Shown: positions 1-64,000 of the stretch, one piece after another
How the letters are laid out: every line of letters starts with the position of its first letter
Position numbering within the stretch: position 1 is the stretch's first letter
Assembly: GCA_963575745.1 (NCBI GenBank)
Contig: CAUYUJ010016366.1
Coordinates: 161,001 to 225,000 of the forward strand
Source of the DNA: Prorocentrum cordatum
Lineage: Eukaryota; Sar; Dinophyceae; Prorocentrales; Prorocentraceae
Reading direction: 5' to 3'
DNA: 64,000 nt
Position numbers and translations under genes: made by a program
Notes under the pieces: generated by a model
What the model saw: the letters and a program-made list of their open reading frames with translations, nothing else
Databases searched by the model: none
Told to the model about the DNA's origin: nothing

Positions 1-186
1 AACACAGGGGGTGCGCAGGGGGTGGTTCCTTACCGCGGTCACTATCCATCGCAGGTTGCGGGGCGTGGCAGGCGTGGCATTTCTCCACACCACAGGGGGT
101 GCACAGGGGGTGGTTCCTCACCGCGGTCACTATCCATCGCAGGTTGCGGGGCGTGGCAGGCGTGGCATTTCTCCACACGCCGCTTC
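1..186. repeat. 88-bp tandem repeat, about two copies
   Basis: The block containing ACCGCGGTCACTATCCATCG recurs 88 bp later with only a few changes; the first copy is cut by the window edge, so the array may extend to the left. No coding signal is seen. Confidence 0.85.
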
Positions 187-284
187 GCCGCATCACAAAG
201 GCCCACGCCCATAGCACGTTCGAACAAAGCAGGGTGCAACATGAGATGCCCACGCAGGACCTAAGATAGGTATGTGGGGCTCCT

Positions 285-455
285 CAGTAGCGTGTTTTTT
301 GTTGATCGCGTGGACCCCCAGAGGTCTCGACGCATTTCCCAGGACCGGCCCTTCATTCCGAGCCGGCTCTTCCTCGTCCCGGGGGCCAGGCGGGGGCCTG
401 CGGAGGCCGGAAGCAGCGAAAAACCGCCCGTCCCGATCTCTGACGGCGCGAGCCG
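285..455 (-). mobile_element. Family D inverted-repeat element, reverse copy
   Basis: Read on the minus strand this matches the elements at 19735-19930, 21310-21495 and 21672-21862: the shared blocks are the CGATCAAC region, GTCGAGACCTCTGGGGG, CCGGTCCTGGG and the closing GATC. It is diverged. The sequence 459-474 just beyond it reads ATG GCC AGG ACC CCA G followed by a perfect GTAAGG donor, a possible tiny first exon, which I do not call. Confidence 0.6.
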
Positions 456-514
456 GTGATGGCCAGGACCCCAGGTAAGGGGATTTGGTTAGTGGCAGGG
501 CCCCCGAGCCCCTT

Positions 515-645
515 AAATTGGCCAGAATCACTAAACCAGGTCTGCCGTAGCTATAGTGTTTTCTCGGGTGACGGCAGTTCTGGTTAGTGGAACGGGCGGG
601 GGGGGCGTCCCCTGGTACACATCACTAAACCAGGTCCCATTAGAC
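515..645. repeat. Small foldback sequence with CACTAAACCAG arms
   Basis: The stretch CACTAAACCAGGTCTGCCGT at 524 pairs imperfectly with ACGGCAGTTCTGGTTAGTGG at 574, and a further CACTAAACCAGG occurs at 625. Similar CACTAAACCACG wording occurs inside the family B elements at 1521 and 31641, so this may be a degenerate relative. Confidence 0.55.
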
Positions 646-671
646 CGTGTTCTGCCAACGCCCGAGCGAGC

Positions 672-1768
672 ATGTCTGAGACCCCAGCGCCTTTGTCTAG
701 GGGGGACCTCACGCAGGCTCTGGCGGAGATGCCGGGCCAGGGCGAGTCGAGGAAGCAGTTCCAGATCCTGGACCCCAGGACCAAGAAGCCGATCGAGGCG
801 AGGTCCCCGCTCGTGGAGCCGCTCAGGAGGGCGGAGCGTAAGGCAGGGCTCGTCTCGACCCCTCTGGCTCGATTCGGTTCGATCTTGACCGACTCCCGCT
901 CCGATTCGATTCGACCTCGGATTCCGAACTGGGTGTCGGCGTTTCAATGGAGGCTTTGACCAGCCCTCCGATTTCTGCTGATCCGATTCATGCCGATCGC
1001 CGATCCGAGGTATTGGAGTGAATCTGGGCTCTCCAGCAAGGCCATGGCCATCATCGACCCCGGCAGCGGCGACGTCGTTCGCGCCCTGGACTTCTCCCTC
1101 CCGAGGCTGGGTGCATCCCCAGATCTCCGAGGGTATGACTATTTCAGTCCGGGCGTGTTTCCTCGGTTTCGTCCTCTTGGGCCCGTCGCTGGGTCCCAGG
1201 ACCGTCACCAATTTGTGCCAGGACGAAAACTACACCGGGGGAACGGGTCGGGACCTCTGGGGCCCGGGACCTTTCTTTTTTATGCCAAAAGTTCGGCGGA
1301 TACTTAGGTCTCGATCCGATCGATCCGCTTCGATATAGGTTGTAGCAGGCCTGATCCAGCTCGATTCCGAGATTCCGTCGAAGCGATGCAGCCCAGTGCC
1401 TGCGCGGCGTCGTTGTGCATCCCCAGCGCAACCGGTCCGATTCGGTTTCGATCCCGTGCCGGTGCAGCCCGATCTGAGGCAAACTTCGATCCGATCCGAT
1501 TCCCGATCCGATGTCTACTGTCGGGGGTGGACAGAACCCCTAACAGTGACACGTCGATTCGTGAATTGTCCGTTTTCGGTTCTCGAGAGGGCGCCGTGGC
1601 CGTTATTTTCCAGGCTTGCGCCCGCCAGGTTTGGGCCTCAGGTCGTTTTCACTAAACCACGTTTTACTAACGGGGGGTCTGCCCATCCCCGATACTGACC
1701 CTGCCCGAGGGGCGCCGGTTCCTTCACGATCACCGACCCGCGCAGCGGCGCCGCCATCAAGGCCTGAG
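672..1768 (+). CDS. Small multi-exon gene candidate, repeated I-x-DP-x-[ST] motif, function unknown
   Basis: Proposed exon 1 is 672-842 (57 codons from ATG; reads MSETPAPLSRGD, later ILDPRTKKPIEA). Exon 2 starts at 1041 in the same frame (AMAIIDPGSGDVVRAL) with an undetermined end. A final exon around 1711-1768 reads FTITDPRSGAAIKA and stops at TGA. Each exon carries the same short motif, hydrophobic-x-D-P-x-[ST/K], which is the main reason to link them. The 843-1040 intron is phase 0 and has a GC donor and AG acceptor, both inside a 5-bp direct repeat AAGGC (840-844 and 1038-1042), the hallmark of an introner insertion. The second intron is long, holds GATCCGATT-type repeats and a complete family B element (1521-1692), and its borders are unresolved. 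I do not recognise the family. The TGA may be the true stop or an exon edge. Confidence 0.4.
845..1037 (+). mobile_element. Introner-like insertion forming an intron (TSD AAGGC)
   Basis: The 193 bp lie between two copies of AAGGC. Removing 843-1040 (GC...AG) takes out exactly one insertion plus one duplication (198 nt) and rejoins AAG to GCC in frame. The body is rich in GATTCGATTCGA-type repeats; clear terminal inverted repeats are not visible. Confidence 0.55.
1300..1515. repeat. Degenerate GATCCGATTC short-motif repeat
   Basis: The region is dominated by variants of GATCCGATTC, TCGATCCG and GATTCCGATC, related to 870-1000. It lies in the proposed second intron of the 672-1768 gene. No coding pattern. 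Confidence 0.6.
1521..1692 (+). mobile_element. Family B introner-like element, 172 bp, TSD TACTG
   Basis: It starts TCGGGGGTGGACAGAAC and ends GTCTGCCCATCCCCGA, imperfect inverted termini, and is flanked by perfect direct repeats TACTG (1516-1520, 1693-1697). The element at 31641-31812 is colinear and has exactly the same length; a third copy (171 bp, reverse) lies at 33456-33626. Confidence 0.85.
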
Positions 1769-1872
1769 GGCGGCCGGGCGAGCCGCGGTAGGCTCGCCCG
1801 AGTTCCGGCCGAGGCGCGTTCGCTCGCAGGCCCGAGCCACCACGGGCTCCGAGACCATCTCCCAGTACTCTT

Positions 1873-1996
1873 GGCATCGCTCGGACGTGTACATTTTTGC
1901 TCGGCGAGGACCATCGAGGAACATCCTTGATCATTTAGCGAAAAATGCTCACACGAAATCGAAAAATGCACGGGGAATGGACGTCCGAGCGATGGT
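1873..1996 (+). mobile_element. Family F MITE-like element with 15-16 bp inverted termini
   Basis: The left end GGCATCGCTCGGACGT and right end ACGTCCGAGCGATGG are near-perfect inverted repeats. The second copy at 30282-30406 shares the whole interior (a CATTTTT tract, GGAGCATCCTTGATCATTT-like middle). Confidence 0.8.
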
Positions 1997-1999
1997 GAG

Positions 2000-2411
2000 A
2001 ACTCCTTGCGACCCAAAAGGGAAGGGAGTCCAGCTGAAAGGGGAAGGTGCACTAGATTTTGGGAGAGTGTTTTGCAAGTGTACTGCGCCGGAGACTTGTA
2101 TTGCATTGTATTGCAACGAGTGTCTTGCACGCGAGAGCCCAGCAATACATTCTCGCCCGGCATTGTATCGATTGCTCGCCCCGAATCTACTGCAACCTCA
2201 CAAACCTATTGCACCAAACCTATTGCACCACCCCCTTGTCGCTGGACGCCCTTTTGGGCCAACCCGAAGTGTGCACAGGAGTCGCCGCTTGGAGCTGGCT
2301 GCGAGGCTGAGGTGGGAGGTGCTGGGCTCGAGAAGGCTTCCGTTCCCCTGTGCTGCCTCCGTGGGCGGCCCCGGGACCGTCGGAAACGGTTGCGGAGTGC
2401 CAGCTAAACGC
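2000..2411. other. No gene recognised
   Basis: Short open frames exist on both strands, but none has convincing composition or a partner elsewhere. The stretch 2085-2230 has several TATTGCA/TTGCACC words but no regular period. Confidence 0.5.
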
Positions 2412-2582
2412 AGGAGGGAAAGAAACACACAGACACAATTAATCGTCGAGTCCCTGGAAAATGTGGGAAAATATGGGAATTGGGCGGGAAGACAAAAACC
2501 CAGAAAATATGGGAAAATATGGGGAAATATGGGGAACAATTTTATTTGTGTGTATTTATTTGTGTGTTCCAGGGCCCCTTCA
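2412..2582 (+). repeat. Family G repeat, uninterrupted copy (empty site for the CTTGGGG element)
   Basis: It begins AGGGAAAGAAACACACAGAC, passes through repeated AAATATGGG words and ends TTTATTTGTGTGTTCC AGGGCCCCTTCAT. The same sequence occurs at 17025-17122 plus 17995-18032, there split by an ~855-bp insertion, so this copy shows the pre-insertion state. Confidence 0.8.
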
Positions 2583-3736
2583 TAAACCCCACGAGGAATC
2601 TGTAGATCGATCGGCCCTGGTCCCCCTGTCGAGATCGGTTTTTTAAGCTGGACCCATCCAGCTCAGACCCCCTGGCCGCCTCCAAGTCGTCGCCCTCCTG
2701 CCGTAGTTCAGCCCGGCTGGTGCACGCTGCGTGTTGGGAGTGCGGGCCCGGACGTGTTGCAGAACCCCCAGCGGGGCAAGAGGAGGGGCCGATCAGCCGT
2801 GCCCAGAGGCGTCATGGATTACGGATCCGATTTGCCCTGGGGCGTTCTAGTACCTCAGCTCTGGATTGAGCTGACAGCGTGTCGCCAGAGGGTTCGCAAC
2901 GCCATGGTGGCCCTGGGCGAACCAGCACCAGGAAGTAGACTACTGTCAAGACGCTCAAATAAGGACCACTTTGGGCTCAGGAGGGGCTCTGACTCCCGGG
3001 CCGCTCCTATGATCTAACTCGGAGATCTGATTCGTGGCCGAGGCTCGCCGTGGCCACAAAAGCCCCCTCGTTCCTTATTCAGCGCTCCTCATGGTAGCGT
3101 GATGACTGTAGTTCTGCAACCACTGCTCCCGGCTGTTGTAGATAGTCGATGACCAGGCATGGCAAGAAGGACGATCAGAATATCATTGCAGTAGTCTTCA
3201 AGTAACTTATTTGGGCTCCAGGCTCCAGCTTGGAGGGATGGCGTCAGCATGCTCCTATTTCCAAGGGTCGGGAGCGCGCACAGCAGATAGATCTGGGAGG
3301 TAATCAGAACGGGTCTGGCACGAGAGCCCCGCGGAAAGCTGAGGTGGCACGCACATCGTGTGGACGAGAGCCGGCAGCAATTGATAGATATCCGTATCTT
3401 GTGGTAATGGCGGTGGGCTGCACGTGGGGCAGAACGGAAACAAGGAGTAATACTTGAGCAGTTCTCTGTCACGATTAGCAAGCACTGTTGGGCAGACAGC
3501 GAGCCAGACAAACTACAGCTGTCCTAAAGTATCGTACGGATGAGAAGCGACTCAGCCACCTTCAGCTGACCACATCCAGCGAGGAGGTCCACCGATGCAT
3601 CCCCGTCCTGGATGAAGGAACAGTCTTGGGCGTGGCGCCGCACAGAGGTGGCACCGCATCAGCAGGGAGGACCCTCCTTTGGGCTCCTGTCGCGACGGTG
3701 GTGGTGGTACCGCTTCTGTCTACTCCCTCTCCTCTG
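2583..3736. other. No gene recognised
   Basis: Mixed unique-looking sequence. The longest open frames (2754-3017 plus strand, 3089-3511 minus strand) show no motifs or similarity within the window, and I do not call them. Confidence 0.45.
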
Positions 3737-3911
3737 GCGGTAACGGGCGTTACCAGGGGGGGATGGGGGGCTAGTAACGTCACGATTTGGGCTTGCGCCG
3801 TCTGGGAGCTCGCTGCTCCTAGCCATTCCCAGACAGCGCCAGCTCGAACCGTGGCGTGACCAGGTGGGCGGGTGGAGAAGGGGGGGCAGCCCTGGTAACG
3901 GGCGTTACCGC
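3737..3911. mobile_element. Foldback element with CGGTAACG...CGTTACCG ends
   Basis: The left end GCGGTAACGGGCGTTACCAG mirrors the right end CTGGTAACGGGCGTTACCGC. Further inside, GTCACG...GCCGTCTGGGA pairs with TCCCAGACAGCGCC...CGTGAC, so most of the ~175 bp can fold on itself. No target duplication was found. Confidence 0.7.
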
Positions 3912-4084
3912 GATCAGCTTCACAACAAGCTCTAGCAGAGAGGGGCTTCGGAGCCAAAACATATGTTGTTCGTTACAGTAGTTTGCTTGCAGATGCCGAT
4001 CGCCCCTCTCCGGCGGCGTCGGTGTCATGGACTCGCGTCCATTGTCCCTGGAGGCCGGCGCCATTCCGCCTCGACAGTCCCTCC

Positions 4085-4230
4085 TTTAGTTGAAATAACG
4101 GTAGATGGCCTTCGGGGGGGGCCTCTTCGCTACGGCTGGACGCAGCTCGGGAAATTGGTGCGTTTGGACGCCAAGAAGGGCTCGGGGATAGATCTTGAGT
4201 TGCCGTTGTCTCAATTTGCTCTGCTCCGAT
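4085..4230 (+). mobile_element. Family C-like element, plus copy
   Basis: Shares a colinear block (TTGAAATAACGGTAGATGG, CTACGGCTGGACGCAGCTCG, AATTGGTGCGTTTGGA, GAGTTGCCGT) with the reverse complement of 21495-21630, and more weakly with the introner at 32151-32317 through the GTCGCCACGGCTGGA-like core. Confidence 0.65.
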
Positions 4231-4254
4231 CCACCTCCTTCTCTCCCCCGCCCA

Positions 4255-6010
4255 GGCGCGTTGATTTCCAACGCAATGAGTGGCGCGAGCCTGCATGCAC
4301 GGAGGTATCCAGTGCCCACAGCGGTTGTGGGCATCTGACATGGGTTGTGTCACAGCCCATGTGCAAGGAATCCACTTCTGGATGACCAGCTGCACGATGT
4401 CGGGATCAGTATTAGCCAAGGTCCCTGGCTCGATTTGCTTGTGGAGTTCGTCGACCGTGGTGTCCACCTCCTGTTCGACCTCCGTGTATCTTGGGGCGCT
4501 GGGCTCCGCAGCCTCCTCGTATGCGTACTACTCCACATGTTCTCAATCGGCCTTCTCGGCGCATTTTGGCTGCAGCTGAACGTACGCTGCAATGTCCTGA
4601 AGACGATGGCATTCCCCTTCGTGCGAACCATCGCCGCAGCACGGGACAGTCACGTCCGGCCCCGCATCCTCTGGAGTGGGGTCGATGGTGCCGATATTCG
4701 TGCGCAAGTTGCCTGTGTAAGATGGCGCGTAAGCGCCATCGTTTCCTATGTAGTGTGCCGCGCTGGCGGCCCGCGTAAGCCACCGCGTGGGGTCGCCAAG
4801 TCATCGTGCGCAAGACCCCCTTTCTTTTCGTCGCCCATTTGGTGCTCCTGTCCAGGCCCTCCTAGTGCCGCCGGCTGCGCCATGATCGAACTCTGGACCC
4901 CGGCTGAGCTGGGCCCCAGCAGCTGCGTGGGCGCCTCTTGCATCGGCGCCTCCACCGGGCTTGGAGAGGTCCCGCTGCCAGCGGGCGGCCTCGCTCCGGT
5001 ATCGACGGAAAGGGCACGCAAAGAACAGGGACGAAGGCGAACAGCAGTTCCTGCCCATTTTGAGCAGGACTTGTTGCTGGTGTCGCCGCGGGCGTGGCGG
5101 TCCATTGAGACAGAAAGTCGCCTGCCCAACAGCGGCTGCGTGTTGTCGGTTTTGAACAACATTAGCTCTCCGCTCCGGCTCTGGTCCAGTTGTCGACGAT
5201 GCTCGTTTGATGCTGCACCGTGGGCAAATTGGTCCGGAGAGCTCCATAGGGGGCGAAGCGCTTACCCTCACCTTCTTTTCGTTTGAGACGCGGTCCAAAA
5301 CAAGGGTCGGTGTTGAACAAGATTTGTTGATGGCCATCGTACCCATTATGTACACCGATTACATTCGGGAACGTACAAGAGAAAAATGTACTACCACGAG
5401 CCTGGACTGATAAACCCCTCCGTGTATTGCAATTTACATACGTGCCTGCCCCATCGCGCACTGTCCATATGAAGCAATACCATGCAAGCCAGCCGGCGGT
5501 ATCGTCCCTGCCCGTCATCCTTGGCGACTCATACCATAAGTGCAGAGTCGTTTCCATCAAAAGGCAACGTTTCCATTATAATTTTTTGCCGTCGGAACCA
5601 TACCAAACAGATTAGTGCTTCAAGCGTCCGAACAGAAGCACATCCAAAGACATTTGCTTCTCATTAAGCAGATTGTAGATGTTCTGCCCGCGCGCACGTG
5701 CTGAAATCTGTTGGGGCACCATCCGATTTTCGCAAAATCGCTCAGAAGCCGTACTCGCTTCATCACGGAGTGCATTCGGCGCGTTAGGACACGCGTCCAG
5801 CGCACGAACCGCGATCAAATAACACCATGCTGACCACACGCGCGCGCCGCCAGCCGCGCGTGTCGAATTCGTCCTTAAACCTTGCTGTTGCTCGAAGCAT
5901 TCCGAGGTATAGCGCTGCAGAAACATACGAGAAGTTGATGATGTTTCAAGAAAGGTGCTGCGATCTACGCGATGCAACACATGTTGTGAATCTACGCTGT
6001 GCAGCATACG
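4255..6010 (-). pseudogene. Decayed protein-coding locus of unknown family
   Basis: On the minus strand three consecutive blocks have protein-like composition. Block one (about 5990-5612) contains ALRDEASTASERFCENRMVP and ends GRLKH-stop. Block two (about 5555-5163) contains FPNVIGVHNGYDGHQQIL and LRTNLPTVQHQTSIVDNW. Block three (about 4823-4260) reads LGDPTRWLTRAASAAHYIGN through VPCCGDGSHEGECHRLQDI and WIPCTWAVTQPMSDAHNRCG, all in one frame but with two in-frame stops (TGA about 4550, TAG about 4535). Another frame just upstream of block three (MGDEKKGGLAHDD) would join it by a one-base shift. The Cys/His content of block three is notable. I assign no family; the pattern is that of an old coding copy with stops and frameshifts, not a working gene. 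Confidence 0.45.
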
Positions 6011-6225
6011 GTGTGCAATCTATGTTGTGCATTTTTTGGGAGCAATCTATGCGGTGCAGCCAGCGTGATGCAATATGTGTGCTGTGCGGTATGTCGCGCC
6101 ACCTATGTGGTGCAATCGACGTGGTTCATTATGTGGTACACTCTATGTGGTGCGATCTATGCGATGCGCAATCTATGTGGTGCAGTATCTGTGGTGCGAC
6201 CTATGTGGTGCAATTGGTTTCTGAC
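5955..6225 (+). repeat. TATGTGGTGCAAT short tandem array
   Basis: Irregular 12-20 bp repeats of TGTGGTGCAATCTATG wording. The same array type occurs at 7185-7600 and, inverted, at 25232-25306, always next to the boundary motif of the composite satellite units. Confidence 0.75.
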
Positions 6226-7184
6226 AAACGAGTTGACACAGTCCATGCTCTGGCAAACATCCCACCCACCTATCCGCAACTTGGTTTGCAAAACACCTGC
6301 GGATGGGTGTGTGGCGTTGGCTGATCTATCTCTGCGGCCGTGCCGGCCCAAGCACGCGCGCGCAGCGGCCAGCAAGTTTGGCGCGACCGGCGCGGCCGCG
6401 GTGGCCCTGACCGCTTGGCACATCCCAGCGGGCACTTGAGCGCGAGTCGGCGGCTTGGGCGGGCGCAGTATCATGGCAATGTCGACAACGGTAGACACGA
6501 TGATGATCGTAGCGATGTTGCTGGCGATGTTGACAACGACAACGGCACGGCCAGTGCGGGCGCCGATGCTGATCGCGCCGACGACGATGACGGCGTCCTC
6601 GCGTCGGCGATGAAGGTTTTGGAAAGAGTTCGACATGCGCGCGCGGCCGACGCGCGAGATTGGCTCGCATGGTGTTCTTTGACACGGATCATGCCCCCCC
6701 CTAGCACGCGCGCAAGGGCTATCGAATGATTTCGGCATGCGGCGCCAGAGGCTCGTTTGGCAGTTTGCCATCACAATGTTGATTGTCTCGATGCTTCCCT
6801 TATGAATTCGCAAGCGTGCGGGCGCATGGTTTTTTTCTGAAAACTGATGTTGCGAAACCATGTGCTTTATATGATTATGGAAATCGCAACGACATTTAAG
6901 GTTTTGACGGATTTCGGCATGCGCGCGCGACGACGCGCGCGCGTGCATTTCGTCCAATTTTTGCGCGAGGGATGTTGCGAAATTTGTGGTTTGTGATAAA
7001 CGAGTTCGCGCGCAGAGCATTGTTTGGAAATGATGGCGGGGGGAGGGGGCCTGATACCGGTTCGGCTGGGATGCTGCGAGCTCATATTTAGGATGGACGA
7101 TGGTGCAGAACCAGATGCAACTTGCATTACGAAAAGGTGAACCGATAATCTTTGGTGGAGGGATTGAGTCTATTCTCTTTCAAA
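6226..7184 (+). repeat. Composite satellite unit 1
   Basis: Starts with the boundary motif (CATCCCACCCACC...CGCAACTTGGTTTGCAAAAC near 6260-6290), continues through GATGTTGACAACG-rich repeats (6475-6600), GCGCGC-rich blocks, TATTTAGGATGGACGA (about 7085) and a CTATTCTCTTT block (7170). This is the same module order as 7600-9085. No genuine coding region is seen. Confidence 0.6.
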
Positions 7185-7600
7185 CAAGGAGAGCGCACGT
7201 GGTGCAATATATGTCGTGCGCGTTGTGCGGTGCAATCGGCGTGGTGCAATATATGTAGTGAAATCTACGTTGTGCAGCCTTTGCGGAGCAATGTATGTGG
7301 TGCAACATATGTGGCACAGTCTATGTGGCGCAAACGAGTTTGTGAACCTACGTGGTGTAATCGGTGTGGTACAATCTGCTTGGTGCGCAATGTCTGTCAT
7401 GCTGAGTCGGTTGTGCAGTATACGTGGTACAATATATGTGGTGTGCAACCGACGTGGGACAATATATGTGCAGAGTTATATGTGGCGCAGCTTGCGTTGG
7501 GCAATCCACGCGGTGAAATCGACGCGGCGCGGTCAATGTGATGCCGTCGACGTGGTGCGGTGTACGTGGTGCAACTTATGTGGTGTATTCAGTTGCCGAA
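7185..7600 (+). repeat. TATGTGGTGCAA short tandem array
   Basis: Roughly 25 degenerate copies of a TATGTGGTGCAAC word, opening frames on both strands by periodicity only. Confidence 0.8.
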
Positions 7601-8274
7601 CTTGAAGTTGTCAACTCCACTGCCCGCGCAATCATCCCGCCCACCCACCCGCAACTTGGTTTGCAAAACTCATGCGGGACCGAGCACAGATATCGCTCCA
7701 GGGTCGTCTTGGAGCCCTCGGGGGCGTCTCAAGAGCGCCCCAAGAAGGCCGGAGAAGCAAGACGGCCGACGACGACGACGACGACGACGGCGGCGACGTC
7801 GACGACGTCGACGTCGACGACGACGAAGACGACGACGCCGACGCCGACGACGACGACGAAGACGACGATGACGTCGCCAACGAAAACGACGACGAGGAAG
7901 GATGGAGGACGACGACGGCGACAACGACGACAACGACGACAACGACGACAACGAGGGAGGACGGACGACAGCGACGACGCGAACGACGAAGAAGGAGGAA
8001 GGGCGGCGACGCCGACGACGAAAACGACGAGGGAGGAGGGAAGACGACGACGAGACGACGACGACAACGACGACGACGACGGCGACGAAATAGGAGGGAC
8101 GACGACGAAACGCCGACGACGGACGACGACGACGACGACGAGGGAGGAGGAGGAAGGACGACCACGGCGACAACGACGACGGAAACGACCACGACGCCAA
8201 AGAGGACGACGACGACGAACACGAGGAAAGACACAGGACGACGTAGGCGACGACGACGACGCGGGAGGAGGGAG

Positions 8275-8321
<47 letters not shown>

Positions 8322-9085
8322 CGCAAGAGCGCGCGCACACGCTTTTGTTGAAAATCCGTGTTGCGAAATCTTGTGTTTTTGTAGGTTTTTTGGACGCGCG
8401 ATTTTGAAATCCTTCCGAGACCGATGGGTTTTGAAGGATCCGGCGTACGCGCGCGACGACGCGCGCGTCTGCACTTCGTCCCATTTGTTGCGGAGGATCC
8501 TCGCGACGGCACACGCGCAAAGGTGTTCGACAGATTTCGACATGCGCGCGCGACGCCCGTTTGGTAGCATGTTGTGTAAACCTTGAATGGTTATCTTAAG
8601 ATTTCGCAAGAGCTCGCGCGTAAGCTTTTTTTTTTTTGCAGCTCAGTGTTACGAAACTACGGTTTTTTGGGGAACTCGATTGCGAAATCCTTCTGGCACC
8701 GAAGGTTTTCGAATGATTTCGGCATGCGCGCGCGACGACGCGCGCGTGTGCACTTCGTCACATATGTTGCAAGGGATTCGCGAAAAAAGTGCTATGTTAG
8801 AACAAAATGTCACCGCACAGTGTTTTTTTTCTTTTTACCAGGGAACCTCAGGGGGGGGAACCCGGCTGGCCTGGGACATTGCGGTTTCATATGTAGGATG
8901 GACATGTGGTCAGAATCATATGTGATTTACATACCCGAAAGGGGGGCGATAACGCCGGGGGAGGTAAAGTTTATTCTTTGTTAGAAAGGATAATCAATCA
9001 CTTGCCCAAACTGAAGCTGTCCTCTCCGCTGCCCGTGCAAGCATCCCACCATCCCACCCGCAACTTGGTCGCAAGACCTTTTAAG
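7600..9085 (+). repeat. Composite satellite unit 2 with GAC trinucleotide array
   Basis: A boundary motif (about 7610-7672) precedes a (GAC)n-dominated array at 7762-8328. Next come two diverged sub-repeats with TTTTTGTAGGTTTTTTGGA, GGCATGCGCGCGCGACGACG and CACTTCGTC (8335-8780), then GTGCTATGTTAGAACAAAA, GATGGACATGTGGTCAGAAT and a closing boundary motif at 9015-9085. The whole order recurs inverted at 25232-26530 and 26530-28075. The long open frames inside are products of the trinucleotide repeat. Confidence 0.8.
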
Positions 9086-10660
9086 TCCGTGACGGTGGGA
9101 ACCAAATTGCACTTAACGAAAAACGGGGGCCGTTAACCCCGGGGGGAGAAGGGGAGGAGATTGCAATTCTTTTGTGGACAAACAAATTTACCTAGCCAAG
9201 CTTGAAGATGTCACATCCACTGCTCGCGCAAGCATCCTACCCACCCATCCCCAACTTGGCTTGCGAAGCCCATGCGGCGGCGATTGCGATGACTGTTCGG
9301 CGCTGGCTGGCGCATCGCCGAGGCCGCGCTGGCGCGCATGCTCGCGCGCGCAACGGCCAGCTAGTTTGGCGCCTCCCAGCCGGCACTTCAGCGCGAGTCG
9401 GCGACTTGGGTGGCCGCAGTATCAGGGCAACGTTGATAGCGGCATAACCGATGCTGATCGGAGCAATGCCGGCGCCGATGCGGATCACGCCGACGACGAT
9501 GACGGCGCCCTCCTCCTCCTCCTCCTCCTCCTCCTCCTCCTCCTCCTCCTCCTCCTCCTCCTCCTCCTCCTCCTCCTCCTCCTCCTCCTCCTCCTCCTCC
9601 TCCTCCTCCCTCCTCCTCCTCCTCCTCCTCCTCCTCCTCCTCCTCCTCCTCCTCCTCCTCATCACGCCGACGCGTCGGTGAGGATGGGTTTTGGAAGGAA
9701 TGCGACACGCGCGCTGCCGACGCGCGAGAGTGGCCCGCATGGTGTGGTTTGACACGGATCACGGATCGTTCCCCCCACCCCCGCCCAGCATGCGCGGAGG
9801 AGGAGGAGGAGGAGGAGGAGGAGGAGGAGGAGGAGGAGGAGGAGGAGGGGAGGAGGGAAGAGGGAGGAGGGAGGAGGGAGGAGGGAGGAGGAGGGAGGAG
9901 GGAGGAGGGAGGAGGGAGGAGGGAGGACGGGGGTGGGCCCCTTTCTGTGGTTTGACACGGATCACGGATCACGGCCCAGCATGCGCGCAAGGGTGTTCGA
10001 ATGATTTCGACATGCGGCGCAAATGGCCTGTTTGGCAGATTGTGATAACGAAAACGTTGTCAAACCCTTGGGTTCTTTAAGAATCCGCCAGGCCGCGAGC
10101 GCGGGACCCGCGATTCCGGAACACTCGTTTTTGAAATTCGTGGGAAACTTCCAGCTTTGAAACGACGCGCGCGCGTGTTCCGTCGCATTTGTTGCAAGAG
10201 TTTTTTGCGACAGCACGCGCGCAACGGCTTTCTTGCGATTTCGGCACGCGAGCGCGCGCGCGAGGCCCGTTTGGAAGCATGGCATGACAACGATGAAAAA
10301 CCAATGGTTTCATATATACATACTGATGTGTATACTTATATATATATATATATATATATATACATCGATATTTACATACATGTATGTATATACAGATACA
10401 GAACGACGAGAGCGCAGGGAACACGGTTGTTTTGAGCAGTCTGGTTGCGAAGCCATGTGTTGGCACACGTGCTCGGGACATTCGGGCTTGAAAATCTTAC
10501 AAAACCGAAGTTTGTGAATTAATGAGCTTTGATAAACGGGTGCGTGCGCAAAGTATTTCTGCTGAGGATGGACAGAGGGATTACTGGTGTGGCTGGGATA
10601 ATTCGCGCTCGTTTCTAGGGTGTACGATGGGGCAGAAGAATTTGTAAATTGCATTGCGTA
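9086..10660 (+). repeat. Composite satellite unit 3 with paired (CTC)n and (GGA)n arrays
   Basis: The boundary motif recurs at about 9205-9270. A (CTC)n tract runs 9510-9660 and a (GGA)n tract 9796-9933; they are complementary and can pair. The word GTTTGACACGGATCACGGATC...CCCAGCATGCGCG occurs before and after the purine tract (9745, 9948). A (TA)n stretch lies at 10337-10362. Confidence 0.7.
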
Positions 10661-11705
10661 ATATGGGACCGGTGTGTGTGTGTGTATATGTGTGTATGTG
10701 TGTGGGTGTGTGGGTGTGTAGGTGTGTGGGTGTGTGTGTGTGTGGGGGGGGGGCCTTCTTGATGTTCTTCTAGAAGGGAAAACCGACGTGGTGCTACTTA
10801 CGCGGTGCAACCTATGTGGTGCATTCTGACGGCGGGCGGCGAGCGGCGACGGCAGCGACGGGGCGGCGACGACGGCATCGTAGCGGGTCAGACCGACAGA
10901 CAGGCCCACAAAATGTGCGGCGACAAGGCGACGACGGGGCGGCGACGGCGGCCACATAGCCGCCAGACCTAAGACACGGCCCAGACCATGTGCGGCGACG
11001 GGGCGGCGACGGGGCGGCGACGGGGCGGCGACGGCGGCCACATTGCCGCCAGACCGTAAACACGGCCAAGTTCTTTTTACGAACCCCTGAATACAAGCAT
11101 TGGTTGGGAAATGTTTGGAAATTCGGCGCGCGCATTTCCTCATCACCCTCACCAGCGCCATCGGATCTCCGCCGTTATCGTCATCGTCGCTCGCCGCCAT
11201 TGTTGCCGTCAACATCACAGCCACTTCCATCACCGACAAATGGACATCACCATCATCACCATCATCTATAACAATAATATCAGCATCCTCGTCGTCTTGG
11301 TCGTCACCAGCACCGGCGCTGCCGTCATCGACCTTGCCGTCGTTAGCGTCATCATCGCCACCACCATAGTTAGTATCATCCTCGTTGCCGCCGTTGTCGA
11401 CGTCATAGGGATATCGCGCTCGCCCGTGTAACCGACCCGCACTGAAGCGCCCGCGCACCAGCGCGGCCTTTGAGACGCGGTGGGGACTGCCCTTCGGCAA
11501 GCGCCATCATTCCAGACCATTTCCAGTGCCAGTGAGGCCGTCGAGGCGAGCTAGCATGTTCCAAACGGCAGCCGCAATCCTGGCCGCATGGCTTTTGACA
11601 AACAAGTTGCGGGTGGGAGGCGATATGTTTGCGCGAGTAATGGAGCTGACAACCCATCAGTGACATAAATACTTGCAGCACAGCTTGCGCCACATAGAAT
11701 GCACC
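10661..11705 (-). repeat. Composite satellite material, inverted, with GGCGAC and (TG)n tracts
   Basis: A TG-rich tract (10672-10750) is followed by tandem GCGACGGGGCGGCGACGGC blocks with CACATAGCCGCCAGACC (10840-11065), the reverse complement of 24945-25235. A reversed boundary motif (CAAACAAGTTGCGGGTGGGA) lies at about 11595-11650. Confidence 0.65.
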
Positions 11706-13100
11706 ACGTCACACTTAGCTCGCACATCCAGAATGCGCACACTCACTGTCCAGGGCCCAAGAGGCCTTTCCGGGCTCCAAGAAGCCTTTCCGGGCCTCCG
11801 CCCATTCTCTTGCTCACCGTAGTTATCTTCGCAATCCTCCTCATCATCCCCTTCCGTTCCCCCATTTCCGTCCTTGTCCTTGTCACAATCGTCCTTCCCG
11901 TTTTTGTTCCGCTTCCTCCTCCCCTTCCCCCTCTTCCCGTCTTATGAGCTCTAGGCCCTGAGGGCTGGTGGATTTTACTGGGCGCCAATCCGCTGGCTAG
12001 ACTTTTTCAAGGGCCAGCGATTGCGCGGCGCTGATAGGCAGCCCTGGACTCCGCTCGAGTGGCGGGCGCATGATTGGATATACCCCCTCCCTCTCCCCCC
12101 ATGACGAGCGAGGATGCGGAGCAGGGGGCATGCGGAGGAGGAGCAGGAGGCGGAGGCGGCGGAGGAGGGAGTGGAAGGGTGAGAGCAGGAGGAGAAAGAG
12201 TAAGTGAGGTGGTGGCAGGGAGAGGAGGTGGGAAGGAAGGGGATGAGGGAGGGGATGGAAGTGTTTGGGGCGGGCATAGCAAACCCAGGATGCATCAACG
12301 ATGCTGCATCCCCTGTACAATAATCCATACCATTTAGTAATTACTAGCACCCCTTTTCACTACAGCCCACCCGCCCCTGAAACAAAAGCACCCCATTGGC
12401 TTGACATTCGGCGAGAGCCCCGTTGTGCAAAGGAGCGGCCCTCCATGTCGCAACACTTACAAATTGTTCAAAGGACTGCGCGCGGCGCTCAAGCGAGAGC
12501 CACGCTTTGAAACAACTACAAACATGAAAAGAGCAACGCTTCTCCATCCGCGCAACAGTGGTAAACCTTCGAAGCGAATGCGGGAACAGCACCTCGACAA
12601 CCATCCAACACTCGTCCATACATGCTGCGAGCGTTTAAACAGGATGCGCGCAATGCTGGAGCTGGGACCACATTTTGACGATCCGTCCTCCATCCGTATT
12701 TTTGTTGGAAGCGACCAGCATCAGGATTATACTGTGTGAGGAAGGATCTGGCCAAACGGCCGACCCGCCATAACGACACGCCTGGTGTGCTGATGGGAAC
12801 GCGCTTCTTGTAAGGATAATGGCGGTGATGAGGGAGGGTACTTGAGGAACAGGAGAAAGAGCAAAGAGTGGTGAGGATGAGAAAAACAGCCAGGACGAGG
12901 AGGAGGTTCAGAACGAGAAGGAGGAAAAGGAGAGAAGAGAGAAGAGCTTGGGAGGGAGGATGGGGGAGGGGAGAGGAGAAGGACGACGACCACGAACGGA
13001 GAAGAGGGGAAGCAGGACGACGAGGGGCAGGAGGATGGGGGAGGGAGGAAAGGAAAGGGCACCGATGAGGAGGAGGAGGAGGAGGAGGAGGAGGAGGTCA
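11706..13100. other. Intergenic; purine/pyrimidine-rich tracts, one weak ORF
   Basis: 11780-11950 is pyrimidine-rich, and 12110-12260 and 12860-13100 are GGA-rich. An open frame at 12401-12739 (112 codons, contains TYKLFKGLRAALKREP and PHFDDPSSIRIFVGSD) has a plausible amino-acid mix but no second line of evidence, so it is noted here rather than called as a gene. Confidence 0.4.
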
Positions 13101-13223
13101 AGGATGATTAGGCGGTGGAGGAGGAGGGAGCCTGTAGAAAGAAGTGGGAAAGACAGCGGCGAAGAGAAGGGTCCAAGCTCAGGACGTCGACGGCGAAGTG
13201 TAGCGATGAGAGCAGGGAGTATA

Positions 13224-13460
13224 ACGAAGGTGGTGGTGATGCTGATGATGATGTTGATGATGATGCTGATGCTAATGATGATGAGAATGACAATGATGGT
13301 GATGCTAATGCTGCTGATGATGTTGATGATGCTAATAGTGATGATGATGATGATGCTGATGATGATGCTGATGCTGATGATGATGCTCCTGATGATGATA
13401 TTGGTCACGATGACGATGATAACGATGATGGCGAAGACGACGACCACGAGGAGGAGGATG
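13224..13460 (+). repeat. GATGCT/GAT trinucleotide-type repeat
   Basis: Long run of GATGATGATGCTGATGATG variants ending at the spliced-leader relic at 13476. Confidence 0.9.
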
Positions 13461-13475
13461 AGGGGTAGAAGAAGG

Positions 13476-13497
13476 TCCGTAGCCATGTTGGCTCAAG
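13476..13497 (+). other. Relic dinoflagellate spliced leader (DinoSL)
   Basis: The 22 nt match the published DinoSL consensus at 21 of 22 positions; the only difference is T to G at position 12 (CCATGTTGG in place of CCATTTTGG). After the relic's own internal ATG, the next ATG is the ORF start at 13637. A leader encoded in the genome at this place is known from retroposed, once trans-spliced mRNAs. Confidence 0.9.
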
Positions 13498-13636
13498 TTG
13501 GAAACATCGCCCCGCGGCTCCAGCTTGAATCGCAGCCGGGGGGGGTTCGAGGGTCCACAGAACTTCAGGCACTCAGCAGTCAGGCTTCTTCCTCACGCCC
13601 CGCCTCCGCTTTCTTTCCCCAACCCTTTCTCTCGCA

Positions 13637-14500
13637 ATGTCAGGGCAATCTGGAATGGCATCGCCCAGCTCAGGCTCCGACGAGGACGCGGCCCACCGCC
13701 AGAAGATTGCCCGCACGGGCGAGACAGATGCAGAGGTTCGTGCGCATGTGGATCGCACTCGCTCTGATTTTGTATTGCTGACGGACTTCAAACGGGACCT
13801 GGAGTTATTTCCACAGCCATGGGTAAGCATTTCGAGGGCATCAGCTTGCTATTCGAGCAGCGGTTCGGCATCATCTACCGCCAGCTCCTTGTGCAGAGAA
13901 AGGGCGTCATCGACAGGCGGGAGGAGATCAAGGAGCTGCGGCAGATCCTCAATTGCATCACGAGGAAGCGCGGCCGAGGTCTCCCCCAGCTTCAACCGCC
14001 TCCCCGACCCCAACATCATCGCGATCCGTGCCCACGCCCTCGTCACCAAGACGACAGTCTGCGGCTCACCGACTGCGCGCTGGACGCCGACGACTGGGAG
14101 GTCACAAGTGAAGCAGCACCGAGGCGCTTCAACATCAAGACCACGGGCGCCTGTGCGAAAGGTCGCCCAGTGCATATGCAACCTCAAGCGTCCCGACAAC
14201 CCGCGCCGCCGATTCGAGACGCAGGATGCCGCGGGCAGCTCAGCGCAGCTCTGCGTCTCAGGTGACAAAGTCTTGCGCCAGATCAGACGCGAGCTCTACA
14301 CCAAACATGCCGGGAAACTCTTGGCTGAACGGCACCCGCAGACACGCATATTCACGGACCGCGTCATGGGCGAGATCATCTGCCATTTGAAAGGCGCACG
14401 CATTCCACGTCGTGCTGAGGAGCAGCCAGCGATCGGGCGGGGCCACAAGCGGCCAGGAACTCGGGATCGACCGCGCGGAGATGGGCAACCATATCACGGC
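13637..14500 (+). pseudogene. Retroelement ORF1-like protein, frameshifted, behind a spliced-leader relic
   Basis: Starts at the first ATG beyond the DinoSL relic (MSGQSGMASPSSGSDEDAAH). Coding-like composition then alternates between two frames: frame 1 to about 13818; frame 2 13819-13975 (GKHFEGISLLFEQRFGIIYR, then a basic helical part); frame 1 (SFNRLPDPNIIAIRAHALVT); frame 2 (DCALDADDWEVTSEAAPRRF); then frame 1 again from about 14160 to 14420 (LCVSGDKVLRQIRRELYTKH, LLAERHPQTRIFTDRVMGEI). At least four single-base shifts break it. The N-terminal acidic/helical part followed by an F-N-R-x-P-D-P block and the D-K-x-x-R-Q-I-R-x-E block resembles what I recall of ORF1-type proteins of dinoflagellate LINE-like elements; this is from memory, not a search. 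No reverse transcriptase was found downstream. Confidence 0.5.
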
Positions 14501-17024
<2,524 letters not shown>

Positions 17025-18032
17025 AGAGGAAGAAACACAGACACAATGAATCGTCGACTCCCAGAGGGTGAACATATGGGAAGTGGGGGGGAAGACAGAA
17101 GCCCAGGAAATATGGAAAAATAGTGGGGTTCCTGTTATTGAATCGCTTCGCTCATTCCGCCGGCCCATACGGTCTCATGTCTGTCGTTTGCCCGAGGGCC
17201 TGGTGTCAATGCGGCGCTTTGGGGGTTCCTGGGGCCGCTTGGGGGACTCCCGGGGCGCTCGGGGGCATTTGGGGGGCCTCCTGGGGCCGCTTGGGGGACT
17301 CTTGGGGGCCTCCTGAGGGCCTCGTGGGGGCCTCTTGGGGCCTCTTAGGGGCCTCTTGGGGCTTCGTAGGGGCTTCTTAGGGCCGAGGGCGCGAAATTTT
17401 GTTTCGTGTTCCCTCTCTGGGGCCCCTTTGGGGGTGTTCTTGGGGCCCTCTTGGACCGTCTTGGAGGCTTCTTGGGCCGTCTTCGAGCCCTCTTGGGCCA
17501 TCTTGGGGCCCTCTTGGGGGCCTCTTGGGCCCTCTTGGGGCGATCTTGGGGGCCTCTGGGGCCGTCTTGGGGCGTCGGGAACCGAAAAGGTGGAAGCTCC
17601 AAAATCTTTCAAAAACCTAAGGAAAAACAATGAATTTTGCCTCCGGGGGCCCTCTTGGGAGTGCTCTGGGAGGCCTCTTGGGGCGTCTGGGGGCTATCTT
17701 GGGCGTCTTGGAGCGATCTTGTGGCATGTCGGACCCCTCGTGTACCATCTTGGGGGCCTCTTGGGGGCCTCTTGGCCTTTCTTGGGGCTCTCGGGGACGT
17801 CTCGGAGCCCTGTTGGTGCGCTCATGGAGCGCTCCTGGAGCGCTCTGGGGGACTCCTCCCGGGACTCTCTCAGGACCTTGCCGGGGTACTTTTCGTCCGG
17901 GGACCCCCAGGGGCCGCCCCGCGCGCGCGAACTAGAGAATTCTTAACCAGTTACCGGAGATCTTAGCACGCCTCTGGCCCGTTGGGCCGGCGAATTTGCG
18001 TGCATTTATTTGTGTGCTCGTGGGCCCCTTCA
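17025..18032 (+). repeat. Family G repeat, split by an insertion
   Basis: The left part (17025-17122: AGGAAGAAACACAGACACAAT, then AAATATGG words) and the right part (17995-18032: GCATTTATTTGTGTG...GGGCCCCTTCAT) join to give the same sequence as 2412-2582. The interval between them is the CTTGGGG element. Confidence 0.8.
17139..17994 (+). mobile_element. CTTGGGG-rich element, about 855 bp, copy 1
   Basis: Starts TTATTGAATCGCTTCGCTCA followed by TTCCGCCGGCCCA and ends CACGCCTCTGGCCCGTTGGG then CCGGCGAATTT. The ends share an inverted GCCGGCCCA/TGGGCCGGC core. The interior is made of GGGGGCCTCTTGGGGCC microrepeats around an A-rich core (17580-17635). Copy 2 lies at 37568-38376 with the same ends; diverged reverse relatives lie at 45200-45850, and a fragment at 63315-63530. 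Confidence 0.85.
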
Positions 18033-19473
18033 TCATGGCATCGCCGCGCCGCTCAGCGCCCCGTTCCCCGAGGCCTCGCGCACCTGGTGCGCCTCTTTTG
18101 CGTCGCTGAGAACATTCCATCCCGGAGCGAGCTCCGAGCGCGAGCTCGACAGGAATCGGGGGCGGCAAAGAGGGGGGTGATGACTAGGGGGGGTGATATC
18201 ATGGCGGGGGCCATGATATTTCCCCAGATGTCATGCCTCCTCTCCTTATTCCATTACGTCCCTGGCCCCCCCGCTGGGCCGCTCACGTGCCGCCGATCAC
18301 GACTTGCACCCCCCCCTCTTTGACGCCCCCCTCTTTGCCCCTCCCGAAGAAATAGCTCGGCCTCTGGCTCGGCCCCAGCGCAGCCGGCGAGTCATGGAGC
18401 GAGCCTCTCGCTAGATGCGTTGACCGCGGCATCCCCTCAGCTGCTCAAGGCGTTCCTGGTGGGGTGGCTTCCTTCCTCTTCGACTTGAGGCCGCTGGCGC
18501 CTTCTCCTATGTTCAGTTCGTCCCTCCCCCAGCCAAACTCCCCCGCACTGCGCGGTCCCGCGCCCTGGCAAGCTGTCACTTCGAACCCGGGGCGGGCCCC
18601 TATATTCCAATGTTTGACGTCCACGCGCGTTGCCTCCCTGATCCGCGCTAGCAAGTCCACTCACGACTTTTTTCTCCGATCGGCTTAAGCGCTTGAACGG
18701 CTGGCGACGCCCGCCGCTTAGATGAGCGTTCGCTAGCCAGTCTTCCCTTTCCAGCAGCAGCACCCACCATTCTGGAAACAGCCAGCGTCAGCTTAATTTC
18801 TGGCGGCTGCAACTCGAGCCTTTCCTGGGCAGATCGGATCTGGTCTCCTCACTTCTTCCCGCTCCCTTCGGTTGCGTATTTGTGCCGTTGCCCGCGTTGA
18901 TTTGACCCTCTCCCGCTCCCCTCTTGTTCCATCGGACCACGGCCCGAAGATCCGCATCCAACGCATTGTCGTAAAAGGGATATGGTTCCATTTGCACCCA
19001 GAGTGCCTCACCGAAATGTAATCACAGCGTCTCTCTTCTTGGCTTCCGATGTGCATCGGTGATGCCCGTTCGTTGCTTCGTTCCGATGTCATTGCTGCGA
19101 CGCCTGTCTTTCGTGCGGTGGCGGCCTTCCAATGCTTAATGCACGGGTGACAGACGGCTGCTCTTCCGCCAGAACGAGCCGCGTTGCCTAGGCTGTAGTC
19201 CACACGGCACCGACTCGCAGGCACAGAGCTGGCGCTGTCTTATATATGTTTCGTTTTTTGCTCGCGCCGTCTCTCTCCCCCATGTTGCGTCGTACCCCGT
19301 CTTTCGTAGTGTTCTCCGTGCTGCCACTGTTTCACGCGTTGCATACCATGAGCCCGCCTCCCACAGTCCATCTAGCGGGAAGCACAGCACCAACTGTACA
19401 GTTCCAGCGGCGGCGCTGCTGAGTGGATCGTGGACTTGATGCGCCAGGCACATGCGAGGAGGGGTAGGAGGAA
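18033..19473. other. No gene recognised; one foldback sequence
   Basis: 18160-18350 folds on itself: GGCAAAGAGGGGGGTGATGA pairs with the CACCCCCCCCTCTTTGACG and CCCCCCTCTTTGCCCC stretch, with a small inner ATATCATGG/CCATGATAT hairpin at 18196-18220. The general design (G-run, AAAG, hairpin core) resembles the introners. The rest shows no coding signal. Confidence 0.5.
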
Positions 19474-19734
19474 GGAGGAGGAGGAGGAGGAGGAGGAGGA
19501 AGAGGAGGAGCAGGAAGAGGAGGAGGATTGAAATTAGAATGAGGGGAGAGGAGGAAGAGGAAAGCCAGGAATGATGAGACGCAGGGCAGGGAGGAGGACG
19601 AGGAGGGGCAGGGGTGAGGAGGGAGGAGGGGAGAGGAGGACAGGGCGGGGCATGGGCGAGGAAGACAAGAGAAGGGAGGACCCAGGCGCAGAAGGAGGAG
19701 GGGGCGAGGGGAGAGGGGAAGCCGGGAAGCCCCT
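19474..19734 (+). repeat. GGA-rich purine tract
   Basis: AGGAGGAGG-dominated, interrupted by GGCAGGG and GAGGACAGG words; low complexity only. Confidence 0.8.
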
Positions 19735-19930
19735 CCCCAGAGATCCAACGCATTGAAAACAAATCAAGACGGAGGTTTCTTTCAGTTTTCGGCCTCTATA
19801 GGGACCCTCGCCGGACCCTGGAGCCGTCCAAAAACGACTCAGGGTGAAAAACCGGTCCTGGGGAACGGGTCGAGACTCCGGGGGACCGCGTACTGAACAA
19901 AGCACGACATCGGATCTCTGGGTCTCGGGT
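19735..19930 (+). mobile_element. Family D element, CCCAGAGATCC inverted ends, copy 1
   Basis: Left end CCCCAGAGATCCAACGCATT; right end GACATCGGATCTCTGGGTCT, i.e. the same CCCAGAGATCC inverted. The interior carries TTCGGCCTCTATAGGGACCC, a GTCCAAAAACGACTC block and CGGTCCTGGGGAACGGGTCG. Other copies: 21310-21495, 21672-21862, part at 20690-20830, reverse at 285-455. Confidence 0.85.
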
Positions 19931-20689
19931 CTCTGACCTGGTCCTGCGGGGGAGCACGAGCGAACGAGCAGCGGCAGCGCGCCCGCCCACGGAGTCCGGC
20001 CCCACGAATGGCACACATCGCGCCCGCGGTCTGTCGGCCAGCGGCCTGGGCGCCAGGGGTGGGCCTGAACGGTGCTTTGGCGAGTTCGTGGGCCGTTTTC
20101 GTTGCGGCTTCGTTTTGCGACAGAGGCGGATTGGAGAGAAAACGAGGGAAAGCGAAAAAAAGCGAAAACGAAAAACACCGTTTAGGTTCAGCCCTGCTGG
20201 GCGCCAGGGAGCCAACCGTCGGACGGGGCCAGGACGAGGATTAGTCCGTTCCAGAACGTTCTGGGTTGCTACCAGAGCGTTCCGGAACGTTCTGAGGAGG
20301 CCGCGGCGCCCGAGACACCTTCCAGAGCCGCCGGATCTCAGAGATTGCCGACGTCTCCTCACCCGATGTTGTCCTCGTCCTGGCTTCGTCTTGAGCCACG
20401 CGCAGACGGGGGGGGGGAAGGAGGGGGGCGGCTTCTCAGAGGCACCCCTGCCTCTCAGATGGCGCGGTCCGTACGTGTAGGTGTGGGGCCGGTGCCTTCT
20501 GAGAAGCAGCCTCCCTCTAAGAAGCCTTCCCCCCTCCCTCCCTCGAAGAAGCCTTCCCTCGAAGAAGCCTTCCCCCTCCCTCCTTCCCTCTAAGAAGCCT
20601 TCCCTCGAAGAAGCCTTCCCCCCTCCCTCCACCCCCCTGTGCGCGCCGCCAAGGGGGGGGGCCGGGAGCCCTGAACTCCGACGCTGCGG
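19931..20689. other. No gene recognised; GAAGAAGCCTTCC short repeats
   Basis: 20505-20625 holds five to six imperfect copies of a TCGAAGAAGCCTTCCCCC word. 20220-20310 has several TTCCAGAACGTTCTG-like palindromic words (GGAACGTTCTGAGG). No supported coding region. Confidence 0.5.
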
Positions 20690-20830
20690 GAAATGCAGCG
20701 CGGAAGCTTCTCGCAGTGCTCGGCCCCTGGGGGCCCTCGCCGGACCTCGGGGCCGTCAAAGAGGATCACTCGGGGTGAGTGAATGAAGCGCCGGCCCTGG
20801 GGAACGGGTTCTAGAATTCAAAGTATTGGC
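20690..20830 (+). mobile_element. Family D element, partial copy
   Basis: Matches the interior of family D (CCCTGGGGGCCCTCGCCGGA, GGGGCCGTCAAAG, CCCTGGGGAACGGGTT) but lacks recognisable ends. Confidence 0.65.
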
Positions 20831-20958
20831 TTCTGACTTCAAGAGATTTGTTTTCGAATTCAGAAAATTGGCTGGGGAACTGAAGAGAAGTAGTTTTTTT
20901 ATCAAAACACTGGTTTCAAAATTCAAGAAAACAGACCTCTGGCGACCTCGCACTGAGA

Positions 20959-21122
20959 TTAAGTCGGGCCTGTCCCTGCACAGGGGGAATATTCAAAAAT
21001 AGTATTAAAAAGAAAGTATGGGGACTTGTTTAATGATTTGTGTTTGCAGTTTTGGCGCATTTCTGTTTTACTTTTAATGATTCGTCCAAAATCCCCCTGT
21101 AGGGGGACAGGCCCGACCTCCA
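20959..21122 (+). mobile_element. Family E MITE, 26-bp inverted ends, TSD ACTGAGA
   Basis: Left GTCGGGCCTGTCCCTGCAC then AGGGGGA; right TCCCCCTGTAGGGGGACAG then GCCCGAC: inverted over 26 bp with two mismatches. Direct repeat ACTGAGA at 952-958 (20952-20958) and 21123-21129 flanks it. AT-rich interior. A second copy is at 30532-30707. Confidence 0.85.
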
Positions 21123-21309
21123 ACTGAGAAGCTCAAGACGTCGGATGTCCTGGGAGCGCGGGCGCGCAGCACCCCGTCAGGAGGGCATAGGCGCGGCCGG
21201 GGCTCTCGGCCGGCCCCTTCGCCGCGCTGTGGCGCTCCCAGAGCGCGGAGGAGACGATGAGACCACCCCGGAGATCCAACGCCGGGAATGAACCGATCCT
21301 ACAAAACCG

Positions 21310-21495
21310 GTCTGGCCCAGAGATCCAGCGCATTGAAAAAAATCGAGGCGGAGGTGTTTCTCCATGTTCGGCCTCTGGGGGCCCTCGCCGGGCCCCGGGG
21401 CCGTCCAAAAACGACGCGGGGTGAAAAACCGGTCTTGGGGGAACGGGTCGAGACTCCGGGGGACCGCGCATGGAAAAAATCACGACATCGCACCG
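21310..21495 (+). mobile_element. Family D element, copy 2
   Basis: Begins GGCCCAGAGATCCAGCGCA, shares the ATTGAAAAAAATCGAGGCGG opening and the CGGTCTTGGGGGAACGGGTC block, and ends near ACGACATCGCACCGCTGGG. Confidence 0.8.
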
Positions 21496-21630
21496 CTGGG
21501 ACGGCAGCTCAAAATTGGTCCGTGGGCCCCTCCCAGGGTCCAAGCGCACCAGTTTTCCAAGCTGCGTCCAGCCGTGGCGACGAGGCGTCCCCACGAAGGA
21601 CCACTACCGTTGTCTCAACTTGCCCTCCTG
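21496..21630 (-). mobile_element. Family C-like element, reverse copy
   Basis: Reverse complement is colinear with 4085-4230 (GGCTGGACGCAGCTTGGAAA, CTGGTGCGCTTGGA, TGAGCTGCCGTC). Confidence 0.65.
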
Positions 21631-21671
21631 TGACTATTCCCCCCTGACGTTGCCCCCCGATGCCCGCTTTC

Positions 21672-21862
21672 CTAGAGATCCAACGCATTGAAAAATCAAG
21701 ACAAAGGTTTATTTCAACTTTCGGCCTCTATAGGGGCCCTCGCCGGGCCCCGGGACCGTCAAAAAACGACTCAGGATGAAAAACCGGTCCTGGGGAATGT
21801 GTTGAGACTTCGGGGGACCGCGCATCAACAAAAATCACGACCTCGGATCTCTGGGTTCTGTG
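21672..21862 (+). mobile_element. Family D element, copy 3
   Basis: Opens CTAGAGATCCAACGCATTGA and closes GACCTCGGATCTCTGGGTTC; nearly identical to the 19735 copy through TTTCGGCCTCTATAGGGGCC. Confidence 0.85.
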
Positions 21863-21974
21863 CCAGACCTCTGGCCTCTGGCGGCCGTTCGGGACGGCCC
21901 CGGCACCCGCAGGACGCTCTCGGCGGGGCGCAGCTGCCGGAGCGCATCCCGAGCCTGGACGTTGGGCGTTGCGC

Positions 21975-22123
21975 AATGGGGGGGTCATAACTGGGGGGCG
22001 GCGAGGGTGGTCCGAGAAGAGACCCCAACGGTACCTATAGACGAGCCCCCCGGGGCTCCGGAGTGGCCCGAAAGGGGCACGAAAGGGGACGGTTTCTGAC
22101 CCCCCCGTTTAGGACCTCCCATT
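21975..22123. mobile_element. Foldback element with AATGGG...CCCATT ends
   Basis: AATGGGGGGGTCATAACTGG at the left pairs with CCGTTTAGGACCTCCCATT at the right. 149 bp; no target duplication seen. Confidence 0.65.
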
Positions 22124-22344
22124 AGGCCACGCCCAAGGGCAGCCCCGGGCACCGACCGAGACACCCGCGACCCTCGAGCTCCAAACCTCGACGGCGCTCC
22201 CTCCCCCCGCCTCCCGCCAGGACCTCCTGGGCGCACGAGCGGCGAGCATGTCTCCATGCCGTCACAGGGCCCATTCCGCTCCGATCGACCGGTCCGGTTC
22301 TTCGATTCTCGTGTGGGGGACCTTCTGGGGCACACCTGATGGAC

Positions 22345-22455
22345 CTGTTCGATTCCAGTTCGACTCCAGTTCGACTCCAGTTCGACTCAAGTTCGATTCA
22401 GGTTCGACTCACGTTCGACTCAGGTTCGACTCGAGTCGACGGACGTTCGACGCAG
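22345..22455 (+). repeat. 12-bp tandem repeat CCAGTTCGACTC
   Basis: Eight to nine degenerate copies of TTCGACTCCAG / TTCGACTCAGG in tandem. Confidence 0.9.
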
Positions 22456-22743
22456 CTTCGACGCACGAGCGGAGCGATTGGCTCCAAAAAGGTCCCCAGA
22501 ATGAGCATCTAACGGTTCGACATCGATTCCAGCTGGCGCGCTCCGATTGAATCCCCGATATTCCGAGGCCCCGATGCGGCCCGCTGCTCGCATGGCGTCG
22601 TTGTTCGTCCTGGCGCGGCCGAGCCGATCAGATGCCGACTCCGTGCCGACGCGGCTCGATTCGATGCACGTTCCGAGCCGACCCGATGTCCCGAAGCGGT
22701 GCTGGCGGACCACCCAGGCATGCGGTGTCCGGAGCTTTTCAGG

Positions 22744-23190
22744 ACGGATTCCCTAGAAGTCCCGACCCCTTCTCCAGAGGGCCGCGTTTAAGACGGATTC
22801 CCTAGAAGTCCCGACCCCTTCTCCAGAGGGCCGCGTTTAAGACGGATTCCCTAGAAGTCCCGACCCCTTCTCCAGAGGGCCGCGTTTAAGACGGATTCCT
22901 TAGAAGTCCCGACCACTTCTCCAGAGGGCGACGTTTTCCTTCCTTCGCTCCGAGCCGTTCCTCGACGGCCCCGGGGCCTCGGTGTCCTGAGCTGTTCAGG
23001 ACGGATTCCCTAGAAGTCCCGCCCCCTTCTCCAGAGGGCCGCGTGTTCATTCCTTCGCTCCGAGCCGTTCCTCGACGGCCCCGGGGCCTCGGTGTCCTGA
23101 GCTGTTCAGGACGGATTCCCTAGAAGTCCCGCCCCCTTCTCAAGAGGGCCGCGTGTTCATTCCTTCGCTCCGAGCCGCTCCTCGACGGCC
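22744..23190 (+). repeat. 49-bp tandem array merging into a 110-bp higher-order repeat
   Basis: ACGGATTCCCTAGAAGTCCC starts at 22744, 22793, 22842 and 22891 (period 49) and again at 23001 and 23111 (period 110, with a TTCCTTCGCTCCGAGCCGTT spacer added). Copies differ at only a few positions. Confidence 0.95.
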
Positions 23191-23314
23191 CCGGGGCCCG
23201 GGAAGGGCCCCCAGAAGCCGACGGTCGAGGAAGAGCCTCCGCCCCGATTTCTGGCGCGGCGCCGCGAGGTCTGGGCATTGCCGCCGGGGCGCCTACGGGC
23301 GCTCCGGCCCTGAA

Positions 23315-23514
23315 TCGGGCCGAACGAAAGGGGGGGATAGGGAAGAGGGGGGGGTTACGAAATCTGCTGCGTGCAGCTGGTTGCGGCCCCGCCGCCGGGG
23401 CCCGTTCCTCGATACATGGGCGCCTCGCGGCGCGGGGAGGCGCCGGGAAAAGCAGCTGCGTGAGCCGATTCTCTGCGCTGCCCTTTGCTGATCCCCCCCT
23501 TTCGTTCCCCCCGA
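23315..23514 (+). mobile_element. Family A introner, copy outside a recognised gene
   Basis: Ends TCGGGCCGAACGAAAGGGGG and CCCCCTTTCGTTCCCCCCGA are inverted repeats; the interior (TTACGAAATCTGCTGCGTGC, CGATACATGGGCGCCTC) is colinear with the TPPP intron-1 element at 30870-31064 and the copy at 34178-34371. A partial duplication of its right end follows (23545-23600). Confidence 0.85.
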
Positions 23515-23629
23515 CTACTTCCAAAACAAAACAAACAAAAAAATAGCTGATTCTCTGCCCTGCCCTTTGCTGATCCCCCCCTTGAGTTCCCCCCCGCTAA
23601 AGCGCGTCCAAAGCGACCAAAGCAACTAA

Positions 23630-23881
23630 AGCGTTCGTTCCCCCCGACTAAAGCGCGGCCAACCGACCGCTGGCGCGCTGCACGCCCCGCGACGGGGGCC
23701 CCCCGCGCGCGCGGGGGCGCGGCTCGCCGCGCGGGGCGCGCGGCCGAGCACCCGGGCGCCACGAGCGGTGGCGCGCCATCGCGGCGGGCGCGCGCGCCGC
23801 AGAGCTACAGGCCGGGCGCGCGCCGCGCCCACGTCGTGAGAAAGGCCGCGTGCCCAGGGTGGGCCGACGCCGACGCCCACG

Positions 23882-23914
<33 letters not shown>

Positions 23915-24130
23915 ACGACGACGACGACGACGCTGACCACGACGACGGCGACGACGGCGACAACGCTGACAACGACGACAACGACGACGACGACCACGAC
24001 CACGACCACGACCACAACCACGACCGCGACCACGAACAGGACCACGACCCCGACCACGACCACAACGTCGACGACGACAGGCTGGGCGCGCGCCGCGCCC
24101 ACGTCGTGAGAAAGGCCGCGTGCCTGGCAT
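23630..24130. repeat. GAC/CAC trinucleotide array between 47-bp direct repeats
   Basis: GGGCGCGCGCCGCGCCCACG followed by TCGTGAGAAAGGCCGCGTGC occurs at about 23812-23855 and again at about 24084-24123, enclosing the (GACGAC)/(CACGAC) array at 23878-24070. Confidence 0.85.
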
Positions 24131-24254
24131 CGGGAATACTTGTTCAAACGGGGCGTTTTCTCGGGGTGTGGGGGCCCGGGACCATCACAGAGCGATTTGG
24201 CTCGAAAAGTGCAGCAGAAAGGTGGGGTCAAGGGTTCCGGCCTTGCTTGGCATC

Positions 24255-24405
24255 GATTTTCGGAAGAGGAAGAGGTGCCAACATCGCTGCATTGGGGCAT
24301 CCTTGGAGGCCCGCGTCGCCACGGACGGACTCGCTTCGGGATTCTGGTCAGAACGCACACTGGGAGAGGTCCGGGGAGTAGCGGTACAGTCGGCACGGAT
24401 TAGTA
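24255..24405 (+). mobile_element. Family C element copy
   Basis: Colinear with the TPPP intron-3 introner: GAAGAGGAAGAGGTGCCAAC at the left, TTCTGGTCAGAACGCAC in the middle, GGAGTAGCGGTACAGTCGGC at the right. Confidence 0.75.
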
Positions 24406-24639
24406 GGTCGACCCTGCCAAGTCAAGGGTACCCTTGTGCCTTGTGTCTCGCGACCCATGCCTCCTGCATTCCTGTGGCAGTGTGCCCCTCGGAAAGGGTC
24501 TCTTGTCCTCTCGCGTGTCCTCTCCAATCAAGTCCGACTGTATTGGTACCTGTTGGTTTCCCCAGGGGTGGCCGCGTGTGGCACTCCAGACCCAGACCTT
24601 CAAGCTGCATCTCGAAGAAGAAGAAGAACGTCGTTGCGC

Positions 24640-24800
24640 CAACATAAACTGTCGCAGCTCCGCGCGGATCTCCTGGATCTGCGCAGGGCCCCTCTGGCGG
24701 CGCCCTCGGCGCCTCCCCTGGCGCGCGCCGCTCGCCAGGAAGGGGGGTCGAGCACCGCTCCGGGAGATCCGTGCGGAGCTGCGAAAGCTCATGTGCATGC
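24640..24800 (+). mobile_element. Family A2 inverted-repeat element (CCGCGCGGATC), copy
   Basis: CGCAGCTCCGCGCGGATCTC at the left and GAGATCCGTGCGGAGCTGCG at the right are inverted repeats; the centre is a GGCGCC-rich hairpin typical of this family (also 30005-30150, 49640-49785, 56175-56355, 63076-63185, 63900 to the window end). Confidence 0.8.
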
Positions 24801-24944
24801 AGATGTTTGTGGTTCGCGGTCGACTCACGGTTATTTTTGTTTATCGTGGTATTATGATTGTTGTCAGTAGTGCTATTCTTATTCATACTCTTCCCCCACC
24901 AGTGCTCGCTCAGGGGCTCTTGATTGTTTTCTGACGAACTGGGC

Positions 24945-25235
24945 TGGTGTGCCGCTCTGGCGGCTATGTGGCCGCCGTCGCCGCCCCGTGGCCGCGTCGT
25001 CGCCGCCCGTCGTCTGGGTCGGTGTGCGGCTATGGCGGCTATGTGGCAGTCGTCGCCGCCCCGAGGCCGCCTCGTCGCCGCCCGTCGTGTGGGCCGGTGT
25101 GGCGGTCTGGCGGCTATGTAGTCGCCGTCGCCGCCCCGTCGCCGCCTCGTCGCCGCCCGTCGTCTGGGCCGGTGTGGCGGTCTGGCGGCTATGTTGCCGC
25201 CGTCGCCGCCCCGTCGCCGCCTCGTCGCCGCTACA
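24945..25235 (+). repeat. GGCGGCTATGTGGCCGCCGTC tandem repeat
   Basis: Four copies of a roughly 70-80 bp unit with GCGGCTATGTGGCCGCCGTC and CGTCGCCGCCCGTCGT; inverted relative to 10840-11065. Confidence 0.85.
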
Positions 25236-26530
25236 TAGGATGTTCCACATAGATTGCTTCACATAGATTGCACAACATTGATAGCGCCACATAGATCGTA
25301 CAACGTACATTCTCCTTTTAAAAAAGAGAATAGACTCTACCCCCCCGGCATTATCCGTTCCCCTTTCGGGTATGTAAATCAGATATGATTCTGACCAAAT
25401 GTCCATCCTCAAGATGAATTTACACAATCCCAGGGGAACCGGTATCGACCCCCCTGAGGTTCCCTTGTAAAAAACGATACGCGGGGGCATCTTTTGTTCT
25501 AACATCAGACTGTTTCACGAATCCTTTGCAAAAAATGGGACGCGTATGCCGAAATCCTTCAAAACCCATCGGCCTCGGAAGGATTTCAACATCGTGTGTC
25601 CAAAAAACATACAAAAACACAAGGTTTCGCAACACGGATTTTTAACAAAAGTGTGCGCGCGCTCTTGCGTCGTCGTCGTCGTCGTCGCCGTCCTCCCTCC
25701 TCCCGCGTCGTCGTCGTCGTCGCCGTCGTCGTCTTCTGTCTTGCCTCGTCGTCGTCTTCGTCGTCGTCGTCTTGGCGTCGTCGTCGCTTCCGTCGTCGTT
25801 GTCGCCGTGGTCGTTCTTCCTCCTCCTCCCTCGTCGTCGTCGTCCGTCGTCGGTCGTCGGCGTCTCGTCGTCGTCCCTCCCATTTCGTCGCCGTCGTCAT
25901 CGTCTTCGTCGTCGTCGTTGTCGTCGTCGGTGTCGCCGTCCTTCCTCCTTGTTCGTCGTTAGCGTTGTCGCCGTCCTCCCTCGTCCCTCGTCGTTGTCGT
26001 CGTTGTCGTCGTTGTCGCCGTCGTCATCCTCTATCCCGCCTCGTCGTCGTCTTCGTTGGCGTCGTCGGCGTCGTCTTCGTCGTCGGCGTCGGCGTCGTCG
26101 TCGTCGTCTTCGTCGTCGTCGACGTCGGCGTCGTCGTCGTCGCCGCCGTCGTCGTCGTCGTCGTCGTCGTCGTCGGCGTCGTTGACGTCGTCGTCGTCGT
26201 TGTCGTCGTTGTCGTCGGCTCCGTCGTCGTCGTCGTCGTTGTCATCGTCGTCGTCGTCGGCGTCGGCGTCGTCGTCGTCGTCGGTGTCGTCGTCGTCGTC
26301 GTTGTCGGCGTCGTCGAAGTCGTTGGAGACGTCGTCGGTGTCGTCGTAGTCGTTGTTGGCGGCGTCGTCGTCGTCGTTGGCGCTGTCGTCGTCGGCGTCG
26401 CTGTCGTTGCCAGTCGTTGCCAAGTGCAATTTGGTACCCACCGTCACGGTCTTAAGAGATGTTGCAAACCAAGTTGCGGGTGGGTGGGTGGGATGTTTGC
26501 GCGAGCAGTGGAGGTGGTCAAGCGTGGTGC
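25236..26530 (-). repeat. Composite satellite unit with GTC array, inverted copy 1
   Basis: On the minus strand the order is: boundary motif (26460-26525), GAC array (25670-26400), TTTTTGTATGTTTTTTGGACA, AACATCAGACTG region, GGATGGACATTTGGTCAGAA and TGTGGCGCTATC repeats. This matches unit 7600-9085 with one of its two sub-repeats missing. Confidence 0.8.
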
Positions 26531-28075
26531 AAGGTAGTCAATTCTCCTTTCTAAAAAGAGAATAGACTCTACCCCCCCCCGGACTTATCGGCCCTCCCTG
26601 GGATAGTATGATTTCATATATATATATATATATATATTCTGCACACTCGTCCATCCTAAATATGAAATCATACCATCCCAGGCAGGCCGGTTTCTCCCCC
26701 CCTGAGGGTCCTTTGTAAAAAAACACTATGCGGTGACATGTTTTGTTCTAACATAGCACTTTTTGACGAATCCCTTGCAAAAAATTGGACGAAGTGCACA
26801 CGCGCGCGTCGTCGCGCGCGCATGCCGAAATCCTTCAAAAACCTTCGGTTCCGGAGAGATTTCAAAATTGAATTTCCAAAAAACATACAAAAACACATGG
26901 TTTCGCAACACTGATTTGCTAAAAAAGCTTACGCGCGAGCTCTTGCGAAATCTTAAGAAAACCATAGGTTTTCCCAGATTTTCACAAAATGCTACCAAAC
27001 GGGCTTCGCGCGCGCGCATGTCGAAATCTGTCGAACGCCCTTGCGCGTGTGCCGTCGCGAGAATCCTCTGCAAAAAATGGGACGAAGTGCAGACGCGCGC
27101 GTCGTCGCGGGCGTATGCCGAAATCCTTCAAAAACCTTCGGTTTCGGAAGGATTTCGAAATCGTGCGTCCAAAAAACCTACAAAAACACAAGGTTTCGCA
27201 ACACGGGTTTTCAACAAAAGTGTGCGCGCGCGCTCTTGCGTCGTCGTCGTCGTCGTCGTCCTCCCTCCTCCCTCGTCGTCGTCGTCGTCGTCCGTCGTCG
27301 TCTTCTGTCTTTCCTCGTCGTCGTCGTCGTCGTCGTCTTGGCGTCGTCGTCGCTTCCGTCGTCGTTGTCGCCGTGGTCGTCCTTCCTCCCTCGTTGTCTT
27401 CGTCGGCGTCTAGTCGTTGTCCCTCCTATTTCGTCGCCGTCGTCGTCGTCGTCGTCGTGGTCTTCACTCCTCCCTCGTCGTTCTCCTCCTCCCTCGTCGT
27501 CGTCGTCCGTCGTCGGCGTCTCGTCGTCGTCCCTCCTATTTCGTCGCCGTCGTCGTCGTCTTCGTCGTCGTTGTCGTCGTCGTCGTCTTCCCTCCTCCCT
27601 CGTCGTTGTCGTCGTCGGCGTCGACGTCCTTCCTCCTTCTTCGTCGTTGGCGTCGTCGCCGTCTTCCCTCCTCCATCGTCGCTGTCGTCGTTGTCGCCGT
27701 CGTCGTTTTTTCTCCTCCCTCGTCGTCGTCTCCGTTGGCGACGTCGTCTTCGTCGTCGGCGTCGGCGTCGTCGTCGTCGTCGTCGTCGGTGTCGTCGGTG
27801 TCGTCGTCGTCGTTGTCGTCGTCGAAAACGTTGGAGACGTCGTCGGTGTCGTTGCAGTCGCTGTCGGCGGCGCCGTCGTCGTCGATGTCGCTGTCGTCGT
27901 CGGCGTCGGTGTCGTGGCCAATTGCCATGTAGTACCTACCGTCACGGTCTTGTCTGAAGATGTCTTGCGACCAAGTTGCGGGTGGGAGGGTGGGATGTTT
28001 GCACGAGCAGTGGAGAGGACAGCTTCAAGACGGTCAAGATTAACTGCACCACATAGATTGCACCACTAGATGACA
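26531..28075 (-). repeat. Composite satellite unit with GTC array, inverted copy 2
   Basis: Complete reversed version: boundary motif at 27955-28030, GAC array at 27237-27915, both GCGCGC-rich sub-repeats (26760-27230) and the GTGCTATGTTAGAACAAAAC block (about 26745). It is in tandem with the preceding unit and inverted relative to 7600-9085 about 18 kb away. Confidence 0.85.
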
Positions 28076-28448
28076 TTGCGCGGCCCTGGATACTGTATTT
28101 TGTCCCCTCTCCTTCTCTTCCTCGTCGTCCTCTTCCTCGTCTCCCTCCCCTCGTCCCCTCTTCCACCTTGCCGGAGTCGAAAGTATGTAAGTGATTTTTC
28201 GGCGGTTCCACGACCAAGTCAGGTGGGCGCCCAGACAGACGGGCAGTCGGGCGATGAGTCCAGTGCATTGTTTGCCCTTCCTCCGTTTCCCCCTCTCCTT
28301 CGCCTCCTCCTCGTGGGGAACAGGATTTGTCCGCTCCCGCCTTGGTCGACCACAGGGTGTATACTAGCTCTGTCCTCTCCCTTTCTCCTGCTCCCCCCCT
28401 CAAAAACAACAAAACTTAGCCTGGAGAAGGACCCAACCATACGCAGTT
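28076..28448. other. No gene recognised
   Basis: Pyrimidine-rich unique sequence between two satellites; open frames on both strands lack support. Confidence 0.5.
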
Positions 28449-29605
28449 GTCGGTATCGCATTCGGTGGAGCTCACTACGGGCCACGATACGCTGTGCTGT
28501 GTGGGGGAGACGCATGTGGACACCGCCACTGAGGCATTAGTTGGAGCTCCCAATAGGGGCCACGAAACGTTATGCTGGGTGGGGAGGGGACGCATGTGCA
28601 ATGGGGCCACGAAGCGCTGTGCTGGGTGGGCGGGACGCATGTGGACACCGCCACTGGGGCATCAGGTGGAGCTCCTTATGGAGGCCATGTGGACACCATC
28701 ACTGAGGCCTTAGGTGGAGCTCCCTATGGGGCCACGAAACGCTGCGTCGGGCGAGGGAGACGCATGTGGACACCGCCACTGGGGCCTTCGGTGGAGCCCC
28801 CTGTGGGGCCAAGAAGCGTTGTGCTGGGTGGGGGAGACGCATGGGGGCACCGCCACTGGGGCCTGTGGAGCCCCTTCATGTGGCCACGAAACGCTGTGCT
28901 GCGTGGTGGAGACGCATGTGGACACCGCCACTGGGGCCTTAGGTGGAGCTCCCAATGGGGCCCCGAAACCTTGTGCTGGGTGGGGAGGGGCGCATGTGGG
29001 CACCGCCACTGGGACGTTAGGTGGGGTTCCCTATGGAGCCACGGAACGCTGTGTTGGGTGGAGGAGACGCGTTTGGACACCGCCACTGCGGCCTCAGGTG
29101 GAGCCCCCTTATGGGGCCCCGAAACGTTTGGCTGGGTGGGGAGGGACGCATGTGGACACCGCCACTGGAGCGTTAGGTGGAGCCCCCATATGGGGCCACG
29201 AAACGCTGTGCTGGGCGGGGGGGGCGCATGTGGACACCGCCACTGGGGCCTTAGGCGGAGCTCCCTGTGAGGCCACGGTTCGCTGTGCTGGCGGGCGGGG
29301 GGACGCATGTGAACACCGCCATTGGGGCCTTAGGTGGAGCTCCCTATGGGGCCACGAAACCCGGGGGGACGCATGTGGACACCGCCACTGGGGCCTTAGG
29401 TGGAGCTCCCTATGGAGCCACGAAGCCCTGTGCTGGGTGGGGAAGACGTTTGTGGACACCGCCACTGGGTCATCAAGTGGAACTCCCTATGGGGCCACGA
29501 AACGCTGTGCTGGGTGGGGAGGGGGTGTGCCGAAATGGGTGTGGCGGTCGCATGGGGACGGTGCCGCTGGGGCCATGGGTGGAGCTCCCTATGGGGCCAC
29601 GAGAC
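28449..29605 (+). repeat. 78-bp tandem array, about 14 units
   Basis: The unit contains CGCTGTGCTGGGTGGGG, ACGCATGTGGACACCGCCAC and TTAGGTGGAGCTCCCTATGG. The period of about 78 bp is a multiple of three, which keeps frames open on both strands (a 376-codon frame begins at 28714) without implying a protein. The same monomer forms a reverse array at 45945-46280 and diverged monomers near 47220, 48140, 52790-53340, 55130 and 56080. Confidence 0.95.
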
Positions 29606-29619
29606 GTGCGAGCGGTGAT

Positions 29620-29666
29620 TGTGATGATGACGGCGATGATGATGATGATGGTGATGATGACGGTCG

Positions 29667-29735
<69 letters not shown>

Positions 29736-29835
29736 CGATGATGATGATGATGACGATGGTGATGGTGATGGTGATGGTGATGGTGACGCTGATGATGACG
29801 ATAATGATGATGCCGATGATGATGACCATGATGGG
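29620..29835 (+). repeat. (GAT)n microsatellite
   Basis: Nearly continuous GATGATGAT with GAC and GGT variants; directly follows the 78-bp array. Confidence 0.97.
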
Positions 29836-30004
29836 AGGAGGTAGGATGGGGAGGAGGAGGAGTGAGGAGGAGGAGGAGAAGCGGGGCGCTGTCTCTTCAG
29901 AACGAGCACCCAACACCACAGGATGTTTGTGAAAAACATGAAGAAGACAAACAACAAATATCAACGAATCTCAAGAACAAAAAGTCGATGAAGCATGATT
30001 ATTT

Positions 30005-30150
30005 GAGGTCCGCGTGGATTTCTGGGGACCTGCGCTGGAACCCCCTGGCGGCGCCTCTGGCGCCGCCCCTGGCGCGCTCCACGCGCCATGGGAGGGGGCC
30101 CACCGATCCAAGCAATTCGCGCCGACTTCCGAAAAATTCTGCATACGTTG
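30005..30150 (+). mobile_element. Family A2 element
   Basis: GGTCCGCGTGGATTTCTGGG at the left, GGCGGCGCCTCTGGCGCCGC hairpin in the centre, and CGATCCAAGCAATTCGCGCC then GACTTCCG at the right. Confidence 0.75.
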
Positions 30151-30281
30151 TAAGTCCGTGTCCTTCCAAACCTGGGACTCCAGAGCGTGCCCCTCGGGGT
30201 CCGTGCTCGGGGGCCCGGCCCCCCCCCTCGCAGGGCATCAAGCTTTCCCTCGGCCTCGCCCCCCCCCCCCCCCCCCCCCTA

Positions 30282-30406
30282 GGCATCGCTCGGACGTGTG
30301 CATTTTTCCTTCGGCGAGCACCGTCGAGGAGCATCCTTGATCATTTTGCGAAAAAGCCACTCACGAAACCGAAAAAAACACAGGGAATGGACGTCCGAGC
30401 GATGCC
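30282..30406 (+). mobile_element. Family F MITE-like element, copy 2
   Basis: GGCATCGCTCGGACGT and ACGTCCGAGCGATGCC are perfect 16-bp inverted ends; interior as at 1873-1996. Confidence 0.9.
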
Positions 30407-30531
30407 CAGGACATGCTGGGCCCTGCCCGCGTCCCCTCGGGCCCCTCGTGCTCTGCCTCTGCGGCCGCTCCCCCGGGCCCTCGGGCTCGTCCCGCGCCAC
30501 CCTTCGAGCCGGATCGATCCGCGGCCACGAC

Positions 30532-30707
30532 TAAGTCGGGCGTGTCCCACTACAGGGGGATCTTCGACGAAAAATAAGCAAGATATTCAAAACATAGTCC
30601 AAAATTGTCCCCCCCCCCCCCAAAAAAAAACACTCCAAAAATAGTCCCCTGAGCATTTTTTGATTATTTTTGAATATTCCTCCTGTAGAGGGACGGGCAC
30701 GACGTAG
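30532..30707 (+). mobile_element. Family E MITE, TSD GGCCACGAC
   Basis: TAAGTCGGGCGTGTCCCACT and AGGGACGGGCACGACGTAG are inverted ends. A perfect 9-bp direct repeat GGCCACGAC flanks it (30523-30531 and 30708-30716). Homologous to 20959-21122. Confidence 0.88.
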
Positions 30708-30730
30708 GGCCACGACCCGCACACTCCTCC

Positions 30731-30752
30731 GCCGTGGCCCTCTTGGCCCAAG
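30731..30752 (+). other. Relic spliced leader upstream of the TPPP gene
   Basis: The 22 nt match the DinoSL consensus at 18 positions (differences: A6G, A10C, T12C, T18C). It is followed at once by GTTGGTCTCAAG, which looks like the 3' half of a second leader, then CCGTTCTGG. Stacked partial leaders are known from genes retroposed more than once. The first ATG downstream is the TPPP start at 30834. Confidence 0.7.
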
Positions 30753-30833
30753 GTTGGTCTCAAGCCGTTCTGGTTGGCCCCACGGCCGTGCCGCTGCTCC
30801 GTAGAAGACCTTCTTGAAGGGCAGGGGAGCACG

Positions 30834-32928
30834 ATGTCGACGGAGCTGGAGCAGGTGTTCGCGGCCTTCTCGGGCCGGGCGAAAGGGGGGGACTGGGAAA
30901 GGGGGGGTTACGAAATTTGCTGCATGCAGCTGGTTTCGGCCTCGCCGAGGGGCCCATTCCTCGATACATAGCCGCCTCTGGCGCCGGGAGGCGCCGGGAA
31001 AATCAGCTACGTGAGCTGATTCTCAAACCCCCCCTTTGCTATCCCCCCCTTTCGCCCGACCCGACCTTCTGCGGGAAAGAAAAGGACATGGACGGCAAAA
31101 CCTTTATCAAACTGTGCAAGGACTGTAAGCTTGTGGACAAGAAGCTCACAGCCACGGACGTGGACCTGATCTTTGCCAAAGTCGCGCCGAAGGGCCAGCG
31201 CCGCATCAGTTTCGAGCAATTCGGCACAGCTTTGGAACATCTGGCCACGAAGAAGGGGACGTCTCCAGAGGATGTGAAGTCTTCGATCACGCAATCATCA
31301 GGACCAACGCTCAGTGGAACGCAGGCCGACGCAGTGCGCTTCCACGATGACAAGTCCACCTACACGGGGACGCACGTCAACGGCGGGCCCGACCGCGTGG
31401 CCAAGGGCACCGGCACCGCGACGCAGCTCGCTTCGTCCGGCATGGGCACAGGCCACAGCGGCAGCCACCCGGAGCCACGCCTCGCGGAGCCACGCCTCTC
31501 GGAGCCACGCCACTCGGAACCGCGCCACTCGCAGCCCGGGTCTGCGGCGGGGGCGTGCGGCGGAGCCCGGGTGTTGCCAGAGGAGTGCCCCGGGCCCGAG
31601 CTGCCCCCGGGAGTTCCAAGGAGGCGCCCACGGGCCCCAGTCGGGGGCGGACAGAACCCCCAACAGTGACACGTCGATTAGTGACTTGTCCGTGTTCGGT
31701 TCTCGAGGGGGCGCCGCGGCCGTTCTTTTCCAGGCTTGCGCCCGCCAGGAGTGGGCCTCGGGTCGTTTGCACGAAACCACGTTTTACGAAAGGGGGGTCG
31801 GTCCATCCCCGATCCAGAGCACCCACGGCGAGGCCCAGATGGCCCCAGAGGTTCCAGGATGGAGCGACAAGCCGGGGGCACCTTGGGCCAGGAGCACCTC
31901 TGGCAACCCCCGGGGAGAGCGGGTCGTGAAAATTCCGGCAGAAGTCTTCGACGGCATCTGCCAGCAGCTGCGGACCAGCGAGCTCCTCGGGCCACCCGCG
32001 GCCCAGGCCTTGGAGAAGGCCGCCGGCGTGAAGGGTGCGCCGTCGTCGCCGCCGCCAGGGGCGAAGGCGACGGAGCTGCGGACCAAGGTGGCCGACTCTC
32101 GAGAGGACCTCGAGACGGCTTTGGCGCGAAGCAAGGCGGAGGTTGAGGAGCTCAGAGGAGGAAAAGGTACCATACCGCTACCCTTCGCTCGTTTTCCCCT
32201 TTTTGGGCCTCCTGGGAGGCCCTCGTCGCCACCGCTGGATTCGCCTCGAAATTCTGGTCAGAACGCACCCCGGCGGAGGTTCAGGGAGTAGCGGTATCGG
32301 TACCTTTTGCTCTCCCCAGGAGCTGCGGAAAGTTGTGGCGCAGAAGGACGAGGTCATCGCCCAGCTGAAGCGTGACGCCGGGAAGAGCTCGACCACACCA
32401 GCTGCATCGCCCAAGCCTGAGGGCGAAGCCGCCGCCGCGAAAGCGCCGTCCAAGGGTCCCGCTACCACGCCGCCATCCCATGGCCCAGCGGCTGCGGCGG
32501 CCGCTGCGACTTCCTTGCAGGACGCCTTCTCGAACTTCGCCGACGGAAAGCCAGATATGGACCAGAAGTCGTTCGTCAAGCTGTGCAAGGACGTGAAGCT
32601 TGTGGACAAGAGTTTCACCACCACGGACGCAGACCTTATCTTCACAAAAGTCGTGACGAAGGGCCAACGCAGGATCGATTTCGGCCATTTCAGCGCCGCC
32701 TTGGACCAGGTCGCGGCGAAGAAGGGCACCAGCGCAGAGGCCATCCGTGACGCGATCTGCAGCGCAGGGGGTCCGACGCTGAACGGCACGGTCGCCGACC
32801 ACGTGAAATTCCACGACGACAAGTCCACCTACACAGGGACGCACGTCAATGGTGGCCCCGAGTCAGTGCGTAAAGGTGGCGGCACAGCAACGCAGCTCGC
32901 CTCGGGCGGTATGGCCTCAGGCCATTAG
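30834..32928 (+). CDS. Tubulin polymerization-promoting (TPPP/p25-alpha) protein with two p25-alpha domains
   Basis: Proposed exons are 30834-30878, 31085-31639, 31818-32147 and 32320-32928, about 512 residues. Domain 1 (STELEQVFAAF, then DMDGKTFIKLCKDCKLVDKK, RRISFEQF, FHDDKSTYTGTHVNGG, TATQLASSGMGTGH) and domain 2 (LQDAFSNFADG, MDQKSFVKLCKDVKLVDK, RRIDFGHF, FHDDKSTYTGTHVNGG, TATQLASGGMASGH) each carry the p25-alpha signature from start to end. The linker has a Pro/Arg-rich repeat (31495-31545), a helical block and a coiled coil (about SREDLETALARSKAEVEELR onwards). The family binds and bundles microtubules and occurs in ciliated eukaryotes; most members have one domain, so the tandem form is unusual. 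Introns: 1 GC-AG, exact junction uncertain (30874-31079 is equally frame-compatible); 2 GT-AG, phase 0; 3 GA-AG, phase 0. All three hold mobile elements. ATG 30834 is the first after the spliced-leader relic. Confidence 0.85.
30870..31064 (+). mobile_element. Family A introner forming TPPP intron 1 (TSD CCTTC)
   Basis: 195 bp with inverted ends TCGGGCCGGGCGAAAGGGGG / CCCCCTTTCGCCCGACCCGA and perfect 5-bp duplications CCTTC at 30865-30869 and 31065-31069. Without the element the exon would read AAFCGKEKDMDG, which fits the p25-alpha family. Sister copies: 23315-23514, 34178-34371. Confidence 0.92.
31641..31812 (+). mobile_element. Family B introner in TPPP intron 2
   Basis: 172 bp, TCGGGGGCGGACAGAACCCC to CGGTCCATCCCCGA, flanked by CCCAG (31636-31640) and TCCAG (31813-31817). 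Colinear with 1521-1692 of identical length. The GT donor at 31640 and the AG acceptor at 31816-31817 lie in the duplicated bases. Confidence 0.9.
32151..32317 (+). mobile_element. Family C introner forming TPPP intron 3 (TSD AGGAG)
   Basis: 167 bp with inverted GGTACCATACCGCTAC / GTAGCGGTATCGGTACC near its ends and perfect AGGAG duplications (32146-32150, 32318-32322). Splicing AG|GA at 32147/32148 to AG|GAG at 32319/32320 removes exactly element plus duplication (172 nt) and restores VEELRK. The canonical-looking GT at 32167 would break the frame. Confidence 0.9.
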
Positions 32929-33455
32929 TTGCCCCCAGATGGCCTTGGGTAACTACTCATCTTCGGCCTGCAAGTCTTTCGCTACGACTTGCTACCTGGC
33001 TTGATAGTGGTTCGGCCATGGTGTGACATGATTGCGATGCATTTGTTATATTTGTCTGTGGCTAATTGCTCTCTTCTCTGTTTTGCCATGCGGCTTTGCA
33101 CGATAATCATTCAGACGAACACAGCGTCAATGGATAACATTTCCCAGACAGTGACCACTCAAATTCGAACGCGCAGTTTGATCGTTGGTCCTACGTGCTC
33201 TGGCAAGTTGCAAACTCGCATAGTGGTCACGTTCCGCAAGGCCGGATAATTTCGTCGAGTGCGGTTTTCGCGATTCCGATGTCTTTTGGTAGAGACAGAT
33301 CTCCGGTGGTAGCGATCTTTTGATTATGACGCCCCCGCCTGCATTTCGATCGAAAGCAGCCACGGTGGTGGATTATATCTGCAATGAGCCATCGCTTGAT
33401 CGGCCCCTGAGCACATTACTCTTCTCTCCTCTCCTCTTCCCCCGTCCTCCACTAC
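32929..33455 (+). other. Probable 3' UTR and downstream spacer of the TPPP gene
   Basis: AT-richer than its surroundings, no coding pattern, no repeats recognised elsewhere in the window. Confidence 0.5.
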
Positions 33456-33626
33456 TCGGCGGTGGACAAACCTCCCTTTAGTAAACCACCCTGAAGTGAA
33501 AACGGCCTAGGGCCGAAACCGACGGACCTGGACCGGCAAGAATGACGGCCGCGACGCCCTCTCGCGAGCCGAAAACGGCCAATTCGTTACTCGACGTGTC
33601 AGGGTAGGAGGTCTATCAACCTCCGA
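33456..33626 (-). mobile_element. Family B element, reverse copy
   Basis: 171 bp; the reverse complement is colinear with 1521-1692 (ACACGTCG, CCGTTTTCGGCTCGCGAGAG, GGCGTCGCGGCCGT). Flanks ACTAC (33451-33455) and ATTAC (33627-33631) agree at four of five positions. Confidence 0.85.
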
Positions 33627-33789
33627 ATTACTTGCTTCTCCTCCCTCCTGCGTGCCATCGGCAGCAGCTTTCCCCCCTCCGCTCGGACAGCCATGCCGCT
33701 GCTCGGGCTGCTCGGCTGCTGGCCCGAGCCTCTTGCAGGCGCCCCCGCCACAAGGGCGGTCGCGTGCCGTGCGATCGCGCACGAGCAGA

Positions 33790-33935
33790 GTTGAGAAGAC
33801 GCGAGGCCGCAAGGAGGAAAGGAGGAGGGAGGAGAGAGGAGGAGGAGGGAGGAGAGGAGGAGGAGGAGGGAGAAGGAGGAGGGAGGAGGAGGAGGAGGAG
33901 GAGGAGGAGGAGGAGGAGGAGGAGGAGGAGCTTGG
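33790..33935 (+). repeat. GGA purine microsatellite
   Basis: AGGAGG-type repeats, the last about 50 bp nearly perfect. Confidence 0.95.
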
Positions 33936-34177
33936 CACCGAACCTCGCCGGGCCAACGCAGCGCCCCTCCCGGCGGGCACGCCTCGCCCAACCCTCTTTG
34001 GAGCACGCAGCACGCTCGAAGCCACATCCCGGGCCTCCGGCACGCTGCGGCCCGTCGGGCGGCGGGAGCGCCGGCGCCCCGGTCCGACCGCCGCGCGCCG
34101 CCGCCCGCGCGCCAGGCCGGGCGAGCGTCCAAGAGGGAGGCAGGAAGGCAAGCTGGAGGACAAGCTGGGAGGGAGGA

Positions 34178-34371
34178 TCGGGCCGAACGCAAGGGGGGGA
34201 TAGGGAAAGGGGGGTTACGAAATTTGCTGCGTGCAGCTGGTTTCGGCCCCACCGAGGGGCCCATTCCTCGATACATAGCCGCCTCCGGCGCCGAGAGGCG
34301 CCGGGAAAATCCGCTACGTGAGCTGATGTTCAACCCCCCCCTTTGCTATCCCCCCCTTTCGCCCGACCCGA
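34178..34371 (+). mobile_element. Family A introner, copy 3 (TSD GAGGA)
   Basis: 194 bp; ends TCGGGCCGAACGCAAGGGG and TTTCGCCCGACCCGA; duplications GAGGA at 34173-34177 and 34372-34376. The flanks are GGA-rich, so the duplication is weaker evidence here. It may interrupt an exon: an open frame from 34372 to 34669 ends EAQRTLVELVQQNLA, but no upstream exon was identified. Confidence 0.85.
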
Positions 34372-34714
34372 GAGGAGGCGGAGGTCAGGGAAGGACAACG
34401 GCCGCCTACACTTGGCCTGGCCCCCGGCAGGAACAGCCTGGGCCACAGATGCGTTTCTGACGTTCGCCTCGCGCGCTGCCGCTTACACTCGGCTCGCTCC
34501 CCAGCAAAGAGTTTGGGCGGGGCACGTTAGGGGAGGAACTATTTCAATGGCTCTCCCTTTCATTTGCTGTTCCCCTCCGCTCGGCATGTATGCAACGAGC
34601 GAGAAGGCGGCTTGGAGAGCCGAAGCTCAGAGGACCCTTGTCGAGCTGGTCCAACAAAATCTGGCATAACGTGTGTCTACCCCATTCAGCCCATACCGCC
34701 TGCGTCGTGTCGAA

Positions 34715-34910
34715 GGGTGTGTGTGTGTGCTTGTGTGTGTGTGTGTCTGTGTGTCTGTCTGTGTGTCTGTGTGTCTGTGTGTCTGCGTGTGTGTGTGGTG
34801 TGTATGTGTGTCTGTGTATGTGTCTGTGTCTGCGTCTCTGTCTCTGTCTCTGTGCCTGTGTCTGTGCCTGTGTGTACGTGCCTGTGCCCGCGTTGGTGTG
34901 CGTACCCTCT
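34715..34910 (+). repeat. TGTGTC/TG degenerate microsatellite
   Basis: TGTGTGTCTGTGTGTCTG variants; same composition as 50835-51700. Confidence 0.95.
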
Positions 34911-34979
34911 CTGACCTACCTCTTCTTCTCATGCACTGCCCCGGCGTAGAGATATATACGATCGGTTCCCTTTGTCAGA

Positions 34980-35585
34980 GGCGAAAACGTCGAGTGGCCC
35001 GACCCCGCGGATGATTGGTACGGGTTGGCTCTCGGATCCTCCCCTCCCATTCGCACAGGGCCTCGGGGGAAAAGCACACGTCGGCGCTAACCATCAAGGC
35101 CTCCTGAATGGGTTCGGAGCAGACGGGGTCGGAGGATCGCGCCGCATCGCCGATGCGTCGGCGATGCGGCTCGATGTTGAGCCCGATGTTCTCCACGCCT
35201 GCGTCGCCGCTGCACCGCCGACGTCGCTGGCACATCGGCGGTGCGGCGCGATGCTCCAGCCCCCTCTGCACGGACCCACCTGGCAGGCGTCCGAACACAC
35301 GGCCTGCGGATCCTCGACAAGGCCGCGGCGCCCGCGGCCGCGGCGCCCGCGGCCGCGGCCCGCGGCAGCGGCGCGGCGCGCGGGCGGGCTCCGCCCGGTT
35401 GCGCCGTGCCGGCGTGCCGCCGCACGCGGCGGCCGCACCGGCAGGGCCGCTGCGCCCCGCCGGCAGGCCGAGCGCCGGCCCGCCCGGCCCGGCCCGGCCC
35501 GCCATTGGGGCCCCGCGTGCCGCGCGCGTGCGTCGGCAGGCGCCCGTCGGGCCGAGCATCGCCGTCATCGTCGTCGTCGTCGTCG
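34980..35585. other. GC-rich sequence without a supported gene
   Basis: Contains GCGCCCGCGGCCGCGGCGCC-type repeats (35325-35370) and a CGATGCGTCGGCGATGCGGC near-palindrome (35150). The 855-codon frame crossing this area is low-complexity (see rejected items). Confidence 0.5.
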
Positions 35586-36005
35586 GCGTTCTCCTCTCCT
35601 CCTCCTCCCTCCTCCTCCTCCTCCTCCTCCTCCTCTCCTCCTTATCTCTATCATCATCCTCATCCTCTCCCTCATCCTCCAACTCCTCCACCCTCCTCCT
35701 TCAACTCCTCCAACTCCTCCTCCAACTCCTCCTCCTCCAACTCCTCCTCCAACTCGTCCACCTCCTGCTCCTCCTCCAGCTCCTTCTCCTCCATCTCTTC
35801 GTCCAACTCTTCCTCAAACTCCTCCTCCACCTCCTCCTCTTCCTCCTCCTCCTCCTCCTCCTCTTCATCCTTCTCCTCCGCCTGCTCATCCTCCTCCAAC
35901 TCCTCCAACCCTCCTCCAACTCCTCCTACTCCTCCTCATCCTCCTCCTCCTCCTCCTCCTCCTCCTCCTCGCCATCGTCCTCCTCCTCCTCCTTTTCCGC
36001 CTGCT
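35586..36005 (+). repeat. (CTC)n/CCTCCAACT pyrimidine array
   Basis: CTCCTCCTCC and CTCCTCCAACTC repeats over 400 bp; complementary in composition to the (GGA)n tract at 36495-36612. Confidence 0.95.
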
Positions 36006-36254
36006 CCTCCTCCTCGCCGTCGTTCGTGGTCGCCGCTCTCGTCCTCCTCGCCGCTCTCCTCGTCGCCGTCCTCGCCAACGTCCGAGCGTCGTCCCACTGG
36101 CTGGCCAGCGGCATCGCCCGAGACCGCGGCTGTTAGAGGTCGTGCTCTCCGAGTACCGGGCGGAGATCAAGCAGTTCTGGGGCGGCCGAGGCCGCCAGTG
36201 CCGCCCGCGGCGGCCGGCAACTGCCCTCGCGCGCCACGGCCGCCTGCTGTCCTC

Positions 36255-36420
36255 GCCATTAGTAGGAGAGGACCAAGGACCGATGTTCGGTCTTCGAGGT
36301 TTTTTATCGCGTTTGGTCTTCCCTGTTGGGCCTCCAGGGTGCCTCTTACAGCCACGGCTGGATTCGCTACGACGTCCTCGCCGAGGTGCGCGCCTCCTGA
36401 CAGGCGCGCCCTCGCCACCG
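36255..36420 (+). mobile_element. Family C element, truncated or diverged copy
   Basis: GTTGGGCCTCCAGGGTGCC, then CAGCCACGGCTGGATTCGCT and ACGACGTCCTCGCC follow the family C core order; the right end is not recognisable. Confidence 0.55.
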
Positions 36421-36494
36421 CAGGAGTGCTGTAGGCTCGCGTCGAGCTGGGTCCGCGGGGCCAGAAGGGGGGAACTGGGAAGCGAGGGCGGGAA

Positions 36495-36612
36495 GGGGGG
36501 AGGAGGAGGAGGAGGGGGAGGAGGAGGGGGAGGAGGAGGAGGAGGAGGAGGAGGAGGAGGAGGAGGAGGAGGAGGAGGAGGAGGAGGGAGGAGGAGGAGG
36601 AGGCGGAGGGGG
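36495..36612 (+). repeat. (GGA)n microsatellite
   Basis: AGGAGGAGG with GGGGG interruptions. Confidence 0.97.
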
Positions 36613-37300
36613 AGGAGCAGGCGAAGTGGCTCTACTCTGCACGCACTCGCTCTCGAGCGCCGTCGGACCACGGCGCGACCAGAGCCCCTTCTGCGCACGT
36701 CAGCAGCACCCCATGATGCGCTGTTCGCCCCTTTTGCGCAGCCCCCGGAGCGGATGGGCGGGCGGAAGGAACGGCCAACGCCGTGCTTCCTCGCGGTGCC
36801 AATTCGGAGGGCCACAGTTTCGAGGAGTCGAGGGGTCGCCATCCCGCGTTCGACAGAAGGTCGACGGAAGCTGGCGGCAGTGAAGCCCCCCCGTGGTGGG
36901 CCACGTGGGCCCACGGAGCACCGAGCCCAGTCCTTGGGACCGGTTTCCGTCGTGGGCCGTTCTTTGGACGACCTCGGGATCGAACATGCCTTTCAGGGCC
37001 CCAGCGGCGTGAAAGCATCTGTCGCCGTTGTGTTATACCGCCATTGCACGACGCCGGGGTTTCGGGAGTGGGCGGGTCCCCGGGGGCCAGGGGGGCCCTT
37101 CCTTCCGTGCTCCTCGCGCGGAACAGCCGTGAGTACTCGGCAATTTCTGGAGACCTTTGCTGACTGGTTCCAGAGACCGCCGAAAGCAGGGCCGCGGAAC
37201 AGGTCCGGGATGGCCCCAGGAGCGCCCGACGGCTTCTGTCTCCTCCCCCTTTATCTTCCTTTTCTCTCTCCCCCTTGCTTTGCCTGCTCCGCCTGCTCCT
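36613..37300. other. No supported gene; possible decayed coding DNA
   Basis: Short protein-like runs occur (RQFLETFADWFQRPPKAG near 37135-37190 plus strand; VLLARNSREYSAISGD in another frame at about 37105), but frames disagree. It may be the 5' part of the broken gene that follows. Confidence 0.35.
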
Positions 37301-37379
37301 CCACCTCCTGCCCCTCCTCCTCCTTCTCCTCTTCCTCCTCCTCCTCCTCCTCCTCCTCCTCCTCCTCCTCCTCCTCAAG
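37300..37379 (+). repeat. (CTC)n tract ending in a candidate splice acceptor
   Basis: About 75 bp of CTCCTC end CTCCTCAAG directly before exon A (GAG TTT CAC GGA). The microsatellite would act as the polypyrimidine tract. Confidence 0.7.
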
Positions 37380-39700
37380 GAGTTTCACGGACAGTTCTGG
37401 GCAGCTATGTTTGGTATTATGGCGGTGGACGGGGAGGTACTTACAAACAGGAGGGTGGTTAAAGGGCATCCATGGGCACTTTATTTGCAGCAAGATATTG
37501 ATTCCCTGGCAGCTATCGAAGCAGGGGCCGATCTGCTAGAAGAGGCTGAGTATAAATTAGATCGTGTATTATTGAATCGCTTCGCTCATTCCGCCGGCCC
37601 ATAGTGTAGCGTCGCTGGCACTTGCTTGCGTGCTCGGGGGGGCATTTGGGTGGCCTCCTGGGGCCGCTTGGGGGCCTCTTGGGGGCCTCCTGAGGGCCTG
37701 TTGGGGGCCTCTTGGGGCCTCTTAGGGGCCTCTTGGGGCCTCCTGGGGACTTCTGAGGGCCGAGGGCTCGAAATATTGTTTCGTGTTCCCCCCCTGGGGT
37801 CCCTCTTGGGGCGTTCTTGGGGCCCTCTTGGGCCGTCTTGGAGGCCTCTTGGGCCGTCTTGGAGCCCTCTTGGGCCGTCTTGGGGCCCTCTTGGGGGCCT
37901 CTTGGGCCCTCTTGGGGCGGTCTTGGGGGCCTCTTGGGCCGTCTTGGGGTGTCGTGAAGCCGAAAAGGTGGAAACGCCAAAATCTCTCCAAAACCTAAGG
38001 AAAAGCAGTGAATTTTGCCTCTTGGGGCCCTCTCGGGAGTGCTCTTGGAGGCCTCTTGGGGCGTCTGGGGGCCATCGTGGGCGTCTTGGAGCGATCTTGT
38101 GGCATCTCGGACCCCTCATGTAGCATCTTGGGGGCCTCTTGGAAGCCTCTTGGCCCTTCTTGGGGCTCTCGGGGACGTCTCGGAGCCGCGTTGGTGCGCT
38201 CGTGGAGCGCTCGGGGGGACCCGGCCGGGGACCCGGCCGGGGACCGGCCGGGACCTGGTCGGGGTACTTTTCGTCTGGGGACCCCCAGGGGCCGCCCCGC
38301 GCGCGCGAAGTAGAAACATTGTAGAGCAGTTACCGGAGATCTTAGCACGCCTCTGGCCCGTTGGGCCGGCGAATTTGAGCTTGGAGAGGATTTCCAGGCA
38401 ATCGATGTCAGCGAGTTGCGTGCCGCATTCCTGTTGCAGCCGCCTGCCGTCACCAGCACGGCTCCCTCGACGGACGAGAGCGGCGAGTTCGTATGCAAAG
38501 AATTTATGCCTGATGGATCGCAATGTCTTTCTAAATGACCGACATACAAACAGCTCGTCGCACACATCGCTTCGACGTCGGGAGGTACGCACGGGAAGTT
38601 GCACATCGCAAGAATATGCACTATCACCAATCAGTGTACGAGTTGCTCTAGCGTGCTTCGTGATCGCACGGTCGCACTTCAGCACACTAACCGCAGCCTC
38701 TTTCGTCAGTGTTGCCCATATAACAGAGGTCGCTTCGAAAGTTACGTACTCGAAACACATGCCAGGAAATGTCATGTATGTCTAGAGGAGTTCGACACCG
38801 CAGCTGAGTTGTCCAAGCATGTATTCACTCATCTTCTACCTTTTCTGGCACCGAACTTTCATGTTAAGGTCGGCAGACGACGCGTCAGGCTTGGTGAGGC
38901 CTCGCAGCAAGAGCTTCGCGATCGCATCCGACCAGAGAGAGATAAAAAAGACGAAGAGGGAGGACGGGATGGAGGTCGTGTCAGACGAAGAGGAGGAGAG
39001 CGATGCCAAGCAGTCAGTTCGAGACAAGCTGATCACCCAGCTCGAGACTCGCGTGAGGACCCTCGAGCAGGCCAATTTCACGACGCTCATGCTGGAGCGC
39101 AAGCACCCCCTGGTAGAGGCCATGCTCAACAGTTTCCAGGACTTCCTGAAAAAAGTGAGGAAGGGAAATCCAGACAAGGAGCTGGCCGCCCCCGCGTGCC
39201 AAGCCCTTTTCGCGGCTCTCACCGTTATCGAGAGCTCGTCGCCCGCGGACACCTCCCTTCGTATCCCGACAGGCAAGAAGGCGTGCGTCAGGCTGCAGAG
39301 GATGATGTCCAAGTCCACCCCGTTCCAAATCCCGAGGTGGCTCAAAGAGATGACGACCACGCCCACCTACGATCGCCCAGGCCAGAAACAGTTCAATCGC
39401 ATTACGTTGTCGCTCAAAGGCAATATACTGCTCCCAAAAGAACCAGCCGCGGAGGAAGCTCTGCTCAAACAGATCGAGGAGGCAAAGGGCGGGGAAGGGG
39501 ACGAGGTAGGCAGTCAGATGACGCCGCTCGACCTTCCCAGTGAGCAGCTAGCCATGGTTGGAATGTGGGTGAGTGTCGAGCAAGTAATTTGTGAGCAGAT
39601 GCGCAGTATAGGTGCGAGTGTGAAATACAATCGTGCTCCAAGGGGCAACATGGCCAAGCAGCTTGGCGGTGGCAAGAAATATTCTAAAGGCCGCGGCTAG
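37380..39700 (+). pseudogene. Broken C2H2 zinc-finger plus coiled-coil gene
   Basis: Exon A, 37380-37565, reads EFHGQFWAAMFGIMAVDGEV through LAAIEAGADLLEEAEYKLDR. A GT at 37566 and an AG at 38378-38379 enclose the second CTTGGGG element and join in phase 0 to exon B (LGEDFQAIDVSELRAAFLLQ). Exon B then has an in-frame TGA at 38536-38538, continues in the same frame through LVAHIAST, THGK, NQCTSCSSVLRDRTVALQH and a canonical C-x2-C-x12-H-x3-H finger (CHVCLEEFDTAAELSKHVFTH is one residue beyond a quoted limit, so note C at start, H at end, about 38776-38838). Coding then shifts by one base to the frame of 38819-39700 (EVVSDEEEESDAKQSVRDKL, coiled coil LETRVRTLEQANFTTLMLER, C-terminal GGGKKYSKGRG). 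The fingers resemble those I recall in dinoflagellate repeat-borne proteins; family not assigned. One stop and one frameshift argue for a pseudogene, or for assembly errors in a young copy. Confidence 0.55.
37568..38376 (+). mobile_element. CTTGGGG-rich element, copy 2, in intron position
   Basis: Same ends as copy 1 (TATTGAATCGCTTCGCTCAT ... GGGCCGGCGAATTTG) and the same A-rich core (CTCCAAAACCTAAGGAAAAG, 37985-38010). Copies differ in the number of GGCCTCTTGGGG microrepeats. Confidence 0.88.
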
Positions 39701-40000
39701 GCCACTCCTCGGCCGAGCGCCCGTGCTGGGCCCCACAGCTGGCCTTTCAGTCTGCTGCGCAAGTGCGTGAATTGTCTGCCCTCTCTCTGCCTGTCGTTGC
39801 TCTGTTGTGTTCAGGAATTGCGTGTAATCTTCTCTTTGTGGCAGTTCAGTCTTCTACGCACGCGCACACTGTGTAGCAGCATGGTTGCCTGAATGGCGAA
39901 ACGTCGACATGGGGGTTAACCAAGGTTTTAACGGCCCCAGCCAGAGCCGAGTTTCTTTTTCCAGTGGAACGTCAGACGGCTTGAGTGGCTTGAGTGTTGC
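39701..40000 (+). other. Spacer, possible 3' UTR
   Basis: Less GC-rich sequence after the stop at 39700; no repeats or ORFs of note. Confidence 0.4.
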
Positions 40001-40009
40001 TGCGCTGCT

Positions 40010-40515
40010 CCCCCTCCTCCTCCTCCTCCTCCTCCTCCTCCTCCTCCTCCTCCTCCTCCTCCTCCTCCTCCTCCTCCTCCTCCTCCATCTCCTCCTCCTC
40101 CTCCTCCGCCCCCTCCCTCTGAGGGGGATGAGGAGAGGAGGAAGAGGAGAAAGAGAACGAGGAGTAGGACGAGGAGGAGGAGGGGAAGGGGGAGGGGGAG
40201 GGAGGAGGAGAACGAGGAGGAGGACGGGGACCCCTCCTCCTTATTCTCCTCCTCCTTCCCGCCCTCGTCTCAATGGCTTTGGGCCCCATTCACCCTGCCA
40301 TGCTGTGCGACCGCGGGCTCCAGGCGGCCAAAGCGCCTACCAGGCGTTCTACAGCTCGGCGTCGGCGCTGACGCTGGGAGCGCCCCCGCCGCGGGGGGGG
40401 GGGGGGGCGGAGGCGGAGGCGGAGGAGGAGGAGGAGGAGGAGGAGGAGGAGGAGGAGGAGGAGGAGGAGGAGGAGGAGGAGGAGGAGGAGGAGGAGGAGG
40501 AGGAGGAGAGAACCG
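40010..40515. repeat. Paired (CTC)n and (GGA)n arrays forming a potential hairpin
   Basis: (CTC)n at 40012-40085 and (GGA)n at 40420-40508 are complementary and separated by about 330 bp of purine-rich sequence. A run of G lies at 40392-40407. Confidence 0.92.
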
Positions 40516-40589
40516 ACGTGCCTCCGCTGCCAGAAGGCGCCAGCAAAACGAGTCCCAACACGCCCATGTTGTTTCCACGTCAGAGGTTG

Positions 40590-42560
40590 CTCTAACACTG
40601 CGCAGGTAGCTGGCCTGCCCCCAGTCATGCCACGACTTCGATGCCAACTTTTGCGCTGCGCGTGGTCTGCCATTCCGCGCTGTCTGTCGTCCTCGGTTGC
40701 ACTCGCAGAGTTGGCAGCGAACCAGCGCCCGACTACTACCACGCTTGTCGCGCGCGCGGGTGCCCTCGTAAAACTCCACGGTGCGCCGGACGCGCCATGG
40801 GCGCCAACGGAAAGTGCAAACATTGCGAGCGACAGCGATGCAGATCCAGGACCTGCAAGAAGCGAGCAGACGGTAGTAGAACGCACTGCATAGTCCACGC
40901 GGCGCGAGAAGCCCTAACCCCCGCTCCAAGTGCAAACTCAGTTCGCAACGCAAGGGATCCCCCGTGCTAGCGCGACTCGCAGCTCGCGGGCAGGCACTGG
41001 TCCAGCGCGAGCGGCTTTCAACGCAATGTGCCGCGCCGCGGTGCACGACGCGCGCGCGCTGCGCCGGGCAAAGCAGAGGCGCGCCTCGCAGGTCTTGCAG
41101 ACGTTGCGCGCCCTGGTTTCCACGCGACCGATCGGGGGGGGCCGTTCCCCGATGAACGGGGGCGCTTGGCGGCGGCACCTTTGTCGACGGACGATTGCGA
41201 CCCTGGCTGCGCAGCGAAGGCAACCCCATCGAAGTCCGGTCAGATGAGTCACCGCTGCGCCCACTGTCGGGCGCTTTTCCACAAAGAAGAAGGCTTCCGA
41301 AAGGGGGCGCGAAGTGTGTTCGCCAAGTGCTGCAGTTAACGGAGCTTGCCGCTTCGCGCCTGCATTGCCGCCGGCGCCGGCGACGTTCGTTTCGCCGATC
41401 AGTGGCGCTCCCGCAGCGACACGAACGTTGACCCACCACCCGTTCGCAGAGGCTGGAGTTCCCGCTGGGGACGAGAGCACCCACCCCGAATGCAAGTTAA
41501 GATGTCTGGCTTTCGTTCAAAGCATTCGGTTGCACAGTTGTGCTTTAGGCTTCGCGTCTTTCGTCGACTGCGACAGCCGCGCCCGTTCACCTGCCGGTTT
41601 GCCAGCACCTGGCGCGCGCGCGCGCGCCGCGTGCGCGCATCGCGCACGGCCGATCGCGCCGCGCAGCTGGCGCGCTCTTCCCCGCTCAGCCAGGGAAGAC
41701 CCGCGCCCGCTCGACTGTGCACCCACGATCCCGCGGAAGCCACAGCCATAAGACGTGGATCTTCTTTCAAGCCTCGACCGAAACATCCTCCAGGACCCAT
41801 GGCACGCCCGTGCAGCCGCGCGTCTTTCGCGACGCGTGGACGGGCGCGCCAGACTTGGGCAGCCCCCCGGACCCACGGAGCCCACGGACGGCGTTTTTCC
41901 CCTCATCTCGCGATCGCGCGCGGAGGAGGCCGGCGAAAGCACCGGGCGCCGCTGAGCCTCTGCACGCTGTGCGCTGCACTGGCGGCGCAGATCGGGACCC
42001 CCGGACATGCGACGAGCCATCATCATCAGAAGCGCCTTGCGCAGTGGTCGGAGATGGACCGCCCCCGCCGCACTTCACTATTGCGCATGAGCCGATTCCG
42101 CGGGCGGAGCCGGAACCCCCGAGTTGTCATTCCCATCGAAATTCGTCGACCCGTCGACCTAATTATCCTTTCCTGCGCCCACGCGGAGCTCTCGGCTACT
42201 GCACGGAATTGCACGCAGCGCCACGACGTTGCAACGAGCCCACGAGCCGTCGAACCTCCGCTGCAGAGTATTGTTCACCCCGCCTCACGCAACGGTACAA
42301 CAGCATCGCCACCATGGTAGAGCTCTCCCACCGCGGGGGCAGACTCCTCCAACTATGCGGTGCAGATGCGCACGCGAAGACCCCGCTCAGCCTGCGCGCA
42401 AGGACTCGTGGTCTGCATTGAGGGCGCAAGCGCACCCGATGACGCGCAAGACCAGCCAGCGAACGCACCACGTCTAGGAAAGCCCATACTGCCACCGGCC
42501 ACAATTTGGAGGGAGCCCGCGAGCCATGCAACAGCTTTATCTCCGAGCAATGTCCCTGGT
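40590..42560. other. GC-rich region with Cys-rich open frames, no gene assigned
   Basis: The frame at 40641-40970 is Cys-rich (NGKCKHCERQRCRSRTCKKR) and a frame at 41165-41339 has paired cysteines (DDCDPGC, SHRCAHCRALFHKEEGF, KCCS). These could be pieces of a zinc-binding protein separated by frameshifts or introns. The long frame 41346-42320 (324 codons) is Arg/Ser/Pro/Ala-rich as expected from high GC. Not enough evidence to call a gene. Confidence 0.3.
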
Positions 42561-42596
42561 GGCTCGGTTTGGGAGGCCAGACTAACTCCAGATTTC

Positions 42597-42777
42597 GTAA
42601 TAGAGGGGGGGGGGTCTCATCTCGGGGGGGGGGTCTCTTCCAGGCTATCTTGGAGGGCCTGGGGGGGGGTCTGGGGACGATGTTTTGGAGGGTTCTCCCA
42701 CGGGGGAGGTCTGAAATGGCTTGTCTTGGAGGGTCCAGACCCCCTCCCTTTTATTGCGAAATCTGGACTATTCCAAG
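42597..42777. mobile_element. Foldback element with CCAGATTTCG ends and G-runs
   Basis: CTCCAGATTTCGTAATAGAG at the left pairs with TTTTATTGCGAAATCTGGA at the right; several GGGGGGGG runs lie inside. Imperfect flanks (ACTAA, ACTAT) are possible duplications. Confidence 0.75.
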
Positions 42778-42879
42778 CGCTGCCTGCGCATTCCCGCCGG
42801 CAGCGCAGAGCAGACGCGCCGCGCCGGCGCAGGCCCGCATAGGCCCCCTCGCTATGCCACCGCCTCCTCGCGACGCGCC

Positions 42880-43400
42880 ACAGTCCGGAATGGCAGAAAC
42901 ACCACGCGCTGAATTTCGGGGGAGCGTAAGTCCCGGGTTTGCCAGGACTCGGGTTCGCCATCGTTTTTTGACGACCGCGCCTCGGATTTTGACGAGGAGG
43001 AGTTTCGTGGGATGTCTGCAGCGGAAGGCCTCGTCAAAATGCAGGCTCGGCCTCGTCATTTTTTGACGGCCTCGTCGGGGATTTCCGAGTCCCCTGTACC
43101 CAGGTCTTACATCCCCCTGAGAATTGCGCAAACTTGCCGGACGGATCGTGGGTGCAATGTTTTTGCGCTGTTTCCGAGGTAGTGGGGCAAAACGGCAATA
43201 TGGTGGGTGCCTCGTCTCCGGCGCCTTGTGTAAAGCATACGGACAGTCCGCAATGGCAGAAACACCACGCGTGGAATTGCGCAAACTTGCCGGACGGATC
43301 GTGGATGCAATGTTTTTGCGTTATTTCCGAAGTAGTGGGACAAAACGGCAATATGGTGGGTGCCTCGTTTCCGGCGCCTTTGTGTAAAGCATGCGGACAT
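42880..43400 (+). repeat. 153-bp direct tandem repeat
   Basis: GAATTGCGCAAACTTGCCGG begins at 43121 and again at 43274; the units differ at about eight positions. Part of the unit (GGAATGGCAGAAACACCACG) also occurs at 42886. The period is 51 codons, so all frames stay open; which frame (if any) is coding cannot be told. Confidence 0.92.
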
Positions 43401-43739
43401 CCGCGGGGAGATGGTGAACGTATTGTTGTCGCAGGCTTCTGCGCGCGTCTCTCAGATAGCGCAAACACTTCCAGGGAGATACAGGGCTCGCGAGATTCCC
43501 AACAGCTTGTGCAAACTGTGAAAGCCACCAAAAACATAGCGCATGCACTGCTACCGCGCCAAAGCTTAACATTGCGAAAAACAGCAGAAAGATTGTGGAC
43601 GCAATTTCCGTCGTTGTTTCCAGGCCGTTATCAAGCAGTACGAAATTGACAGAAACATAGTGGAAATGGAGCAAGAGGAGAGGGATAAGTCCACGCAGAG
43701 GCACCGTATCTTTGGGCGACACTCGGGGCGCAGATTATA

Positions 43740-44125
43740 TTTCCATGGTGATGCCGATGATGATTCTAGCGATGGTGATGCCGATGATGATGTTGACAAA
43801 GAAGGTGACGATGCTGATGACGTTGCCGGTGGCGATAATTGCCTTGCATAATATGACGACGTCGATGGCGACGATAATGATGACGACGATAAGAATGAGG
43901 CCAATGATGATGACGACGGTGGCGATGGTGATCGGGATGATGAGGATTTCGAAAATTCCGATGACGACGCTGATGACGACGACGACGATGTCGATGGTGA
44001 TTATGATGATGGTGTTTATAGTGATGATGATTATTATGATGAGGATGATGATAATGATGATAACGGCGACGACGACGACGACGCCGATGATGACGATGAC
44101 GGCGGCGACGACGACGATTTTTCGG
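43740..44125 (+). repeat. GATGAC/GATGAT trinucleotide array
   Basis: GATGATGACGACG-type low-complexity sequence with many interruptions. Confidence 0.95.
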
Positions 44126-44454
44126 GAGATTTCCGTGTAATCCCAAGACGGCCCAGGATAGCGCCCACGCGAACCTTGAGGATTCGAGCAGCCCAAGCAA
44201 GCCCCAAAGCGCCATAAGCTAACCTGCAAATGGCCCCGGAGATCCTTGGGCGGCGAAAAAGATCAAGAGAGTCACCAGAGGCAAAGCAAAACAAAGTGCC
44301 AGTTGATGTTGCAAGATGTTGTTTCTTCCAGATTTCGTGGCTCGGGGAGGGCTGCAGAGGACGAGGAGGGAACAAGGGAGATCGAACGCAGAAGAGGAGG
44401 AGGAGAAGGAGGATTAGGAGGAAGAGAAGGAAGACGACAAGCGGATTGGAGTAG

Positions 44455-44891
44455 ACGGATGACGCTGACGATGGTGATGTTGATGTTGTTGATGGTGATG
44501 ATGATGGTGGTGATGGTGATGGTGATAATGATTATGGTGATGGTGATGATAATGATGATGGTGAGGTTCCCGATTATATGTATGATGATGTTTATGGTGA
44601 TGATAACAATAACAATAATCCGATTGTTAGTAATAAGATAATAAGGATGATGATGACGAAGATGGTAATGGCGACGATTATGATGATGATGGTGACGATG
44701 ATGATGATAGTGATGATGAGGATGTTGATAATGGTGTTGATGATGATGACGACGAGTATGGTGATAGCGACGATGATTATGTTGTTGATGATAATGATGG
44801 TGATGATACCCGTGGCGGTGACAGTGACGATGACGATGGCGATGGCGATGACGATGATAACGGTTGTGATGATGACGACTATTGTGTTGAC

Positions 44892-44990
<99 letters not shown>

Positions 44991-45060
44991 GGTGGTGATG
45001 ATGATGATGATGATGATGTCGATGATGATGGGGATTGTGGTAGATGATGACGACGATTAT
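44455..45060 (+). repeat. (GAT)n array
   Basis: GATGATGATG with GTGATGGTG variants; about 75 bp (44893-44975) nearly perfect, followed by (GGT)n. Confidence 0.97.
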
Positions 45061-45199
45061 GATAATGCCGAGAACGTAAGCGCGCGAAGCGCGCGCGCGT
45101 GAGTGGGAGTAGAAGAACTTACAGAGTATATCTAATATAAACAAATACGCCGGGCCCCCTCCCGGGGCGTCTTCCACCTCGCTCACATTTGATGTACGC

Positions 45200-46530
45200 T
45201 CCCGGTACAGCGCTTCCCGGCCTCCCGGGGAGCCCCCACAATGCCCAAAGACAGTCCAAGACGACCCCAAGAAGCCCCCCCAACGTAAAAGAATTGCCCA
45301 GGACGCTCCCAAGCAACCCAGGATAGCTTTCCGGCGGCTCTCCAGGTTCCCAGGAGGCCTCCAAGAGACCTCAAGAGAGCTCCGAGAGGCCTCCCGAGAG
45401 CGCCCAGAGAACCCAAAGTCGTGAATTGTCTTAGTTGTTTGCAGGGTTTTTGTCTTTTCACCATTTCATGTTTCCAACGCTCCAAGACGGCCGAAGAGGT
45501 CCCCAAGACCTCCCAAGAGGCCCCCAAGACGGCCCCAAGACGGGCCAAGACGGGCGCAAGAGGCGCCCCGCACCCAAGATGAGCCCAGGAGTGGGAGCAG
45601 GAGGCCGCCAGAGACTTCCGAGAGGACTCTGGGACCCCCCAGAGGCCTCCAACACACCACAGACCTTTGAGAGGCCCCCGAAAACACACCGACGAGGTCC
45701 CCAAAACAGCCCAAGAGAGTTTCGAGAGCCGTCCCGAGAGAGCCCGAAGAGGGTAAAAACTCTGATTTCCAATAGGTTTGTAGATTTGTTTCACCTTGTC
45801 ATGTTTTCTGGCTTCCAACGCTCCAAGACCGAGGAATTTGGAGAAACCCCAAAAAAGGATTTTCAGAGAACCCCCTTTTTCCCAACAATCCTGTGGTGTT
45901 GGGTCATCTTTTTGAAGAGACAGCGCCCCGCCCATTCCTCCCTGCAGTACAGCGCTTCGTGGCCCCATAGGGAGCTCCACCGAAGGCTCCAGTGGGACCG
46001 CCCGCATGCGTCATCCACCACCCAGTACAGCGCTTCGTGGCCCCATAGGGAGCTCCACCGAAGGCTCCAGTGGGACCGCCCGCATGCGTCATCCACCACC
46101 CAGAACAGCGCTTCGTGGCCCCATAGGGGGCTCCACCGGAGGCCCCAGTGGGTCCGCCCGCATGCGCCATCAACCACCCAGCACAGCGTTTCGTGGCCCC
46201 ATAGAGGGCTCCACCGAAGGCCCCAGTGAGACCGCCCGCATGCGTCACCCACCACCCAGCACAGCATTTCGTAGCTCCATAGGCAAGAGCGGGAGCAGGA
46301 GGCCGCCAGAGCCCCAGAGGCCTCCAACACACCCAGACCCTTGAGAGGCTCCCAAAAATCCCCGACGAGGCCCCCAAAACAGCCCAAGAGAGAGTTTCGA
46401 GTTGCTTTCCAGTGGTTTTTGCCGACGGTTGCTTTCCAGTGGTTTTTGTCGACGGTTTTCGCTTTCTCACGTTTTCCCGCTTCAACGCTCCAAGACCTAG
46501 GAATTCGAAAACAAATCAAAAAAACATCGA
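45200..46530 (-). repeat. CTTGGGG-type element with 78-bp array nested inside
   Basis: On the minus strand CTTGGGGGCCTCTTGGG-type microrepeats and an AAAAGACAAAAACC core recall the 17.1-kb element. Blocks 45590-45850 and 46285-46525 are direct repeats (GGAGCAGGAGGCCGCCAGAG, CCAAAACAGCCCAAGAGAG, CAACGCTCCAAGACC) that bracket the reversed 78-bp array at 45945-46280. The junction GTGTTGGGTCATC...GAGACAGCGCCCC at 45895-45930 is also present, inverted, at 29880-29925 beside the other array. Confidence 0.8.
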
Positions 46531-47136
46531 GAGATTCTTTGTTGGGAAGTTGGGACTCCTACTCCCTATCCTCTTCCTCGAGCCCCATCAAGGCTTCGGG
46601 GTCACATGCAAAAGTGTTTCGGGAATGCCGTTGAACTATCTGCCGCTGCCTTGGCACTCTCTTGGATCGTCATCGTGTCCTCTTGGCTGCCCCTGAAACC
46701 ATTGTAGAAATCGAGACCCCATGATCCCATGAGTTGAAGCAGTGGGATGTCATATTATTTTCTTTCAAACTCACCCCATTTTTGCACGAAGACCCCGAGG
46801 CATCCCAACAGACCGTGGCCTGCATGCAGAAAACGTCTAACTCACAACCCAGGCACTACAACTTGAAAACAAGGAAATCCCACCATTCCGTTTTTTCCCC
46901 AAGTTCGCCCCCCCTGTCTATTCTTGCACAACACACCACAACTAAGGCCCCAGAAAAGAAGCCAGGAAGCCTTCGAGGGCCCCCAAACGTTGAATACCTA
47001 ACGGCAATTAATGATTATTGCGTTTCCGCAGTTCCCCTTCTACACGATTCCGAGGTTTGCGCGGGGCCTCCAAGAGAGTCCCTGGATGCAAGAAACGGCA
47101 AGGATGAGATTCCACGAGTTCGCCCATCACGCCTAG
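46530..47136. other. No supported gene
   Basis: An open frame at 46734-47147 (137 codons) lacks any motif; listed only for completeness. Confidence 0.4.
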
Positions 47137-47179
47137 CTAGAACTTGAGCGCGCGCGCGAAGCGCGCGCGATGGTTCTAG
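47137..47179. repeat. Inverted repeat with (CG)n stem
   Basis: CTAGAAC...GCGCGCGCG-AA-GCGCGCGCG...GTTCTAG; followed by (TG)n and (TA)n. Confidence 0.85.
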
Positions 47180-47199
47180 TGTGTGTGTGTACATATATA

Positions 47200-49640
47200 T
47201 ATATGAGTAGAAGGCCATCGGGCGCGAATCGTGCGAGGGAGATGTCGAAATGAGGCTCCCTTAAACAGATTGCCGGCAAGCCGAAAGCCCATGGAATGCC
47301 AAAGGGCACGACATGCGTGAGGATAGTGCCGCATTGGTGTTCTTTTGAGCCATACTTCGACTACGCGTAGGAGTGACCCTTCGCAAGAATGGCCGTTGGT
47401 GCTGGCTCCAAGGGAGTTGGGTGATTTGTCTTTTGGAATGAGCTTGTCTTCGCGTCGGCACCCGTATCCCGTGATTGCGTCCGCATTTGAGCGCGCTAGG
47501 TTCAGGTCTACCACATACATTCGACAGCAACGCGTACGCGGCGCAACCTACAGTGTGCATTGTGCATTGGTTTCCCCAGGGGGGCCGGTCGACGGAACGG
47601 CGCGTTTCCCCCCTCAGGAATCCCAGCCCAAGTCCTAAATCGTCTGTATATTTTGATGTATTTGGGGTAGGTTTGGATATATCTTGATATGTCCGAAAAG
47701 TTTAAGTATCTTTGTCGAACTAATGGGGGGCTGTAATATTGCAGGCTACTTCCAGATATTCAAACATATTCCAGGTCCACGGATGGGGCCCGTGTTGGCC
47801 ATGACACCCGACCTGGTCAGACTTGATCGCGATGCGGCCCGGCAGTGCCAGACCTCATCGTGGTCGCCCCGGGCAGCGTCTGCTGTCGCAGCGCCTTCGA
47901 AGTGCCATTCAGGCCGTTCGAATCCAATTGGCGGAATTCCGCAGCTGCCCGCTGGCGCAAAAACAATTCGAGCATTCCCACGCCGATCGTTGATGCCGCG
48001 CGGCAGTACTGGCTTGCGCGGTTGCGGTGGGCCCCCACGGGCGCCCCTGAAGCCGCGCACAAGGTCACTCCAGTCTAGGGTCATTCCTACGTGTAGTCGA
48101 ATACTGGCGGCCACCGAAGAGCCTATAGAAAACCATGGGGCGTGCTGCATTGGGGCTCCCTTGAGGAATCTTGGCGGCACGCTGAGAGCCTGTGGAGTGC
48201 TAAGTGGCACGAGGCGCGTGAGGGGTGTGCCGACTTGGACCTGGGAGGCACCATGCTAGAGCGGGCACGGGTGCTCGCTCCGCGCCGCGGCAGCGACTGA
48301 TTGCGAGCGGGGCCAGGTGACCCCCTCAGGGAGCGGCTTTGCGGGGCAACCATTGGTTTTATTCGAACCGCGTAGCGAGACGACTGGTGGTGCAAGAGAA
48401 ATATAGAGGCAGAGTTGGAAGAGGCCGAGGTTGAGGCAGAGAGATACATTCCCAACGGTGCAGAGACGTTGATGCTCACATAGTTTTTTCAGTGATGCAA
48501 GGGCACGTTGTGGATACCATCCGAGATGGAGAGGTAGCGATAACGATATAGATGCGGATTGAGTCAGCAATCAGAGGAAGCATGAACAGATAAATTGAAC
48601 AGACGGATGAGTGGGTATGGCAACAGAGATAATAGCAACGCGCTGGGGGCGCCAATATGTTCGGACGGTTCGTTAAGGTTTATGTGGCCCCATTTCGTCC
48701 GCAAACTATTCGCAGCAGCTTGACTGTGCGGCAAGTGAGTGGCCCCCGTCCCCCACCCGCATCAACAGAAACGTAGCAGATGTGGTTCAATGGTGGTGGC
48801 GCTAATTGTGAATGTTGTTTCCAACCGTGGCGCATGATTAAGCATAAGAGTCGACACGACTAGGGCGAGCGGGTTTCAAAAGAGAGTTCTTTATATTCGG
48901 GCGCATTGATTGGGCAGTCTTTGGCGTGTCGTTTGGAGGCCCTGGAGGGTACGATGTGAAGCCACTACAACCTGCCGCCGGTGACGATCTCTGTGGATGT
49001 CCCTTAGCTGGCGACTGCAAACTGTAGAGCCACTTGGTGAGTGAAGCTTTCTGTGGGTTGCAGAACGCGACGGATAGAATCCTAACGATTTGCTCATCCA
49101 ATATCAGATGGCAGCGGCGTCTCTGAGAGGTGAGTTAGAATTTCCAGCCGCAAGAAGGGTGGAACGCAAGAGTCTAGAGTGCGAAGGGGAACATGTGCGA
49201 ATATCGACCAATGCAGCGAGTACATGGGCAAGAGAGTCGATATGAGGCGAGGGATTCGTGCAATGTCGGGAGGCACGACGTATTACGCCTACTACAAGTT
49301 TGCGGACACAGGAGTGTTCTATGGCCCGCGACCAATATGGGCGCAAGGGGAAGCAGAGCCATGAGCATTTGCAAAGGAGGCGGGCGGACGGAGAGCCCGA
49401 GCTGCAGAGGTAGGACGAGGGAGGACAGAGAGGCGCTGCATGCACTGTAGGTACCAGAATGTGTACAAGACGGTGCAGAGAACGATCGCGTATGCCTCGC
49501 AACGGCGACGTTTGCATTTCTATCGTCATGAATCGGTTTTGAAGGGTTCAAGCGTTACCAGGGAGTTCTCGACGAGCCGTTGCTTGTGGAACGAACTTGT
49601 GCAAAGCGGTGCAGAAAGCGACCGCGTGTGCCTCGGAACG
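47200..49640. other. Intergenic with diverged 78-bp-family monomers
   Basis: Monomers recognisable near 47255-47335 and 48140-48235 (GAGGCTCCC, GGCACGA..TGCGTGAGG, TGTGCCGA wording). Numerous short frames on both strands are unsupported. Confidence 0.45.
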
Positions 49641-49785
49641 GCCTCGCTGGGAGTTCCGCGCAGATCTCTTGGATCGGCTCTGGGCCCCTCTGGCGCCGCC
49701 CCTGGCGCGCTCCGCGCGCCAGTGAGGGGGACCCAGTGCCGATCCAAGAAATTCGAGCGGATCTCCGAAAGTTGATGTCATGCAG
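49640..49785 (+). mobile_element. Family A2 element
   Basis: GAGTTCCGCGCAGATCTCTT then GGATCGGC at the left, the inverse GCCGATCCAAGAAATTCGAG at the right, and a GGCGCCGCCCCTGGCGCGC hairpin in the centre. Confidence 0.85.
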
Positions 49786-50214
49786 GTTCCTCTTCCTCCC
49801 AGGCGGGGCCTCGGCGCCTCCAAACCACGCACCGGTCCACAACCTGAAAGTGTGTATGTTCCCGCCCCCAGGTGTATTGCGTTTGCTCCCTCTACCGGCC
49901 CGCGCGTTGGCGCGCCCAGCCACCAAGGATTTCGGGGGACAGAGCCACGCAGATCGATGCAAGTCGATCGAAGTCAACGCAATCGATGCAAGACGACGCA
50001 ATCAATGCAATGCAAGCCCAGGACGAGTCGGGGTAAGTCCAAAGACGCCCAGACAAGTCCTGATCAAGTCTTGGAAGATCCAGCGCGAGCCGAGGAACAG
50101 CAAAAGTCCAGGCCCATGCAGTTGTTGTGGCGTGCGCTCTTGGAGCGAGCATGGCACAGATCCTGATTCGAAAGTTCGCCCTCCACGCTGACAAGCGACT
50201 GCGCTCTACCAGCC
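49786..50214. other. No gene recognised
   Basis: Short CAATCGATGCAAG/AGTCGATCGAAG direct repeats at 49945-50020; otherwise unremarkable. Confidence 0.45.
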
Positions 50215-50268
50215 TAGCCTCCTCTTCCTCCTCCTCATCCTCATCCTCATCCTCCTCATCCTCCTAAT

Positions 50269-50299
<31 letters not shown>

Positions 50300-50313
50300 A
50301 TCATCACCACCAC

Positions 50314-50358
<45 letters not shown>

Positions 50359-50375
50359 TCTCCTCCTCCTCCTCA
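50215..50375 (+). repeat. CTC and CAT trinucleotide array
   Basis: CTCCTCATC then CATCATCAT repeats. Confidence 0.97.
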
Positions 50376-50834
50376 CTGGATGCGGAGAGTCGCTGAGCCC
50401 CGAACGGGTTGAAGAGGAGCCCATCGCCGCTCCATCGGCGACATATCAGTACAAGAAGAAGGCGACAGAGGGGGCCGCGACTTGAGAGCCGCAGCGCGTC
50501 CGCGCCGTTGGGCCGCAGTCGGCCCATCGCCTTGCGCTTCGCGTAGTCCTTCTGTTGGTGAGCTTGCTCAAGTCTTCGTCTTCGTTATCGTCGCTGTCGT
50601 TGTCCCTGTCCTCGCCTCGATCGTCGGCGACGGCGACGGCAGCGTCGGCGTCGGCGCCGGCGGCGCGATGGGGAGGCGCGCCTGGGCGCACTGGCCTGCA
50701 GAGCCGGAGGCGCGGCGGCAGCTCCCCGCCTCCCCTTCCGGCCAGAGCAGAAGGCGGATGTGCGCGCGTCGGGGGGGGGTGACAGCCCAGGCGCCCACAT
50801 CTCGGCAGGCGCGGTCCTCGTGTTCGGGAGGGGG

Positions 50835-52640
<1,806 letters not shown>

Positions 52641-52779
52641 ATGGGCTAGGCCCGCCGTGGCCAAAAAAGATCTGCGTTCGTTATGGTGCGTTCCTGATGG
52701 TAGCATGCCGACCGTACTGACCCCTCTCCTCAGTGGTAGCGCGCCGCGAGAGGTACGGGGCCCGGGCAGCACGGAGGGG

Positions 52780-53345
52780 TGTGTCACGAGGCGTGCGAGT
52801 GGGGTGCGCCGAAATTCGACGGCGGAGCGGCACGACCAGGCCTTGCCATTGGGGCCTTCGGTGGAGCTCCCTGTGGGGTCACGAAGCGCGTGAGGGATGT
52901 GCCCGAATTGGCGGGGGAACGCCATGCGTACCATGCCGCTGGGGCCTTCGGTGGAGCTCCACACGAGCCATGCCGAACTGGGCGGGGGGAGGCCATGCGG
53001 GCCTGCCACTGGGGCCTCAACACGTCAGGACAGGTTCGGCACCAATCGTTGCTCCTGGTGGTGGGAGGGCCGTCTTGGCGCCCCCTTGGGGAGCGTGGTG
53101 GCGTTGTGCGGTGATGATGGCACCGATGCAATTTCTTGTTTGTTCGAGGGGCATCCGCGAGGCTATCTTGGAGCCTCCTGTGTCCTTCGTAGGTGCGTTT
53201 GGGCCTCTCGGGGGCCAGGTGAGGACCTCTGGGGGTCCATGGGCCACGAAGTGCGTGAGGGACGTGCCGAAATGAGGCTCCCATGAGCTGCCTTGAGGGG
53301 CCAGCCGAGCGCCTCTGGAGGTCCATGATCAACGAAGTGCATGAG
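52780..53345 (+). repeat. Diverged 78-bp-family monomers
   Basis: GGGGCCTTCGGTGGAGCTCC occurs at 52852 and 52942, with TCACGAAGCGCGTGAGGGATG; the unit continues in more diverged form to 53345. Confidence 0.8.
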
Positions 53346-53690
53346 TGGTGAGGCGAGTGAAGGCTCACAAGGGAGTGGAGGTGCGAATCCATGAGATTCC
53401 GACGTCTCCCAGATTTTTCTTTCGTGTCGATTAGACACTCTGCGTGTGCGTGCGAAACAAGGATGCCGCCACACACTCCTCACAGCCACACAGACCCTAA
53501 GAATCCAAACTACATCAATGTTTCTGCTTCGCCGACGTCTCCTAGAAGCCTGCGGGTCTGAATCCAATGTGTCCCAGCCCTCCTGTGTGTTGGGATCTCG
53601 TTCTGAATCGTGCCATGTGGTCTCCACCTCTCCTCTCCCGCCTCCGCTTTTTCTCCCCGCCTCCCTCCTCCTGTCATATGCTTCCTCCAC
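53346..53690. other. No gene recognised
   Basis: Unique-looking sequence without coding support. Confidence 0.5.
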
Positions 53691-54120
53691 CTGCGCTGCT
53701 CCCTGGGAGGTGCGGCTCCTTCGGGGGCTGCGAAGTGCGCAAGTGTCGCCACTTAAGTGGGCTCCTGGGAGGCACCGCGGAGGTGAGGGCAGCGGGGATC
53801 CATTTAAGACCTCACGGCTCCCCCGGGTGCTGCGAACGCGACTATCGCCGCCTCGTGGGCTCCTGAGAGGCACGCGAGACCTCGCAGCTCCCTGGGAGGC
53901 TGCATATTGCGCAACAGTCGCCGCTTTCGTGGGCTCCTGGGAGGTCCAGCGGAGGCGGGAGTCATGCGAGACCTCGCGGCTCCCTGGGAGGCTGCATTCT
54001 GGGCATCTGCTGCCCTTGTTCGTGGGCTCTTGGGAGGTCCAGCGGAGGCGGGACTGCTAACTGCGCATCAGTGGCCTCGTTCGTGTGCTCCTGGGGTGTC
54101 CGGCGGCCCCCGTTAGGGCT
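53690..54120 (+). repeat. About 75-95 bp tandem repeat
   Basis: Five units with GTGGGCTCCTGGGAGGTCCA, GCGGAGGCGGGA, GACCTCGCGGCTCCCTGGGA and GGCTGCA...TGCGCAACAGT. Confidence 0.85.
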
Positions 54121-54144
54121 GACACCTCGGACCAATCGGCGCGG

Positions 54145-54800
54145 CCAGGCGGCTCACAGCGATGGCCCATCGGACTTGCATAGATATTGTCGGTGGCACG
54201 TTCCCCCCCTCCCTTGTGCAGGCCTTCCTAGTGACCAGACGTCGCTTCCCTGGAGGAGGAGGAGGAGGAGGAGGAGGAGGAGGAGGAGGAGGAGGAGGAG
54301 GACGGAGGACGGAGGACGGAGGTTCTCCCCAGGGCCAGAAGGTATTTTCCGGGACGAGGAGGACGACAGGTGGGAGGACGAGATAGAAGCAGGGTGGAGG
54401 TGGGAGGAGCATGGGAAGCATGTGGAAGGGGGAGCAGCGGCTCACAGCGACGGCCCATCGGACCCTAGGGAACATGATCATCAGCATTTGTTTTCTCCCT
54501 CGTGCTGCCGATTTAGGTGTTCGGAAAGCGTTTCCCTCGAAGCGGAGGAGGAAGACGAATGGGGAGGAGGAGGGAGGACGAGCTGAGGAGTGGGCAGAAA
54601 AGGGGGTCCATGCGGTTCACAGCAATGGTCCATCGGACCCGCAGTACATCAGGTGTCAGATACACCCGCGGAGATCGGGCATCGATGTGCGTCAGCAACT
54701 GCGCAATTATCCCCACTTTCACCGGCTGCTGGTAGGCTCAGCGGAGTGGGGTTGCACGCAAACCCAGAGTAGACCTCGCGGCTCCCAGTGAAGCTGCCAA
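54145..54800 (+). repeat. Dispersed direct repeat with GGA tract
   Basis: GGCTCACAGCGATGGCCCAT occurs at 54150, 54437 and (diverged) 54612; the first two copies run on into a CCCTCGTGC/CCCTTGTGC block and a GGAGGAGG tract (54254-54312, 54541-54580). Confidence 0.8.
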
Positions 54801-55835
54801 CTGCACAATTGTCAGGATCTCCGTGAGCAAGAGTGCTGCATATCTTTGAATGAGTTCTTTTGTGAAAATCACTCCGCTTGATAGTTACCGCACGTGGAGA
54901 CAGGGTTGGGCACGTCTCGGGCAGGAGCCTGGCATTACAGATGCAGTGTATGTGTCACGCGTCCCGGGAGAATGGTTGTGCGATTGCGCGGGGTTGCCCC
55001 CAGCATGCATGCATTCTGCATGCAATCTCGCGATCCTCCATGTTTCCATCATTTCATGTTCCTACTTGTGAAGCTCAACACGGTTCTGGCTGCCCTGCTC
55101 CCGCGACGCTCCCGCAGGCGGGCGCGCTGAATTGAGGCTCCCTCGGGCCCTCTGGGGGGGCCAGCTGAGGGCCTCTGGGAGTCCATGGAGCACGAAGTGA
55201 CTGATGGGCCTGCTGAGTTGAGCAACAAGAATTGACCTACAAATGCCTAGCGTCTTCTCCTGGGAGCCTGAGATCCCAAGCAATAACATGTTGACGTGCT
55301 CTGGGAGTCAGCCAAGGCCCCACGGGAGACATTCCAAGACCGCCCGATTTTCCGAGACCGACCACAAAAGAACGTCGCAGCGATTTGCACCGAGCCTCGT
55401 CGAAGCCACCGAACACCTACTGCCTGCTTGTGAGCTTTACGTGGCCATGTCCAATGCGTTCCTTTTCCTGTGCAAGCTCCTCGGCACCGCCTGCACCCCG
55501 GCCCGCCCTCCGGCCGCCTGAGGCCCCGCCCGCCTGTGCCCTGTCTCCCCAATTAGAGCTGTGCGTAGCCCGCCTAGCTTTTGCCGGAAGAGGTTCGCTC
55601 TCGCCCCGCAGACCAAAAATTGTGAGGCTTACGTGCTCGCTCCCCCAATCCAGCAGTCCCCCCGCGGGAGCGTCGGGGGAGCAGAGCGGACTGAGCCGTG
55701 TCAGGTCTGGTGATCGCAAACACCTGGATTGAGGGGGCGTGGAGCAGTGACGGGCCCCGCTTCCACGGGAGCTCGCGGGGGCTTCCGCCGCCGACCGGGG
55801 CGGCACCGGCCGCATTTCGGGGAGGGCACCTCCCC
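54801..55835. other. No gene recognised; one diverged 78-bp monomer
   Basis: The monomer lies at about 55132-55215 (GAGGCTCCCTCGGGCCC, CCAGCTGAGGGCCTCTGGGA, CCATGGAGCACGAAGTG). The rest is unassigned. Confidence 0.45.
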
Positions 55836-55877
55836 CGATCCATGGATTTGGCGACCGCGCGCCAAATCCATGGATCG
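55836..55877. repeat. Perfect 18-bp inverted repeat with 6-nt loop
   Basis: CGATCCATGGATTTGGCG, loop ACCGCG, then its exact reverse complement. Could form a strong hairpin in RNA or a cruciform in DNA. Confidence 0.95.
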
Positions 55878-56174
55878 CTGATACAGTGCCGTTTTTGATA
55901 CATGCTCCGCGTGCGGATCTTGTATGAAAAATGCAGGGATTGAGTATCAAAAACAACGATGAGTTCATGTATACATTGATTCGTAAATTAACCATGTATT
56001 AAAGATCTTATATTTCTTAAAATCCCATGTATTAAAAACTGCCCTGTAGATGTTGGCGCGCCCCCAGCATGAGGCGTCTTGAGGAGCCAGCTGAGCGCCT
56101 CTGCATTCCATGAGGCACGGAGTACGTGAGGGGTGTGCCAGGCCGAAGTCCTCGTGGGCTCGTGAGCGTCCATC

Positions 56175-56355
56175 CCGGGCACGTATGCGTGGCATGAACA
56201 TATTCTTTTGACGGTCCGCGCGGGTTTTTGGGATCTGTGCTGGGCCCCCCCTGGCGGCGCCTCCAAAGCCGCCCCTGGCGCGCTCCGCCCTGGCGCCGGC
56301 GCAGATCCGAGAAGTCCGCGTGGACCGTCGAAGGTCTTTGCTTATGCAGTTGTTG
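56175..56355 (+). mobile_element. Family A2 element
   Basis: GACGGTCCGCGCGGG at the left and CCGCGTGGACCGTCG at the right are inverted; GCATGAACATATTC / CTTTGCTTATGC extend the similarity outward. GGCGCC-rich centre. A diverged 78-bp monomer sits just upstream at 56075-56135. Confidence 0.8.
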
Positions 56356-56399
56356 CTTCCTCTTGTGTGCCACGGGCTTGGGGGCACACACATCACACG

Positions 56400-57247
56400 C
56401 GGAATGATTCTCGCGTGGGTTCAAAATAACCGCGAAAGGTCTGCAGAACCCCCCCAAACAGTGGAAACTGATTATCGCTTCGACGCCCTTATTGACGGAC
56501 TGGGGCCCCATCAATAGCAGAAAATAATGATTCACCCGCGGCGCCCGCCGCGCAACAACGACGGCGGCGACTACGAGTACGATTGCGACGGCGGAGGAGG
56601 AGGAGAAGGGGGAGGAGGAAGAAGACGAGGAGCAGGAGGAGAGGAGCAGGAGCAGGAGGAAGAGAAGGGACGAGTTTTATCCCCCGCCTATAAAAACAGG
56701 GGGGGAGGAGCAAAACTAAGGACCTTCCACGGTTAAGGAGGGGATTTTCAAGGGAAGAAGCGCTCCCGATCGCCGAACGGATTAGATTCGCGTACGACGG
56801 GAAGCGCGAAGCGAACCTTGTTTGGATTTCAATGAAAGACAAAGATTCTGACAGGTGGGCCGATCGCCGAGCCAAAAACCTGTGAGTGTATTCCAACAAC
56901 GGGCGGTTCGCGTGAGATGCAGTCTCAAAATCGGTACTTCGAAGGAGCGGTTGAAAATATTGTGGTTAGCCCTGTTGGAGGCCCAGTGCCACTCTTATGG
57001 AAACGCTCCTCTTCCTACTCGTTCTCCTCCTCCTCCTTCTCCTCCTCGTCCTCCTCGTCCTCCTCGTCAGCCTCGGAGTCGCCATCGGAGTCGCCCTTGG
57101 TCTTCGAGTTGTGCACCAGACTCGCCGTGGAGCGCGCTCTGGCCAGGATCTCTGGGCGAATCCAGCCGTGTGGTGACCAGCTCCCCCCCTAGGAGACCCC
57201 ACTTGGCGAAAGGCATCAAAATGCCTCCCCCATCTTCATCTTCCTCC
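56400..57247 (+). other. Upstream region of the large repeat/coiled-coil gene
   Basis: GGA-rich tract at 56594-56670 and TCC-rich tract at 57005-57070. The reading frame of the gene below is open back to 56855, and an in-frame ATG exists at 57221, so an N-terminal extension is possible. Confidence 0.4.
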
Positions 57248-57269
57248 TCCGAATCCGTTTTGGCTCAAG
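57248..57269 (+). other. Relic spliced leader upstream of the large gene
   Basis: The 22 nt match the DinoSL consensus at 19 positions; the last 13 (TTTTGGCTCAAG with the base before it differing) are essentially intact, differences being T5A, G7T and A10G. The next ATG downstream is 57329, in the frame of the 2-kb-residue protein. Confidence 0.72.
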
Positions 57270-57328
57270 GCTCGAGCGGCTGCAGAAGTATCGTTTTGCT
57301 TCTTACGACGAGGTGGCCGCCTAGAGAA

Positions 57329-60300
57329 ATGCTTGGGCGGTTGAGCAGCATGTTGATGCCAAGGAGCTCGCCGGACACGAGGGGGGTGTCGGAGGAGCTA
57401 CCCGTACCCGGTGCCTACGCGCAGCCGTTCGGGCAGATGCCGTCGAGCAGCCCGGTGCTCGAGATGCCGGTTCCGCAGCAGCAGCAACAAGTGTTCGCAA
57501 CGCAGCTCGAGCCTGTGGGACAGGTGCCTTCCAGCGGGTCACGCAGCCCGGCGTTACCGCAGGCAGCGACCGAGCTACCGCCGTTCATGCAGTACCCGAG
57601 CAGCGCCACGACGCTTCCGCCAGCCAGCCACCTGGGTCTGCCGCCAGAGGGGCCCCAGCAGCAGGCCGCCCGTGGCGCCCACCCCGACGCGGCCCGCGAC
57701 GACCCGACGGTGCCCGGCAGCTTCAGCCCCTCGCTGCCCGTAGGCACGGCGCAGCACGGCTCCACGCTGCCCCCGGGTGCCGAGCACTGCCCGCCGCGCA
57801 CTTCCCCCGCGGGGCTCGGGGAGCCGCCGCGCGCGGGCGCGAGCCAGGCGCCCCAGCCAGACGGCCGGCCGTGGAGCCCGAGCAGCGCCCCCGCGCTGCC
57901 CCCGCGCGCTGCCGGCGACCCGCCCCTGCTGCCCGTGCCGCCTGGCGGGCCGGACGGCTCGAGGCACCGGGCGGGCTTGGGCGACCCGCTGTCGGCCCCG
58001 CCGCGGTTCCCCGGGGGGCCCTCGGCGCCGCCAGGCTCTCTGCTGGAGCCCCAGCGGTTCCTGCTCTCGGCGCCGCCGCACCACGCCCGCCTCGACTGCG
58101 ACCTTGGGGACCAGATCGGGCTGCGGACCGTGGAGCAGACGCTGCCGCCCCGCCCCGCCGAAGAGCTGCCCCGCACGGAGGACCAGCTCGGGCCCAGCGC
58201 CACGGAACGGCCAACGCCGCGTACTGCAGGGCAGTGGTCGCCGCCCTCGGCCGGCGCCGCCGAGCAGCTGCTTCCTGGCTCCATGGACCAGCTGCCGCCA
58301 CGTACGTCCGAGCTGTTGCCGCCGCGGACCTTGGAGCAGCTCCCGCCGCGAACCGCCGAGCAGATCCCACCGCGCACCCCCGAGCAGCCGCCGAGGCGCG
58401 CCGACGAGCAGATGTGGCCCCGCACCGCTGAGCAGCTACTCCCTGGATCGATGGACCAGCTGGCGCCGCGCACCCCCGAGCAGCTAGAGCCGCGCACGGA
58501 GGAACACATGTGGCGGCCTGCCGAGCAGCAACTACCCGAACCAGTTGGTTCGGGCCCCCCCCGCTCCCTGGACTACCTGCCACCGTTTACAGCGGAGACA
58601 CCGCCCCGCTCCATGGACCAGCTGCCGCCGCGAACAGCGGAGTCGATGCCTCCGCGCACGGCCGAGCAGCTGCTTCCCCGGTCCATGGACCAGCTGCCGC
58701 CGCGGACGGCAGAGTCGATGCCTCCGCGCACGGCCGAGCAGCTGCTTCCCCGGTCCATGGACCAGTTGCCGCCGCAGACGGCGGAGTCGATGCCTCCGCG
58801 CACGGCCGAGCAGCTGCTTCCCAGGTCCATGGAACAGTTGCCCCCACGAACGGCAGAATCGATGCCTCCGCGCACGGACGAGCAGCTGCTTCCCAGGACC
58901 ATGGACCCGCTGACGCCGCGAACAGCGGAGTCGATGCCTCCGCGCACGGCCGAGCAGCTGCTTCCCCGGTCCATGGACCAGCTGCCGCCGCGGACGGCGG
59001 AGTCGATGCCTCCGCGCACGGCCGAGCAGCTGCTTCCCACGTCCATGGAACAGCTGCCCCCGCGGACGGCAGAATCGATGCCTCCGCGCACGGCCGAGCA
59101 GCTGCTTCCCAGGTCCATGGACCAGTTGCCGCCGCGAACAGCGGAGTCGATGTCTCCGAGAACGGCTGAGCAGCTGCTTCCCCAGTCCATGGACCAGCTG
59201 CCGCCGCAGACGGCGGAGTCGATGCCTCCGCGTACCGCCGAGCAGGTGCTTCCCAGGACCATGGACCCGCTGCCCCCGCGAACGGCGGAGTCGATGCCGC
59301 CGCGTACTGGCGAGCAGCTGTCTACCAGTACAATGGACCAAGTCCCCCCGCGAACAGCGGAGTCGATGCCTCCGCGCACCGCAGAGCAGTTCACACCTAG
59401 CAATCAGCGTGTTTATACGATGCCGCTCAGCGCCGAGCAGGTGTTTGCTGGCTCCGCCGAGCAGCTGCCTGGACCAGCTGGCGTGGGCCATCCCCGTTCC
59501 CTGGACTACCTGCCGTCGCCTACAGCGGAGACACCGCCCCGGTCCACGGACCAGCTACCACAGCGGACGGCGGAGTCGTTGCCTCCGCGCACCCCCGAGC
59601 AGCTAGAGCCGCAGACGGCGGAGTCGATGCCTCCGCGAATGGCCGATCAGCTGCTTCCCAGGTTCATGGACCAGCTGCCGCCGCGAACGGCGCAGTCGAT
59701 GCCTCCGCGCACGGCCGAGCAGCTGCTTCCCCAGTCCATGGACCAGCTGCCACCGCAGACGGCGCAGTCGATGCCTCTGCGCACGGCCGAGCAGCTGCTT
59801 CCCCAGTCCATGGACCAGCTGCCACCGCAGACGGCGGAGTCGATGCCTCCGCGTACCGCCGAGCAGGTGCTTCCCAGGACTATGGACCCGCTGCCCCCGC
59901 GAACGGCGGAGTCGATGCCGCCGCGTACTGGCGAGCAGCTGTCTCCCAATACAATGGGCCAAGTCCCCCCGCGAACAGCGGAGTCGATGCCTCCGCACAC
60001 CGCAGAGCAGTTCACACCTAGCAATCAGCGTGTTTATACGATGCCGCCCAGCGCCGAGCAGGTGTTTGCTGGCTCCGCCGAGGAGCTGCCTGGACCAGCT
60101 GGCGTGGGCCATCCCCGTTCCCTGGACTACCTGCCGTCGCCTACAGCGGAGACACCGCCCCGGTCCACGGACCAGCTACCACAGCGGACGGCGGAGTCGT
60201 TGCCTCCGCGCACCCCCGAGCAGCTAGAGCCGCAGACGGCGCAGTCGATGCCTCCGCGCACGGCCGAGCAGCTGCTTCCCCGCTCCATGGACCAGTTGCC

Positions 60301-63300
60301 GCCGCGAACGGCGGAGTCGATGCCTCCGCGCACGGCCGAGCAGCTGCTTCCCAGGTCCATGGACCAGTCACCGCCGCGGACGGCGGAGTCGATGCCTCCG
60401 CGCACGGCCGAGCAGCGGCTTTCCCAGTTCATGGACCAGTTGCCGCCGCAGACGGCGGAGGAGCCGATGCCTCCGCGCACGGCCGAGCAGCTGCTTCCCC
60501 GGTCCATGAACCAGCTGCCGCCGCAGACGGCGCAGTCGATGCCTCCGCGCACGGCCGAGCAGCTGCTTCCCCAGTCCATGGACCAGCCACCGCCGCGGAC
60601 GGCGGAGTCGATGCCTCCGCGAACGGCCGAGCAGCGGCTTCCCCAGTTCATGGACCAGTTGCCGCCGCAGACGACGGAGGAGCCGATGCCTCCGCGCACG
60701 GCCGAGCAGCTGCTTCCCCGCTCCATGAACCAGCTGCCGCCGCAGACGGCGGAGTCGATGCCTCCGCGCACGTCCGAGCAGCTGCTTCCCCGCTCCATGG
60801 ACCAGCTGCCGCCGCGGACGGCGGAGTCGATGTCTCCGCGAACGGCCGAGCAGCTGCTTCCCCGCTCCATGGACCAGCTGCCGCCGCGGACGGTGGAGTC
60901 GATGCCTCCGCGTTCGGCCGAGCAGCTGCTGCTGCCTGGCGCCGCGGCGGTGCCCGCGGTTGGAGAGCTGTCGCCTGCCGACCAGGAGCAGCTCAGCTAC
61001 GAGGGCGGGCCCTACTCGATGCCCTACTACGAGAGCGGGGCCTCCTTGATGGCGCAGCAGCAGTACGCTGCCCAGATCACGGAGCTCGAGGCCCTGGCCA
61101 CGGAGTACGTGCAGCGCAACCACGACCTCGAGTCTGTGCTAGCGTCCATGAAGTCGGCCGAGGAGAAGCAGCTGGAAGAGATCGAGGTGCTGAGATCGAG
61201 GCTGCTGCTGGCGGATCACGCGGGCCCCCATGACCCGGAGTCGTCCAAGGACGAGGCCGATCGCCAGCTGAGGATCGACGAGTTGGAGGGCCGTTCTGCA
61301 GAGATGCAGCTGGCGCTGGAAGGCGCCGCCGTTGCCGCGGAACGGCAGAACGTGATACAGCAGGACCTGGAGAAATTGCTCGAGGAGAGTGAGGCCTCGA
61401 ATCGTGCACTGGAGATGGAGGTAGAGCAACTGAGGCACGCGGCCAGCAGTGCCGCCGAGGCCGAGAGAGCCCAGCGCGAGGCGGCCGCCGCAGAGGCCAG
61501 CGGCCTGCGCATCGAGGCCCTGGAAGAGGAGCAGCATGCCATGAAGCTGGCCCAGTCCGAGCTCGTCGAGCGTGCGGACCTTCTTGCCAGTCGGAACTCG
61601 CAGCTGGAGGCGGAGATCCTGGCCCTCAAGCAGGAGCACGTCCACGTCGCGGACCTCGAAGAGGAGGCCCGGGCCGCGGCGGACGAGCAGGGCTCCCGCG
61701 CGGCGCGGCTGGAGAAGGAGCTCGACGCCGTCAAGCTCGACGCGGAGGTCCAGGCGGTGGAGGCCCGCGCCGTCGCCGAGGAGCACCTGAGGCGCAGCGC
61801 GGAGCTGGAGGAGCTGCTGAGGGTGCAGGCCGTGGAGGTGGAGCTCCTGAGGCAGGAGCGCGCGCAGGCGTTCGAGCACCAGGAGGAGGCCCAGTCGATC
61901 GCCGAGCAGTCCGCTGGGCGCAGCCGCGAGCTGGAGGCCGAGGCCATGGGTCTCCGAGAGGAGCGCGACCGCGCGCTCGCCGCGGAGAGCGAGGCCGTAC
62001 GCCTGGGGGAGCAGCAGGCGCGCAGGCTCCAGGAGCTGGAGGCGCAGGCGGAGGCGGAGGGCCAGGGCCGGGCGCGCGCGCAGCAGCTGGAGGGCGAGGT
62101 GCGCGCCCTGCACGAGGAGCGCGGGCGCTGGGCGGAGGCAGAGGCGGAGGCCAGGTCCGCCAAGGAGGGGCACGCGAGCCAGATGTCGGCGCTGGAGGCT
62201 GCCCTGGCGGACGTGGACAGCGGGCGGCAGCAGGGCCTGGCGCACATCGCGGAGTTGGAGCGGGTGCTGGCGGAGGCGGGCCAGCGCAACGAGGAGCTGG
62301 AGGCGAGGCTGGCTGCCCAGCAGGGGGACCAGGAGCTGCTGGCCCGCGGGGCAAAGCGGATCGAGGAGCTGGAGGCGCAGGTGGCGAAGGACCGGCAGTG
62401 CAAGCAGGAGTTTGAAGAGTTGCTGGCCCGCGGGGCGGCGCGGATCGAGGAGCTGGAGGGGCAGGTGGCGCAGGGCCAGCAATGCAAGCAGGAGCTCGAG
62501 AAGGAAGTTGCGCAGCGAGAGAGGCGCAGCCAGGAGCTCGAGGGCCTGCTCGGGGCTGCGGAGGACAGGGGGCGGCAGCTGGACGATCTGGCAGAGGAGG
62601 GGCTGACCCGCACCCGCGAGCTGGAGCGCCTGCTCGTGCAGCGAGGCGAGGAGCTGGAGGAGCTCCGGGCGATGGCGGCCGCGCGCGCGGAGGAGCTCAA
62701 AGAGCAGGTCGGCCATGCGCGGCAGGAGCAGTCGGGGCACCTGCAGCTCGAGCTGGACAAGCTGGCCATCGAGCACTCCCGGCGCTCGAAGGAGCTGGAG
62801 GACCAGGTGTCGATACACGTGAGGCGCACCTCGGAGTTGGAGGCCGAGCTCAGGAGGTCGAGGCAGACCGAGGAGGATCAGCTCGCGCGCATCGCGCAGC
62901 TGGAGCAGGCGATCGGCAGCCAGGACGCCAGGCAGGCCAGGCAGCTGGCCGAGTTCTCCGCGGTCTCCCAGCAGATGAGTGAGCTGGAGGAGGTGATCGG
63001 CAAGGTGCGGCGGATGGAGCGAGACCTCGCCAGCCAAAACACCACGGTCGTCGAAGAAGAAACAGCGGCGTAAGCATGAACTGTCGGGGCCCAGAGGGGG
63101 CCCGCGATTTCTTGGATCGGCGTTGGGTCTTGGGGAGGCCAAGCGCCGATCCAAGAAATCCGCGCGGAATTGAGCCATTCCGCCCACCTCCAGAAGGAGT
63201 GAGTGCCTGCCAAGATCGTGGAGTGTATCTTGTCGGATGCATAAGATAAGACGGTCTCTTAAGAGACCGTCGTATCTTATGCATCCGGAGAAGCACCCGA

Positions 63301-63879
63301 ATTCGGGTGCCTGTCCGGGGCGTTCTGCAGGGCCCTTGGGGGCATCTGCGGCAGGGTCCTTGAGGCCTCTTGGGGGCATCTGGGGCGTTTTCTGGAGGCG
63401 TCTCGGGGCCGATTGGCGGCGTCTCAGGGGTCTTGAGGGGGCGCTCTGCCTCTTGCGCTTGTCTTGGGGGGGTGGGTGCTCGAAATTCCAGGTTGCGCCC
63501 CCCCTCTTGGGCTCCTCTTGGGGCCCTCTCCAACAGTTCATCTGTATGCCGGGCTTTCTTCCTTCAGGTCGCGGAGCTGAGCGACAGGGTCAACGAGCAG
63601 GCCCGCGGCAGGAGCAACGGCGAGGCGGCGCTGCTGAGCGGCGAGATGGTGCGCCTGGGCTGCGCCGTCGAGGAGCTGCGGGACCAGCTCGGCGAGCGGG
63701 GCCTGCGCGGCAGGCTGGACGAGGAGATGTCGCGGCTGAGCGCGCTGAGCGCGACCGTGGCGGAACTCAGCGCCCAGGTCGCCGCCGCGACGCCGCAGCC
63801 GCTGAGCAGGCCGATCTCACCGATCCCGTCCGACGTGTCGCGCGTGATCGCGAGCGGGCGCAGCGTGCCGGTGATCTAA
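57329..63879 (+). CDS. Large protein with 24-residue Pro-rich repeats and C-terminal coiled coil, function unknown
   Basis: Exon 1 57329-63004, intron 63005-63567 (GT-AG, phase 0, TTTCTTCCTTCAG acceptor), exon 2 63568-63879; about 1,996 residues. Residues 1-420 are Pro/Ser/Gln-rich. From about 420 to 1,200 there are some 27 tandem units of 24 residues (72 bp) that begin PPRTAES and end LLPRSMDQL. From about 1,240 to the end runs a continuous coiled coil rich in Glu/Leu heptads (ELEALATEY, LEEIEVLRSRLLL, RIEELEAQVAKDRQCKQEFE). The tail is basic/Ser-Pro. No enzyme motif, signal peptide or membrane segment is seen; the build suggests a filament or scaffold protein, which is inference only. ATG 57329 is chosen because it is the first after the spliced-leader relic; 57221 or an upstream start is possible. 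If the intron is retained, the frame stops at 63073. A second frame-compatible donor (GC at 63068) would keep 21 more residues. Confidence 0.75.
58590..60930 (+). repeat. 72-bp coding minisatellite with 621-bp higher-order duplication
   Basis: About 27 copies of the 72-bp unit. A block including TTCACACCTAGCAATCAGCG recurs at 59390 and 60011, a shift of 621 bp (207 codons), with few differences; the whole block 59220-59630 is repeated at 59841-60250. All copies remain in frame. Confidence 0.95.
63076..63185 (+). mobile_element. Family A2 element in the last intron of the large gene
   Basis: TTTCTTGGATCGGCGTTGGG and CCAAGCGCCGATCCAAGAAA are inverted; it starts AACTGTCGG like the copy at 63905. 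Shortened centre compared with the other copies. Confidence 0.75.
63234..63310. repeat. Two adjacent palindromes in the last intron
   Basis: 63234-63287 is a 54-bp palindrome with arms of 27 bp and one mismatch (GATGCATAAGATA[A/C]GACG). 63293-63310 (GCACCCGAATTCGGGTGC) is a perfect 18-bp palindrome. Confidence 0.95.
63315..63530 (+). repeat. CTTGGGG-element fragment in the last intron
   Basis: GGGCCCTTGGGGGCATCTG, CCTCTTGGGGGCATCTGGGG and a GCTCGAAATTCCAGG core match the 17.1/37.6-kb elements. Confidence 0.7.
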
Positions 63880-63894
63880 GAAGAAAAAGTAACA

Positions 63895-64000
63895 TAAACA
63901 AAAATTGTCGGAGTTCCGCGCGGATCTTTTGGATCGGTGCTGCACCCCGCTGGCGGCGCCTCTGGCGCCGCCCCTGGCGCGCGGAGCGCGCCAGGAAGGG
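63895..64000 (+). mobile_element. Family A2 element, cut by the window end
   Basis: AATTGTCGGAGTTCCGCGCG then GATCTTTTGGATCGG and the GGCGGCGCCTCTGGCGCCGC hairpin; the right half lies outside the window. Confidence 0.8.

Follow-up and report, generated by a model that had tools for sequence, protein, structure and literature searches.

The window, a 64,000-nt stretch of Prorocentrum cordatum DNA, carries a gene with two p25-alpha (TPPP) domains (PF05517, E 1.4e-36 and 2.2e-33) and a coiled-coil-like stretch between them. Three inserts lie in this gene: a short introner-like element in the coil, and two sister inserts, E1 and E2 (Table 1). The left end of the upstream coil exon depends on the intron across E2.

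Table 1. Features of the TPPP gene and of a related element copy, in window positions
Feature	Position	Strand	Basis
Second copy of the element's family, with internal insert	~24261..24567	+	ends set by eye
E1, second insert in the TPPP gene, of a different family, with CCTTC(T) on either side at a spacing of 200 nt	30870..31064	+	
First p25-alpha (TPPP) domain and linker	31088..31564	+	matches public P. cordatum protein P0042
E2, third insert, with long inverted repeats and GGAG on either side at a spacing of 352 nt	31566..31914	+	
Upstream exon, coiled-coil-like part (RVVKIPAEVF...SKAEVE)	31920..32147	+	frame, tblastn with P0001
Alternative GT-AG intron of 178 nt, in frame, which would cost residues VE	32142..32319	+	in-frame pair count
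Left direct-repeat copy AGGAGCT, likely target duplication	32146..32152	+	repeat search
Exon end AG and GA donor, both predicted	32146-32147 and 32148-32149	+	inside left AGGAGCT copy
Predicted 172-nt GA-AG intron that would be excised exactly	32148..32319	+	frame, register and pair counts; prediction
Introner-like element, 165 bp	32153..32317	+	boundary presumes 7-bp duplication
Left inverted-repeat arm	32158..32181	+	14-nt block at 93%, 10-nt block at 100%
Right inverted-repeat arm	32288..32312	+	pairs with left arm
Pyrimidine-rich stretch and predicted AG acceptor (CTTTTGCTCTCCCCAG)	32304..32319	+	read from sequence
Right direct-repeat copy AGGAGCT	32318..32324	+	repeat search
Downstream exon: remaining coil, second p25-alpha (TPPP) domain, then stop	32320..32928	+	Pfam, tblastn

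A public protein of the locus, P0042 (at NCBI an unnamed product of Prorocentrum cordatum), is identical to window positions 31088-31567 at 159 of 160 residues and stops before the intron predicted at 32148-32319. It fits an intron at 31565-31917, after which it reads SGS and stops; were the acceptor placed 2 nt later, at 31919, the reading frame would continue into the coil and on to the second TPPP domain, and for this reason the public gene model was probably cut short by a misplaced acceptor. When 10 of the 59 open frames of at least 260 aa in the window were scanned against Pfam, none had a match at E 0.001. A 2,073-codon open frame at 56852-63073 consists of GC-rich, tandemly repeated sequence and is likewise without a Pfam match.

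A protein search (7,995 candidates scored, those sharing the most words) returned 57 homologues, of which 23 were inspected. The comparison across the coil junction is confined to P0001 and P0002, the sole homologues with over 90% query coverage (next best 75%); P0057, aligned weakly in the coil (37% identity, 35% coverage), was left out. P0001 is 438 aa long, has the same layout as the host gene and bears the source label 'merc', which we take to be a marine metatranscriptome catalogue. Both P0001 (79% identity over 277 columns) and P0002 (71%) run without a gap through the junction, reading AEVEELRKVVAQKDE, and both keep the residues VE. With P0001 as query, tblastn gave one match on each side of the element, both of which include P0001 residues 239-242: over this overlap the left match reads EELR and the right one QELR, the E and L being encoded by the repeated bases and the left R by bases of the element. 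As relatives and not transcripts of this gene, P0001 and P0002 show the likely ancestral protein, not the splice made in P. cordatum. For P. cordatum sequence across the coil junction, a protein search scoring the coil region only (7,999 candidates scored) returned P0001 alone, and a search with the coil alone gave no match. No P. cordatum cDNA was found, and this was counted, together with the early stop of P0042, against the intron predicted at 32148-32319.

Direct repeat, element and predicted intron

The element lies between two perfect 7-bp copies of AGGAGCT, spaced 172 nt apart, and from each copy it is 5 nt inward to the nearer inverted-repeat arm, equally on both sides. The first-pass annotation had reported AGGAG duplicated around an element of 167 bp. 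AGGAG is indeed present at 32146-32150 and 32318-32322, at the same spacing, but the match extends to 7 bp; a 5-bp repeat was thus ruled out as the observed unit, and the length of the element has to be corrected to 165 bp. As a control for chance, the 50-nt flanks were shuffled in 20,000 trials: in 386 of them a 7-bp direct repeat arose no more than 10 nt from either arm, and in 54 there was one equidistant from both arms. A 5-bp repeat would be weak evidence by the same measure (3,968 trials within 10 nt of the arms, 532 equidistant). Runs of at least 7 at a spacing of 172 were found at 0 of 3,859 junctions nearby, but at 800 of 63,787 over the window as a whole, where long tandem repeats are present.

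With inverted repeats at both ends and a likely target-site duplication at its boundaries, the element has two of the marks of an introner. Introners of P. cordatum have been called, after Farhat, by an inverted repeat of 8-20 nt plus a direct repeat of 3-5 nt, at most 30 bases from the intron ends (PMC10666404); the present element falls under this definition, its 7-nt direct repeat containing one of 5.

Exact removal of 172 nt yields ...ARSKAEVEELRKVVAQKDE... and restores KAEVEELRKVVAQKDE. Eight exact registers allow such a removal, all yielding one identical mRNA, and only 32148-32319 combines a G[T/C/A] donor with AG (TGAG|GAGCTC...CCCCAG|GAG); the other exact register ending in AG, 32151-32322, is CT-AG. 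When splice pairs were recounted with donors at 32100-32199 and acceptors at 32230-32344, 69 G[T/C/A]-AG pairs proved to be in frame, none of them with a stop; nine are GT-AG, and KAEVEELRKVVAQKDE was kept by a single one of the 69, GA-AG 32148-32319. The first-pass proposal that splicing at AG|GA...AG|GA takes out exactly 172 nt and restores VEELRK is therefore confirmed as to frame, in agreement with the two gap-free relatives, the splice itself being a prediction. In Table 2 of PMC10666404, the donors of P. cordatum gene models are 24.7% GT, 51.4% GC and 23.8% GA, and 79.7% of acceptors are AGG; the same text describes introns of the species as enriched in introner elements. Set beside these GA donors and AGG acceptors, the predicted site AG|GA...AG|GA was counted in favour. 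The element with its flanks is predicted to fold into a long hairpin of the arms, at -82.7 kcal/mol; shuffled sequences average -71.7 (z -2.51), and 1 in 200 of them folds as low.

We consider it likely that an inverted-repeat element entered the TPPP coding sequence with a 7-bp likely target duplication and is removed as the predicted 172-nt GA-AG intron. The frame, the inverted repeats and the absence of a gap in P0001 and P0002 give good support to the view that an insertion, with its target duplication, turned into a GA-AG intron that can be excised exactly, the splice again being predicted. A transposase would have made both the insertion and the duplication. The duplication would supply the GA donor (AG|GAGCT), the element's right arm would furnish the pyrimidine tract, and the AG acceptor would have one of two sources, the duplication or the terminus of the element itself. 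In the RNA the two arms would pair, drawing the splice sites together, and splicing would remove one repeat copy and the element exactly. The locus is a clean case of how a mobile element could turn into an intron with the protein unchanged and with GA rather than GT as donor.

Rival splice sites and the origin of the acceptor

Among the in-frame GT donors that the first-pass annotation had missed, the chief one is GT 32142, an exonic site 6 nt upstream of the exact donor. Paired with AG 32319 it is in frame and stop-free, has an acceptor identical to that of the exact intron and stands in the context GGAG|GTTGAG; GT (24.7%) is also about as frequent as GA (23.8%) among the P. cordatum model donors in PMC10666404. 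Its use would, however, delete two coiled-coil-like residues although exact removal is possible, and these residues, VE, are retained in P0001 and P0002. Because of this retention, and because GA donors are ordinary in P. cordatum, we prefer the exact GA-AG intron and regard the canonical GT-AG intron as improbable. The first-pass annotation had dismissed the GT at 32167, within the element, as obvious but frame-shifting. This holds with acceptor 32319, but not with acceptors 32278, 32284 and 32332, each of which gives an in-frame, stop-free pair, that with 32332 merely adding GG (VEELRGGKVVAQ). None of the three lies behind a pyrimidine tract (by eye), and all three pairs add residues absent in P0001 and P0002; with in-frame acceptors that look so poor, GT 32167 was rejected as a donor, and its use seems to us extremely improbable. 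We judge it very improbable, too, that this copy of the gene is in decay and keeps the insert in its transcript. P0042 does end before the downstream exon, and the downstream frame does run open through the element; yet the three stretches matched by P0001 keep open frames (82%, 73% and 62% identity), and the stop of P0042 is what one would expect if the acceptor was placed 2 nt before an in-frame one.

A closer question concerns the source of the AG within the preferred exact GA-AG intron. The element may bring its own AG, in which case the duplication would be GAGCT (5 bp) and give the donor only, the upstream AG reflecting target preference or chance. The second family copy (~24261-24567), 82% identical over 95 nt of the core and recognisable at both ends, likewise ends TTTCCCCAG, so that CCCCAG is the end common to both copies and the AG may belong to the element. 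Introners of Symbiodinium microadriaticum are also described, in PMC9860276, as carrying their 3' site and taking the 5' site from a 4-bp duplication. Against an element-borne AG stand the perfect repeat, which is 7 bp long and includes the AG, the arms, which are equidistant from both repeat copies when 7 bp are taken, and the size of the family comparison, two copies. Weighing these, we give the element-borne AG somewhat less than an even chance; it is a variant of the exact GA-AG intron with the same splice positions, and confidence in the one does not exclude confidence in the other. At the second family copy no clear flanking duplication was found, which was counted against the preferred explanation. 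The bold first-pass claim that the duplication itself makes both splice sites is thus half supported: the GA donor falls within the repeat on either reading and was very likely supplied by the duplication, the AG may come from the duplication or, as the CCCCAG end of the second copy allows, from the element, and there is a GT-AG rival.

That second copy is the only further one with both ends in the 64-kb window. Four weaker matches cover the internal part only, without the element ends: 57128-57220, 36320-36378, 21517-21597 and 4103-4175 (nhmmer, E 9.7e-6 to 0.014), the last of which falls under the nhmmer inclusion threshold. This coverage of the core without ends suggests that the core may derive from an older dispersed repeat. 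Three nhmmer matches at E 2.9 to 5.8 were discarded as noise, and seven arm-motif matches in viral contigs were taken for chance.

Known introners and the sister inserts

In 2015, Mendez et al. reportedly described dinoflagellate introns in which the same short repeat spans each of the two splice sites and one copy is left in the mRNA; these boundary repeats are said to have been described without a mobile element. Such 'identically repeated intron boundary sequences' of dinoflagellates are cited as earlier work by Farhat et al. 2021 (PMC7789003), in whose account the direct repeats of Amoebophrya introners overlap the exon/intron boundaries. The present element resembles those of Amoebophrya in having inverted repeats (8-20 nt there), direct repeats that overlap the boundaries, a predicted hairpin and boundaries beyond GT-AG (many there); it differs in that the Amoebophrya direct repeats are 3-5 nt long and the boundaries there show no clear dinucleotide signature, whereas here 7 bp are repeated and a GA-AG register is available (PMC7789003). 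Gozashti et al. 2022 (PMC9860276) report introners whose two splice sites come wholly or partly from the duplication or the adjoining exon, including one dinoflagellate family that takes its donor from the duplication. Like those introners, the present one is short, bears inverted repeats and has a direct repeat at its boundaries, and most families there leave the mRNA length unchanged; unlike them, it belongs to another species and family, the S. microadriaticum duplication being 4 bp and the acceptor element-borne. The P. cordatum introns of Dougan et al. 2023 (PMC10666404) are from the same species, with GC and GA donors common and introners called by inverted and direct repeats at the intron ends; here, by contrast, the public protein of the locus, P0042, stops before the predicted intron. 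More generally, Rogers and Bendich 2025 have proposed that direct repeats made by insertion hold the first splice sites (PMC11782384). A word search of open-licence papers found none on this particular intron.

The first-pass annotation had read this locus as showing directly how dinoflagellates come by their non-GT donors. One fitting example is what the locus provides; the mechanism is not new, because it is already in print in PMC9860276, PMC7789003 and PMC11782384, and the intron is better described as a good instance of something already known, in which an introner draws a splice site from its own target duplication. Moreover, among the exact registers of E1 and E2 examined, none gives G[T/C/A]-AG; even among the inserts of this one gene, then, exact removal would not be general.

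The repeat spacings of both sister inserts fit the needed frame (200 = 2 mod 3 for E1; 352 = 1 mod 3 for E2). In the flank shuffles, a repeat like the 5-bp one of E1 was equidistant in 176 of 20,000 trials and present anywhere within 10 nt in 1,439, and the GGAG repeat of E2 is weak evidence (2,273 of 20,000). E1 lies in the first TPPP domain, and its exact excision would restore AAFCGKEKDMDGK, with a 5-residue spacing as in P0001 (by eye). As no exact register of E1 has an AG acceptor, E1 would need either splice sites out of register or a boundary that is not GT/GC/GA-AG; eight in-frame pairs were listed for it, including GC-AG 30874-31079 and 30879-31084. E2 has many in-frame pairs, including GC-AG 31565-31919, and at GA-AG 31563-31917 both sites fall within the GGAG repeat, with one residue lost. 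The GA-AG repeat rule is thus exact for one of the three inserts in the gene and nearly so for a second, E2. With three inserts in one short gene, only one of them with a perfect G[T/C/A]-AG pair at its repeat, the locus offers a small-scale test of the influence that the place of insertion has on splice sites. A wider rule for P. cordatum can be put forward only tentatively, and we think it rather unlikely: insertion into AG|GN would duplicate a ready-made acceptor and donor, the mix of GT, GC and GA donors would be a readout of the target bases, and inserts in other targets, such as E1, would have to be spliced a few bases out of register, with a changed protein as the result.

No clear flanking duplication was found at the E1-family copy 23315-23514, and another at 34178-34371 has its own repeat, GAGGA, on both sides. 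A 174-bp repeat, 90% identical, occurs at 31640-31813, inside E2, and at 1520-1693, near the start of the window, as if E2 were itself composite.
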